DNA of 50,813 bases from Bacillota bacterium (lineage in GTDB: Bacteria > Bacillota > Bacilli > Alicyclobacillales > SLC66), in contig JAJZEE010000015.1 in the NCBI GenBank assembly GCA_021805735.1, positions 1 to 50,813 of the forward strand. Direction: 5' to 3'. A program made the position numbers and the translations under genes. Positions within the stretch are counted from its first letter, which is position 1. Each line of letters starts with the position of its first letter. The notes beneath the pieces are model-generated. The model searched no databases. It was not told the origin of the DNA and saw only the letters and a list, made by a program, of their open reading frames with translations. Of this stretch, positions 1 to 50,813 are shown one piece after another.

Positions 1-2
1 TC

Positions 3-443
3 CGATCTCTGGGATGGATTAATACGTTTGCCCCACTGATCGTTCCGGCTTTCTTTGGCTCCGCTTTTTACGTCTTTCTGATCAGACAGTTTTTTATGAA
101 CATTCCACCCGAGTTAAAGGACGCGGCGTACATCGACGGGGGCGGGGAGTGGACAATTTTTTCGCGCATCTATCTCCCCTTGTCTAAAAGCGCGCTCACC
201 GCCGTGGCCATCTTTTCGTTTCAGGGCGCATGGAATGATTTCTTGGGACCCCTGATTTATTTGAACAGCCAGAAGTTATATACGCTGCAGATCGGGCTGA
301 CGGAATTTGAGGGCATCTTCCACTCCAATTGGAACTACATCATGGCGGCTTCGGCAGTCATCATGCTGCCGATGGTCATCATTTTCTTTGTCGGGCAGCG
401 CTACTTTATTCAAGGAATTCTGATGTCAGGAACAAAGGGATAG
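3..443 (+). CDS. Carbohydrate ABC transporter permease, CUT1/MalG type (5' end outside window)
   Basis: The reading frame is open from the first bases of the window, so the start lies upstream; about 146 residues of the C-terminal half are visible. The conserved cytoplasmic EAA loop is recognisable (DAAYIDGGGEW followed by FSRIYLPL), which docks on the ATPase subunit of CUT1 sugar importers, and it is followed by hydrophobic segments and a typical MalG-like end (QRYFIQGILMSGTKG). The protein would sit in the membrane and pass a sugar or oligosaccharide inward. The genes that follow encode a possible carbohydrate-active protein and a GH130 enzyme, so a manno-oligosaccharide or related glycoside is a reasonable but unproven substrate. 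The family call is firm; the substrate is inference. Confidence 0.9.
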   Translation, partial: RSLGWINTFAPLIVPAFFGSAFYVFLIRQFFMNIPPELKDAAYIDGGGEWTIFSRIYLPLSKSALTAVAIFSFQGAWNDFLGPLIYLNSQKLYTLQIGLTEFEGIFHSNWNYIMAASAVIMLPMVIIFFVGQRYFIQGILMSGTKG

Positions 444-516
444 ACTTCCATGTCTGAGTCTTGCGAAGCAAAATCTCACTTACGCGGCACCATCTGAGTA
501 ATGAAAACTTGCTTGG

Positions 517-589
517 CCAGAACCGTATGCTGTGCCGAGGCGAGTTCGGCGCAGCCGTGTTTGAGAAGCGGCGCAGCATACGGTTTTGG
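517..589. repeat. Long imperfect inverted repeat between permease and next gene
   Basis: The arms at 517-537 and 569-589 match at 19 of 21 positions when one is reverse-complemented. The loop is 31 bases. A competing smaller hairpin can form between about 530 and 554 (CTGTGCCGA against TTCGGCGCAG). No T-run follows, so a standard intrinsic terminator is unlikely. It could be an mRNA-stability or attenuation hairpin that lowers expression of the distal enzymes, or a small dispersed repeat. Confidence 0.6.
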
Positions 590-644
590 CGGGCAGGAAC
601 AATCGATTTTCCGGGACAAGCCGGCAGCCAGAGGAGATGCGCAC

Positions 645-2135
645 GTGATCGAAGAGAACCTGTTTCCGGTTCGCCCACAGGAGAAACCGCTCGACCTGAG
701 GCAAAGGGCGAATGCATTCATTCAGTTTGTGATGGATCCGAACAATGGGGTCATAAGGACAAATGACAGTGGTCGACAGCATTTCACCGCATTTTTGGAG
801 GGATTCGGGAGTGAGCTGATCACGTACGGGGCCATTGTCGTAGGCATGCACATGCGCGGGGAGGATGTAAGCGCGTTGCTTGCGTCCCTTGAGGACTATT
901 ATAGCGAGGCGTTCGGTTTGTTCTTGAACGGTCCGGGAGACACTCTGTGCGAATACTGGTATCTGATGTATGTCAATGCGCTGGCATGCGAGATCGTGAA
1001 GCGCTGTCTCCTGCACGATCCGGTGTGGGTCGCCCGTCTCCGCCGCGCTATGGAGCGGCTGATCGAGTTGGGGCAAGCCGTGAACTACGACTTTAATGAT
1101 CAGGGATATGACTTTGTGGCCAATCGACCGTTTACTCGCAACGACGCTTATCGACAGCCCGACGCGATCGGCGGATACGCCTTCCTGATGGCGGGCGCGT
1201 TTGAAGTGTTCGGGGAGGAGACATACCGCAGTGAGGCATTGCGCGCGCTCACTTCCTACCAAATGTTTTCGAGCAACCCCTGGTATGAAATCCCCAGTGG
1301 CGCGATGGCGGTGCTGGCGGCCTCCAAATGGAGCCTCGAAAGTCGTGAGATTGACCTCGACCGCATTGTCCGTTTTGCTTTGGATCCGCAGGAAGGATGC
1401 CTGCATACGGGCAACTGGGGCGAGCGGGAAGTGAACGGGCTGCTATACGGCTGGCGTGGCTATACGCGGGAAGAGGCAGCCGGCAGAGCGTACAGTCTGG
1501 AGTCCATGGTCGCCCTGCCTTTTCTCGCGCCGTTGGTGAAATATCATCCTCGGTATGCTCCGGTCATTGGCCGCTATGCGTTGCATCTGGCCGCAAACCT
1601 GCGCTGGTATTTTTCCGATTGCTTGCCGGCTGAGGATCAATCGCGACCGGACCTGAGCGTGGCTGTGCCGTATGAATCGATTCGTCGGAATGAGCAGGGA
1701 CGGGCTCTCTACGCTTGCGGCGATTTTCACGGGCATAAATCTGTGTACGGCGGCGCCTTGAGCTTGTGGCTGGGGGAAATCATCCGTCCTACGGAAGACG
1801 AGTACGTGCTGCGGATCGATTTGAACAAGACCGATTTTCTGGCGACCTCCTGTTGCCCCACATTTCTCTACTATAACCCTCACGACGAAGAACGCGAGGC
1901 GGCGCTCAACCTCGCCGAGGGGAAATTCGATGTGTACGATGTTGCAGCGCATCGCTTCGTGCTAAGAGAGGCGCAGCATCAGGCGTCGCTGGCTGTGCCC
2001 GCGCGGGGAACCGCAGTGGTGGCGCTGACGCCGAGCGGGGAACGCATCTACGAAAAGGACGGCATCCTGTACGCGGGTGACGCGCCCCTTGATTTCCACA
2101 TCAAAGAACAAGCCGAGAATCATGTGTCGCTATAA
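645..2135 (+). CDS. Uncharacterised protein of a sugar-utilisation operon, possible (alpha/alpha)-barrel glycoside hydrolase
   Basis: The start is a GTG preceded by GAGGAG eight bases upstream; the longer frame from 501 would run through the inverted repeat and is less likely. The product has about 496 residues, no signal peptide and no membrane helix. I do not recognise the family securely. Most of the protein looks alpha-helical with aromatic and acidic patches (ANRPFTRND, GGYAFLMAGAF, WYEIPSGAM, GNWGEREVNGLLYGWRGYTREE), as in alpha/alpha-toroid glycosidases, and the last 130 residues look beta-rich. It lies between an ABC sugar permease and a GH130 gene with short gaps, so a cytoplasmic role in processing the imported glycoside is likely. 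That role is inferred from context only. Confidence 0.7.
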   Translation: MIEENLFPVRPQEKPLDLRQRANAFIQFVMDPNNGVIRTNDSGRQHFTAFLEGFGSELITYGAIVVGMHMRGEDVSALLASLEDYYSEAFGLFLNGPGDTLCEYWYLMYVNALACEIVKRCLLHDPVWVARLRRAMERLIELGQAVNYDFNDQGYDFVANRPFTRNDAYRQPDAIGGYAFLMAGAFEVFGEETYRSEALRALTSYQMFSSNPWYEIPSGAMAVLAASKWSLESREIDLDRIVRFALDPQEGCLHTGNWGEREVNGLLYGWRGYTREEAAGRAYSLESMVALPFLAPLVKYHPRYAPVIGRYALHLAANLRWYFSDCLPAEDQSRPDLSVAVPYESIRRNEQGRALYACGDFHGHKSVYGGALSLWLGEIIRPTEDEYVLRIDLNKTDFLATSCCPTFLYYNPHDEEREAALNLAEGKFDVYDVAAHRFVLREAQHQASLAVPARGTAVVALTPSGERIYEKDGILYAGDAPLDFHIKEQAENHVSL

Positions 2136-2171
2136 GACCATCCCATTCGAGGGACTGAAAGGAAGAACATC

Positions 2172-3239
2172 GTGGTTCAAATCGATCGTTACCATGCTAA
2201 TCCATTGATTACTCCCGAGGACGTAACGCCGATTATACCAGGTTGTGAAGTGGTGGGAGTGTTTAATGCGGCTACGGCGGTGTTTGAAGAGGAAATCATC
2301 CTGATTCTCCGTGTCGCGGAGAGCGCCATTGTGTCAGAGCGAGGCCAGATTGTGGCGCCGGTGTATGATCCGGCGGTCCGCGATGTTGTGTTCGTGCGGC
2401 TGAACGCAGACGATGTTCGCTACGATTTTTCGGACCCGCGTGTGATTAGGGCACGCGAATCGTCCACTTCGTCATTCCTGACGTCCATATCCTACCTCCG
2501 GTTGGCGCGAAGCCAGGATGGACACCATTTCACCGTTGAGGATAGGGCGTTTTTGTTTCCGCACAACGAGTTGGACGCTTACGGGATTGAGGATCCGCGG
2601 TGTTCAAAGGTAGGTGACCAATACTACATTGCGTACACGGCTGTTTCGAGACTGGGAGCCAGTGTCGGTCTGGCATCCACGCAGGATTTTACAAATGCCG
2701 TCCGGCACGGAATCATATTTCCCCCCGAAAATAAAGACGTCGTCCTGTTCCCGGAAATGATTAACGGGCGGTACTATGCCATCCACCGACCGGTGCCAAG
2801 CGGGATCGGCGCGCCTGAGATGTGGATTGCGGAATCCAGGGATCTCATTCATTGGGGGAACCATCGATTTCTGCTTGGCTTGCGCAGGAACTTCTGGGAC
2901 TGCAAGCGGATTGGGGCCGGTGCAGTACCGATTCGTACGCCCGACGGTTGGCTGGAGATCTACCATGCCGTGGATGAGAGAGATCGGTATTGCCTGGGAG
3001 CGGTTCTTCTGGATCTTCACGATCCCTCTGCAGTGCTGGCTCGTACGGATCGTCCGATTCTGATTCCGGAAGAACAATATGAGACCTCGGGATTCTTTTC
3101 CAATGTTGTGTTTTCCTGCGGGGCAGTTGTCGTGAACGACAGGCTGCGCATCTACTACGGAGCGGCGGATGATTCCATGGCGTGCATGGAGTTGCGGATG
3201 CAGGAGGTGCTGAACGAATTGCGGGCGGTTGTGGCGTAG
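2172..3239 (+). CDS. GH130-family glycoside phosphorylase or glycosidase
   Basis: A GTG start follows AAAGGA by eight bases, 36 bases after the previous stop. The 355-residue length fits the family. The five-bladed beta-propeller signature is visible: IPGCEVVGVFNAATAVF near the N-terminus, then GIEDPR carrying the conserved Asp, then repeated blade strands (YYIAYTAVS, MWIAESRDLIHWG, WLEIYHAV, LRIYYGAADD). GH130 enzymes phosphorolyse or hydrolyse beta-mannosides, for example mannosyl-glucose or beta-1,4-mannooligosaccharides, in the cytoplasm. Whether this member is a phosphorylase depends on phosphate-binding residues that I did not assign. Together with the upstream permease it suggests uptake and cleavage of a beta-mannoside. 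Confidence 0.88.
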   Translation: MVQIDRYHANPLITPEDVTPIIPGCEVVGVFNAATAVFEEEIILILRVAESAIVSERGQIVAPVYDPAVRDVVFVRLNADDVRYDFSDPRVIRARESSTSSFLTSISYLRLARSQDGHHFTVEDRAFLFPHNELDAYGIEDPRCSKVGDQYYIAYTAVSRLGASVGLASTQDFTNAVRHGIIFPPENKDVVLFPEMINGRYYAIHRPVPSGIGAPEMWIAESRDLIHWGNHRFLLGLRRNFWDCKRIGAGAVPIRTPDGWLEIYHAVDERDRYCLGAVLLDLHDPSAVLARTDRPILIPEEQYETSGFFSNVVFSCGAVVVNDRLRIYYGAADDSMACMELRMQEVLNELRAVVA

Positions 3240-3302
3240 GCCAGTACGGAAACACCGCAGCTATGACTCAACTTGGTTGCGCGGGGGAAAGCGCTTATGT
3301 GC

Positions 3303-3331
3303 TTGCGATGCAAATTATGATAGTATATTAA
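3303..3331 (+). promoter_or_regulatory. Possible sigma-A promoter of the tenI-thiO-thiS-thiG operon
   Basis: The GH130-tenI gap is AT-rich here. TTGCGA at 3303-3308 can pair with TATATT (3324-3329, spacer 15) or TATTAA (3326-3331, spacer 17). Neither is a strong match. No TPP riboswitch is visible in this gap, unlike the one before thiC. Confidence 0.3.
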
Positions 3332-3417
3332 CTGATCGCGTTTGCAGGGTTCAAATTGGAAGCCCGCCGTATCCGTTTTTTGGGTGCGGTTTTTGCTTTT
3401 TGAGAAAGGGTGGAATC

Positions 3418-4116
3418 ATGAGGGCGGCTCTCCATATCATCAGTGATCAGCAGCGTCACCGTCTCCCGCTTGAGGAAGCGTTGCTGCAAGGTGCGCTCGG
3501 AGGGGCGGATGTCGTGCAAATTCGTCAGAAGAGAGCGCCAGCGGCTGAAACATACGCATTTCTCAAAAGACTGTCGTTGCAATGTCGCGAGGCGGGTGTG
3601 GATACCAGGCTGTTCATCAATGATCGTGTCGATGTGGCCATTGCCGCCGGGGCAGCGGGCGTTCATCTGGCCGCGAAGTCGCTGCCGCTGGAGGCGGTTC
3701 GATTCCTGCGGCAGGAGACAGGATGGAGCGGATTGATCGGTTGTTCAGTACACTCGCTGGATGAGGCCATTGAGGCGGAGACGCGCGGCGCGGATTATGT
3801 GACGTTCGGACATGTATTTGCCACCAGTTCCCATGCGGGTGTTCCGCCTCGGGGAACACAGACCTTGGCAGAGATCGTCCAGGGGCTGTCGATTCCAGTG
3901 ATCGCGATCGGTGGCATCATTGAAGAGAATGTGGAAGAGGTACTGCAAACGGGGTGCAGCGGCATAGCTGTCATCGGCGCCATCCTGGAGAGCGAGCATC
4001 CGCGCAGGGCTGCGCAGTCGCTGCGCGATCGGATCGCCCGATCGCGTGCTGTGCCCCGGGTTCCTTTTCCCACAATCGCTAGAGGAGGCGGCAGAGGTGA
4101 AAACCACAACATATGA
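3418..4116 (+). CDS. tenI: Thiazole tautomerase TenI
   Basis: This is a TIM-barrel protein of the ThiE/TenI family with 232 residues. The ATG at 3418 follows GAAAGGGTGG; the upstream extension of the frame has no ribosome site. TenI rather than ThiE is supported by FGHVFATSS, containing His132 at the position of the tautomerase His of Bacillus subtilis TenI, and by GVPPRG and IPVIAIGGI. ThiE-type signatures are less well matched. TenI aromatises the thiazole phosphate carboxylate made by ThiG. The order tenI-thiO-thiS-thiG is the same as in Bacillus. Its 3' end overlaps thiO by 20 bases, which implies coupled translation. A residual thiamine-phosphate synthase function cannot be excluded. Confidence 0.85.
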   Translation: MRAALHIISDQQRHRLPLEEALLQGALGGADVVQIRQKRAPAAETYAFLKRLSLQCREAGVDTRLFINDRVDVAIAAGAAGVHLAAKSLPLEAVRFLRQETGWSGLIGCSVHSLDEAIEAETRGADYVTFGHVFATSSHAGVPPRGTQTLAEIVQGLSIPVIAIGGIIEENVEEVLQTGCSGIAVIGAILESEHPRRAAQSLRDRIARSRAVPRVPFPTIARGGGRGENHNI

Positions 4117-5227
4117 CGTCATCGTTGCGGGAGGGGGTGTCATCGGCGCCTGCATCGCGTGGCGGCTTGGCCAGGCGGGGCGTCGTGTTCTTCTCCTGGA
4201 GAGAGGGAAGATCGGAATGGGCGCTTCCAGCGCCGCAGCCGGCATGCTGGGCGCGCAACTGGAGATGGACAAACCGGGTCCCTTGTACCGCTTGGGCCTG
4301 GAGAGTCGATCCATGTATCGCGCGTTTGCGGATGAACTGTTTGAGGAAACGGGGATCGATATTCAACTGGCGGACAATGGCACGCTCCGCCTTGCGCTTG
4401 GCGAGGAGGAGGCGGAACGTCTGCGCTTGCGCGGCGCGTGGCAGACGGAGTCAGGCGCCCGCGCGCAGTGGCTGACGCCCGCCGAAACGGCCCGGCTTGA
4501 GCCCCTTCTCGGGCCGACTTACGGCGCTCTGCATCTGCCTGACGATGGCAACGTTGCCGCGCCCCTCCTGTCTCAGGCGCTTGCCGCTGCGGCCAGGATC
4601 CGGACAGACGTAATGGAAGGCGCGGAGGTCCTGTCTTACCGTGTTGACGGGAAGGGCGTGGTAGTGAACACGCTGGACGCTGTTTTTCAGGCCGAATTTT
4701 TTATCCTTGCGGCGGGCGCCTGGAGTGGGGGCGTCGCCGGAACACCGTCGCTGCCTGCCCGAGTGGGGCCGGTCAAGGGGCAGCTTTTATCCATTCGACC
4801 TGCGGGTTCCCTCCGCCTTCAGCGAACCGCTTTTGCCGAGGGCATCTATCTGGTTCCCAAGCGTGACGGGAGCATCATCGCCGGTGCGACGGAAGAACAT
4901 GACGCCCGTTTTCAGAACGACGTCACGGTGGAGGCCGTGTTCAGTCTGCTGAAGGCTGCGCGCGCTGTTGCTCCGGGGCTGGCCAACGCGGCATTTGAGA
5001 GGGCGTGGCTGGGATTTCGGCCGACGACGCCAAGTTCTTTGCCGCTGACCGGGCCGGATCCTGTGTACCCGCAATTGATTTATGCAGTTGGACACTATCG
5101 CAATGGTATTCTCCTGACGCCTGTGACCGGCAAAATGATAGCAGAGGCAGTGGATGGTGGATCGTGGCCAGAACACTGGCGGGCTTTTAGGCCGGGTACG
5201 ACGCAAGATGCGCAGGCGATCAACTGA
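4097..5227 (+). CDS. thiO: Glycine oxidase ThiO
   Basis: This FAD-dependent oxidase of the DAO family supplies dehydroglycine (iminoacetate) for thiazole synthesis. The N-terminal dinucleotide-binding motif is visible (VIVAGGGVIGACIAWRLG, then LLLERG about 20 residues on), as are the Ala/Gly-rich ASSAAAGMLG stretch typical of ThiO and the C-terminal GHYRNGILLTPVTG that closes the FAD site. The GTG at 4097 sits six to seven bases after AGAGGAGG and gives 376 residues, a normal ThiO length. The start lies inside the tenI coding end. The gene is followed after 14 bases by thiS. Cytoplasmic. The call is secure from sequence and neighbours. Confidence 0.95.
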   Translation: MKTTTYDVIVAGGGVIGACIAWRLGQAGRRVLLLERGKIGMGASSAAAGMLGAQLEMDKPGPLYRLGLESRSMYRAFADELFEETGIDIQLADNGTLRLALGEEEAERLRLRGAWQTESGARAQWLTPAETARLEPLLGPTYGALHLPDDGNVAAPLLSQALAAAARIRTDVMEGAEVLSYRVDGKGVVVNTLDAVFQAEFFILAAGAWSGGVAGTPSLPARVGPVKGQLLSIRPAGSLRLQRTAFAEGIYLVPKRDGSIIAGATEEHDARFQNDVTVEAVFSLLKAARAVAPGLANAAFERAWLGFRPTTPSSLPLTGPDPVYPQLIYAVGHYRNGILLTPVTGKMIAEAVDGGSWPEHWRAFRPGTTQDAQAIN

Positions 5228-5241
5228 GGAGGGGATGATCT

Positions 5242-5442
5242 ATGATCATCGTGGTCAACGGACAGCAACGCGACATCACCGCTGGCTGTACAGGAGTGAA
5301 GTTGCTGGAGGAACTTGACTTGACGGCAGAGCGAATCGCGGTAGAACGAAACGGAGAGGTCATGAACCGACAGACATTTGCGGCCTGCACACTCGCCGCT
5401 GGGGATGTCATCGAAATTGTGCGCTTCGTGGGCGGCGGTTGA
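5242..5442 (+). CDS. thiS: Sulfur carrier protein ThiS
   Basis: A 66-residue ubiquitin-like protein that ends in the required Gly-Gly (RFVGGG). The C-terminal glycine is adenylated by ThiF and converted to a thiocarboxylate that donates sulfur to ThiG. The ATG follows GAGGAGGGG. The N-terminus [12 protein letters not shown] is typical for ThiS. It lies between thiO and thiG in the usual order. ThiF, the activating enzyme, is not in this window and must be elsewhere or replaced by another E1-like protein. Confidence 0.95.
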
Positions 5443-5500
5443 GTCCTTTGACGATTGCAAGTGGCGAGGCACAGTTCATCTTCAAGAAGGAGAGAGCGTC

Positions 5501-6283
5501 ATGACAGATTTATTGACGATTGCGGGCCGTACATTTCGTTCCCGCCTGATGATTGGAACGGGGAAGTATGCAACGTTTCAGCAGATGCGCGAAGCGCTTG
5601 AGGCATCCGGCGCCGAGATTGTGACGGTGGCGGTAAGGAGAGTGAATCTCGACCGCAAGGAGGAGTCGCTGCTTGACTATATCGACCTCAACCGCTATTT
5701 CCTGTTACCCAACACCGCAGGTTGCCAGACGGCAGAAGAAGCCATTCGCACAGCCCGTTTGGCGCGCGCTGCGGGGTTGTCTGATTGGGTCAAACTGGAG
5801 GTTATCCCTGCGGACAACACGCTTTTGCCTGATCCGATAGCGACGGTGGAAGCTGCCAAGACGCTGGTGGCAGAAGGGTTTGTGGTGCTGCCGTACACAA
5901 CGGACGATCACACGGTGGCCAAACGTCTGCTCGATATCGGTTGTGCAACGGTCATGCCCTTTGGCTCGGCGATCGGAACCGGCCTCGGTCTGACCTCTCC
6001 GGATCGTCTGCAGCGAATCATCGAGGTCATAGGCGGACAAGTGCCAGTGGTCGTCGACGCAGGGCTCGGGGCGCCCTCCGACGCGGCATTGGCGATGGAA
6101 CTGGGCGCCGATGCGGTACTCATCAACACGGCAATCGCCAGGGCGGGTGATCCGGTGCAGATGGCCAGAGCCATGGCGGTGGGTGTCGAAGCGGGACGGA
6201 TGGCCTATCAGGCGAGAAGGATGGGAAAATCCGCTGTCGCTTCTCCGAGCAGTCCTACAGTGGGTCGGGTCGGCGACAAGTGA
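5501..6283 (+). CDS. thiG: Thiazole synthase ThiG
   Basis: A TIM-barrel enzyme that condenses 1-deoxy-D-xylulose 5-phosphate, dehydroglycine and ThiS thiocarboxylate into the thiazole moiety of thiamine. The ATG at 5501 follows AAGAAGGAGAG; the longer frame from 5378 overlaps thiS and is rejected. The 260 residues match the family. Lys98 in DWVKLEVI is the expected Schiff-base residue. Other ThiG hallmarks are [11 protein letters not shown] near the start, the NTAGC segment, [13 protein letters not shown] and [14 protein letters not shown]. It is the last gene of the tenI-thiO-thiS-thiG run. Confidence 0.96.
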
Positions 6284-6349
6284 CAGCTGAACGAGGGGTG
6301 CTACCGGGGAAAGATTGCGCAAGGCGCCGCGCAGCCGCGCAGAGAGTTG

Positions 6350-6378
6350 TTGTATTCTTCCGATAGTAGTGGTATGTT
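6350..6378 (+). promoter_or_regulatory. Probable sigma-A promoter of the thiC leader
   Basis: TTGTAT (6350-6355) and TATGTT (6373-6378) are separated by 17 bases. A start near 6385 would place the TPP aptamer at the very 5' end of the transcript, the usual arrangement. Confidence 0.5.
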
Positions 6379-6399
6379 GTTTTTGAATTTCATAGATTT

Positions 6400-6486
6400 C
6401 CGGGAGCTTGGTTGAGCCAGGCTGAGAGGGCAGTCGCGACTACTGCCGACCGATCACCTGATCTGGGTAATGCCAGCGGAGGGAAT
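6400..6486 (+). promoter_or_regulatory. TPP riboswitch (thi box) controlling thiC
   Basis: The conserved thi-box blocks are visible in order: CTGAGAGGG at 6422-6430, a variable hairpin (GGCAGTCGCGACTACTGCC), then ACCTGATCTGGGTAATGCC followed by AGCGGAGGGAA. These form the pyrimidine and pyrophosphate sensing arms. Binding of thiamine pyrophosphate should switch thiC off. The downstream terminator at 6512-6538 supplies the expression platform, and GGGAATG at 6481-6487 is complementary to CATTCCC at 6520-6526 in the terminator loop and stem, offering an antiterminator. Confidence 0.95.
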
Positions 6487-6511
6487 GGGCACAATCGTCG
6501 TGTGCGCACAG

Positions 6512-6538
6512 CCGCTTGGCATTCCCAAGTGGTTTTTT
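6512..6538 (+). terminator. Rho-independent terminator of the TPP riboswitch
   Basis: CCGCTTGG (6512-6519) pairs with CCAAGTGG (6525-6532) with one G-T pair, followed by six Ts at 6533-6538. It lies between the aptamer and the thiC start and so acts as the attenuator. Confidence 0.85.
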
Positions 6539-6563
6539 GTTGTTCGCAAAGAGATGGGATTAA

Positions 6564-8360
<1,797 letters not shown>

Positions 8361-8383
8361 CCTTTTTTTGCTTGCATTAGGAT

Positions 8384-9556
8384 CTATGGAGGCATCACAA
8401 ATCGCATGCCAGAATGCGCCCGGATCAGTGTCACGCTCACCGCCTGCAGGGAATCCGGACGCAACCTGATCGAACGTAATGCCTCCGTCTTTGTGTGGAG
8501 AGGCCACAGAAAGCCGTATCGCCGATAGGCCTGTTGTCCCAGCCCGAGTACATCGCTGTGCAGGGCGACACCCGCTTGAAACGTTCTCATCACGTCGCGG
8601 GCCATGCGCGTTTGAATCTGTTCGGTCAGTTGCAGGACCTGGATTTCTTGCGATTGCTCCGCCAAGTCCGCCTTCCCGCGAATGCGAATGGTGAAAAAGG
8701 TCCTTCCATGTCGTTGCACCGAACTGATTTTTACCTTGTTATAATGCAGATACACTGTGGCAATCAGGGGGCGACGGATAAATAGAGGAACGCGAAGGCC
8801 GTCGGTGCGCGCCCACATAAGCCCCATCAAAGCGTTGCGCGGCATCCATCCGACAAAACGTCGATTGGAGAAAACGCCCACGGAAGAGACGGTCATGAAA
8901 CTCATCTTGTCGCGTTCTTTGTACCATGTCACTTTTTTGGGCGTATCCATAGACAATTCGGGCAGCAATGGAGATATCCCGGGTTCGTTCAATTCGCGCA
9001 GGAACGTGTGAATCCTGACAGACGGAAAGACGCGGCCGAACACTCTAACTTCGTTCGGATTATTGATGTACGTATAGAGCGGATTTGGTTCCAGGGGCAT
9101 TTTCGTTTGGAACAGTTTCACCAGCGGCGCTCGCGTGCCGTATACCCAGACGGTTGGTCGGATTTCACGGTAACGCAACAATGGATCGATGACATCCAGA
9201 TAGTGGGTTTTCAGGAGGCTTTCGTGCAGAATGAGAGTCGTGAACTGCGACCACATCAGTCGCTTGGGGCTCGTCGGGAACATGTTGTTGACCGTTTCTA
9301 TCCAGCTGTTGCCCCGTGCCCGCACGACATAGACAGGAGCGGCTTTTTCCGACATCGCTTTTTCGCTGGTCTCGGTAACCACGGGCACATTTAAGATAGT
9401 TGCGTACATGGTGTAAACCCCTTTGCGGTAACTGACGGCGACTTCATGAATGTACGCAATGTTGTCGAGTCCTGCGGAATCCCAGCACCCAGTGGTCAGA
9501 AGAGCGGGGAAGAGCGCCACTATCCAGCGCCAAGTTTTCCTGACTGAGACGGTCAT
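8384..9556 (-). CDS. Germinant receptor lipoprotein, Ger(x)C family
   Basis: The ATG at 9556 overlaps the stop of the upstream gene (ATGA), and the resulting N-terminus is a lipoprotein signal: a basic start, a hydrophobic stretch and the lipobox LLTTGC, with the Cys expected to be lipidated. The upstream extension of the frame has no such logic and is rejected. About 390 residues, as usual for GerAC-type subunits. Family cues are the CWD start after the lipobox, then NIAYIHEVAVSY, and the C-terminal domain that ends with YGFLWPLH. It would sit on the outer face of the spore inner membrane and help the A and B subunits sense germinants. Last gene of a B-A-C operon. The germinant cannot be predicted. 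Confidence 0.9.
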   Translation of the reverse strand: MTVSVRKTWRWIVALFPALLTTGCWDSAGLDNIAYIHEVAVSYRKGVYTMYATILNVPVVTETSEKAMSEKAAPVYVVRARGNSWIETVNNMFPTSPKRLMWSQFTTLILHESLLKTHYLDVIDPLLRYREIRPTVWVYGTRAPLVKLFQTKMPLEPNPLYTYINNPNEVRVFGRVFPSVRIHTFLRELNEPGISPLLPELSMDTPKKVTWYKERDKMSFMTVSSVGVFSNRRFVGWMPRNALMGLMWARTDGLRVPLFIRRPLIATVYLHYNKVKISSVQRHGRTFFTIRIRGKADLAEQSQEIQVLQLTEQIQTRMARDVMRTFQAGVALHSDVLGLGQQAYRRYGFLWPLHTKTEALRSIRLRPDSLQAVSVTLIRAHSGMRFVMPP

Positions 9557-11040
9557 TTTTTGGGCGCCCCCCTCCGCACGCGGTCGGCAGTCCGCAATGA
9601 TCGCGGTCGTATGTTCATCCGCGTCCATTTGATGCGTATGAACGTATCTTTCCAATCGGACCATTCAAACGGGGAGAAAGGGGACAGATAGGAAACTCCA
9701 AAAGAACGAAGTCCGGCCCAATGCGCCACCAACAGAACGATGCTAAGGACAATGCCGATATCTCCAAATACGGTGGCCATGATCAGGAACAGAAAGCGCA
9801 GGATGCTCACGGCGTTGGAGAGAGTAAAATTGGGGATGGTGAACGTCGATACCGCCGTAATGCCCATGATCACCAACATCCCGGTGCTGGCGAGTCCTGC
9901 CCGAACCGCCGCGTCGCCGACCACAACCGTTCCGATGATTCCGACGGTCTGTCCTGCGGCTCTCGGCAACCGCAACCCGGCTTCGCGGAACAATTCAAAA
10001 ATAATGAGCATCACAAACGCCTCGATCGGCGTAGGGAACGGAACGCCGCGGTGCGCGCTGACAAGCGACAGCAGAAGGAAAATCGGCAGGGTGTCCTGGT
10101 GGTATTCGGTGCTGGCCACGTAGATCGACGGCAGAATCAGGGAAATGAGCAAACCCACCCACCGAAGAACACGGGTCATGGTGGCAAAGGGGAATCGATC
10201 CTGATAATCGTCGACTGATTGCAACAGTTGCTGCAAAGTGGCTGGCGCAATGAGCGCCGTCGGCAAGTTGTCGGTGACCAGAACGACTCGTCCTTCCGAC
10301 AGAACGGCTGCCGACTTGTCTGCGCGTTGTGTGGAGTCAAAGGTAGGGAATAAGGTGAGCGCCCGGTCTTCGAGAAGCTCTTCCAAATGGGCGCTCTCTG
10401 TGAGTTCATCCATGTCAGCAATGCCGCTCAGTCGGCGCCGGACCGCGTCGATCAGCGAGGGGCGGGCGACGTCTCGCATATATAGAAGGGCGATACGGGT
10501 GTGAGAGCGGCGGCCGATAGAAAAATACTCGCAACACAAATCGGGCGTTGGCAGTCTCTTGCGGATTAAGGCCACGTTGTCGACGATGTTTTCCACGAGT
10601 CCGTCGCGGGGTCCCCGAATCGACGTCTCAATTGGCGGATCTTCAGGCGTCCGTTCCGGTTTTTTCGTTTTGTCCACGGTCAATACGCCTTCATAACCAT
10701 CCAAAAAGAACAATGTCTGACCGCTGAAGAGGGCGTCAACAGCGCGACTCCACTTCGTTGCCACAGAGGCGTCAGGCGCTCTGAGATGGTCCCGGAATTC
10801 GTGAAGGGAATTGTACGGACCGCGTCTGAAGGTCTCCTGCAAAAGTGGCATAAAGGTCTGCGTAACACGTTCAACATCGGTGCTTCCATCCAAATAGACG
10901 CCCCATACGCGAACGAAATGTTCATCGGAATCGTCGCCCAACAAAAAGGAGAAGGGTTTTACGTCCTGACAGTGGGATAACACGTGTTCCTGCAGCCAAT
11001 CTTGACTGGCCTTCAACGATTTGGAAATAGGAGAACTCAT
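9553..11040 (-). CDS. Spore germination protein GerA family (subunit A)
   Basis: The ATG at 11040 overlaps the preceding stop (ATGA) and is served by a G-rich site; the 12-residue-longer frame is rejected. The product has 495 residues: a soluble N-terminal region, then a membrane domain with several helices. Family hallmarks include DGLVENIVDNVALIRKRL, GRVVLVTDNLPTALIAPAT and the segment YHQDTLPIFLLLSLVSAHRG leading to PFPTPIEAFVMLIIFELFREAG. GerA-type A subunits form an oligomeric nutrient-gated ion channel in the spore inner membrane. It is translationally coupled to both neighbours. Confidence 0.95.
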   Translation of the reverse strand: MSSPISKSLKASQDWLQEHVLSHCQDVKPFSFLLGDDSDEHFVRVWGVYLDGSTDVERVTQTFMPLLQETFRRGPYNSLHEFRDHLRAPDASVATKWSRAVDALFSGQTLFFLDGYEGVLTVDKTKKPERTPEDPPIETSIRGPRDGLVENIVDNVALIRKRLPTPDLCCEYFSIGRRSHTRIALLYMRDVARPSLIDAVRRRLSGIADMDELTESAHLEELLEDRALTLFPTFDSTQRADKSAAVLSEGRVVLVTDNLPTALIAPATLQQLLQSVDDYQDRFPFATMTRVLRWVGLLISLILPSIYVASTEYHQDTLPIFLLLSLVSAHRGVPFPTPIEAFVMLIIFELFREAGLRLPRAAGQTVGIIGTVVVGDAAVRAGLASTGMLVIMGITAVSTFTIPNFTLSNAVSILRFLFLIMATVFGDIGIVLSIVLLVAHWAGLRSFGVSYLSPFSPFEWSDWKDTFIRIKWTRMNIRPRSLRTADRVRRGAPKK

Positions 11041-12125
11041 GGGGCAACCCCCCGCGCTGGCCGACGACGGGGCCAAAATAACGACGATGCAAAGACGACG
11101 GGCAGAAACACATCAATGCCCATAGCGACTTTCGCGTATAACTGGTCAGTGAATTGGGCCATGTCCATGGGAAGCGACCACGCCGCAAAGGCTATACTGC
11201 ACAGTGTCAGGATTATCAGGATCAGACGGGACGCGATCTTGTTTCGAACGACATCGCTCCCAATGAAGAGCAAAAGCATCACTCGCCCACAGAGTCCCAC
11301 GATCCACTGATAGATGGCCAGAAAATCCAGCCGTTCAAAGCGCGTGCCGAATGTCACCATACGCCATCCCTCAAAAGCCGGATACCGGTGGTGAATGATC
11401 TCTTCCGGGCCGTACTCAGCAAGGAGACCAGCCATCAGCCCCACGCCAATGGCGCCGAAAAGAATGCCCAGGGTGATCAGCCACGGGAAAAAAGAACGGG
11501 CCTTTTCACCATTCACATGGTGAAGAATGAACAGCACCAGAAAGAACTCGCCCACCACCGGCAGAACTACCTCAACGCCTTGCAACACCGGAGCGATTCC
11601 TTGTTCCAACACCGGAAAGAGTACGCCATAGTCCTTTTCCGACAGCGTAGACAGCGTGTTGGTGGTGCCAAAGAGAAAGACCACCGGCAGGAGAAAGCCG
11701 ATGGTAATCGCAATGACCGGTAGTCCCTTACGGGCGATCCAGGCGTTGGCGGCCAGAATAACTATGATGAGGAGCAGGACCGGAGCGCCTGGCAGAGTCA
11801 CGATGACACTGAACTGAGCCCATTCCCGCACCTCTTTGGCAATGGACCACACGACGTAAAGTTCGAGAACGGCAATCACCAGCAATCGCAACCATACCCA
11901 ACGGATTTGTTGAAGGATGGGCTGTGTCGCGGAAGCCTTGCGCGCGATTTTGACAATGAGCCACCAGTAGAGCGCGACGAGCGGCAATGCCGTCAACTCC
12001 GCCAGCCAGGCGTCTCGACCGGAGGCATGGAGGAGTACGGGCACAATCGTCACGTGCAGGGGGATTGCGATCGCGGCGATCATGAGCAAACACGCGTGGA
12101 GCAAGGAGATTTTTGAGGATTCCAT
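11037..12125 (-). CDS. Spore germination permease, GerB family (subunit B)
   Basis: The protein from the ATG at 12125 has 362 residues and about ten hydrophobic segments, as in the amino-acid-permease-like GerAB subunits that bind the germinant. The start MESSKISLLHACLLMIA is typical and is preceded by GGGTGATC. The frame extends upstream to 12281 without a ribosome site, through the promoter, and that extension is rejected. It is the first gene of the operon and overlaps the A subunit by an ATGA. Transcription probably starts at the forespore promoter at 12144-12172. Confidence 0.9.
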   Translation of the reverse strand: MESSKISLLHACLLMIAAIAIPLHVTIVPVLLHASGRDAWLAELTALPLVALYWWLIVKIARKASATQPILQQIRWVWLRLLVIAVLELYVVWSIAKEVREWAQFSVIVTLPGAPVLLLIIVILAANAWIARKGLPVIAITIGFLLPVVFLFGTTNTLSTLSEKDYGVLFPVLEQGIAPVLQGVEVVLPVVGEFFLVLFILHHVNGEKARSFFPWLITLGILFGAIGVGLMAGLLAEYGPEEIIHHRYPAFEGWRMVTFGTRFERLDFLAIYQWIVGLCGRVMLLLFIGSDVVRNKIASRLILIILTLCSIAFAAWSLPMDMAQFTDQLYAKVAMGIDVFLPVVFASSLFWPRRRPARGVAP

Positions 12126-12143
12126 GAAGTGATCACCCGAAAA

Positions 12144-12172
12144 TAGTATGGCCTCATCGGGCATTTCAATTC
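12144..12172 (-). promoter_or_regulatory. Candidate sigma-G (forespore) promoter of the ger operon
   Basis: On the minus strand GAATT, a 17-base spacer and CATACTA match the sigma-G pattern (GNATR, 17-18 bases, CATNNTA) except for the last base of the upstream element. The element ends 18 bases before the gerB-like ATG. Ger operons in Bacillus are known to be transcribed by sigma-G in the forespore, so sequence and context agree. Confidence 0.65.
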
Positions 12173-12237
12173 CCTGCCACTGATAACTGGTGGATGCCAC
12201 GGCGTTCACAAGCAACTGCAATTTTGGCCGACGGATA

Positions 12238-12266
12238 TTGACAGAATCATCTGCATCGTATACAAT
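12238..12266 (+). promoter_or_regulatory. Near-consensus sigma-A promoter for the PLP-enzyme operon
   Basis: TTGACA at 12238-12243, a 17-base spacer and TACAAT at 12261-12266. The predicted transcription start is near 12273, only about seven bases before the ATG at 12280. The transcript would be close to leaderless, or translation begins further downstream. Confidence 0.75.
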
Positions 12267-12279
12267 AGTGATCGAAATC

Positions 12280-13464
12280 ATGAGAGCGAGGTGGCCGCCT
12301 CTGTTTGCGACTCATCTTCGATGTTTACGATGCGGAGGTATTCAATCTGTGAGCCCCATTGCGTATACCTGCCCGACTTGTGTTGCGCATGGCGAACAGG
12401 CCGATTTCGGAATCCTTGATGTCGAATACGACTATGAAGCGGCGGGCAAAGCCCTGTGGCAGCCGGAGGGGAGAATGAGAAGCGCACGCTCGGATGTGTT
12501 CCGTTACCTGCCGGTATTGCCTGTAGAAGAACCGCCTGTGGTCCTTCATGCAGGGGGCACCTCCCTCGTCGCAGTTCCCCGATTGGCGGCCCGTCTCGGC
12601 CTGAAAGCCCTGTTCGTCAAAGACGAAACCCGAAATCCGACTCGCTGCCTGAAGGATCGTGCCACGGCGATTGCCATTGCGATGGCGCAGGCGAATGGCT
12701 TCCAAGACCTCTACTGTGCATCCGCCGGGAATGCTGCCATTTCGCTTGCGGGTTTCTGCGCTCACTCAGGACTCCGTGGCCATGTGTTTGTTCCCAGGGA
12801 GGCGTCAGAGACTCGACTCAATTGGTTGCGAAGATACGACGCGGACATTCACGTGTCCACCGGCAACTACGATCAGGCATATGACGAAGCCGAACTGGCT
12901 GGGGCGGATAATGGATGGTACAGCAGGAACTGTGCCTTCAATCCGTTCCTTGTCGAGGGAAAGAAAACCGTTGCCCTTGAAATCGGCGAACAATTGGAAT
13001 GGAACGTGCCGGATTTGGTCGTGGCCCCGGTTGGTGATGGTTGCACTCTGGGTGCAATCGGGAAAGGGTTTCGAGAACTGAGGGCGCTCGGCTTGACGGA
13101 CCATTTGCCCGGACTGATGGGCGTGCAGGCAGAGGCTGTCCAGCCGCTGGTGCGGCGTTTTCGAGGAGAGGATTCGATCGGTGGCGATGGAGCGACGCAG
13201 GCGGCCTCGATTGCGGTGCGCCGCCCGAGAAATGCGCTTCGACTGTTGGCGGAACTCGCAGTCAGCGACGGAAGTATGGTTGCCGTTTCGGATGAGCAGA
13301 TCGCCTCAGCGCAGAGGCTGTTGGCGCAAGAAGCCGGGGTAATCGCCGAATTTACCAGCGCCAGCGCTGTGGCTGGCATGTTGCAGTTGGCTCAGTCAGA
13401 ATCTTTGGCGGGGAAGACAGCGGTTCTGGTCATCACGGGCGGACGGCTCGATTCGGATTTTTAG
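12280..13464 (+). CDS. Threonine-synthase-like PLP-dependent enzyme (fold type II)
   Basis: About 394 residues. The N-terminus carries two Cys pairs (CLRC and CPTC), like the zinc-ribbon-like start of some threonine synthases. The PLP lysine lies in NPTRCLKDRAT, followed by a phosphate-binding asparagine-containing loop (ASAGNAAIS) and a C-terminal VITGGRLDSDF. Threonine synthase converts O-phosphohomoserine to threonine; related enzymes act on other amino acids, so the substrate is not fixed. The ATG at 12280 keeps both Cys pairs but has no ribosome site and almost no leader. A GTG at 12349 has GGAGGT ten bases upstream but would cut off the first pair. Followed after 12 bases by the deformylase-like gene. 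Confidence 0.75.
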   Translation: MRARWPPLFATHLRCLRCGGIQSVSPIAYTCPTCVAHGEQADFGILDVEYDYEAAGKALWQPEGRMRSARSDVFRYLPVLPVEEPPVVLHAGGTSLVAVPRLAARLGLKALFVKDETRNPTRCLKDRATAIAIAMAQANGFQDLYCASAGNAAISLAGFCAHSGLRGHVFVPREASETRLNWLRRYDADIHVSTGNYDQAYDEAELAGADNGWYSRNCAFNPFLVEGKKTVALEIGEQLEWNVPDLVVAPVGDGCTLGAIGKGFRELRALGLTDHLPGLMGVQAEAVQPLVRRFRGEDSIGGDGATQAASIAVRRPRNALRLLAELAVSDGSMVAVSDEQIASAQRLLAQEAGVIAEFTSASAVAGMLQLAQSESLAGKTAVLVITGGRLDSDF

Positions 13465-13476
13465 GAGGCAAAATCC

Positions 13477-14001
13477 ATGGCGATATGCGATGTGTTGCAA
13501 CTGGGCGATCCGCGCTTGAGGGAGGTGTGTTCTCCGGTCGAGAGTCCAGCTTCCGATGAGGTGCGTTTCACCCTCATCGATTTGCAGGATACCTTGGCGC
13601 GTTGGCGTACCACAACCACATACGGTCGGGGAATTGCTGCACCGCAAATCGGCGTCATGAAGCGGATTGTGTTTATGAACGTGGATGAACCCTGGCAACT
13701 CATCAACCCGGAGATCGTCGAACGCAGCCCGGAAACCATGGTGGTGTGGGACGCGTGTCTAAGCTTCTTGTGCATCTTCTTTCAAGTAACTCGTAACCGC
13801 CGGGTGAGGGTTCGTTATCAGGACACCTCCGAAAAGTGGCATGAAATCATGGCGGAGGGCGATCTGGCTGAATTGCTTCAGCATGAAATTGACCATCTCG
13901 ACGGGATTCTCGCCGTGGACCGTATCACTGACATAAGGACACTCTGCACCCGTGAAGAATTTGAGAAGCGATACCGGACGCAGAGTCCGTATGCGGTATG
14001 A
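13477..14001 (+). CDS. Peptide deformylase-like metalloprotein
   Basis: A 174-residue protein with the three deformylase motifs: GRGIAAPQ (usual GxGLAAxQ), DACLS in place of EGCLS with the metal-binding Cys94, and HEIDH with His136, Glu137 and His140. All catalytic and metal residues are present, so it may remove formyl groups from nascent proteins. The second motif and the WRTTTTYGRG segment diverge from housekeeping enzymes, so this may be an accessory paralogue. It starts after AGGAGG and its stop overlaps the GntR start as ATGA. Grouping with a PLP enzyme and a regulator suggests a specialised operon. Confidence 0.85.
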   Translation: MAICDVLQLGDPRLREVCSPVESPASDEVRFTLIDLQDTLARWRTTTTYGRGIAAPQIGVMKRIVFMNVDEPWQLINPEIVERSPETMVVWDACLSFLCIFFQVTRNRRVRVRYQDTSEKWHEIMAEGDLAELLQHEIDHLDGILAVDRITDIRTLCTREEFEKRYRTQSPYAV

Positions 14002-14681
14002 GTCCCAAGCGTCCTTTGCGAGACGATGTGCGGCAGCAGGTTCTTGAACGCCTGCTTCGAGGGGAGTTTCCTCCTGGAAGCCGAATCAATGAGACGACTC
14101 TCGCGACGGACTTGGGAGTCAGCCGTACGCCGCTTCGAGAAGCGCTGCTGGACTTGCGGCGGGAAGGATTTGTGCGATCGGATGCTGCGCGAGGATTCAC
14201 CGTGCGCGCGCTCACGGCAGGCGAAATCCGGGAGATATACCCGATGGTGTGGACGCTTGAGGGGTTGGCGCTGCGAACGGCGGACAGGTCTCCAGATGAC
14301 AATGAGCTGGAGGTCATCAATGGCGAGCTTGCCGGAGCAAAGGGCAATCCGGGGAGAGCGCTTGAACTCGATTCGCGCTGGCATGCAGTTTTGCTCGCGG
14401 GATGCGAAAACAGGAGGCTGCGCGCCATGATTTCGGACTTAAAACTGGCTATCCGGCGGTATGAGTACGCGTTCATGTGGAATGCAGGGTTAATCGGCAG
14501 ATCGGTGGAACAACACCGAGAAGTCTCGGAGGCTCTTGCCAATGGGGACCTTCACGCGGCTGTGCAATCACTGGAAAACAACTGGCGTACTGGCATGGAG
14601 TCGCTGCTCGAACAGATGGCTGGCGCGATGGTTGGACAGCGTCGCATCCATCACAGGAGTGAGGACGGGGAGATGCGATGA
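13998..14681 (+). CDS. GntR/FadR-subfamily transcriptional regulator
   Basis: A 227-residue DNA-binding protein. The N-terminal winged helix shows the GntR pattern: LLRGEFPPGSRINETTLATDLGVSRTPLREALLDL. The C-terminal part is an all-helical FCD-type effector domain (EIREIYPMVWTLEGLALR, then DSRWHAVLL and HREVSEALANGDLHAA). FCD regulators usually bind small organic acids with a metal ion. It overlaps the deformylase-like gene by four bases, so it is cotranscribed with the PLP enzyme and may control that operon or a neighbour. The ligand is unknown. Confidence 0.93.
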   Translation: MSPKRPLRDDVRQQVLERLLRGEFPPGSRINETTLATDLGVSRTPLREALLDLRREGFVRSDAARGFTVRALTAGEIREIYPMVWTLEGLALRTADRSPDDNELEVINGELAGAKGNPGRALELDSRWHAVLLAGCENRRLRAMISDLKLAIRRYEYAFMWNAGLIGRSVEQHREVSEALANGDLHAAVQSLENNWRTGMESLLEQMAGAMVGQRRIHHRSEDGEMR

Positions 14682-14963
14682 TGGAGGCATGCCGCCGGTC
14701 GATATAGATCGGCATTGTCCAGGTAGGCGGACGCATCCCAGAGACTCACCTGAAAGCGTCGTAAAGTTCCCGGATGTATCCGTGGAGAGAGGGTTCAGGA
14801 TGTCGATCGCTCTTTTGCAAGGATGGGGGAGAAGTTCTCCTCGATCATGTTCAAATTCTTTAATCGCTTTTTCTGCCTCACCCAATCGCCGCCTTCCGAA
14901 ACGGCCTGCGTATTAAGCGCGCGATCGTCCCAAAGCGAGCCCCGTGATGTGGAGCATCGTATA

Positions 14964-14992
14964 TTGACATGTAAAACTACAAATAATACAAT
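14964..14992 (+). promoter_or_regulatory. Near-consensus sigma-A promoter before the ATPase gene
   Basis: TTGACA (14964-14969), a 17-base spacer and TACAAT (14987-14992), identical in both boxes to the promoter at 12238. It lies 49 bases before the ATG at 15041. The rest of the 14682-15040 gap holds no gene that I can support. Confidence 0.75.
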
Positions 14993-15040
14993 GTATTCAC
15001 TTCCTACACGAAAATGCCCTTTTTTTGGAGGGGGTGGCAT

Positions 15041-15550
15041 ATGTTTCTCAATCCATTCAATCCCAATTATCCAGCTGATATTCGATACTTTGCGAACCGC
15101 AAGAGAGAACTGGCGTGGTTTGAAGAGGGGGTTATCCCCAGCTTGCATCCGTCAAGTTCCGGCCCGTGGAACATCGCGATTCTCGGCCCGTGGGGAATTG
15201 GCAAAACCAGCTTGGCAAATCGATTTATGCACAGTTGCCGTCAGGCGCCGTTTGACATCTTTCCTGTGTTCATCAGTTGTTCCCGGGGATACGACTCTCT
15301 GTATGGTTTTTTTTCCATGCTGGTTTCATTTGTCGCGGATGAGTTATCCAAACACAAAGGGTGGTCTGAAAAGGCGATGGAACAATTGCGTGACTGGCAG
15401 TTATCCATTCACGCGTTGGGGCTTACGGTGACAAAGAAGCAACGCTCAGATATGGCGACCGCTGGAGCGGCAGATATTCTGCGTCGTCAATTAAGGGATT
15501 TGTGGGAAAGGTTTTTGGCTGATCGCGAGTGTGGGATTTTGTTGATACTA
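15041..15550 (+). pseudogene. N-terminal part of an AAA-type ATPase gene split by an IS element
   Basis: The ATG at 15041 follows GGAGGGGG. The 170 codons encode a P-loop ATPase start: Walker A GPWGIGKT at residues 49-56, preceded by NIAIL, with an N-terminal NPFNPNYPADIRYFANR like that of archaeal/bacterial AAA ATPases used in defence or signalling. The frame is cut in the Walker B strand (GILLIL) at 15550 by the IS630-family element. It continues in the element for 10 codons to a stop at 15580. Removing the element and one TA copy joins it in frame to 16722, giving ILLILDDAH, a complete Walker B, and a protein of 387 residues. The native function is unknown. Confidence 0.85.
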
Positions 15551-15645
15551 TATAAGTTGAACTGGAGCCTTTCCAGCTAACGAAGCAGGATTCACGAGAT
15601 CACCGTCGAATGAAAATGTATCCAATTGAGCGGCGGTGATGCGAC

Positions 15646-16155
15646 ATGGACGTACAGTCAGCTATTGAAGAGATCGAAGGGCACATTCGGCGCACGAATG
15701 ATCGCAGAATGTACGAACGTCTGCAGTCGATTCATCTTTGGCTACTGCGGGTACCCGTCAAGCAGATCGCGCAGATGCTCTGTCGTTCCGACAGGACCAT
15801 TCGCGCCTACATTCGTGCCTACAAGGACAGTGGTTTCGAGGGACTGGAGATCAAGTATGCCCCCGGGAAGTCGTGTCGCCTGACGGCAGAACAGCGCGAT
15901 GAATTGAAGCAGGTCATAATTAGCCAGGTGCCCGCTGACGTAGGCTTTCCTGCGAAATTCAATTGGACCCTGCAGATCATCGCGCAGTACATTGACCGGG
16001 TCTATGGCTTCCAGTATTCGCTGCGAGGGGTATCGAAACTCATGGAGCGGATGAATATGAGCTACACGAGACCCACCTATACACTCGCGGCAGCGGACCC
16101 GCAGAAGCAGCAAGCGTTTGTCGAAGACACGTTTCCGGCAATAAAAAGGGGCTGA
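15646..16155 (+). CDS. IS630-family transposase, N-terminal frame
   Basis: A 169-residue frame with the helix-turn-helix domain of IS630 transposases (VKQIAQMLCRSDRTIRAYI, then GLEIKYAPGKSCRLT) and the start of the linker (FNWTLQIIAQYIDRVYGFQYS, GVSKLMERMNMSYTRP). It stops within an A5G4 run at about 16143-16151. The catalytic part continues in the +1 frame. Either a one-base insertion has inactivated the gene or a programmed frameshift or transcriptional slippage on the A/G run joins the two parts, as known for several IS630 members. Confidence 0.85.
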   Translation: MDVQSAIEEIEGHIRRTNDRRMYERLQSIHLWLLRVPVKQIAQMLCRSDRTIRAYIRAYKDSGFEGLEIKYAPGKSCRLTAEQRDELKQVIISQVPADVGFPAKFNWTLQIIAQYIDRVYGFQYSLRGVSKLMERMNMSYTRPTYTLAAADPQKQQAFVEDTFPAIKRG

Positions 16156-16177
16156 AGATGGCGAAATTTGTCATATT

Positions 16178-16708
16178 TTGTTTGAAGATGAGAGCATGAT
16201 TCGCGATTACCAAGCGATTCAGCGCACTTGGTTCAAAAAGGGGAAGCAGCGTGTGATCAAAACCACTGGGAAGCATCGCGGTGTTAAGTTGCTGGCGACG
16301 GTAGACTACTGTACCGGGCAAGTGGTTTGGCAAGAAAACGAAGATTACACGGCGCAGACGTTTCTGACGTTCCTGCAAAAGGTGTTGGAAGTGTATCCTA
16401 CGGGCACGATTTCAATGATCTTGGATAACGCCCGAATCCATCACGCCAAGCTCCTGCAGGACTTCCTGAGCGAGAATAAGCGTCTGACTCTCGTCTATCT
16501 GCCTCCGTACAGTCCTCAGCTCAACGTGGTTGAGGGGCTGTGGAAGTGGCTCAAATCGGACGTCGTGAACAACGTCTTCTACCACACGGTCGTGGAAATA
16601 CAAAAGAACGTCCACGCCTTTATGGAGTCGATCATGAAAGACCCCTCGAAGATCATTGACCGGCTCTGCATCAGGATGGAGTCGGGTGTCATTGTGGAAG
16701 ATCTCTAA
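16178..16708 (+). CDS. IS630-family transposase, catalytic frame (DDE domain)
   Basis: The frame is open from 16145 (after a TAA) and reads KGAEDGEICHILFEDES, the usual link into the DDE domain; 16178 is merely a TTG inside it. The catalytic acids are recognisable: FEDES, then ILDNARIHHAK, then YLPPYSPQLNVVEGLWKWLK. Together with the upstream frame the total is about 350 residues, normal for the family. It probably has no start of its own and depends on frameshifting from 15646, unless the copy is dead. Confidence 0.85.
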   Translation: MFEDESMIRDYQAIQRTWFKKGKQRVIKTTGKHRGVKLLATVDYCTGQVVWQENEDYTAQTFLTFLQKVLEVYPTGTISMILDNARIHHAKLLQDFLSENKRLTLVYLPPYSPQLNVVEGLWKWLKSDVVNNVFYHTVVEIQKNVHAFMESIMKDPSKIIDRLCIRMESGVIVEDL

Positions 16709-16721
16709 GTCAACTTATATA

Positions 16722-17375
16722 GATGATGCGCATCTGCTTTTGTCATTGGACAAACAGGCATTTCTGATCCTGCGAGCAGTTATGCAGGATCTACATTTAC
16801 TGGGTGCTCGATATGGGTTGGTGATCACCGGCCCGTCGGAACTATTTGAAGATATTCGCTTGGAATCGGAGCCTGTCGTTCGTTTTTTTAATAAAATAAA
16901 CCTCAAACCCTTTGATCGCGAAGATTTGGCAGATGCAATACGATATCCCGTGGAGCGAGTGCAGGCGGGAATCACCATACCGGATGAAACGTTGGATTGG
17001 ATACAGAATAAAACAAACGGTCATCCGTATTTTGTGACTTTTATCATGCGCGCTATGCTGATGAATGCACACAGTGAACGGCGGGTCAATTTGGATGTTT
17101 CGTATTGTGAAAGCAAGTGGCCGGGGATTTTACGTTTGATCTATGCGGAGCGTTTTGATGTGGATTGGTCATCCGTTCCGCCGGGAGAGCGGATGATTTT
17201 GCGCCAAATTGCCGAGGCTGCACCGGGTGATTGTCCGGCAAAAGATGTGCATAACAGTGGTCTATTGAGCCGATTGGTACAAAAAAATCTGGTGATACGG
17301 AAAGGGCGCGGTATGTACACCTTGTATCATCCGCTGTTTGGAGAGTATATACAGCAAGTCGATTTTGAAGATTGA
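16722..17375 (+). pseudogene. C-terminal part of the AAA-type ATPase gene split by the IS element
   Basis: The frame begins with the Walker B acids (DDAHLL) directly after the target TA, then shows AAA features such as GLVITGPSELF, then FFNKINLKPFDREDLADAI and NKTNGHPYFVTFIM. The last 80 residues look like a winged helix (GERMILRQIAEAA, LVQKNLVIRKGRGMYTLYHPLFGEYI), as in STAND or archaeal-type ATPases. The part has 217 residues. Reading enters it from the IS only as an in-frame continuation without a good start, so it is presumably not made. Confidence 0.85.
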
Positions 17376-17426
17376 GCCTCCGAGAAATGAACACCCTTCA
17401 GGGCGGTTTTTGTTCCCCTCGCGCCT

Positions 17427-17570
17427 GTGAGAAAGTTCATCCGCGCGCTCCATCAAAACAGCAAGAAACACGACTATTATTCTCTAGTTTGGAAAGCCCT
17501 TCTAAAGATTGAAGACAATCACACGCTGTTTCGGTGCGTGGGCTTACTCTTGCCTGATATGTGGTCGTGA
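17427..17570 (+). CDS. Small open frame, possible remnant
   Basis: A GTG-started 47-codon frame (MRKFIRALHQNSKKHDYYSL at its start) within an otherwise gene-free gap. The frame is open back to 17391. The residue composition looks protein-like, but there is no clear ribosome site and I recognise no family. It could be a decayed end of a larger gene. The rest of 17376-17833 holds only the promoter at 17751-17780. Confidence 0.25.
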   Translation: MRKFIRALHQNSKKHDYYSLVWKALLKIEDNHTLFRCVGLLLPDMWS

Positions 17571-17750
17571 CTGTTGTGCCTGTCTGCTTGACGCAAAGGA
17601 TTCCGCGATCAATTAGACCAGTTCCGTTGCGAAGAGTTTCGAAGTTTCTTTTTCAGGCCCGCCACCTTCAATCCGGGAGGTTTCTTCGATGGCGCTTGCA
17701 CCTGAAGTTGCTTCGGATTCAATGAAGTTGCCCGCTCTTGCAGAAGAACA

Positions 17751-17780
17751 TTGGCCTCTACACAGCTAAAGCGTTATAAT
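17751..17780 (+). promoter_or_regulatory. Probable sigma-A promoter of the cyclase-repeat gene
   Basis: A perfect TATAAT at 17775-17780 with TTGGCC at 17751-17756, spacer 18. The likely start codon is about 54 bases downstream. Confidence 0.5.
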
Positions 17781-17833
17781 CACAATTAGTATTGACTGAC
17801 TTTTCTGTATGGACGACGATAAGGGATGGAACG

Positions 17834-18625
17834 ATGGCAGATATTCAGTTGGCGATCAAATTTGTACAGGACCACGGAAACACAGTGGAACAGGCGCGTT
17901 TGCATGTTTTGCTTCAAGATCGGGCATTGGTTCGAGAGGCAGTCGATGCTCTGAAGATGATGCAACGGGAAGATGGCAGTTGGGCGCCCTTCTGGGCGCC
18001 AGACGCAAGTTCAATCGATGCCACCTGTTACAGTTTGGCGCAGTGTGAGCAACTGGGATTGAGATCGGAAGAGTTTATTGATCAAGCAATATCCTTCCTG
18101 ATCGGACGGCAAAACACGGATGGTTCATTTGAAGAGGACGCCGCGCTGGCGCCTGTTGCCCCACCTTGGGCGATGCCTGGCGACGCGTCGGCAAAACTAT
18201 ACATAACGGCGAACGCAGGCTGCTGGATTTCTCATTTCCGGCGTTCAGACCCCTGCCTAACCATGACCGGAGAGTTCCTTGCCTCGAACCTCGATAAAGG
18301 CTACTTACCAGGGTTCCTGCATGCGAACTGGTTGGCTGCGGGTCTGCTGTATTCATTGGGGAAACACAAGGATGCGCAATCAATACTTGCCTATTTGCAC
18401 TCCGAGTTAGCAATGCTGGAAGCGAGCAATCTGGCGTGGTTGATCAATGCTTTGTGTATTATGGATGTAACCCCGGATCATCCATTGATATCAGACGCTA
18501 TAAACAAATTGCAAGCTTTGCAACACGAAGATGGACGCTGGGTCAGCGAAGACGGCGAATGGCAGGATGTGCATACGACGCTTGAATCCATAAGGGCAAT
18601 CCTCCAATTCGCGGCTTCTGTCTGA
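17834..18625 (+). CDS. Squalene-cyclase/prenyltransferase-repeat protein
   Basis: A 263-residue protein with the alpha/alpha-toroid repeats of the squalene-hopene cyclase and prenyltransferase superfamily: REDGSWAPFWAPDASSIDAT, then GRQNTDGSF and LQHEDGRWVSEDGEWQDVHT. It is far shorter than a real triterpene cyclase (over 600 residues) and shows no DxDD motif, so enzymatic cyclisation is unlikely. The ATG at 17834 follows AAGGGA; a TTG at 17792 in the same frame is less likely. Related small proteins occur as stand-alone genes of unknown function. It may bind a hydrophobic or peptide ligand. Confidence 0.75.
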   Translation: MADIQLAIKFVQDHGNTVEQARLHVLLQDRALVREAVDALKMMQREDGSWAPFWAPDASSIDATCYSLAQCEQLGLRSEEFIDQAISFLIGRQNTDGSFEEDAALAPVAPPWAMPGDASAKLYITANAGCWISHFRRSDPCLTMTGEFLASNLDKGYLPGFLHANWLAAGLLYSLGKHKDAQSILAYLHSELAMLEASNLAWLINALCIMDVTPDHPLISDAINKLQALQHEDGRWVSEDGEWQDVHTTLESIRAILQFAASV

Positions 18626-18833
18626 ACCCCCGTCGCATCATGGCTGAGTGATTATATCATGGGATCTTCGCGGCGATAAAAATGATCTGACTGGGTGAGG
18701 TCAAAGCCAATTTCGCAAGCGGTGAGCGTACTGCACCCGTTGCGCAGGATGGCTCAACGTACCCTTTGTTACAATAAGCTTTCTTCCATTTCATATCGAC
18801 ACCACGTCTGCACGCAGTTATACTGGGATCAGA

Positions 18834-19430
18834 ATGAGGTCGATATTCTTGTTGCCTGCTTCCGGAATCATTACTCTGTACCATGGGACAACCCTATTTT
18901 TTGCGGACGTGTTACGTGGGAATGGCGTCTGGCTGAGTATCCAACGGCGAAGCACGGATTTTGGCCAAGGTTTTTATCTGACTCAGGATTATAGTCAGGC
19001 TGGGAAATGGGCTTGTTTTCGGATTGCCTACGGCATTCCTGCACCACACCCATCGTTTTTATCCAAACTAGAGATTACATGGGAACGATACCGGCGCGAT
19101 AAACGGACGATCCAGCCTGTTATCATGCAGTATACATTAAATGTTGTCGAGTTGCGGTCAACCGCATTTGGTGTTGAATTTCCGTTACCGAAGGAAACAA
19201 ACTGGAACGAGCGGCAAATGGAGGCTCGGGCACTCATCCATAAGTGTCGCCGTCAGAATTCGCACACATACGATTATGTGTACGGACCTGTTGCAGATGG
19301 GAATGCTTATGGTATGCCAGAGGAAATTCAGTTTCATCGAACATTTGATCAATTGTCTCTCAATACAGAGCAAGTGCTTGACAGGTTGTCTAAACCGATT
19401 CGGGTGGTGAGGGTGAAGTGTCCAATTTGA
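18834..19430 (+). CDS. DUF3990-like protein (ADP-ribosyltransferase-like fold)
   Basis: About 198 residues. The pattern LYHGTT near residue 15, then STDFGQGFYLT, AGKWACF, YDYVYGPVADG and EEIQFHRTFDQLSLNTEQVL is that of DUF3990, a family thought to share the ADP-ribosyltransferase fold and often found beside small partner proteins. A modifying-toxin role has been suggested for relatives; here it is inference. Its 3' end overlaps the next gene by 13 bases, a typical arrangement for a two-gene module. The start codon is uncertain because no strong ribosome site is seen. Lower GC than the thiamine and acyl-CoA genes hints at horizontal origin. Confidence 0.65.
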   Translation: MRSIFLLPASGIITLYHGTTLFFADVLRGNGVWLSIQRRSTDFGQGFYLTQDYSQAGKWACFRIAYGIPAPHPSFLSKLEITWERYRRDKRTIQPVIMQYTLNVVELRSTAFGVEFPLPKETNWNERQMEARALIHKCRRQNSHTYDYVYGPVADGNAYGMPEEIQFHRTFDQLSLNTEQVLDRLSKPIRVVRVKCPI

Positions 19431-19702
19431 TGAATCGCAAGGTAATCAGACAAGCTGAAATCCCTTTGGATCCGATTCGGATGCAATTTTTGGCCAAAGT
19501 TCGATCAGAGTTAATGAAAATCGGTCACCTGTCCATGCAGGAAGCTGAAAAATTGATGGAGAAAAAACATGTAGCTAAAAAACTTCAAGAAAATGAGATG
19601 TTCTTGCATGAACCACCGGCATATCACGCGTTTGCGGTGTTGTTCCAAGAGACAGGTCCTTGGATTGAAAAGTATGAAGAATACATGATGCAACATCGTT
19701 AA
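19418..19702 (+). CDS. Small partner protein of the DUF3990-like gene
   Basis: 94 residues, starting with GTG at 19418 after GAGGGTGAA, or ATG at 19430. The sequence is helical and charged (LAKVRSELMKIGHLSMQEAE, then KLMEKKHVAKKLQENEMFLH). No confident family. Because it overlaps the DUF3990-like gene it may be an antitoxin or cofactor of that protein, comparable to the small DUF3791-type partners of DUF3990 genes; identity with that family is not established. Confidence 0.6.
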   Translation: MSNLMNRKVIRQAEIPLDPIRMQFLAKVRSELMKIGHLSMQEAEKLMEKKHVAKKLQENEMFLHEPPAYHAFAVLFQETGPWIEKYEEYMMQHR

Positions 19703-19712
19703 ATGGCCATAG

Positions 19713-19862
19713 ATCACAAAGGGTATTCTGTCATCCAATTTCAACCTCGTGGATGTGGGGGAGTATCGCATTATCTATGATTCCGATGCTCAGAGTGTTC
19801 GCGTCGTTGTAATAGGAAAGCGCAACGATGATGATGTGTACCGTAAACTAAAGAGAATGTAG
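19713..19862 (+). pseudogene. C-terminal remnant of a RelE/ParE-family toxin
   Basis: A 49-codon frame without its own start reads VGEYRIIYDSDAQSVRVVVI then GKRNDDDVYRKLKRM and a stop. This is the well-known C-terminal end of RelE-type ribonuclease toxins (GDYRIIY, then hxxIGHRxxVYR). The N-terminal half is missing. It adjoins the DUF3990 module, so the area appears to be a graveyard of toxin-antitoxin-like genes. Confidence 0.55.
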
Positions 19863-19944
19863 AGAATGTCAAGCAGCAGGAATACCCCTTCCAAGGATTT
19901 GAGGGAAATCCGCCGCTGCCTGCCATCCGCCCGAGATTCCCCCC

Positions 19945-20886
19945 CTACGAAGACACGTCGCGCTGCACAAACACCCGCCACGAGACGGCGTTCAACACGA
20001 TAAAATAGACCGCCAGCACAACGATTGAGAAGCCCATCGTCATACCGGTGACGGGCGGCCCGCCCGTGATGTATTGCATAAGATCCGTATTGGCGAAAAG
20101 AATGTACTTGTCCCATGTGAAGCTGCTCAGCAACTGTACCAAGGAGACACCGACAAACAGGGTTATGATCGAAAGGGCGATCGCTAGGGCGCTGCTCCGA
20201 AAGACGGCGGAGATCATGAAGGCGATCGTCACGATCATGACGCCTGAGATCAGCGCAAACGCATACCCAAGAGTTATGAAAGATCCCGTCGTCATCTGCG
20301 TGACCACCTGTTTGGCGTTCACGAAAACGAGCGGTTCACCGATGCCGTTGAAACCAAAGAAGATTCCTCCGATGACAATCGACGAAACGAGCACCAGTGC
20401 AAACATCATTAACGTAACGAGCATCACGGACACGTATTTTGACAGAATGATGCGCGTTCGATTCACAGGTTGCGTCAGCAAGGCTTTGATCGTTCCGCTT
20501 GCAAATTCGCCTGCCACGATATCCCCTGCCACGACCGTTACGAACACGATTCCGATTTGGCCTACGCTTAGCGCGCCAGTGGTGAATACCCATGCGTCCT
20601 GGTGTCCGGGAGGAAGATTGTGGGCGATGTCATACGTGTTTATGGCTACTTGTGCTTTGAGTCGCAAGCGGTCAATCGGAGGCATGTATACGCGCGGATT
20701 GGAGAGCGTCGCCTCAGCTTGGGCGTTTTGGTTCAACAGTGTCTGTTTCCAGTTTGCGTTTGGTTTGAGATGGGCATTGATCACGATCGCGGCGACCAAC
20801 ACGATCACGACGATCAGCGCCGCCATGATCCAGGTCCGCAAACGCAAGGCGATCTTGATGGATTCATTTTGAATGAGTTTAAGCAT
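19945..20886 (-). CDS. ABC-2 type transporter permease
   Basis: A 313-residue integral membrane protein with six predicted helices, starting with MLKLIQNESIKIALRLRTWI and a membrane helix, then a 100-residue outer loop, then GDIVAGEFASGTIKALLTQP, the cytoplasmic coupling motif of ABC-2 permeases. It probably exports or protects against a lipid-like compound or peptide with its ATPase, as in BcrAB-like systems. Its start overlaps the ATPase end by eight bases, so translation is coupled. Confidence 0.88.
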   Translation of the reverse strand: MLKLIQNESIKIALRLRTWIMAALIVVIVLVAAIVINAHLKPNANWKQTLLNQNAQAEATLSNPRVYMPPIDRLRLKAQVAINTYDIAHNLPPGHQDAWVFTTGALSVGQIGIVFVTVVAGDIVAGEFASGTIKALLTQPVNRTRIILSKYVSVMLVTLMMFALVLVSSIVIGGIFFGFNGIGEPLVFVNAKQVVTQMTTGSFITLGYAFALISGVMIVTIAFMISAVFRSSALAIALSIITLFVGVSLVQLLSSFTWDKYILFANTDLMQYITGGPPVTGMTMGFSIVVLAVYFIVLNAVSWRVFVQRDVSS

Positions 20887-21811
20887 GGCGCACCTCTCCT
20901 GTCATCTCAAGGAACGATTCTTCCAGGGTCCTGGTGACTGTGCGGACCCCGGACACCTTTACACCAGCGTGAACCAGGGCCGCAACAAGATCGGCCACGG
21001 CGAGAGGGTCGAGCACCACATCCAGTTCTCCGCTTTCCGAAGCGGGTTGACATGCGAGATCCGCTTTTGCAAAAATGCTCATCGCCAATTCATGATTGTC
21101 CACCTTAAACCGCGTGGTCTGGGCCGCGGTCGGCGCATCGCCCTTCATCTCGTTGATGGATCGAATGTCGACCAGTTTGCCGTCTTGAATGATGGCCACT
21201 CGGTCGCACATCAGTTCCATCTCCGCGAGCAGATGCGAAGACACGATGACAGACATGCCCCGTTCTGAAGCGAGCGAGCGCAAATGATCGCGAAACTCCC
21301 GTATCCCGGCTGGATCGAGTCCGTTTGTCGGCTCGTCCAGTATCAATATGGAAGGATTCCGCAACAAAGCCAGAGCCAGTCCCAAACGTTGCCGCATGCC
21401 CAGCGAATACTTCCGAACCCGGTCGTGAATGCGACTCTTCAACCCGACCAACTGGACCACTTCGTCGATACGGGTCCGGTTGACGCCGGGTGTCATGCGG
21501 GCAAAGTGAAGCAGATTTCGATAGCCGCTCAAATACTTGTACATTTCCGGATTTTCGACGATGGCCCCGACATGGCTCATCGCGGCTTCGAAGTCTTTTG
21601 TCACGTCTACGCCGTGCACGAGGACGCTTCCTTTGGTGATCCCGATCAAGCCCACGATCATCCGGATCGTTGTTGTTTTCCCCGCGCCGTTCGGTCCGAG
21701 AAGGCCAAATACTTCCCCTTTACGCACAGCAAACGACAGGTCATCGACGATTGTCTTTCGACCGATCACCTTTGTCAAATTTTTTATTTCGAGTGCGACC
21801 TCGTTGCTCAT
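20879..21811 (-). CDS. ABC transporter ATP-binding protein, BcrA-like
   Basis: A 310-residue ATPase with Walker A GPNGAGKTTT, signature YSLGMRQRLGLALAL, Walker B ILILDEPTNGLDPAG and the switch His in SSHLLAE. The accessory C-terminal region of about 90 residues is common in the drug or bacitracin exporter group. It powers the permease encoded next. The start ATG at 21811 follows GGGGGAA. A divergent promoter region separates it from the acyl-CoA operon. The substrate is not known. Confidence 0.92.
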   Translation of the reverse strand: MSNEVALEIKNLTKVIGRKTIVDDLSFAVRKGEVFGLLGPNGAGKTTTIRMIVGLIGITKGSVLVHGVDVTKDFEAAMSHVGAIVENPEMYKYLSGYRNLLHFARMTPGVNRTRIDEVVQLVGLKSRIHDRVRKYSLGMRQRLGLALALLRNPSILILDEPTNGLDPAGIREFRDHLRSLASERGMSVIVSSHLLAEMELMCDRVAIIQDGKLVDIRSINEMKGDAPTAAQTTRFKVDNHELAMSIFAKADLACQPASESGELDVVLDPLAVADLVAALVHAGVKVSGVRTVTRTLEESFLEMTGEVRHA

Positions 21812-21871
21812 GAACTTCCCCCAATCCAGAATTGTGAGCCAGCATGCGCCGGGTATGACTGTCTCAAATTT

Positions 21872-21900
21872 ACTATACTAGATAATGGGATCAACGACAA
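21872..21900 (-). promoter_or_regulatory. Probable sigma-A promoter of the ABC exporter operon
   Basis: On the minus strand TTGTCG (21895-21900), a 17-base spacer and TATAGT (21872-21877), about 60 bases before the ATPase start. Confidence 0.5.
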
Positions 21901-21905
21901 CCTTG

Positions 21906-21935
21906 TTGTAACTTTCCGCATTCTAGTTGTATACT
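21906..21935 (+). promoter_or_regulatory. Probable sigma-A promoter of the acyl-CoA operon
   Basis: TTGTAA (21906-21911), an 18-base spacer and TATACT (21930-21935). The transcription start would fall near 21942, directly before the palindrome at 21948-21965. Confidence 0.5.
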
Positions 21936-21947
21936 ACGTTGGAGGAC

Positions 21948-21965
21948 ATACCAACCGGTCAGTAT
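21948..21965. promoter_or_regulatory. Candidate TetR-family operator
   Basis: An 18-base palindrome, ATACCAACCGGTCAGTAT, with seven of nine symmetrical pairs and a central ACCGGT. It resembles operators of TetR regulators of fatty-acid genes in other bacteria (YGACCGGTYR core). It sits just downstream of the predicted promoter and 17 bases before the first gene, where a bound repressor would block transcription. The likely ligand-binding regulator is the TetR encoded second in the operon. Confidence 0.65.
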
Positions 21966-21981
21966 GTGAGGGGGAAGGCAT

Positions 21982-23193
21982 TTGGACTTCTCGTATTCGG
22001 AAAAGGTCAAGCGGTTGCAGGCAGAAGTAACCGAATTCATGAATGAACATGTTTATCCCAATGAGTCCGTGTACAACGAGCAGTTGAAAGCGCTCCCAGA
22101 CCGTTGGGGAGCAGTGCCGCCCATTGTCGAGGAACTCAAGGAAAAAGCCAGGACTGCCGGGTTGTGGAACCTCTTTTTGCCTGACAGCGACTACGGGGCG
22201 GGGCTCAGCAATCTGGAATATGCGCCGCTGTGCGAGATTATGGGACGGTCGCTGATTGCGCCGGAAGTGTTCAACTGCAACGCGCCAGACACGGGGAACA
22301 TGGAGGTGCTGGTCCGCTATGGATCGGAGAAACAAAAGGAGACCTGGTTGACGCCTTTGTTGAACGGTGACATCCGTTCGTGCTTCTCCATGACAGAACC
22401 GGACGTCGCTTCAGCCGATGCGACCAACATCTCAGCCAGCGTGGCGCGCGACGGCGACGAATATGTGGTCAACGGTCACAAGTGGTGGTCATCTGGAGGC
22501 GGCGACCCCCGATGCAAGATTGCGATTGTGATGGGCAAGTCCAATACGGACGCCCCCAAGTATGAACAGCAGTCCATGATACTGGTTCCTCTCGACGCGT
22601 CAGGGGTAACGGTGGAGCGGATGGTGCCGGTCTTCGGCTACGACCATGCTCCTCACGGCCATGCGGAGATCACCTTTGCAAACGTGCGGGTTCCGTCAGA
22701 CAACATGATCTGGGGGGAAGGGAAAGGGTTTGCGATCGCGCAAGGGCGACTGGGTCCTGGACGCATCCATCACTGTATGCGCGTGATTGGCGCAGCGGAA
22801 CGCGCCCTCGAATTACTCTGCGCACGAGTGGAACACCGTATAGCTTTTGGCAAGCGTTTATCCGACCAAGGGGTCGTCCAGGACTGGATTGCCCAGTCGC
22901 GCATGGAGATTGAGCAGGCAAGGCTGTTGACCCTCAAGGCCGCTTACATGATGGATACGGTCGGGAATAAAGCAGCCAAGATGGAAATTGCCATGATCAA
23001 GGTGGTGGCTCCGAATATCGCGCTAAACGTGCTCGATCGTGCGATTCAGGCCTTCGGAGGAGCTGGGGTGAGCGATGATTTCCCATTGGCCGCACATTGG
23101 GCCAATGCGCGTACTCTGCGCATCGCGGATGGTCCTGACGAAGTGCACCGTGCCCAAGTCGCGCGTTACGAGTTGCAGAAATATCGGAAATAG
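21982..23193 (+). CDS. Acyl-CoA dehydrogenase, ACAD10/11-like
   Basis: A 403-residue flavoprotein that oxidises an acyl-CoA to the enoyl-CoA. The TTG start at 21982 follows GAGGGGGAAGG. Family features: [15 protein letters not shown], the FAD-binding WWSSGGGD region, [20 protein letters not shown], and the C-terminal [16 protein letters not shown] with [13 protein letters not shown]. These match the ACAD10/11 branch, which in animals is fused to or paired with a phosphotransferase-like domain that acts on 4-hydroxyacyl-CoA. An APH-like kinase gene lies two genes downstream, which supports the same pathway here. First gene of the TetR-controlled operon. Confidence 0.93.
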
Positions 23194-23214
23194 ACCCGCA
23201 TGGCCGGGGATTGA

Positions 23215-23829
23215 ATGAAGGACGCTGAGAAACGAATGAAAGAGAAAATCACTCAAGTGAGTATTCAATTATTTGAACACAAGGGATTTAGCGAAACGTC
23301 GATTCAGGACATCTGCGACGGACTCGGCGTCACGAAAGGAACGTTCTACTACTACTTCACAAGTAAAGAAGAACTGTTGATGGACATCCATCTGCGCTAC
23401 ATCGACGACATGTTGCGGCGCCAGGAGCAGATCATCAACGATCCGGACAAGAATTCCAGGACGAAGTTGTTTGACGTTGTCCATATGCTGATTCGGACGA
23501 TCGAACGACAGGGAGCCAGTGCGCGCGTATTTTTCCGCGAAATGCGGCACCTGAATGAAGAGCGGTTGGCGTCGATTGTAACGAAACGCAATCAATTTCG
23601 GGCGAATATTGAGACTCTACTGAGAATGGGCGTGGAAGCGGGCGAATTTCGAAGAAACTTGAACGTCAAAATTGCTGCGTTGGGGATCCTTGGCATCACG
23701 AACTGGAGCTACCAATGGTTCCGTCCGACCGGAGACATGTCAGATCGGGAAGTGGCCGAGATCTTTGCGGCTATGATTCTGCAGGGAATTGCGAGTGAAT
23801 CCGGCTTGCAGGAACATTTTCCGGGATAG
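23215..23829 (+). CDS. TetR-family transcriptional regulator
   Basis: 204 residues. The N-terminal helix-turn-helix is clear: QLFEHKGFSETSIQDICDGL then GVTKGTFYYYFTSKEELL. The C-terminal ligand domain is helical and resembles FadR/YsiA-type regulators of acyl-CoA genes. It lies inside the operon between the dehydrogenase and the kinase-like gene, so autoregulation through the palindrome at 21948-21965 and induction by an acyl-CoA are plausible inferences. The ATG at 23215 has only a weak ribosome site and may rely on translational coupling to the upstream gene 21 bases away. Confidence 0.92.
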   Translation: MKDAEKRMKEKITQVSIQLFEHKGFSETSIQDICDGLGVTKGTFYYYFTSKEELLMDIHLRYIDDMLRRQEQIINDPDKNSRTKLFDVVHMLIRTIERQGASARVFFREMRHLNEERLASIVTKRNQFRANIETLLRMGVEAGEFRRNLNVKIAALGILGITNWSYQWFRPTGDMSDREVAEIFAAMILQGIASESGLQEHFPG

Positions 23830-23838
23830 AGAAAGCGG

Positions 23839-24915
23839 GTGATCGGCATGGAAGACACGATCCCGGTTCGCAGCGGAGAAGAGTTGGACATGACCAGACT
23901 GGAAGCGTTTTTGCGTGTCCACATCCCAGACTTGCCGAACGGGCCATTGCAAGTGAAGCAGTTTGCCGCAGGGCATTCGAATCTGACCTACAGTCTCCAG
24001 GTCGGCGAGTGGGAGGCGGTTCTGCGCCGCCCTCCGCTCGGACCCGTGGCGCCAAAGGCTCACGACATGGAACGAGAATACACCATCCTTAAGGAACTCC
24101 ACCCGTACTATCCACTCGCGCCGAAACCACTGGTGTTTTCGAGAGACGCGACCGTGGTGGGCAGCCCCTTTTTTGTCATGGAGCGAAAACACGGCGTGGT
24201 TCTCGATACGGAGTTTCCCGAAGGAGTGACGGTGACACCGGAGTTGTGCCGCAGGCTGTCGGAGACGATGGTGGACGAGTTGGCGAAACTTCACTCGATA
24301 GACTATGCAAAAACCGGGTTGGCCAGCACGACTCATCCAGAAGGATTCATGGAGCGTCAGGTTCGCGGTTGGATTTCCCGGTCTGAGCGGGCGACAATCG
24401 GAGACGTACCTGGGATCGAGGAACTGAAGAAGTGGCTCGTGCGCCATACTCCGCCCGTGTCTGGAGCGACGATCATTCACTACGATTACAAGTTCAACAA
24501 CGCGATGTTTACGCCGGATCTGTCGAAGATGGCGGGGCTGTTCGACTGGGAGATGACGACTGTCGGAGATCCCCTCGCGGATGTGGGAACCGCAATGAGT
24601 TACTGGGTTCAGGCGGACGATCCGGAATTGTTGAAAAAGGGGCTTGGGAAACCGCCAGTGACGGTGCAGGACGGGTTCATGACGCGACGCGAATTCGTCG
24701 CGGCCTATGCAAAGCGCAGTGGTCGCGATATCTCCCATTTTCGCTTCCATGCAACTTTTGGCTATTTTAAGCTGACCGTCATTGTACAGCAGATTTACTA
24801 TCGATGGAAGGCGGGTCAAACTGCAGACCCGCGTTTTGCCCATATGGACCGGACCATCGAGAGCCTGGTTCAGTATGCCCTGACTACTGCGAATTCCGCG
24901 AACGGCGGAATATAA
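23839..24915 (+). CDS. APH-family phosphotransferase, ACAD10/11 kinase-like
   Basis: About 358 residues from the GTG at 23839, or 355 from the ATG at 23848. The aminoglycoside-phosphotransferase fold is shown by the catalytic loop IIHYDYKFNNAMF (H-x-D with Asn five residues on) and the metal-binding LFDWEMTTVGDPLADVG. The first part has FAAGHSNLTYSLQV, the nucleotide-binding loop, and VLRRPP. In ACAD10/11 proteins this domain phosphorylates the 4-hydroxyl of 4-hydroxyacyl-CoA so that the dehydrogenase domain can eliminate phosphate. With the ACAD10/11-like gene in the same operon this is the likely role rather than antibiotic resistance. Confidence 0.88.
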   Translation: MIGMEDTIPVRSGEELDMTRLEAFLRVHIPDLPNGPLQVKQFAAGHSNLTYSLQVGEWEAVLRRPPLGPVAPKAHDMEREYTILKELHPYYPLAPKPLVFSRDATVVGSPFFVMERKHGVVLDTEFPEGVTVTPELCRRLSETMVDELAKLHSIDYAKTGLASTTHPEGFMERQVRGWISRSERATIGDVPGIEELKKWLVRHTPPVSGATIIHYDYKFNNAMFTPDLSKMAGLFDWEMTTVGDPLADVGTAMSYWVQADDPELLKKGLGKPPVTVQDGFMTRREFVAAYAKRSGRDISHFRFHATFGYFKLTVIVQQIYYRWKAGQTADPRFAHMDRTIESLVQYALTTANSANGGI

Positions 24916-24935
24916 AGAAGGAGGTTCGTGCGAAG

Positions 24936-25709
24936 ATGACAGACTTGATCGTAAGTGAAGATGGGCCAGTGCTTAGCCTGACTTTGAATCGACCAAGAGC
25001 TCTTAACGCGTTTAGCGCGGAAATGGTTGAGGGGCTTACAGCGAACTTTCGGGATGCTCAAAAACGGAACGACGTGCGGGTTATCGTCGTGTCCGGCGCA
25101 GGGAAGTCTTTCAGTGCCGGCGGGGACGTCAAGACGATGGGCGAGGCGTCTTCGGCGCAAGTGTACGATCACGTTGGCAAGTTAAACGAATGTATCCTGG
25201 CGATGCAGGAGTTGGAGAAGCCCGTCATTGCCGCAGTACACGGCTTTGCCGCTGGCGCCGGGTTTAATCTCGCGATGGCCTGTGACCTGATTGTGGCAGC
25301 ACAGGACAGTCAGTTTGTTCTGAGTTTCACTCAGGTCGGGCTGATCTCAGACGGGGGCGGGTCTTATTTTCTGCCGCGCATCATTGGCTCGCACCTGGCG
25401 AAGGAGTGGTTCTTCTTGGCTGAACCCATCCCTGCGACCCGGGCACATGAACTTGGCCTGGTGAATCGGCTCGTACCCGCTGATGACCTGGAGGAGGAAA
25501 CGATGCGATTGGCCCGGCGACTGGCGAATGGACCCGCCAAAGCCTATGGCATGATGAAACGCATCATTGACAGTTCTCTCAACTCCACACTTAACGAGGT
25601 CCTGCAGGCGGAGCGCATCGCGCAAACAATGATGGTTGCCACCGAAGACCACCTCGAAGGAGTGCAGGCGTTTCGGGAAAAACGCGCTCCCAAGTTTCAC
25701 GGCAGGTAG
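24936..25709 (+). CDS. Enoyl-CoA hydratase/isomerase family protein
   Basis: 257 residues of the crotonase fold. The oxyanion-hole segments are seen in SFSAGGDVKTMG and the VHGFAAGAGFNLAMACDLIV region, and GLISDGGGSYFLPRIIG contributes further active-site positions. It would hydrate or isomerise the enoyl-CoA formed by the dehydrogenases. The ATG at 24936 follows AAGGAGG by eleven bases; the longer frame from 24804 overlaps the kinase-like gene and is rejected. The glycine-rich DGGGS in place of a Glu at the usual catalytic site suggests an isomerase or another crotonase reaction rather than a standard hydratase. Confidence 0.92.
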   Translation: MTDLIVSEDGPVLSLTLNRPRALNAFSAEMVEGLTANFRDAQKRNDVRVIVVSGAGKSFSAGGDVKTMGEASSAQVYDHVGKLNECILAMQELEKPVIAAVHGFAAGAGFNLAMACDLIVAAQDSQFVLSFTQVGLISDGGGSYFLPRIIGSHLAKEWFFLAEPIPATRAHELGLVNRLVPADDLEEETMRLARRLANGPAKAYGMMKRIIDSSLNSTLNEVLQAERIAQTMMVATEDHLEGVQAFREKRAPKFHGR

Positions 25710-25743
25710 GGGCATAAGTCAATGCGGCGGGAGGCGTGGGGCC

Positions 25744-26913
25744 ATGGATTTTCGACTCAGTCTGGAAGAAAAGATGATTCAGCGCACAGTCCGGAATTTT
25801 GTGAAGAATGAACTGATGCCATTGGAGCAGGACGTACTGCGCAACGAACGGGAGGGAAGGCCTGGACTCGACCCGGAGACGTTGCGGGTGTTGCAGCACA
25901 AGGCGAAGGCAATCGGTTTCTGGGGCATCAACACGCCGGAGGAATATGGCGGCGCGAACCTCGGATCGCTCGCTATGGCCATTACCCTCATGGAGTTGGC
26001 GCGTACTTTCGTGCCGTTTGATTTCGGCGGTTACGCAGACAACATCCTCTATGCCTGCACTGACGAACAGAAACAGCGATACCTGATTCCGACCATTGAG
26101 GGCACTCGACGTTCCTGCTTTGCCTTGACCGAACCCGGTGCGGGTTCGGACGCCGCCAATATCCGCGCCACCGCAGTCAAAGATGGGCGGGAGTGGGTGC
26201 TAAACGGCGAAAAAATCTTCATTACAAACGGCAACGAAGCAGACTTCGCGATGGTGTTCGCGGTCACCGACAAGGAGAAGGGTCCGCGCGGAGGCATTAC
26301 GTGTTTCCTTGTCGACCGGGAGCTGGGGTGGCGCTCCGAACGCGTACGCACCATGGGCGAGTGGGACCCCGCCGCACTCATCTTTGAAGACGTCCGTGTG
26401 CCGGAGGAAAACGTGCTGGGCGAAGTCGGATATGGCCTGGAACTGGCAATGCGCTGGATTGGCGCCGCCCGCTGGGCGATTCCGGCGCGTGCCGTCGGAT
26501 CGGCCGAACGGTTGCTCAACATGGCCATCGAATACGCCAGGACCCGTACTACCTTTGGCGAGCCGATTGCTGATCGGCAGGCGATCCAGTGGATGATCGC
26601 AGACTCAGCCGTCGAGATTGACGCGACCAAGTGGATTACTCTCAAGGCCGCGTGGATGGCGGATGAAGGGATGGACAACCGACATCAGGCTTCCATGGCC
26701 AAACTGTACGGCGCGAACATGGCCAACCGCGTCGTTGATCGGGTGTTGCAGATTCACGGCGGCATGGGCTACACGAAGGAACTCCCCATTGAGCGCTGGT
26801 ATCGTGAAATGCGGGTGTTCCGCATCTTTGACGGCACGGATGAGATCCAACGCCACATCATTGCGCGCAACCTGATCAAGGGTCACGTGCGAGTTGACGA
26901 TTTTCTGGATTAG
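25744..26913 (+). CDS. Acyl-CoA dehydrogenase
   Basis: 389 residues with the family pattern: FALTEPGAGSDAANIRAT, IFITNGNEADF, YARTRTTFGEPIADRQAIQW, then IHGGMGYTKELPIERWYREM and RIFDGTDEIQRHIIARNL. It oxidises a short or medium acyl-CoA. The ATG at 25744 follows GGGAGGCG. It differs from the ACAD10/11-like enzyme at 21982, so the operon handles two oxidation steps or substrates. Directly after its stop, six bases on, begins a truncated ligase frame, which marks a deletion join. Confidence 0.95.
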   Translation: MDFRLSLEEKMIQRTVRNFVKNELMPLEQDVLRNEREGRPGLDPETLRVLQHKAKAIGFWGINTPEEYGGANLGSLAMAITLMELARTFVPFDFGGYADNILYACTDEQKQRYLIPTIEGTRRSCFALTEPGAGSDAANIRATAVKDGREWVLNGEKIFITNGNEADFAMVFAVTDKEKGPRGGITCFLVDRELGWRSERVRTMGEWDPAALIFEDVRVPEENVLGEVGYGLELAMRWIGAARWAIPARAVGSAERLLNMAIEYARTRTTFGEPIADRQAIQWMIADSAVEIDATKWITLKAAWMADEGMDNRHQASMAKLYGANMANRVVDRVLQIHGGMGYTKELPIERWYREMRVFRIFDGTDEIQRHIIARNLIKGHVRVDDFLD

Positions 26914-26919
26914 ACTGCC

Positions 26920-27168
26920 GTGGCGCTGTTCCTGCACAATTCGCCGCAGTACTTTATTGCCCACTACGCCATCCAGATGATCGGGGCCATCGTCGGCCCC
27001 TGTAGTCCCTCGTTCAAGGCTCTGGAATGGGCCTATCAGGTATCCGATATGGACGCGGAGGTCATCATTGCTTCTGACACTCTGTATCCGGTTGTAGCGC
27101 AGGCTCGCGCGGAAAATAAACTTCGCCGCATCATCGTCACTCATTACGGAGCTAGACTCTGGTCATAA
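26920..27168 (+). pseudogene. Internal fragment of an AMP-dependent acyl-CoA synthetase
   Basis: 82 codons read VALFLHNSPQYFIAHYAIQM, then GAIVGPCSPSFKALEWAYQV and VIIASDTLYPVV, which align with residues about 60-140 of acyl-CoA ligases. The N-terminal 50-60 residues and all of the AMP-binding and catalytic region are missing. The frame has no good ribosome site. A ligase would have activated the acid for the dehydrogenases in this operon. Loss at both ends next to a TnpB element indicates deletion. Confidence 0.8.
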
Positions 27169-27199
27169 AATAGATACCCAATGATGCATCATAGTGTTC

Positions 27200-27403
27200 A
27201 TGAAAAACATCGTTGGCATGAGCAGGGCAGCAAAGATGCTGGACGTGACGGCCAAGACGATGCAACGGCGGGATCAAGAGGGACGACGCGTCCGGGATTG
27301 CAACGAGACAGGCGGCCTATGGTCGCATATCGAGCGCAACACGAAGGCTCGATTGACGGAATCAGCATCGCGTAAAGATCGGCTCACGCGCCTCGGCTTT
27401 TAG
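27200..27403 (+). pseudogene. Truncated IS607-type TnpA (HTH part of a serine recombinase)
   Basis: The frame reads MSRAAKMLDVTAKTMQRRDQ and EGRRVRDCNETGGLWSHIE, matching the MerR-like helix-turn-helix start of IS607 TnpA (xxxAAKxLGVSxKTLQRWDREG). The serine-recombinase catalytic domain is absent and the frame closes after 67 codons. Presumably non-functional. Confidence 0.65.
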
Positions 27404-27545
27404 TGGTTTGGACATGACGACCTATGACGATCTCTTTAACGTCGCGCGGCGTTGCAATCCGAACATATATTCGATATACTGATATCAAGACCCTTTTCAC
27501 AAGCATTTCGTTCCGAAACAAGCTCGATGAAGCGCTGAGGGGAGG

Positions 27546-28898
27546 ATGCGGCGAGTGGAACTGGCGCACAGGATCCAGCTCCGTCCGACCCTTGAGCAGG
27601 AGGCGTATTTTCGTCAGGCGGCCGGATGCGCCAGGTTTACATGGAATTGGGCGGTGGCGCATTGGACAGAGGACTTCGATGCGGGTCATGCGCCTACATG
27701 GTCACAATTGAAGAAGCGGTTCAACGCGATCAAGTATGAAGCCTTTCCATGGATGAAAGAGGTACATCGAGACGCCCATGCGCAGCCCTTTGCCAACCTT
27801 GGCAAAACGGTCAAGCAGTTCTTCTCGGACATGAAGGCGGGCAAGAACGCACACAAGCCTCAGTTCAAGAAGAAGGGCCAGTGCCTGGATTCGTTCTATG
27901 TGGCCAATGACAAGTTTGCCGTGAAGGGAGTACGCATCCAGTTACCCAAACTCGGTTGGGTGGACATGACGGAATCGCTGCGGTTCACGGGGAAGATTCT
28001 GAGTGCGACGGTGTCCCGGACAGCCGATCGGTGGTTTGTATCGATTCAGGTGGATGTACCGAAGGAAGCGGCGAAGAGAAAGCGGACTTCACATCATGTG
28101 GAGGGTGTGGATCTCGGCGTGAAGACAGTCGTGGTTCTCTCTACGGGCGAAGGGATCGACTCACCCAGGCCGCTGAAGAAAGCGCTGCGTCGCCTTCGAA
28201 TTCGACAACGACGACTGAGCAGGAAGCTGGAAGCGGCGAAGCGGGAGGCAAAGATAGAGGGCAAGATCCCCCAAAGCGTGAAGCTGCCCGAATCGAACAA
28301 CCGACGGCGAGATGCGGCGACCTTGGCCAGACTCCATGCCCACATCGCGAATATCCGTTCCGACTTTACGCACAAACTCACCACTCGGCTGGTGCGTGAA
28401 AACCAAGCCATCGGCGTCGAGGATCTGTGCGTGCAGGGGATGATCAAGAATCACCGATTGGCTCTGTCCCTATCCGATGTCGGCTTCGGCGAGATACGTC
28501 GGCAATTGGGGTACAAATCCGTGTTATACGGTACGACAGTGGTGATGGCCGATCGCTTTTTCCCCTCCTCCAAACGGTGTTCATGCTGTGGCTATATCCT
28601 GCCGGAACTTCCGTTGTCCGTTCGGGAGTGGACCTGCCCGCAGTGCGGCACGAAGCATGATCGTGACGTGAATGCGGCGCAGAATCTCAAGAGGCTCGCA
28701 ACCTGTTCGATTGGCTTTGCCAACGAACCATCTGCGCTACCCGTGGCGAATCAGGCGGCGACGTCTGATACAGGCGCCGGTGTAAGAGCAAGACCGGCAA
28801 ATGGCGGGAAAGTCACGCCTGTCAGATACGAAGCGGGCCATCAAGGGGCTTCGGGGCAGGAACAGAATGCTGCGCACTATTGCGCACATTTTGGATAG
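27546..28898 (+). CDS. tnpB: TnpB, RNA-guided nuclease of IS200/IS605/IS607-type elements
   Basis: A 450-residue protein with all three RuvC acids: Asp189 in GVDLGVK, Glu292 in GVEDLCVQGM and Asp374 in HDRDVNAAQN, and the zinc finger CSCC and CPQC between the second and third. The N-terminal AGCARFTWNWAVAHW and FPWMKEV are typical. TnpB cuts DNA guided by a reRNA encoded at the end of the element, a Cas12 ancestor. The last 70 residues form a low-complexity tail after the RuvC core, and that stretch usually overlaps the guide RNA scaffold. The catalytic set is intact, so it may be active although its transposase partner is broken. Confidence 0.93.
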   Translation: MRRVELAHRIQLRPTLEQEAYFRQAAGCARFTWNWAVAHWTEDFDAGHAPTWSQLKKRFNAIKYEAFPWMKEVHRDAHAQPFANLGKTVKQFFSDMKAGKNAHKPQFKKKGQCLDSFYVANDKFAVKGVRIQLPKLGWVDMTESLRFTGKILSATVSRTADRWFVSIQVDVPKEAAKRKRTSHHVEGVDLGVKTVVVLSTGEGIDSPRPLKKALRRLRIRQRRLSRKLEAAKREAKIEGKIPQSVKLPESNNRRRDAATLARLHAHIANIRSDFTHKLTTRLVRENQAIGVEDLCVQGMIKNHRLALSLSDVGFGEIRRQLGYKSVLYGTTVVMADRFFPSSKRCSCCGYILPELPLSVREWTCPQCGTKHDRDVNAAQNLKRLATCSIGFANEPSALPVANQAATSDTGAGVRARPANGGKVTPVRYEAGHQGASGQEQNAAHYCAHFG

Positions 28899-29063
28899 CA
28901 GTTTGATAGTTCACCGTACAAGGCGGCGGCCAAACACCTGATTGACGATGTCATCGATCCCCGTGATACGCGTAGGTTTTTGTATCGTACCGTCGATCTG
29001 GCGTGTCGCCGCAACGGCGGAAAAGGGGAACGCCTGCTGGCGAATTGGCCGACTGGTTTCTAA
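28899..29063 (+). pseudogene. C-terminal fragment of an acyl-CoA carboxylase carboxyltransferase subunit
   Basis: Without a start, the frame reads SPYKAAAKHLIDDVIDPRDT, then RRFLYRTVDLACRRN and ends ANWPTGF. The segment YxAAxxxxIDDVIDPRDTR is the near-terminal signature of biotin-dependent carboxyltransferases (propionyl- or methylcrotonyl-CoA carboxylase beta). The remaining 450 or so residues are gone. Together with the ligase fragment it shows that the original operon contained a ligase and a carboxylase, a gene set common for branched-chain acyl-CoA breakdown. Confidence 0.8.
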
Positions 29064-29080
29064 TCCTGCAGGGGTGTGTC

Positions 29081-29114
29081 GGAGCACCCGGGCTGCGTAG
29101 TGCTCCTTCCTTTT
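29081..29114 (+). terminator. Rho-independent terminator after the carboxylase remnant
   Basis: GGAGCAC (29081-29087) pairs exactly with GTGCTCC (29100-29106) and is followed by TTCCTTTT. It is probably the original end of the acyl-CoA operon. Confidence 0.6.
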
Positions 29115-29216
29115 GCGCCGTAGCACTGACATGTGTTTACGATCAAATAGATATGGTTTAGCCGCTCTTATGATGGGAGTCGAGCGGTGAGGCCGCTGGG
29201 AAGGATCGTCGTCTTT

Positions 29217-30077
29217 ATGAGAGAAGGATATGTGGCTGTTACCGGAGGGCGTATCTGGTACAAAATGATTGGCGAAGGCAGTGGAACTCCACTCGTATTG
29301 CTGCATGGCGGACCCGGATTTTCTAGCCTGGGAACAGACGGTTGGCTGGGCGCGATGGGAGACCAACGACGCGTGATTGTATATGACCAATTGGGCGCGG
29401 GAAAGTCGGACAGGCCGAATGATGTTGCGCTTTGGCGAGCGGATCGCTTTGTCGAGGAACTCGGGCAACTGCGTCGCGCCCTGGAACTCGATGAAATTCA
29501 TCTCCTGGGCCACTCCTGGGGAACGATGCTGGCGGGCGCTTATTTGCTCACACAGCCGACCGGTGTGCGGAGCGTCATTTTTTCGAGCCCATGTCTGAGC
29601 GCTCCGCGATGGGCGAAGGACCAGGAGGCGCATTTGAAGCAGTTGCCTGTGGACGCGCAGGGCAGCATCGCACGGTGCGAAGCCGCTGGCGCGACTGACA
29701 GTGAGGAGTATCAAGCGGCCATGATGCTGTTTTACAAGCGTTATGTGTGTCGACTGAACCCTTGGCCTCCGGTGTTGGAGCAAGCCTTCGAGACGGCGAA
29801 TATGCAGGTTTACAATACCATGTGGGGGCCGTCAGAGTTTTCTGCCACCGGGAACCTGAAAGAGTTTGACGTCACGCCAAGTTTGCAGGAAATCAGAATT
29901 CCCACTCTGTTTCTCTGTGGGAGATATGATGAAGCCACACCGGAAACAACAGCCTATTACCGAAGCCACGTTCGGGATTCACAGTATCATGTCTTTGATC
30001 ACAGCGCCCACATGACCTTTCTGGAGGAGCCGGACGAGTATCTTCGTGTGGTCGGGAATTTCTTGGATACCATGTAA
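29217..30077 (+). CDS. Proline iminopeptidase-like alpha/beta hydrolase
   Basis: A 286-residue hydrolase. HGGPGFSS gives the oxyanion region, GHSWGT the nucleophile Ser, CGRYDEATPE the acid and SAHMTFLEEP the catalytic His. The pattern and the start MREGYVAVTGGRIWYK match tricorn-type proline iminopeptidases, which release N-terminal proline or other residues from short peptides in the cytoplasm. The ATG at 29217 follows GGAAGGA; a GTG at 29187 in frame is possible. It stands alone between a terminator and a gene remnant. Confidence 0.9.
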   Translation: MREGYVAVTGGRIWYKMIGEGSGTPLVLLHGGPGFSSLGTDGWLGAMGDQRRVIVYDQLGAGKSDRPNDVALWRADRFVEELGQLRRALELDEIHLLGHSWGTMLAGAYLLTQPTGVRSVIFSSPCLSAPRWAKDQEAHLKQLPVDAQGSIARCEAAGATDSEEYQAAMMLFYKRYVCRLNPWPPVLEQAFETANMQVYNTMWGPSEFSATGNLKEFDVTPSLQEIRIPTLFLCGRYDEATPETTAYYRSHVRDSQYHVFDHSAHMTFLEEPDEYLRVVGNFLDTM

Positions 30078-30096
30078 AGGACGACCCTTTATCGGT

Positions 30097-30216
30097 TCAT
30101 TCACCTTTGTCCAGAAGGAGGGGAAGCTGCAACACTCCCTGGTAAAACGCAAGCGCCCTTGGCAAGTCATGCATAGTTAAGGATATTTGCCCCACTTTGT
30201 TTACGCGAAATGTCAC
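30097..30216 (-). pseudogene. N-terminal fragment of a VOC/glyoxalase-family protein
   Basis: A GTG at 30216 has an excellent ribosome site (GGAGGAA) and the 39 codons read VGQISLTMHDLPRALAFYQG then VLQLPLLLD, the first strand and helix of a vicinal-oxygen-chelate domain. The frame then stops, where a full protein needs at least 110 residues. The 3' part was lost, perhaps when the iminopeptidase gene was placed here. A short product could still be made. Confidence 0.65.
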
Positions 30217-30318
30217 TGTCGATTCCTCCTCGTAGTCGCTCTGCATTCCTGGTTTAGGCGGGCGCAGCATATGAATCCGGCTGCAGGGACATTTTCCGGA
30301 ACAGCGAGAGTAGGTTTT

Positions 30319-30358
30319 CGCGCCAACCACGAAGGACATGAACTTTGTGGTTGGCGCG
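30319..30358. repeat. Perfect 12-bp inverted repeat
   Basis: CGCGCCAACCAC at 30319-30330 and its exact reverse complement at 30347-30358, loop 16 bases. No T-run follows on either strand. It lies in the gene-poor gap 30217-30470, downstream of the minus-strand secreted-protein gene. Confidence 0.6.
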
Positions 30359-30426
30359 CTGTATCAGGTTTCACGTACGATTCTCTTACCCTACCGTATG
30401 CATCCATCCTCATCGGGTCGGCACGA

Positions 30427-30449
30427 CATTGCCATGCCAGATGGCAATG
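30427..30449. repeat. Perfect 8-bp hairpin downstream of the secreted-protein gene
   Basis: CATTGCCA (30427-30434) and TGGCAATG (30442-30449) pair exactly around a seven-base loop, 22 bases past the stop of the minus-strand gene. It could aid transcription termination or protect the mRNA end, but there is no T-tract. Confidence 0.45.
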
Positions 30450-30470
30450 TTTCCTCGGGCGATCCAGCGC

Positions 30471-31805
30471 CTACTTAGGCAATCCAGTCGGCGGATTGAC
30501 AACGGTATGGTTGAATTGCGCTTTTTGCGAGAGACTCCACTGAAATGTCAGATCAGTAACCGCCTTCTCGAAATTTGCCCGTTGAGATTCATTGGTCAGA
30601 GGAACAGAGGAACTGGGAATATTCACCGTCATTTGCTCCTGGCTATAGGAAATCAAAGGCGTACCTGGTTGTGGTCCATTTTTCGTCAACGAGAGATCAT
30701 ACTGCACGGCGATGTGCATGTCTTTCGCAAACACCTGCTGCAGGACTGTTTGTTGTTGCGGCGTCAGCGCGAGATTGCTGAACTGCGCATATTGCTGCAC
30801 CATTTGCTGGACAAATGCGGGCTGTGTCGACAGATCGATCGATGCGGTAAAATGCCACCCAGAGGCGGTCGGAACGGCCGTCACATCCGATAGCATGGAG
30901 CTTTGAAACAGAAGTTGGGAAGAGGTCGGATTCGCTGAGACGTTCTGATGAATAGGCTGCCAACCCTGTCCGTTATTTGCATACGCCTGACTACCCTGCC
31001 GGAAAAGTTGCAGCGACTGCGCTTCTTTTCCATTGAGATAACTCATGATCGATTCGCTGATATTCAGCCCGGACGCCGATGGCGACCGACTCACCGTAAA
31101 CACATCTTGCACGGTCTGATCCAATTGTTTAAACTGCTGAACCGCCTGCGAGATTTTCAAGGCGGCAGGGGTCAATACAAATACTCTGGCCATCGTGATC
31201 GTGTCCTGTGCCTGTAGCCAGGACGCTCCCTGCAGAATGCGCATCCCTTGAATCAGGTCTTCCGCTTGAGTCTGACTGACTTTCCAGGATGCAGGAACAT
31301 AATCGAGCTGAATCGGCTTGATCGTCTGCAGACGGGACATGATGGTCAAATCCTCAGCGAGACTGAGATTGGACTGGGTGTCGATTCCCTGGAACACCCC
31401 TCTTTGCTGCAGCCACTGCAACGCGGTCGTACCGGGCGGCAGAGACAGGTTCAGCAATGTGGATATGGCATTGGCCGCCGCCAGCGCGGAGACAGGATCT
31501 TTGACGCCAAACAATGAACCGGAATCCGGCTTCATCATACCTAACTGGGTTGCCGCGTAGACCGGGCCCCATTGCCAGGAGGATGTCGATACGTCTGTAT
31601 AGGGAGAAGTTCCCGATGGATGCACGGGAATTCCCAGATCGCCAAACAGGTTGTACAGAAATTCCGCTTTGGTGATCAGCGGAGCGGATGACGTTGCGCT
31701 CACATTTTGTGCGGCCCACGCCGGAGCCGGAGCAGCCAACAGGCCCATCCCCGACAAGAGTAAAAGTGAAGAACCAACCGTTTGCAGCCACCGTCTTTTT
31801 TTCAT
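30471..31805 (-). CDS. Secreted protein with SLH-like N-terminal region
   Basis: 444 residues. The ATG at 31805 follows AGGAGGAG. A signal peptide is clear (MKKRR, a hydrophobic stretch, cleavage after APAWA). After it, LITKAEFLYNLFGDLGIPVH, then YTDVSTSSWQWGPVYAATQLG and FGVKDPVSALAAANAIS resemble S-layer-homology repeats that bind cell-wall polysaccharide. The C-terminal half (about residues 230-440) looks like a lipoprotein-type beta domain (WHFTASIDLST, VLQQVFAKDMHIAVQYDLSL). No catalytic motif. It lies 33 bases after the transglutaminase-like gene, probably cotranscribed. Likely an envelope protein. Confidence 0.75.
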   Translation of the reverse strand: MKKRRWLQTVGSSLLLLSGMGLLAAPAPAWAAQNVSATSSAPLITKAEFLYNLFGDLGIPVHPSGTSPYTDVSTSSWQWGPVYAATQLGMMKPDSGSLFGVKDPVSALAAANAISTLLNLSLPPGTTALQWLQQRGVFQGIDTQSNLSLAEDLTIMSRLQTIKPIQLDYVPASWKVSQTQAEDLIQGMRILQGASWLQAQDTITMARVFVLTPAALKISQAVQQFKQLDQTVQDVFTVSRSPSASGLNISESIMSYLNGKEAQSLQLFRQGSQAYANNGQGWQPIHQNVSANPTSSQLLFQSSMLSDVTAVPTASGWHFTASIDLSTQPAFVQQMVQQYAQFSNLALTPQQQTVLQQVFAKDMHIAVQYDLSLTKNGPQPGTPLISYSQEQMTVNIPSSSVPLTNESQRANFEKAVTDLTFQWSLSQKAQFNHTVVNPPTGLPK

Positions 31806-31838
31806 AAACAATCTCCTCCTGAATGATGTTGCGCAACC

Positions 31839-32906
31839 TTACTGCGTGGCGATCCATTTGAGTTGGTGTGTGAGGTTCAGCACCGACATCCGGGGATTGA
31901 ACCACTGCTGCTCCACAAAGTACATATTTTTGGACAAATAAAACCTTGACCATGTGGGATCCCAATACACCCATCGCCCGCCAATCCATGATCGATTCCA
32001 TGAGTGTCCGATGTTGCCGCTGTCCGCAACGCCGGCATGCGAATCGCTCGCATAGCCTACGAGCATCTGGGTGGGAATTCCGAGGGATCGCATCAAGGCG
32101 TCCGCAACATTGGAGTAATCAACGCAGATGCCGGTTCGACTCGCCAGGGTCTCTTGCGTGGTGTTCCAGCGGTAATCGCTGGTTAGACTCACTTCCGACC
32201 AGTTGTATGCAATGTTATTGGCTTCCCAGTTATACACAGCATGCGCCTGCTCCAGTGGAGTCTTTGCGTCCTTCGTAATCTGCAAGGCCAGCGCATGAAT
32301 CGCGGGATCAGTCCAATCCGCCCATGCCGACGACAGCATCCCTAACTGTTGATTCGATTCCGTCGGAGCGGATACGAGCATAAAGGGTGTGGTTTTTGTC
32401 TCCTGTCTGCTGTCAAAGAGATAGTTTAGTCGCGTCTGGTTCGTTGTCAGTGGGGGCGCCACCGCGACGTCGTACCTTCCCTTGCCAAACGGCAAACGGA
32501 GCATCTCGGCAAACGAGCCTTTGTTGGAAACAGGCACGGAATAAGTCCAGGATGAGCTATCCTGGGGATTTTTCGTCAAGAGATTAATCTGCACCCATAC
32601 GCTGCTCCATGCGGGGTTGCCATGTGTGCTGGCCACAGAACCGGCCACCAAAACGGTTGGCTGCAACGGATTGAAATAAACGCGCTGCACTCGCACCGGT
32701 CCTTGCGTGCCGCGGGTCGGCGCAATCTGCCGCCAGTGCGCTGGAAGTTGCCCGCTTGAAGGAACTTGCGACAACGCCACTTTTCCGCTTGGTGGAACCA
32801 TGGGCAACTCAACCTGTTCGCGCGCCTGGGCGACATGCGGGAAAAGGTTGAACATGGCGATTCCACATAGCAATCCACTCGAAGTAGTTTTGAAAATCGG
32901 TCTCAC
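31839..32906 (-). CDS. Secreted transglutaminase-like protease-fold protein
   Basis: 355 residues from a GTG that follows GGGAGG. An N-terminal hydrophobic segment ends near VAQA, a plausible signal peptidase site. A beta-rich region (residues 40-180) precedes a transglutaminase-core domain with the catalytic Cys in RTGICVDYSNV, His in GHSWN and Asp in WDPTW. Such domains act as amidases, peptidases or cross-linkers of cell-surface material. The gene is first in a two-gene unit with the SLH-like secreted protein and faces away from the glutamate-synthase-like gene. The target is unknown. Confidence 0.85.
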   Translation of the reverse strand: MRPIFKTTSSGLLCGIAMFNLFPHVAQAREQVELPMVPPSGKVALSQVPSSGQLPAHWRQIAPTRGTQGPVRVQRVYFNPLQPTVLVAGSVASTHGNPAWSSVWVQINLLTKNPQDSSSWTYSVPVSNKGSFAEMLRLPFGKGRYDVAVAPPLTTNQTRLNYLFDSRQETKTTPFMLVSAPTESNQQLGMLSSAWADWTDPAIHALALQITKDAKTPLEQAHAVYNWEANNIAYNWSEVSLTSDYRWNTTQETLASRTGICVDYSNVADALMRSLGIPTQMLVGYASDSHAGVADSGNIGHSWNRSWIGGRWVYWDPTWSRFYLSKNMYFVEQQWFNPRMSVLNLTHQLKWIATQ

Positions 32907-33118
32907 CCCTGTGCCTCCCTCCCTCTATTTCATCTCTTTTCCTTCTTTGAGTATATCATAGCCACATATTGGTTCGCCATTGTTACAAGCGCATACATAT
33001 GAAGGACTTCCATAGGCGCGGTTTCTTGGAGTCAACTCCCGCGTTGGTTGCATAATTTCGCGCGAATTCGCAGAAGTTGAGCAAATACGGGTACCGACAA
33101 TGAGGGGATGTTTGGCAA

Positions 33119-34510
33119 ATGTTGATTGCTATCTTGATTGGGTTCGCAGTATTTATGGGACTCGGGTTGACGGTCGTCCTGTTGCTCCCTAAAATCATCC
33201 GTTACCAGATGGATCGACAGGTGAAGCAACTGACGGCGCGGTTGTTTACGGAACCATACACGAAAAACATCTTTGAAGGTGTTACGGCCTTGAGAAAATT
33301 CGGGGTGCAGTGGACGATGGAAAACGAACTGCGATCCCACAACCGCGAAGCGTTGTCAAAGCCTTTTGGCACGCACCGTCCGTTTCCCCATTTTGACGGT
33401 CTGTTGTTCTCATCAGCCCAACTGAATCGTAAGGCGCTGAACGATTCCGTGTCCGTAACGGTAACGACTGTGCTTGGCAAGCGCGCGGATCGTCCCCTGA
33501 TGCTTTCCTTGCCGGTCATGACCAGCGCCATGGGCTACGGCGTTGCCTTGAGCAAGCCGTTTGTCAGGGCGATTGCAAAAGGAACCGCTTTGGCCGAAAC
33601 CGCATTCAACACCGGACAGGGGCCAGCTTTACGAGAATTCCGCGAGCTTGCCCACCGCATGGTGGTTCAATATCACGGCGCTGCCTGGCAACCTTCGGAC
33701 GAGATTCTGAGAGTCGCGGACATGATTGAGATCCGCTACGGGCAAGGCGCGAACGCTGGCTGCGGAACGGCGGTCACAGGGAACTCTATCAATCCCGAGA
33801 TCGCGCAGGACATGGGTGGGACACAGTCACAGGCCAACGCCGGGGAATTTTACATACCGGCAGGGATACCGAGTGTCCAAACGAATCAAGAATTGAATCA
33901 TCTGGTGAAAGAGCTGCGGGAAATCAGCCAAGGAGCCCCCATTGCGATAAAAATGGCGGCGGGAAACGACTTGGAAATGGACCTGAGACTGGCGGTGCTG
34001 GCGGATGTGGACGTGATTGTACTGGACGGCGCCCAGGGCGGAACCTTTTCATCGCCAGCTATTTTGGTAGACGATTTTGGAATCCCGACTCTTTCAGCAC
34101 TCTGTCGAGCGATCCGGTTTCTGCGTACGAAAGGACTTCGCGACCGAGTGGATTTGGTGATCTCCGGCGGAATCAGAACGCCGGGAGATGTGCTAAAAGC
34201 GCTCGCCCTTGGCGCGGACGCGGTCTACATTGGCACGGCCGCGCTCTTTGCCACGATGCATGCGCAGATCACAAAAGCGGCGCCGTTTGAAGCTCCAACT
34301 CAGTTAGCATGGGCCGCCGGGCAGATGTGCGAACAGTTCGATGAGGACGAAGGAGCCCGGAGCCTAGCGAATTTTCTCGCAAGTTGCTCGGAAGAACTTA
34401 AAATGGGAACTCGCGCGTTGGGGAAAGCCTCAATCCACGAAGTCTGCGCTGAAGATTTGGTGGCATGGGATGTCGAGGTGGCGAGAATAACGGGAATTCC
34501 GCTGAATTGA
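33119..34510 (+). CDS. FMN-binding glutamate-synthase-like protein
   Basis: 463 residues. A single N-terminal membrane helix (MLIAILIGFAVFMGLGLTVV) is followed by the glutamate synthase FMN domain: LPVMTSAMGYGVALSKPF, then EIRYGQGANAGCG, APIAIKMAAGNDLEMDL, VDVIVLDGAQGGTFSSPAI and ISGGIRTPGDVLKALALGAD. The glutaminase part is absent. Stand-alone proteins of this type are found in many bacteria and archaea; their reaction is not well defined, and some are linked to the membrane by the helix seen here. The start ATG is preceded by GAGGGGAT. Not obviously part of the exosortase locus that starts 123 bases on. Confidence 0.88.
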   Translation: MLIAILIGFAVFMGLGLTVVLLLPKIIRYQMDRQVKQLTARLFTEPYTKNIFEGVTALRKFGVQWTMENELRSHNREALSKPFGTHRPFPHFDGLLFSSAQLNRKALNDSVSVTVTTVLGKRADRPLMLSLPVMTSAMGYGVALSKPFVRAIAKGTALAETAFNTGQGPALREFRELAHRMVVQYHGAAWQPSDEILRVADMIEIRYGQGANAGCGTAVTGNSINPEIAQDMGGTQSQANAGEFYIPAGIPSVQTNQELNHLVKELREISQGAPIAIKMAAGNDLEMDLRLAVLADVDVIVLDGAQGGTFSSPAILVDDFGIPTLSALCRAIRFLRTKGLRDRVDLVISGGIRTPGDVLKALALGADAVYIGTAALFATMHAQITKAAPFEAPTQLAWAAGQMCEQFDEDEGARSLANFLASCSEELKMGTRALGKASIHEVCAEDLVAWDVEVARITGIPLN

Positions 34511-34633
34511 GCCATTCGGTCGCCAAAGCGATGACGTGAGAATTGGCGTTTCGGGATCGTTCGTATGATATGATAGAACGGCGATGGGCAATGCGATTTG
34601 AGTGTACGTGTGAAATGGGAGGCATCTTCCAAT

Positions 34634-36352
34634 ATGGAAAACACCGAGCATTTTGAGCCGCGCGGCAGGATTGCAAGGCAACGCGCCAGAACAGCAGCGC
34701 GTCCTGAAATCGGATCCGTCGGGTGGATCGTTCTCTGGATCGCGGCAAGCGTGTTGCCGATCCTGCCCTATGCTCAGCCACTGTGGAACAATGCCTTGGC
34801 CGATACTCCGTATGCTTATCTCGTATGGATCCCTGCCTTCGCGTTTCTCTGGGCGGGGTGGTCGATGGCCCGCACTGATCAGTACAAGGACGACGCCGAG
34901 CTAAATGGAATCATGGGCATGCTGCTTATGCTTCTCTCAGGAGGATTGCTGGTCGCGGGGATGACATCGTGGGCAGGCGGTTTTGTAGGCAACTCAACGG
35001 GGTTGCTCGTGTGGCCGCTGTGGGCGCTGGGACTGGCCTGGCTAATGTTCGGGCTGGGAATCACGACCAGGATCGTGCGGCCGCTCCTGTACCTGTTGCT
35101 CGCATGGCCGTCCATTTACTCCTGGATTGTCAATATGACCAATCCCGTTTTAGAGAATCTCGCAAACGCCAGTCTGACCGTGTTCGCACATTTCGTGCCT
35201 TGGCTGCACGTGAGTTCGGAATACGGCGATTACTATGTCAATCACGCCGGTCACTGGTTTGGGGTGCAGGTATCTTCGGTCTGCAGCGGATCAGACAGTT
35301 TTCTGGCAATGATCATCCTGCTGCCCATTATTCTCGTGCTGTTCGAGGGAACGGTTGTCAGGAAGTTGATCCTTATCGGTCTGGCGGCGGTCATGTCCGT
35401 CGTCATGAATCTCCTGCGTTTGATCATTCTGGTGATCTCCGGTCATCTGGTGGGCAGCAATTTCACCTTTGGCACGCTGCACCCGGTGCTGGGCCTGATT
35501 CTATTCATCGTCACCCTTGGTATTCTTGCTTTGGTCGGCAAGGTGATCGGCGTGCGCGGCAAGATGGTTCAATCGTCCAAATCCCTGCCTATTCCAGGCG
35601 TGGTTCGTGTTGGCATCGCAGTGGCGAGCGCGCTGGCGCTGACTGTGCTGCTCTGGCCCATCTACAACTGGGCCGCCGGATCGTTCGGAACGCCCATTTC
35701 CGTCAATACAAATAACCTCTCACTGCTGATGCCGCGGATGACAGGATACAACCGCAGTGTGTTGGGCACGTTTAACGAGGCTAGCGTGTTGGGCCCTGGT
35801 TCGTATGGCAGGGCATTTGCCTATACGGATAGGCAGGGCCGCTATATGATGGCTGAGGAATGGTGGACGTACAATCTCAGTGCCCTGCAGAGTTATGGTG
35901 TTAATAACTGCCTTCTCTTTCACGGCTACAGCGTCTTGGGGCGCCAGAATTTTATCGTTCGCCCGGGAGTCGCGGCGCAAGCTTTCGCCGTTTTACTCCC
36001 GCCGAACGCGGCGGGCAGCAACTCCCGCGACGCCTATGAAGACGTAGCGTACATCTACGCCGTGAAATACAGAGGGCGCGACGCGTACATCCGCGCGGAG
36101 TTCATGACGCCCGTCCGCTACGGGGTGCAGACCACGGGCCCGCTGGCGTCGGTGTTGCCGTTGGCGCTTAAGGCACAATATGGCGCGAGTGGTTCGGCGC
36201 GGCAAGCGCTGTCCGCATTGCCAGCGCTCACCGCGCCTGAACGGAGCAATCTGCGGGCGTTTGACTTCTTCGTGCGCACCTTTGCCAGTCTGAGCATGAA
36301 GACTGTAGGGAACACAGCGCCGGGTTCAACGTCGCCCGCCACGAACGCCTGA
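34634..36352 (+). CDS. Exosortase/archaeosortase-family transpeptidase with EpsI-like C-terminal domain (copy 1)
   Basis: 572 residues. About eight membrane helices fill residues 30-345. The invariant exosortase triad is present: Cys217 in SSVCSGSDSF, Arg262 in NLLRLIILV and His283 in GTLHPVLG. Exosortases cleave a C-terminal sorting signal in the membrane and are thought to transfer the protein to a surface acceptor. The last 220 residues (LGPGSYGRAF, EEWWTYNLS, NNCLLFHGY) look like an EpsI/DUF3485 domain, fused as in some polysaccharide-linked exosortases. The ATG at 34634 follows GGGAGG; a TTG at 34598 is less likely. The substrate genes at 36507, 37577 and 40100 and a second exosortase are close by. 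Confidence 0.9.
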   Translation: MENTEHFEPRGRIARQRARTAARPEIGSVGWIVLWIAASVLPILPYAQPLWNNALADTPYAYLVWIPAFAFLWAGWSMARTDQYKDDAELNGIMGMLLMLLSGGLLVAGMTSWAGGFVGNSTGLLVWPLWALGLAWLMFGLGITTRIVRPLLYLLLAWPSIYSWIVNMTNPVLENLANASLTVFAHFVPWLHVSSEYGDYYVNHAGHWFGVQVSSVCSGSDSFLAMIILLPIILVLFEGTVVRKLILIGLAAVMSVVMNLLRLIILVISGHLVGSNFTFGTLHPVLGLILFIVTLGILALVGKVIGVRGKMVQSSKSLPIPGVVRVGIAVASALALTVLLWPIYNWAAGSFGTPISVNTNNLSLLMPRMTGYNRSVLGTFNEASVLGPGSYGRAFAYTDRQGRYMMAEEWWTYNLSALQSYGVNNCLLFHGYSVLGRQNFIVRPGVAAQAFAVLLPPNAAGSNSRDAYEDVAYIYAVKYRGRDAYIRAEFMTPVRYGVQTTGPLASVLPLALKAQYGASGSARQALSALPALTAPERSNLRAFDFFVRTFASLSMKTVGNTAPGSTSPATNA

Positions 36353-36362
36353 GCAGGACGAA

Positions 36363-36388
36363 GGCCGCTTCCCTGTCTGGAAACGGCC
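36363..36388 (+). terminator. Hairpin after exosortase copy 1
   Basis: GGCCGCTTCC (36363-36372) pairs with GGAAACGGCC (36379-36388), one mismatch, loop six. It lies ten bases past the stop, followed by a T-poor stretch. Probable terminator or 3' stabiliser. The remainder of 36353-36506 is otherwise featureless. Confidence 0.5.
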
Positions 36389-36506
36389 TAGTTTGATATT
36401 GTCTCACATTATCACATTACCCTTCGCAGCGGGCTGTGCATCCTGACTGCGAGACGCACCCTTTGCCGCCATGTGTTCATCTCAATCGCGAAGCGAGCGT
36501 TTTTGA

Positions 36507-37196
36507 TCAGCGCGCACGGCGGCGTGCATACCAAACCACGCCGCCGATTGCGGCCAGAGCGACCGGCAAGAGGCCCGCAAACGGAACTTCCGGCATGTTT
36601 CCCTGCGTCGCTGGTTGAACGGTTACTGTGCCGTCGATCGAAGGATCCGTAGAGAAGAAGAATTCATCCTCGCCGCTATTGCCGTTCGATTGCGGCTGCG
36701 CATTGACGCCGAAGGTGCCGATCGTATAGTCGCCTGGCGAGACATTGGACGGCAGTGTCACCGGATACACAAACGGATGTTTATTGCTGAGTTGTCCGCT
36801 GAGAACCGAAAATCGAATGTCTTTGGCGTACTTCTCAGCCTTCTTGGGGTTACCCTGAAAATTGTGGGCCGGATTGTAGAAGTTGAACGTCAGCGTGGGA
36901 GGTACGTTTTTCAAGTTATTTTCCTGCGTCTTCCCGCCTGGACTCGCCAGAACGAAATAGTAGGTTTGGCCTTCTGTCAACGCAGAGACGGGGGCGGAAC
37001 CGTTCTCCGCGTTCGCCAGCGTTGAGTACATATACAGGGTTCCTTCTCCGTTCCCCCCATTGTCGCCCGACCCCCCCGACCCGCCGGATGAAGCAAATGC
37101 TGTGCCGCCGAGGGCGAGGCTGCTCACCATCCATAGTGCCAGCGCTCCTCCGGCAGCCACGGTCACTATATGTCGGCGATTCCTCCGTTGTATCAT
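36507..37196 (-). CDS. Secreted putative exosortase substrate with MPEVP C-terminal signal (substrate 1)
   Basis: 229 residues from the ATG at 37196, which follows AGGGGGAG. A twin-Arg-rich N-terminus and a hydrophobic stretch end at TAFAS, a signal peptide. A Gly/Ser/Asn-rich linker then leads into a beta-type domain (YTIGTFGVNAQPQ). The last 29 residues start with MPEVPFAG at residue 201, continue as a hydrophobic helix and end in YARRRAR. Motif, helix and basic tail form the three parts of a PEP-CTERM-like sorting signal. It is transcribed opposite to substrate 2, with a 380-base shared intergenic region. Its biological role is unknown; an envelope or extracellular-matrix protein is likely. 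Confidence 0.8.
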   Translation of the reverse strand: MIQRRNRRHIVTVAAGGALALWMVSSLALGGTAFASSGGSGGSGDNGGNGEGTLYMYSTLANAENGSAPVSALTEGQTYYFVLASPGGKTQENNLKNVPPTLTFNFYNPAHNFQGNPKKAEKYAKDIRFSVLSGQLSNKHPFVYPVTLPSNVSPGDYTIGTFGVNAQPQSNGNSGEDEFFFSTDPSIDGTVTVQPATQGNMPEVPFAGLLPVALAAIGGVVWYARRRAR

Positions 37197-37256
37197 TGAA
37201 TTTTCACTCCCCCTATAAGGACTCTCCATTTCCGCGCGAGGCAACTATAGCACAGG

Positions 37257-37267
37257 GCATTTCGGGT
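37257..37267. promoter_or_regulatory. Direct repeat GCATTTCGGGT, copy 1
   Basis: The same 11 bases occur at 37399-37409 in this divergent intergenic region. A close variant (GCGTTTCGGGA, 9 of 11) is found at 34546-34556 before exosortase copy 1. It may be a binding site for a regulator of the exosortase locus. Short length makes chance a real possibility. Confidence 0.35.
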
Positions 37268-37398
37268 AACCATACATAGCAGGCTTTTATAAGACTAAGA
37301 ATTCTTTATGTCGCAGTCGCTCAACCCTAATCAAATCAATATATTGCAGTACTTCCGCGAGCTCACCACAATTTTGCGCATGTAATATTCTGAATGAT

Positions 37399-37409
37399 GC
37401 ATTTCGGGT
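37399..37409. promoter_or_regulatory. Direct repeat GCATTTCGGGT, copy 2
   Basis: Identical to the repeat at 37257-37267. It lies directly upstream of the 25-base motif at 37415-37439 before substrate 2. Confidence 0.35.
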
Positions 37410-37414
37410 CAATC

Positions 37415-37439
37415 TAAAGTTTTCTTCATGTTACCAAAC
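37415..37439 (+). promoter_or_regulatory. Conserved upstream motif, copy before substrate 2
   Basis: 20 of 25 bases match the element at 38196-38220 before exosortase copy 2; the shared core is TTTTCTTSATGTTRCCAA. It lies about 62 bases before a CATAAT box at 37477-37482. Position and conservation suggest an activator site or an alternative-sigma promoter part. Confidence 0.55.
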
Positions 37440-37512
37440 CCGAAACTTAAAGCACTCAAGCGGAAAACACTGATACCATAATAGTTAGTTTGTGAACACG
37501 CGATGTTCCTTA

Positions 37513-37557
37513 CTATGCACAGGAGTTCACGCTTCGGGGCGGCTCCTCACTCCATAG
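37513..37557 (+). promoter_or_regulatory. Structured 5' leader hairpin of substrate 2
   Basis: Two stacked stems can form: CTATG (37513-37517) with CATAG (37553-37557), and AGGAG with CTCCT inside it, closing a 17-base GC-rich loop. The hairpin ends just before the very strong ribosome site AAAGGAGGTGA, so it may stabilise the mRNA or modulate translation. No known riboswitch was recognised. Confidence 0.45.
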
Positions 37558-37576
37558 CAGAAAGGAGGTGAATCTA

Positions 37577-38068
37577 ATGAGGGGATGGAAACAAGTCTTG
37601 GTTACCGCCGGTTTGGTGGCAGGGTCATTGGCCGTTTCGGCGCCCGCCTTTGCGGCCTCAAACATAACCCAGGAAGTTACGATTCCAGCGGGTCAAACGT
37701 ACTTGATCCTAAACTTCCCGACCCTTCAGGGGGTTGCGTTGACTCCTCCGCCAACGCTGCAATATGAATTTACGACCGGACCGCCTGGAACGCCCTCGAC
37801 CACAGCTCCGATTTACGAGACGGGTGTGTTGTATTCAACCAGTCCGGCGGTGAGCTACAAGATTCCGATTCCGAACTACGGGCACGCTCAGAACGTGTAT
37901 GTGACGATGAGCTACACGTCTCCAGGCCCGAACTCCAACTATTATGCGGAAACAGTTGGTCCACTGTTGGATACCCTGCCGGAGGTTCCATTGGCGGCGG
38001 CTCTGCCTTTGGGAATGTTGGGTGTGTGGTACGTGATGCGCAGGCGGCGATTGAACGCCGTGCGTTGA
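37577..38068 (+). CDS. Small secreted putative exosortase substrate with LPEVP C-terminal signal (substrate 2)
   Basis: 163 residues. The ATG at 37577 follows AAAGGAGGTGA, an almost perfect ribosome site, so strong expression is expected. The signal peptide ends after APAFA. The mature part of about 105 residues is rich in Pro, Thr, Tyr and beta strands (YLILNFPTLQ, YKIPIPNYGH, VTMSYTSPGPNSNYY). At residue 134 the sorting signal begins: LPEVPLAAALPLGMLG, then a short helix, then MRRRR. Substrate 3 at 40100 is a clear paralogue. An abundant, exosortase-processed surface or matrix protein is the most likely role. A strong hairpin follows the stop. Confidence 0.8.
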   Translation: MRGWKQVLVTAGLVAGSLAVSAPAFAASNITQEVTIPAGQTYLILNFPTLQGVALTPPPTLQYEFTTGPPGTPSTTAPIYETGVLYSTSPAVSYKIPIPNYGHAQNVYVTMSYTSPGPNSNYYAETVGPLLDTLPEVPLAAALPLGMLGVWYVMRRRRLNAVR

Positions 38069-38093
38069 GGCATTTCGGTTGTAGTGAGGACGG

Positions 38094-38131
38094 GAAGCGC
38101 GAGCGGTCGAATCCTCAACCGCTCGCGCTTC
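38094..38131 (+). terminator. Strong hairpin after substrate 2
   Basis: Fourteen bases at 38094-38107 (GAAGCGCGAGCGGT) pair perfectly with 38118-38131 around a ten-base loop. A T-tract is missing (TATAGAGATTATG follows). Very stable; a terminator or mRNA 3' protector. Confidence 0.65.
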
Positions 38132-38195
38132 TATAGAGATTATGTTTGGTGGTTTAGCAGGTTTTTGCGGTGTGCGTAGCGTCTCTCACATCACC

Positions 38196-38220
38196 TGAAA
38201 TTTTCTTGATGTTGCCAAGC
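38196..38220 (+). promoter_or_regulatory. Conserved upstream motif, copy before exosortase 2
   Basis: The partner of the element at 37415-37439 (20 of 25 identical). A TATGAT box lies at 38254-38259, 33 bases after the motif, and the exosortase ATG 26 bases beyond that. Shared placement before a substrate and a processing enzyme suggests co-regulation. Confidence 0.55.
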
Positions 38221-38285
38221 GAAAAATTTAACTCGTTTCAGCGAATCGCTTGGTATGATGTGAGCAGAAATGCGGGAGGGTTTGT

Positions 38286-39968
38286 ATGGCTGCGGAGATT
38301 CCAATCAAACGGAGCAGAAGAACGAGCACGCGCAGGCGTCTTGGACCGCTCGCCTGGATTTACGCATGGGTGATCGGCAGTTCGCTTCCTATGATTCCCT
38401 ATGCCACTCCTCTGTGGTCGGGGGCGCTCGCAGACACCCCGTACGCGTATCTGGTGTGGATTCCAGTATTCGCGTTTATCTGGGCGGGTTGGCAGCTACA
38501 GAGGGCGCTGAGTTACAATGACGATGCTGAACTTAACGGAATCATGGGAATTCCGATGCTGCTGCTGGCGGGTTCCCTGCTGGTGGTCGGCATCACCGTG
38601 TGGCAGTATTACTTTGTTGGCCAAAGCGTCGGTCTGCTCATCTGGCCACTGTGGGCGCTGGGGCTGGCGTGGCTCATGTTTGGGGTCGGCGTTACGAAGT
38701 ATCTGCTTCGGCCGCTTATGTATCTATGGCTGAGTTGGCCGCCTCTCTATTCGGCCATTGTCAGTTTCACCAATCCCATTTTAGAGAATTTTGCCAATCG
38801 CTTTGTGGCGGAACTGGCGCACAAGTTTTCGTGGCTCGTCATCAGCAGCCCCGTCGGCACCTATCGGGTTCTGTATCACCGCCAGTCTGTGACGGTCTAT
38901 GTGACGTCGGTCTGCAGCGGAGCGGACAGCCTTCTGGCGGTGGCGATCCTGTTGCCCATCGTGCTGGTGACCTTCATGGGACCGCTGTGGAAGAAGAGTA
39001 TGTCCATTTTGCTTGCAGCGTGCCTGGCGCTGCTGGCCAATTGGCTGCGTTTGGCCGTGATCATTTTTTCCATTCATATTCTGGGACCCAATTTTTCGCT
39101 AGGCGTTCTTCATCCGGTGCTCGGCATCCTTCTGTTTATGGCGATGGTGGCGGCCGTCGTGAAGTTTTCCCACTGGTTGGGTCTTGAGAATCGCAAATTC
39201 AAGAAGGGGCAGATGATTCGGACGCCGGGGCGGATTCGGGTGTCGATGTCCATTTTATCGGTCGGCGCGCTAACGGTGTTGCTATGGCCGCTGTATCAGG
39301 GGGCGCCGGGAACGGACCACGCGCCGATTCCGGTGGCGTCAAACGCGTTGCCCAAGCTGATGCCGAAAGTGCTGGGATGGACGGTGAGCCCGATCGGGAA
39401 CTATGACGCAGCGTCGATTTTGGGGCCGGGGGCGGTCAGCACGGCGGTCACGTACCGTTCGATCTATGGTGATCAGGTGCTGTCGGAATGGTGGTGGACG
39501 TATCAACCCATTTCATTGCAAGGCTATACGGAACAGGATTGTCTGCTGTTTCACGGAGCGCAGATCATTGACCAACGTCCTTTGGCGATTGCCGCCGGCA
39601 TCAACGCGACCGTTTACACGGTGCTGTTGGCGCCCGCAGCCATCGGCAGTCCACGCAATCTGTACTTGGATACGGTGTACTCATTTTCAGTCCGGTATCA
39701 TGGGCGCGTGGCGTTCATCCGTTCCGAGACGGCGACGCCAGTGGCGTACTTTATCCGCCCAAGCAATCCACTTGTAGCCCAGATGCCAACCGCATTGAAC
39801 GAGCTTCTGGCCGCACCGGGATCGCCGCGGCAGACTGCGGGTTTACTGAGCCCGGATCAAACGATACATCTGGAAAACTACTTCTCCCTGGTGCATGTGA
39901 TGGCGCGGCGTATTTTTGTCGCTCACAAGGGGGCGGCGCCAGTCTCATCAAAAGCGCTGAACGCCTGA
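38286..39968 (+). CDS. Exosortase/archaeosortase-family transpeptidase with EpsI-like C-terminal domain (copy 2)
   Basis: 560 residues, a paralogue of copy 1 along the whole length. The triad is Cys210 in TSVCSGADSLL, Arg255 in NWLRLAVII and His276 in GVLHPVLG, all within the multi-helix membrane part. The conserved N-terminal region ADTPYAYLVWIPVFAFIWAG and the EpsI-like C-terminal part (LGPGAVSTAV, SEWWWTYQPI, DCLLFHGAQI) match copy 1. The ATG follows GCGGGAGG. It is followed after 131 bases by substrate 3, suggesting that each exosortase may have its own preferred substrate. Regulation is likely linked to substrate 2 through the motif at 38196. Confidence 0.9.
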   Translation: MAAEIPIKRSRRTSTRRRLGPLAWIYAWVIGSSLPMIPYATPLWSGALADTPYAYLVWIPVFAFIWAGWQLQRALSYNDDAELNGIMGIPMLLLAGSLLVVGITVWQYYFVGQSVGLLIWPLWALGLAWLMFGVGVTKYLLRPLMYLWLSWPPLYSAIVSFTNPILENFANRFVAELAHKFSWLVISSPVGTYRVLYHRQSVTVYVTSVCSGADSLLAVAILLPIVLVTFMGPLWKKSMSILLAACLALLANWLRLAVIIFSIHILGPNFSLGVLHPVLGILLFMAMVAAVVKFSHWLGLENRKFKKGQMIRTPGRIRVSMSILSVGALTVLLWPLYQGAPGTDHAPIPVASNALPKLMPKVLGWTVSPIGNYDAASILGPGAVSTAVTYRSIYGDQVLSEWWWTYQPISLQGYTEQDCLLFHGAQIIDQRPLAIAAGINATVYTVLLAPAAIGSPRNLYLDTVYSFSVRYHGRVAFIRSETATPVAYFIRPSNPLVAQMPTALNELLAAPGSPRQTAGLLSPDQTIHLENYFSLVHVMARRIFVAHKGAAPVSSKALNA

Positions 39969-40099
39969 GAGATGATGGGCGAAGTACTCCACAGGGTGAG
40001 GGGGTATCCATGAGGGGGAGGCGGATAGCAGAACGCGGATGTATCATTGGGCCATCTCAGCTTTGCGGATGCCGGTATTGACACAAGGGGGCAAGAGAC

Positions 40100-40657
40100 A
40101 TGACTGGTGGGAAAAAAGCATTGCTCTTTGGCGGGTTGGTCGTCGCTTCTCTGACGATGACGGTGACCACATTCGCAGCTTCTCCGAACAACCCACCGTT
40201 GCGGACAAATTTGCCAACCGCGGCACACGCGACGTCGGCGATTCGCAAGGTTGTCGTACACAAGGGCGCCAGATACGTTATTGTGAACTTTCCTGTCCTC
40301 AAGGGAGCAGGACTGACAGCTCCTCAGACTCTGCGCTTCGCGTTTACCGTGGCGCCGCCCGTTTTTCCCATTGGCTCGATCGGCAGTTCGAACACTCCAC
40401 CGATTATCGAGACAGGCACCCTGTATTCGATGCATCCGGTCAGGTACAAGATTCCGTTGCCGAACTTCGGGCGCGTCGTGAGTGTCAACGTGTCCATGGC
40501 ATACACATCTCCGACTCCGAACTCCAAGTATTATCAGGAAACCGTTGGTCCGCTTGTGGATACATTGCCAGAGGCGCCGCTGGCGGCGGCTCTGCCGCTT
40601 GGGATGCTGGGCGTGTGGCAAGTGGTGCGCAGACGTCGCGTGAACGTTCCGTATTAA
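40100..40657 (+). CDS. Small secreted putative exosortase substrate with LPEAP C-terminal signal (substrate 3)
   Basis: 185 residues. Signal peptide up to about TTFAA; the ATG is preceded by AAGGGGGC. The mature region matches substrate 2 in several stretches (YVIVNFPVLKGAGLTAPQTL, YKIPLPNFGR, MAYTSPTPNSKYY). The sorting signal from residue 156 is LPEAPLAAALPLGMLG, a helix and VRRRR. The Val to Ala change at the fourth position is the main difference from substrate 2. It lies between exosortase copy 2 and the coiled-coil/glycosyltransferase pair, and may be cotranscribed with both. Confidence 0.8.
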   Translation: MTGGKKALLFGGLVVASLTMTVTTFAASPNNPPLRTNLPTAAHATSAIRKVVVHKGARYVIVNFPVLKGAGLTAPQTLRFAFTVAPPVFPIGSIGSSNTPPIIETGTLYSMHPVRYKIPLPNFGRVVSVNVSMAYTSPTPNSKYYQETVGPLVDTLPEAPLAAALPLGMLGVWQVVRRRRVNVPY

Positions 40658-40687
40658 ATCTGTGCGGACTGAACAGGAGGAACCATA

Positions 40688-41158
40688 GTGCGTAGAAATC
40701 GTTTCGAAAGACAATTCTTTGGGTATGCGAAATCTTCTGTGGATGAGAAAATGAAGATTTGCGAGCAAAAACTGGCGGATGCGGAACAGCAGGTGAGTGA
40801 ACTTACAGTTCGACTGGCGAAGGCAGAGTCGCAAAAAGAAGAGTTGGCTATCACTGTAGCGGCCATGCGCCGTCAGCACATTCAATCAGTGAGTATGTCG
40901 GGTGCGGGAGAATCGATAACGGTCATCGTCGGACCAACGGATTCGATTGGTCACATTACGGGATTGATCGATGCTTTAGAGGGATCACCGCATCTGGCAG
41001 TCAGATTTCGGGTGTTTCGCGATGGTTTTTATCGTGTTGACGGTCAAGCTCATGATCGAAATAAGTTGATCGGCTGGTTGCGTGCTCATTCCCTCGTGCG
41101 CAATATAGCGGTGGATCAGGAGTTGGTGCATGTGTCGCCGAGAGGAGTACCGGCATGA
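40688..41158 (+). CDS. Coiled-coil protein paired with glycosyltransferase
   Basis: 156 residues from a GTG that follows ACAGGAGG. Residues 10-60 form a coiled coil whose beginning (FFGYAKSSVDEKMKICEQKL) recalls the start of DivIVA-type scaffold proteins. The C-terminal 85 residues (ITVIVGPTDSIGHITGLIDA, RFRVFRDGFYRVDGQA) look like a small alpha/beta domain of the kind attached to polysaccharide and sensory proteins. The stop overlaps the start of the glycosyltransferase (ATGA), so the two are made together and may interact. A role as positioning or regulatory partner is inference. Confidence 0.7.
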   Translation: MRRNRFERQFFGYAKSSVDEKMKICEQKLADAEQQVSELTVRLAKAESQKEELAITVAAMRRQHIQSVSMSGAGESITVIVGPTDSIGHITGLIDALEGSPHLAVRFRVFRDGFYRVDGQAHDRNKLIGWLRAHSLVRNIAVDQELVHVSPRGVPA

Positions 41159-43389
41159 GTGTGGATACCGATCAACGCGGTATAGCGGAGCTGGAGGGAA
41201 AATTATTTATCTCGCTCCGGCCATACAAGTTGAATGGGCAGTCCGCTTGGCATGACCCCGTCGAACTCAAGGCTGCTCATCTGATCTCTGGAGAAATGGC
41301 GCGCACCGGGCAAGTTCTCCCCTTTCAACAGACAGGTGAGTTTATCTTTGTCGCTGCGGTGGATCCGGAGAGCCCCTCTGCCCTCTCTGTGACGGAGTTT
41401 GTAGAAGGTAAGGTCATTTTATGTAGGGTAGAGCCAGAGGATTTGGTTCATGCGCAGGATCGCGTGTACGGACTCTTATCAGGATTGCCAGATGAGCGAC
41501 TTGGCGCATACCTGATGGCCAGCGGACGCATATCACCTGCTGAACTCTCGGCGGCCCTGCAGGAACAGAGGAGTGCAGACACGAAGATCAAGATTGGATC
41601 AATTTTGATGAATAGGGGATCCGCATCTCACTGGGATATTGCGGAGGCTTTTGCGATGCAACGAGGATTGCCCCTGATAGATCTCCTAAATGGAAACAAT
41701 ACCGCAGCCCTTTTTTGCGATCCATCTCTCTTTGCGGCATGGGATCTCGTTGACGAGCGATTCTGGTTTCGCCATCTGATCGTTCCACTGGCGCTTGATG
41801 AATACAGCGTAACGGTTGCCATGGTTGACGTAGACGATCAAGAGGCGTTAGTGCAGTTGCAATCCCTGACCAATCGCCGGGTGCGGGTATTTGTTACAGG
41901 TTACCGTGATGTCATGATGGCGCTGAACTTACGATTTCGCAAGGAGCACGAGGAAGAGAGCCGGATGTCGCTATTGAATCGGAGTCCAGAAGATAGTGCC
42001 TTCAAACAGATATCGCGGGTTCAGGCGTTCTGGTTGATTGGTATTGCCCTCGCATTAACCGTTGGTTTTGTCATAAACTCATTGGTTACTGGAACCGTGT
42101 TGGCTGCACTGGTAGAAGTACTTTACGGCGTCACCAGCATATTTAGACTGTGGGCGATGCAAAAGTCGGCGGGCAGCGATGCGGAATTCATCATCACAAA
42201 GGCGGATATCGACAGCATCCCTCTCACTTCTTTGCCGGAGTATACAGTTCTTGTGCCACTTTACCGGGAAGCGGCCGTTCTGCCCACCTTAACTGAGGCG
42301 ATCAAGCGCTTGCAGTATCCAAAGGATCGCCTGGATGTGAAGTTTCTGCTTGAAGAGGACGATACAGAAACGATTGCAGCGGCGCGCGACGCCGGTCTGC
42401 CAAACTACATCGAGTTGGTGATCGTGCCCGCATCTGAACCGCGAACCAAGCCAAAGGCTTGCAACTATGGCCTGACCAAAGCGCGTGGAGAGTATCTTGT
42501 CATTTTTGATGCAGAGGATATCCCGGAACCAGATCAATTGCTCAAGGCGATCACCGTGTTTCGGCAAAACGAAAATGATCAACTGGCCTGTGTGCAGGCG
42601 AAGCTATCGTATTACAATGAGAACCAAAACATCCAGACACGCTGGTTTACCGCAGAGTACGCGAACTGGTTTGAACTGATGCTGCCGGCGCTTTTCACGT
42701 TGCGGATGCCGATCCCACTCGGCGGCAGTTCCAACCACTTTCGGACAGCCGTGCTCCGTGAGTTGGGGGCCTGGGACCCCTTTAACGTCACAGAAGATGC
42801 GGATCTGGGTGTCAGATTGCATAAGACAGGGTACCACACCGCCGTCATGAACTCTGTCACCTATGAAGAGGCCAATTCTGACTTCGTCAACTGGATGCGT
42901 CAGCGGTCTCGTTGGGTCAAGGGGTACTTGCAAACCTGGCTGGTGCACATGCGGCACCCTATCAGACTATGGAAAGAACTCAAACCAATCGGTTTCTTCG
43001 GATTTCAGGCGACGATCGGTGGAACGGCTCTCCAGTTCCTTTTGAATCCCATCCTGTGGGGGCTCACGCTCTCGTGGTATCTGTTTCGGCCCATGTTTCT
43101 CATGGCCGTGTTCTCAGGCTGGATATTTTACTTGGGCTCCTTAAGCCTTTTCTTAGGGAACGTCGCTTTTACATACGCAAATATCGTTGGCGTTTTGAAG
43201 TCAGGAAGATGGAGTCTCGCCAAGTGGGCGCTTCTCAGCCCGATCTATTGGGTGTTTATGTCGATCGCTTCCTATAAGGCGCTGGTTCAGTTGGTTTTCA
43301 AACCCTCGTACTGGGAGAAAACAGTGCATGGACTCTCGAATGTCAAGGCGAACGAGCATCTAATCTTGGATAAGAATGTTCAGCTGTAA
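41155..43389 (+). CDS. Membrane glycosyltransferase (GT2) with N-terminal MshEN-like c-di-GMP-binding domain
   Basis: 744 residues. Residues about 115-180 contain two tandem copies of the MshEN pattern, RLGAYLMASGRISPAELSAA and KIGSILMNRGSASHWDIAEA, the fold that binds c-di-GMP in MshE and in GspE-N-type domains. After two membrane helices comes a family 2 glycosyltransferase: VLVPLYREAAVLPTL, the DAEDIPEP acidic motif, TEDADLG and the QxxRW motif in QRSRWVKG, then four membrane helices. This is the layout of processive synthases such as cellulose synthase. Likely function: c-di-GMP-stimulated synthesis and export of a surface polysaccharide. The sugar is unknown. A c-di-GMP riboswitch controls a nearby gene. 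Confidence 0.88.
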   Translation: MSVDTDQRGIAELEGKLFISLRPYKLNGQSAWHDPVELKAAHLISGEMARTGQVLPFQQTGEFIFVAAVDPESPSALSVTEFVEGKVILCRVEPEDLVHAQDRVYGLLSGLPDERLGAYLMASGRISPAELSAALQEQRSADTKIKIGSILMNRGSASHWDIAEAFAMQRGLPLIDLLNGNNTAALFCDPSLFAAWDLVDERFWFRHLIVPLALDEYSVTVAMVDVDDQEALVQLQSLTNRRVRVFVTGYRDVMMALNLRFRKEHEEESRMSLLNRSPEDSAFKQISRVQAFWLIGIALALTVGFVINSLVTGTVLAALVEVLYGVTSIFRLWAMQKSAGSDAEFIITKADIDSIPLTSLPEYTVLVPLYREAAVLPTLTEAIKRLQYPKDRLDVKFLLEEDDTETIAAARDAGLPNYIELVIVPASEPRTKPKACNYGLTKARGEYLVIFDAEDIPEPDQLLKAITVFRQNENDQLACVQAKLSYYNENQNIQTRWFTAEYANWFELMLPALFTLRMPIPLGGSSNHFRTAVLRELGAWDPFNVTEDADLGVRLHKTGYHTAVMNSVTYEEANSDFVNWMRQRSRWVKGYLQTWLVHMRHPIRLWKELKPIGFFGFQATIGGTALQFLLNPILWGLTLSWYLFRPMFLMAVFSGWIFYLGSLSLFLGNVAFTYANIVGVLKSGRWSLAKWALLSPIYWVFMSIASYKALVQLVFKPSYWEKTVHGLSNVKANEHLILDKNVQL

Positions 43390-43442
43390 TTCATAGCGGT
43401 CATGCTGAGGCGCCGGGATTCGCCAAAACCACCGAGGCGTAG

Positions 43443-44041
43443 ATCCCGGATCAATTCAGTGAACTCGGTCTGATTGTTCTTGTGTCTCTTGGGGGACGAT
43501 GGGGCAAGAAATTGCTGACACTTTTGGAGGGTGTCGCTTTGACGCGGATCGGTAACTGGTTTCGTTTAATCGTCATCATTGTCTCCTTGCCCTTTACTAG
43601 ACCTGCGTTCGCACTGGGCATTCTTCACCCTGTTCTCGGACTCATTATTTTTGGACTGATTCTTTTGTCGCTCGTAGGGATCGCACGTTCCCTTGGCCTG
43701 CAGAACCGGAATCTACAGGCAACCTCCCGTTTGCTCACATCCAGATGGCGCCGTCTAACATTGGCTGCAGTGGGGCGTCCGTATTAACCATACTGTTGAT
43801 TCCCATGTACACTCGGGAATCGGGAAACTTCGGCAAGCCTGTGATCGTGGCGAAATCGCGACTGCAGGATCTGATGCCGACGTTCTCTAGGTCTAAACGT
43901 ACACTCGTAGGCACGTATAACGAGGAAAGCGTGCTGGAACCGGGTTCCACCACCACGGCCATGAGGTATACAGGGCTGTTTGGAAATGATGAGCTTGTAG
44001 GGTTGTGGTGGACGCCGCAACCGATGAGTATTGAGGTTTGA
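43443..44041 (+). pseudogene. Decayed third exosortase gene
   Basis: Two frames (43443-43787 and 43745-44041) together resemble the second half of the two intact exosortases. The first has GNWFRLIVIIVSLPF with the Arg and LGILHPVLGLIIFGLI with the His; the second has LMPTFSRSKRTLVGTYNEES and LEPGSTTTAMRYTGLFGNDE, the beginning of the EpsI-like part. The N-terminal half with the catalytic Cys is missing, a frameshift separates the two frames and the C-terminus is cut off. It cannot work as an exosortase. The locus has evidently carried three copies. Confidence 0.85.
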
Positions 44042-44049
44042 TAAACGCA

Positions 44050-44089
44050 AACCCGCTACGCATCGGTCCGTCTAGATGCGTAGCGGGTT
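44050..44089. terminator. Strong bidirectional hairpin between convergent genes
   Basis: Fifteen bases at 44050-44064 (AACCCGCTACGCATC) pair perfectly with 44075-44089 around a ten-base loop. It lies between the exosortase pseudogene and the end of the minus-strand membrane gene. Neither side has a strong T-run. Confidence 0.65.
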
Positions 44090-44093
44090 CCCG

Positions 44094-45755
44094 TCATGGC
44101 GCGGTTGGGAGAACGGCATAGAGACGATCGCCGCCAGGAAACTGCTTAATGAATTTGGTCCAGGGAACACCTCCTGACCAAAGAGATGGATAGGTTCCGG
44201 TAATGGCGTCGGACGCTTTGGTGAAGTTATTGACTGGAGGCGCCAGAATCGCACCGACGCGTCCACGAGGATTTTCGAGTACGGCTTTGAAATTGGGGTC
44301 GACTGTGAACACGATTTGCGCTGGATTATGAATCAATGGGATCACTGCATACGAGGTGAAGCTGGATATTAATACTCGCATCTTCGGGTGAGCCGCGATA
44401 TAATTCGCAACTTCTTTTCCCGCCATGATGGTTGGCCAAACACCTAGGCCTATTTGTTTGGTCGAATTCCCAATTACGATGTTATGGGCAACATTGTTGA
44501 CCACCCAGTTGTCACCGTTCCCCCATACGGGATTCTGGAGTGTTGAGAACGTGACGACGTCCGCTGACAGAAGCAGGATGCATGCGCCAACGGCGCTCCA
44601 TTGCCGCCACTTCAAGGGAAAGGTGGATATAAGATAACCGCAGAGCATGAACCCGAATGGGATGTAGTAGATGAAGAACCGCGTCCAGTCTGCCGAACGG
44701 TGACTGTATAGCATGATGAGTTGCAACAAGGGCGCGCCAAGTGAACCCAACAAGATTGGCAATCCAACAGAATGTTCCTTTCGGCGAAACTGCAGTGCAA
44801 GCACAGCAAGCGCAGCGGGAATATAGGGCCAGAAAAGAATAGAAAAGTGCATGACCTGTGCGAGCGCTACACTCAGGTGATGCCTGGCGGCGATGACTGC
44901 CGGAGTGTTATATAACCCGGAAGTAAGCTGCACCGTGTTGCTATAGCGGGATGAGGCGAAATACAGAGGGTTATGCATAATCATCCAGTTGAGCAGGATC
45001 CAAGTGATTCCCGCAGTGACCACGGGAAACCAAAATGCGACAAGCATTGCCTCTGCTTTGCGCCAATTCCGGTTTTTGCGATAGACTGAGAACGCTAGGC
45101 CTACACCCATTGCTGCGCCGATCGGAACACTCTCGTATCGCACCATGAAACCGGCCGCGAGCCAGACTGCAGCTATGATCAAACGATTCAATTCCTCAGT
45201 CTGAAGGTAGCCGATTACGTTATCCGCGCACGCCACGCAGATCGCAGCCATCATTCCGTCAGTCATCCCGTTGCCTCCATATAGAAGAAGCATAGGATTG
45301 GCGATATACAACAGACACCAGAGAATGCGAGCCGTGCGTCCGAGGCCAAAGCGCCACAGGATGCGGTTCAAGTGGTAAACGCCGACGGCAGCGAAACAGG
45401 AGGAAATGATGTTGGCGGCAAATCCGTATTCCGTTAGTGGTGGCCAAAGGCTGCGAAATAGGGCGAGCGGGATGGATAGCAGGCTCGGAAGTGGATTCCA
45501 TAGGAACCCAACAGCCGCCAAGTGGAAACCGGGACGCAACACAGTATAAAGCCCAGACAACGCACGGCTCATCGCGTCCCCATAAACGATGTGATAGTGA
45601 AAGACAAGTTGATATCCGACAAATAAGGAAAGCGCGAGTACGAAAAGCGCGAGTATGCGACCCTCCCACTTTGGGTAATTAGCCACTTCTCTGGTTTCAT
45701 TCGTTTCGATTGCCGCGTTAACGGGTATTGCTGATCGACTCCATACTGTGGACAA
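44094..45755 (-). CDS. Multi-pass membrane protein, GT39/GT-C glycosyltransferase-like
   Basis: About 553 residues, with ten or more membrane helices. The first outer loop has VYGDAMSRALSGLYTVLRPG with an acidic residue after the first helix, as in GT-C fold enzymes (PMT/ArnT type) that use polyprenyl-phosphate sugars. The C-terminal 140 residues form a soluble, extracytoplasmic domain (GKEVANYIAAHPKMRVLISS). A TTG at 45755 follows GGGAGGT; the frame extends five codons further. The DPM1-like gene at 50465 could make its donor. A role in glycosylating surface proteins or building the locus polysaccharide is inference. Confidence 0.75.
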   Translation of the reverse strand: MSTVWSRSAIPVNAAIETNETREVANYPKWEGRILALFVLALSLFVGYQLVFHYHIVYGDAMSRALSGLYTVLRPGFHLAAVGFLWNPLPSLLSIPLALFRSLWPPLTEYGFAANIISSCFAAVGVYHLNRILWRFGLGRTARILWCLLYIANPMLLLYGGNGMTDGMMAAICVACADNVIGYLQTEELNRLIIAAVWLAAGFMVRYESVPIGAAMGVGLAFSVYRKNRNWRKAEAMLVAFWFPVVTAGITWILLNWMIMHNPLYFASSRYSNTVQLTSGLYNTPAVIAARHHLSVALAQVMHFSILFWPYIPAALAVLALQFRRKEHSVGLPILLGSLGAPLLQLIMLYSHRSADWTRFFIYYIPFGFMLCGYLISTFPLKWRQWSAVGACILLLSADVVTFSTLQNPVWGNGDNWVVNNVAHNIVIGNSTKQIGLGVWPTIMAGKEVANYIAAHPKMRVLISSFTSYAVIPLIHNPAQIVFTVDPNFKAVLENPRGRVGAILAPPVNNFTKASDAITGTYPSLWSGGVPWTKFIKQFPGGDRLYAVLPTAP

Positions 45756-45971
45756 AGCAATACCTCCCAATTATGTTCCATAGCAAGAATGTATACGATA
45801 GAACGTGTTTCCACAACATTCAAAGATCCTTCTATAGATAAGAAAAAGCGCTGTACAACAAGGCGTTTTGCCTACTCGCAAGTGAAGTTAAAGGAAATTT
45901 TATTGTGTTTTGTCTGGTGGGTATGGATAAAAAAGAGAGTCAGGATGATTGATGGACCGGCGTAAAAAAAG

Positions 45972-46001
45972 TTGCAGATAGATATTCAGAAATGATAAGA
46001 T
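45972..46001 (+). promoter_or_regulatory. Probable promoter of the c-di-GMP riboswitch transcript
   Basis: TTGCAG (45972-45977), an 18-base spacer and TAAGAT (45996-46001). Transcription would start near 46008, where the aptamer begins. The first part of the gap, 45756-45970, shows nothing else that I can support. Confidence 0.45.
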
Positions 46002-46009
46002 GCATGTGA

Positions 46010-46094
46010 GTGTAAAAGGCAAACTCGTCGAAAGGCGGGGGCGCAAAACTAGAGGGGCTAAGGCGCGTACGCGCTAGGCCAGCCAGCTGCCGCG
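46010..46094 (+). promoter_or_regulatory. Cyclic di-GMP-I (GEMM-I) riboswitch
   Basis: The conserved blocks are in order: GGCAAAC at 46018-46024, the GAAA tetraloop hairpin, GCGCAAAAC, then GGGGCTAAGGCGCGTACGCG and the tetraloop-receptor side TAGGCCAGCCAGCTGCCG. This matches the GEMM-I pattern (GCAAAC, GAAA, GACGCAAAG, CUA, AGCCAGGUUGCCG). It senses the second messenger c-di-GMP. The last eight bases, CTGCCGCG at 46087-46094, are exactly complementary to CGCGGCAG at 46114-46121, the 5' part of the terminator. Ligand binding should free the terminator, so high c-di-GMP probably switches the gene off; the sign of the response is inference. Confidence 0.9.
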
Positions 46095-46115
46095 TTTTAT
46101 TTTGCGCTGAATCCG

Positions 46116-46143
46116 CGGCAGGAACATTTCTGCCGTATTTTTT
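46116..46143 (+). terminator. Rho-independent terminator of the c-di-GMP riboswitch
   Basis: CGGCAG (46116-46121) and CTGCCG (46130-46135) form the stem around an eight-base loop; TATTTTTT follows. It ends 22 bases before the GTG of the secreted hydrolase gene and is the expression platform of the riboswitch. Confidence 0.85.
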
Positions 46144-46165
46144 GTGCCCAAAAGGAGGACACACA

Positions 46166-48484
46166 GTGCAAAAGAGCTTATTGTCGACCACTCTGGCGAC
46201 AAGTATGGTCGGTAGTCTCATCGCCTTATTGTGTTTCACACCTGCAGCGCAGGCATTTGGTCAAGCTAATGTGCCAGGCATACCTATTTCCACATCCGAT
46301 TTCGGGGTCAACACGTTTGCATGGGATTCGCAGATTACCACGACCGGAGCCACATCGGCGCTGGAATCACTCGGCGTTGGTATGCAACAGTTTCCGAACT
46401 CAGTCAACTGGAATTGGCAGACGAACATGGCAGTTGCCAACCCGCAGAATCCAGTCAATCCGAGCAGTAGTCCTGAGAGTCTGAATGCCTGGGGTAAACT
46501 ATTGACAGCCACAGGGCAGACGGGTCTATATATATACAATTACGATCAGGCGCCTGGATGGACAGGCGGCGGCACGGCGCAGGATGCAACGCAGCTTGCA
46601 GATTATATTTTGCAACACCATATACCCGTGTCTGCCATAGTAATCGGCTCTGAAGAATACGGACAGTGGAATTTTTCTCAAAATCTTCACAAGAATAAGT
46701 CGGCACTCGCGTACGCGGAAAATGCAGCAGTTATAGCGCAAGCTATTCACACTGTCCTGCCCGCTGTCAAGATCGGCGTGAGTTTTGAGGATGGGCTCTC
46801 CGCGCACGCACTGGAGTGGGATCAAGACGTTCTACGACTTGACGCGCCGTATATCAACTTTCTGTCGGTGCACGCGTATCCATTCAGTTCTTCTGTGAGT
46901 CCATCCACACTGCTTCAGGGTTTGCCGTCCGCCATTGAGAAGCTCATGGCCACGGCAGATCAACAGATTGCCGCCAACGTGCCAGCCGCAATGGCATCCC
47001 GTATAACAGTTTGGGTTACAGAATGGAACCCCGAGTCAACGCCAGGCAGTCTATCCCTGACTTCTACGTACGGAGCGGCGATGGTCGAATCACTGGTCGC
47101 CTTAAGAGCGGCGGGGGCGCACAAGGTCTTTGTGTGGTCGTTTGACGGCGGTGCAGATGCGCCTGGAAACAACGGTACGTTTGGTCTGGTGGCAAATGGC
47201 GCGCTGGGTTCGTTGGCCATGAATCAACTGTATCCATCCGGTCAGGCTGTCGCGTCATTTATGCAGGCTGTCGGTACCGGTTCCTCATTGACTGCATGGA
47301 CCGGCGCTAACGGTTTTGTAGCAGAGGTGCAGGGTTCAGTTAGTAAAGCGTTCTTCATTAACACCACGGGTTCAACTCAATCATACGTGTACAATGGGTC
47401 GAACACGGTTGTTGTTCCTTCCGATTCTATGGTCGAGGTCTCGGCCAACGTACAGTCGGTAGTGGGCATGACAGCTTATCAGGAACCAAGTATTCCATTC
47501 AATGGAGTTCCATTGTCTCTGCCAGCGTTAATTCACGTTCCGCAGTCGTTATATGCTGGTGAAACAGTGACTATTCAGGGGGCGGGCTTCGGGAAACGGA
47601 AGGGATACATTCATCTGTCTCAAGGCCCGCTCGTTTGGGGCACTTCGACCTCGGCCACGGTTTCCTGGGGGCTGCCGGGAAACTTCAATGCTGTTGATAC
47701 ACTTTCCTGGAGTCCCAGTAAGATAACATTTGTCGTACCGAATAATACTTCGGCGCCCAATGGTCATTTCTACAGCGCGCTAAGCGCTGGCCGTTCGGCT
47801 ACCCTGTCGGTCGTCACGGCCGATCAGACGATTTCATCGGCGGCCAATGTGCAGGTTTCATCGGCGCCCCCCGTTACGCTTGAACAAGTGTCCACATCGA
47901 ATCTGTATCCTGGTGAATGGGTTACTTTGAAAGGAGTGAATTTTGGTTCAAACAAGAATGGTTCCTACCTCCACATATCAGACAATGGAGTAAACTGGGG
48001 GGCTCCTGGGAACTGGTACCACATCAACTTCTCTTCCTGGACAAATGACCGGATACGATTCCAGGTTCCAAACGGAATGAACGGATCCGGCGAACCGCTG
48101 CCGAGCGGTACCGCTACGCTTCAGGTCGTCAATGGCACGGGCGCTTCATCACAACCGCAGTCGATCACCGTCTCCGCGAATGGGGCGATCATATCCACGA
48201 TCTCGCCTACGACGATTACACCTGGAGAGTCTGTCAGTGTTGCAGGAACAGGATTCGGATCATCAACCGGATATGTTCAAATCGTGCAAGGAGGAACCAG
48301 TTGGGGGGCTCCTGGGAATGTCTATGGAGTAAAGATCACGGGATGGTCTGCGAATCAGGTTACTTTTTTAGTGCCGGATGGGAAGAATGCACCAGGTGTT
48401 GGTGTTCTAAGTGGGCCAGCGACCATTCGCATTGTAAGTTCACAGGGAGTTTCCACGGCTTCCGTACAGGTTAACGTAGGTTAA
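46166..48484 (+). CDS. Secreted glycoside-hydrolase-like protein with three IPT/TIG repeats, under c-di-GMP control
   Basis: 772 residues from a GTG eight bases after AAAGGAGG. The signal peptide ends near PAAQAFG. Residues 40-360 form a TIM-barrel clan-A type domain with a candidate acid/base Glu163 or Glu164 in VIGSEEYG and candidate nucleophile Glu286 in VWVTEWNPES, as in GH39/GH51/GH30-like enzymes. Three Ig-like IPT/TIG repeats follow from about residue 450 (LYAGETVTIQGAGFG, LYPGEWVTLKGVNFG, ITPGESVSVAGTGFG). It is homologous to the next gene (GVNTFAWD against GINTAAWD). It probably cleaves or binds an extracellular polysaccharide, perhaps the one made by this locus. No exosortase signal at its C-terminus. 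Confidence 0.8.
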   Translation: MQKSLLSTTLATSMVGSLIALLCFTPAAQAFGQANVPGIPISTSDFGVNTFAWDSQITTTGATSALESLGVGMQQFPNSVNWNWQTNMAVANPQNPVNPSSSPESLNAWGKLLTATGQTGLYIYNYDQAPGWTGGGTAQDATQLADYILQHHIPVSAIVIGSEEYGQWNFSQNLHKNKSALAYAENAAVIAQAIHTVLPAVKIGVSFEDGLSAHALEWDQDVLRLDAPYINFLSVHAYPFSSSVSPSTLLQGLPSAIEKLMATADQQIAANVPAAMASRITVWVTEWNPESTPGSLSLTSTYGAAMVESLVALRAAGAHKVFVWSFDGGADAPGNNGTFGLVANGALGSLAMNQLYPSGQAVASFMQAVGTGSSLTAWTGANGFVAEVQGSVSKAFFINTTGSTQSYVYNGSNTVVVPSDSMVEVSANVQSVVGMTAYQEPSIPFNGVPLSLPALIHVPQSLYAGETVTIQGAGFGKRKGYIHLSQGPLVWGTSTSATVSWGLPGNFNAVDTLSWSPSKITFVVPNNTSAPNGHFYSALSAGRSATLSVVTADQTISSAANVQVSSAPPVTLEQVSTSNLYPGEWVTLKGVNFGSNKNGSYLHISDNGVNWGAPGNWYHINFSSWTNDRIRFQVPNGMNGSGEPLPSGTATLQVVNGTGASSQPQSITVSANGAIISTISPTTITPGESVSVAGTGFGSSTGYVQIVQGGTSWGAPGNVYGVKITGWSANQVTFLVPDGKNAPGVGVLSGPATIRIVSSQGVSTASVQVNVG

Positions 48485-48514
48485 AATTTCATAGGGAAAC
48501 CCGCTTCGGTCAAC

Positions 48515-48531
48515 CCGGTCGTCTCGCAGTC
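48515..48531 (+). repeat. Conserved 17-base element downstream of the first hydrolase gene
   Basis: CCGGTCGTCTCGCAGTC matches 50191-50207 (after the second hydrolase gene) at 16 of 17 bases. It is the left part of a hairpin, ACCCGG (48513-48518) with CCGGGT (48539-48544). Equal position after two paralogous genes suggests a shared 3' processing or termination element, or a duplication trace. Confidence 0.5.
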
Positions 48532-48645
48532 AAAGATGCCGGGTCCTTTGATCGCCTACTCGCTTGACAGCGTTTTTCGGTTATGTAATTGTTTTTTCAT
48601 GCCTCATGTTCCGCAATGATGATTACATTGTCTGGAGGTGTATGG

Positions 48646-50181
48646 ATGTTGCATAGGAGATTTGTCCGTGAAGCGGCTGCTGTAGCACTGGCCATGGTGG
48701 CTGGTACGATGAGCGCACTCGCTGCCACGACGAACTCTGCGCGCATCACCTCCCTAATGTCCACGCATCCGGAGGTCAACGTGACGGTGAACACGCGGTC
48801 GGTTCTGAGCAAGGTGCCGAGCACTGCTGTGGGTATCAACACTGCGGCATGGGATCCTCAATTGACCAGTCCGGTCATCCCGGGTTTGATGCGCCGGGCG
48901 GGCATCAAAGTCATGCGGTATCCTGGCGGATCGTTTGCGGATGGGTATGATTGGAAAACGAACACTGAACTGGCGGCGAATAAGAGTAAAGAGTGGCGCC
49001 CTGCGACAGGTTTCAAGTCGTTCATGAGCGTTGTGCGCCAATCGGGCGCGCAGGCCATGATCACCGTGAACTACGGATCCAATTTCACTTATACGGGCGG
49101 CGGAACGCCTGCCAATGCAGCCGCATGGGTGCAGTACGCCAATGTCACGCATCACTATAATATCAAATATTGGGAAATTGGAAATGAAGTGTACGGCAAT
49201 GGCACCTATAAAACGAAATGGGAGACTGACCTGCACAAGCAACTCGGTCCGACAGTGTACGGCAAGAATGCACTCGCTTTCATCATGGCGATGAAGAAAG
49301 TCGATCCAAAGATCAAAGTCGGCGTGGTGCTGACGGCGCCGGGAAACTGGCCGTTCGGCGCGACTCCTGACTGGAACTCGGGTGTGCTGTCACAGGTGGG
49401 CAAGGCAGTCAACTTCGTGGATGTGCACTGGTACGCTCAAGCGCCTGGTCATGAATCGGACAGCGAACTGCTCGCTTCGACGAACACCATTCCGTATATG
49501 GTGAGCACGTTGCGCAAGGAGATCAATCAGTACTGCGGATCACACGCGAAGCACGTACAGATCATGGTCACGGAGACCAACTCCGTTTACTCTGCTCCAG
49601 GCAAACAGACGGTATCGCTCGTGAACGCACTGTTTCTGGCGAACGACTATATGACGTGGCTTGACAACGGTGCGGCAAACATCGATTGGTGGGATCTGCA
49701 TAACGGCGAGATGTTGGGAACCAATCACAGTTCTTCTCTCTATGGCACAGCACAGTACGGCGACTACGGCGTGCTGTCTTATGGAAATATGCGAAACGGA
49801 ATCTCGGAACCGCCGCTCAACGCGCCGTTTCCTACATATTACGGATTGCAAATGTTGACTCACATCGTCAATCCCGGGGCGAGACTCGTGCGGGCGGTCT
49901 CGAACCAGAGCATGGTCCAGGTGTACGCTGCGCGGCGTGCCGACGGCAAACTTTCGGTGCTGATGATTAATGACAGTCCGCACCATAGTTACAATGTCCA
50001 CGTGAATCTGGCTGATGAGGAGAGCCGTGCCAATTCGGCGACTGTCTACACCTACGGGGAAAATAGCATGAGCATCGCGTCTGCCAAAAGATCTATTCAT
50101 GGCACTGCATTCAGGCAAACTGTGCCGCCCTACTCGCTTACCACTGTCGTTCTGGTTCCTGCAGGACATCAGGGAAAATAG
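48646..50181 (+). CDS. Secreted glycoside hydrolase of clan GH-A (alpha-L-arabinofuranosidase-like)
   Basis: 511 residues. The ATG at 48646 follows GGAGGT; the longer frame has no signal and is rejected. The signal peptide ends near SALAA. The catalytic domain shows the clan-A pattern: MRYPGGSFADGYDW, acid/base Glu181 in EIGNEVYG, and nucleophile Glu310 in MVTETNS. The C-terminal 90 residues form a beta domain (KLSVLMINDSPHHSYNVHVN), as in GH51-like enzymes. The two catalytic Glu residues are present, so it is probably active on an arabinose-, xylose- or mannose-containing surface or environmental glycan. It is the paralogue of the protein at 46166, without the IPT/TIG repeats and apparently without its own riboswitch. 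Confidence 0.88.
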   Translation: MLHRRFVREAAAVALAMVAGTMSALAATTNSARITSLMSTHPEVNVTVNTRSVLSKVPSTAVGINTAAWDPQLTSPVIPGLMRRAGIKVMRYPGGSFADGYDWKTNTELAANKSKEWRPATGFKSFMSVVRQSGAQAMITVNYGSNFTYTGGGTPANAAAWVQYANVTHHYNIKYWEIGNEVYGNGTYKTKWETDLHKQLGPTVYGKNALAFIMAMKKVDPKIKVGVVLTAPGNWPFGATPDWNSGVLSQVGKAVNFVDVHWYAQAPGHESDSELLASTNTIPYMVSTLRKEINQYCGSHAKHVQIMVTETNSVYSAPGKQTVSLVNALFLANDYMTWLDNGAANIDWWDLHNGEMLGTNHSSSLYGTAQYGDYGVLSYGNMRNGISEPPLNAPFPTYYGLQMLTHIVNPGARLVRAVSNQSMVQVYAARRADGKLSVLMINDSPHHSYNVHVNLADEESRANSATVYTYGENSMSIASAKRSIHGTAFRQTVPPYSLTTVVLVPAGHQGK

Positions 50182-50190
50182 CGCCGCGAG

Positions 50191-50207
50191 CCGGTCGTCT
50201 CGGAGTC
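50191..50207 (+). repeat. Conserved 17-base element downstream of the second hydrolase gene
   Basis: CCGGTCGTCTCGGAGTC, 16 of 17 identical to 48515-48531, again at the 5' side of a small hairpin (CCGG at 50191-50194 with CCGG at 50214-50217). The rest of the gap up to 50464 is AT-rich and holds no gene that I can support. Confidence 0.5.
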
Positions 50208-50464
50208 TGATAGGCCGGATTTGTAGGGTTATTTGTTGTTTTCTGCATATAAAAAAACTTTTAAGACATAAAGAAGCAGGGATCTCCTTTCTCATTTTTG
50301 CGCGGAGGTCTCACTTTTTTGCCGGTTTTGCGCCTTTAACAACCGATTTTCCACTCGTTGACTCCTTGTGAGCAAGGATCTAGCTTTGTATTCAGAAGAT
50401 GCGCGATTGAAGTAACTGGTATTTCGCTCCATCGCGACTACTGATGTTACGAGGTGATCTGAGT

Positions 50465-50813
50465 ATGAAAATCAGTATTGTTGTGCCAACGTTTAACGAG
50501 GGGAACAATCCAGTCGTCGTCGCTGAAACGTTGATTAAAGTTCTTCATCCGCTCGAGTTCGAACTGATCTTTGTCGATGACAGCACCTCTAAAGAGTCTG
50601 TGGAGTCGCTTGAGCATCTTTGTGAGGAGTTTTCCTGGGTACGGTATGAGCATCGTGAGCATGAGCGAAGTCTGGGAACTGCGGTTGTGCGTGGATTTGA
50701 ACTTGCCCGTGGGGAACTCATTGCAGTCATGGACTCTGACATGCAGCATCCGCCGGAACTTTTGAAGGCTATGATTGCCGCGGCGGAAATCGGTTGCGAT
50801 ATAGTTATCCCCA
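50465..50813 (+). CDS. Family 2 glycosyltransferase, polyprenyl-phosphate mannosyltransferase (DPM1)-like; 3' end outside window
   Basis: The first 116 residues are present. The start MKISIVVPTFNEGNNPVVVA is typical of GT2, followed by LIFVDDSTSKESVE, LGTAVVRGFELARGELIAVM and the metal-binding DSDMQHPPEL. This order and spacing match dolichol- or undecaprenyl-phosphate mannose (or glucose) synthases. The enzyme charges a lipid carrier with a sugar on the cytoplasmic side, which GT-C enzymes such as the protein at 44094 use outside. The ATG at 50465 follows GAGGTGATC. The reading frame runs off the window. Confidence 0.88.
   Translation, partial: MKISIVVPTFNEGNNPVVVAETLIKVLHPLEFELIFVDDSTSKESVESLEHLCEEFSWVRYEHREHERSLGTAVVRGFELARGELIAVMDSDMQHPPELLKAMIAAAEIGCDIVIP

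What the first reader, a model, noticed from the sequence alone, without database searches (positions are those of the whole stretch)
26914..29063. Deletion scar around a TnpB element in an acyl-CoA operon
A ligase fragment lacking both ends lies on the left and the last 50 codons of a biotin-dependent carboxyltransferase on the right of a TnpA-remnant/TnpB element. The operon must have lost the ligase, biotin carboxylase and most of the carboxyltransferase. The left join lies only six bases after the dehydrogenase stop. This predicts loss of a carboxylation-dependent (leucine- or propionate-type) pathway.
Basis: partly seen in the sequence, partly recalled or inferred. Interest (0 to 1): 0.6.

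Follow-up and report, generated by a model that had tools for sequence, protein, structure and literature searches.

The report
Mobile element replaced two operon genes
A small jumping element sits exactly where most of two neighbouring fat-metabolism genes are missing from an uncultured bacterium, an ordinary kind of gene loss that is well documented here because a close relative still has the intact genes.

Summary
A congener (G001 = L007) carries the intact operon: ACD1-TetR-APH-ECH-ACD2-ligase (556 aa)-carboxyltransferase (504 aa)-hydrolase. Against it the window shows two separate lesions. (1) 245 bp is missing at 26918/26919: the ligase's leader, start and about 75 codons. The element is not involved. 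(2) 2,623 bp is missing between ligase codon 151 and carboxyltransferase codon 452, and a 1.75-kb TnpB element with an IS607-like TnpA remnant fills the gap, complete at both ends. The three other full copies found sit in sites whose empty versions (GGAG) survive in a congener with contiguous flanks. The window copy's two ends instead lie at two different targets, which points to element-mediated deletion, most simply recombination between two copies (inferred). No biotin carboxylase was lost: none lies between the two genes in six of six intact relatives. Loss of leucine or propionate carboxylation is not supported, because other carboxyltransferases, biotin carboxylases and methylmalonyl-CoA mutase remain. 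A third congener (G002) lacks ECH-ACD2-ligase-carboxyltransferase through a different join without the element. This is ordinary operon erosion.

The parts
21982..23193 (+). acyl-CoA dehydrogenase ACD1, intact
   Evidence: Pfam Acyl-CoA_dh; dN/dS to L007 0.088
23215..23829 (+). TetR-type regulator, intact
   Evidence: Pfam TetR_N/TetR_C_24
23839..24915 (+). APH-family phosphotransferase, intact
   Evidence: Pfam APH
24933..25709 (+). enoyl-CoA hydratase ECH, intact
   Evidence: Pfam ECH_1
25744..26913 (+). acyl-CoA dehydrogenase ACD2, intact
   Evidence: Pfam Acyl-CoA_dh; 97% aa to L007
26918..26919 (.). lesion 1: join where 245 bp of L007 (7411-7655: leader, start and about 75 codons of the ligase) are missing
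   Evidence: blastn to L007, junction comparison
26919..27149 (+). ligase (AMP-binding) internal fragment, codons 76-151 of 556
   Evidence: Pfam, L007 alignment
27150..28901 (+). TnpB element with IS607-like TnpA remnant; lesion 2: it stands where 2,623 bp of L007 (7887-10509) are missing
   Evidence: three other full copies with the same ends and contiguous empty sites
27194..27403 (+). TnpA remnant (HTH part and a KDRLTR-GF motif)
   Evidence: blastp-short to an IS607-type TnpA in L217, E 3.6e-4 and 0.012 for the two parts
27546..28898 (+). TnpB, 450 aa, with D/E/D motifs and a CxxC zinc ribbon
   Evidence: NCBIfam guided_TnpB 309.5 bits over cut-off 100; motifs
28902..29063 (+). carboxyltransferase C-terminal fragment, codons 452-504 of 504
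   Evidence: L007 alignment
29187..30077 (+). alpha/beta hydrolase, intact, downstream neighbour also in L007 and G002
   Evidence: Pfam; synteny

Best explanation
Shown: relatives have the full operon with a ligase-carboxyltransferase pair at its 3' end, and the window carries two lesions there: a 245-bp deletion that beheads the ligase, and a 2,623-bp deletion occupied by a TnpB element whose two ends lie at two different places of the intact sequence. Inferred: the element family inserts at GGAG-type sites without target duplication; copies sat in the ligase and in the carboxyltransferase in the same direction; homologous recombination between them removed the DNA between and left one element. 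The ligase-carboxyltransferase pair is dispensable in this genus, while the rest of the operon stays open and looks constrained.
For: Intact syntenic loci in G001/L007, G005/L068 and G012. Both element ends agree with 3 other full copies. For 3 of 3 of these a congener holds the empty site GGAG with contiguous flanks; G002 reads GGGG at one of them and GGAGA at two places similar to another. In L007 the two flanks of the window copy are a GGGG (7885-7888) and a GGAG (10508-10511), 2,623 bp apart. GGAG occurs 30 times in the 3,242-bp ligase-carboxyltransferase region, 1 per 108 bp, so an unrelated endpoint exactly there is unlikely. dN/dS to L007 of ACD1, TetR, APH, ECH and ACD2 is 0.08-0.16 and of the two fragments 0.09 and 0.05, so the fragments have hardly decayed. 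G002 lacks ECH-ACD2-ligase-carboxyltransferase, APH being joined to the hydrolase.
Against: No genome with two copies at the two sites was seen, so the intermediate is inferred; G000 has only 2 full copies of the element, which makes two within 2.6 kb unlikely beforehand. The window copy shows no clear mosaic against the other copies. L007 has GGGG at the ligase site, so a GGAG there in the window's ancestor is assumed (it would be a synonymous change). G000, G001 and G002 are drafts in many contigs, and read coverage over the joins could not be checked. The rates of the remaining genes mostly reflect time before the loss.
Confidence: 0.6

Rival explanations
1. One insertion in the ligase, then a one-ended reaction by a TnpA acting in trans between the element's right end and the GGAG in the carboxyltransferase, deleting the interval in one step.
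For: Right end complete and abutting a GGAG; needs one insertion only; G000 has one full-length (C127) and one partial (C106) IS607-type TnpA over the cut-off; copy number is low.
Against: IS607-type transposition is described as pairing two transposon ends (abstract and passages of PMC6188088). I recall no described one-ended deletion for this family; the listings showed none by title or abstract start, but one search listed 15 of 18 papers and only 10 of 436. Whether the ends of the C127 element resemble this element's was not tested.
Confidence: 0.25
2. An unrelated deletion whose right endpoint happened to fall at the element's edge.
For: Lesion 1 (245 bp) and the G002 join show that element-free deletions occur in this operon.
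Against: The right end is complete to its last base and abuts a GGAG, which occurs once per 108 bp in the region.
Confidence: 0.06
3. Assembly chimera in a draft genome.
For: G000 is in 170 contigs; repeats are common chimera points.
Against: The only other full copy in G000 is 88% identical, which should not collapse; the joins lie exactly at the element's ends.
Confidence: 0.06
4. The lost genes mean loss of a leucine- or propionate-type carboxylation pathway (first reader; compatible with any mechanism above).
For: A carboxyltransferase of the propionyl-CoA carboxylase beta superfamily was lost.
Against: Biotin carboxylase/HMGL-like, two carboxyltransferases and methylmalonyl-CoA mutase remain; the lost protein is 33-37% identical to the retained ones.
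Confidence: 0.05

Closest known systems
IS607-family transposons (here non-autonomous, TnpB-carrying)
   Same: No target duplication, no inverted repeats pairing the two ends, G-rich target, TnpA remnant with an HTH part like an IS607-type TnpA, intact TnpB (PMC6188088 abstract and passages).
   Different: TnpA is only a remnant; the observed target is GGAG and the right end is AG, whereas GG at ends and target is described for IS607; TnpB scores below the curated cut-offs of both the IS607 and the IS200 TnpB models, higher on the IS200 one.
Deletion by recombination between direct copies of an insertion sequence
   Same: One element left, its ends at two sites, the interval gone.
   Different: The two-copy intermediate was not seen.
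Propionyl-CoA carboxylase beta / methylmalonyl-CoA decarboxylase alpha superfamily (lost gene)
   Same: TIGR01117 mmdA 333 bits; best solved relative 1vrg_A, E 7.5e-87.
   Different: Far below the mmdA cut-off of 998.8; paired with an AMP-binding ligase and with no biotin carboxylase between in 6 of 6 loci.

Membership tests
IS607-type element | serine-recombinase TnpA with N-terminal HTH | tested here: inconclusive
   Only a remnant; no Pfam family over cut-off, one-to-one match to an IS607-type TnpA E 3.6e-4
IS607-type element | simple insertion without target-site duplication | tested here: met
   3 of 3 other full copies have empty sites with contiguous flanks in a congener
IS607-type element | GG exchange dinucleotide at ends and target | tested here: inconclusive
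   Empty sites are GGAG; GG precedes the left end in 3 of 4 copies, AG in the fourth; the right end is AG
IS607-type element | no terminal inverted repeats | tested here: met
   of 5 inverted pairs of 12 nt or more in 27120-28930 none joins the two ends
RNA-guided TnpB | RuvC-like D/E/D motifs and zinc ribbon | tested here: met
   motif strings present in 4 of 4 copies (that these are the catalytic residues is recalled); NF040570 over cut-off
RNA-guided TnpB | guide RNA from the right end and nuclease activity | not testable with these tools
   no Rfam match in the element at gathering thresholds, which does not exclude a guide RNA
Acyl-CoA carboxylase operon | biotin carboxylase beside the carboxyltransferase | tested here: not met
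   none between ligase and carboxyltransferase in 6 of 6 loci; the PF02785 search of 12 genomes, these six included, gave no hit near the pair

The most novel reading that the evidence does not exclude
After the deletion the TnpB element carries, next to its right end, the carboxyltransferase sequence that intact alleles still hold beside a GGAG. If its guide RNA is made, TnpB could cut intact alleles in sister or incoming chromosomes, and repair would copy in the element together with the 2.6-kb deletion. The element would then drive a gene-loss allele, not merely itself.
Probability: 0.08. Interest if true: 0.6.

Novelty: new member of a known kind. Interest (0 to 1): 0.22.

Why it matters
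It is a clean and apparently recent example of a small TnpB element taking part in gene loss, with the intact state, three comparison insertions and a differently made loss in a third species. It also corrects the metabolic prediction: what was lost is a ligase-carboxyltransferase pair of unknown substrate, not demonstrably a leucine or propionate pathway.

Tried and rejected
Biotin carboxylase loss: rejected, none between the genes in 6 of 6 intact loci. Pathway loss: rejected. Mosaic element as proof of recombination between copies: sliding identity gave no clear switch. A second copy of the lost genes in G000: not found; G000 has 4 carboxyltransferase-domain matches and G001 has 5, and apart from the window fragment the ligase matches in G000 are 28-41% identical, the best-scoring 36%. 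Guide RNA by Rfam: nothing in the element. In one search the rates for the hydrolase and the carboxyltransferase fragment were computed out of frame and are discarded; one search replaces them. In one search tblastn hits covering 40% or less of a query and lower-ranked overlapping hits were dropped; open frames under 90 aa and overlapping shorter ones were dropped. Not followed: G017 (60% complete) and G003 match only parts of TetR-APH. Literature: searches are listings; PMC6188088 and PMC5358919 were seen as passages including the abstract start (12 of 39 and 12 of 20 places shown), PMC11870625 as abstract and outline. PMC5358919 shows IS607 movement within a strain; the passages seen told of no IS607 deletion.

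Full report
What is there. The finding's coordinates are right. Downstream of ACD2 (25744-26913) lie a ligase fragment, a TnpB element and the last 53 codons of a carboxyltransferase. The decisive comparison is L007, a contig that is identical to G001:C92 of a same-genus genome. There the same genes run collinearly, with a full ligase (7432-9102) and a full carboxyltransferase (9159-10673) between ACD2 and the hydrolase. Identity is 94.8% left of the lesions, 92.6% in the ligase fragment and 87.9% to the right.

Two lesions, not one. Aligned to L007, the window lacks 7411-7655 (245 bp) at 26918/26919 and 7887-10509 (2,623 bp) where the element stands. The first takes the ligase leader, start and about 75 codons. 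It is separated from the element by 231 bp of ligase, so nothing ties the element to it. The second takes the ligase from codon 152 on and the carboxyltransferase up to codon 451.

The element. Four full copies were found in 9 genomes searched: the window copy and C156 in G000, C52 and C136 in G001. They are 89-94% alike. TnpA is degenerate in each, and TnpB is open in all four with its D/E/D and zinc-ribbon motifs. For each of the 3 copies other than the window's, a congener holds the empty site GGAG with contiguous flanks. G002 reads GGGG at the C52 site and GGAGA at two places similar to the C136 site. At the C156 site its left flank aligned only in part, leaving an 85-base stretch that ends in GGAG. 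The insertions are thus simple and without duplication, as reported for IS607 (PMC6188088, abstract and passages). The window copy alone has flanks that map 2,623 bp apart: left at a GGGG in the L007 ligase, right at a GGAG in the carboxyltransferase. Both look like normal element junctions, so the interval was most likely removed through the element. Whether by recombination between two copies or by TnpA in one step is not shown.

What was lost. The ligase scores below the cut-off of each of the 25 best of 106 matching NCBIfam models, all ligases or synthetases/synthases of CoA thioesters by name. The carboxyltransferase belongs to the propionyl-CoA carboxylase beta superfamily: 1vrg_A E 7.5e-87, mmdA model 333 bits against a cut-off of 998.8. 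Of 61 genomes searched by DNA, the window's own included, 28 have some match and 6 have long matches to both genes (G001, G005, G012, G037, G050, G056). In these six the ligase-carboxyltransferase distances are 56, 46, 34, -71, 96 and -118 bp (open-frame starts not refined), so no biotin carboxylase was there to lose. In G037, G050 and G056 no ACD2-like gene lies in the 13-19 kb fetched, so the pair behaves as a module. Conversely, three of the 80 loci (L013, L016, L031) have APH-ECH-ACD2 without the pair in the 9-10 kb downstream; only L007 and L068 of the 80 have it.

What remains. In G000 the carboxyltransferase domain is found at C82, at C80 and in two AccD/AccA-like genes on C137, and biotin-carboxylase C-domains at C12, C120 and C96. 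C120 carries a biotin carboxylase beside an HMGL-like gene near its start, and C80 ends with a carboxyltransferase. In G001 the corresponding carboxyltransferase and biotin carboxylase lie about 3.5 kb apart on C83 with an enoyl-CoA-hydratase-type gene between, so in G000 a contig break probably divides one cluster (inference). The C82 protein matches a propionyl-CoA carboxylase beta chain at E 4.4e-218, and methylmalonyl-CoA mutase is present at C28 and C9. The prediction of a lost leucine or propionate pathway therefore has no support; substrates were not tested.

Timing and repetition. dN/dS to L007 is 0.088 ACD1, 0.157 TetR, 0.091 APH, 0.116 ECH and 0.082 ACD2; 0.175 hydrolase, 0.094 ligase fragment (76 codons) and 0.052 carboxyltransferase fragment (53 codons). 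The fragments have hardly decayed, though on few sites, so the loss looks recent relative to the split from G001. In G002, APH is joined to the hydrolase region with 6 bases between, in mid-contig; ECH, ACD2, ligase and carboxyltransferase are gone from there and no element stands at the join. Of the three genomes of the genus that one search returned, two have thus eroded this end of the operon, by different joins. A shared earlier step cannot be excluded, because the G002 deletion covers both window lesions.

Judgement. This is an ordinary process with an unusually complete record. The bold reading, that TnpB now could target intact carboxyltransferase alleles (18 of 20 bases next to the right end match L007, where GGAG precedes them), is untested. 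A gene-drive role of TnpB is reported for IS200/605 elements in plasmids (PMC11870625, abstract and outline only).

Noticed in passing
window 46008-46094 +: c-di-GMP-I riboswitch aptamer, 75.5 bits against a gathering score of 35.
   Followed up: no
G000:C110:1710-1775, G002:C6:3412-3477, G001:C136:30220-30285: A 66-bp relic of only the right end of the TnpB element in each of the three genomes of the genus; DNA beside the G001 one also matches the same contigs of G000 and G002.
   Followed up: no
L002 3654-3734 (query 3054-3134): A dispersed repeat of about 80 bp with dozens of copies in G001 and G002; related stretches lie in the window at 526-597 and 30260-30289.
   Followed up: no
L239 7486-7694: G002 has an insert with a long palindrome between TetR and APH that the window and L007 lack.
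   Followed up: no
L174, L175, L176 (G037, G050, G056): Ligase-carboxyltransferase pair away from the ACD operon, beside different neighbours, without biotin carboxylase between: a conserved two-gene module of unknown substrate.
   Followed up: partly
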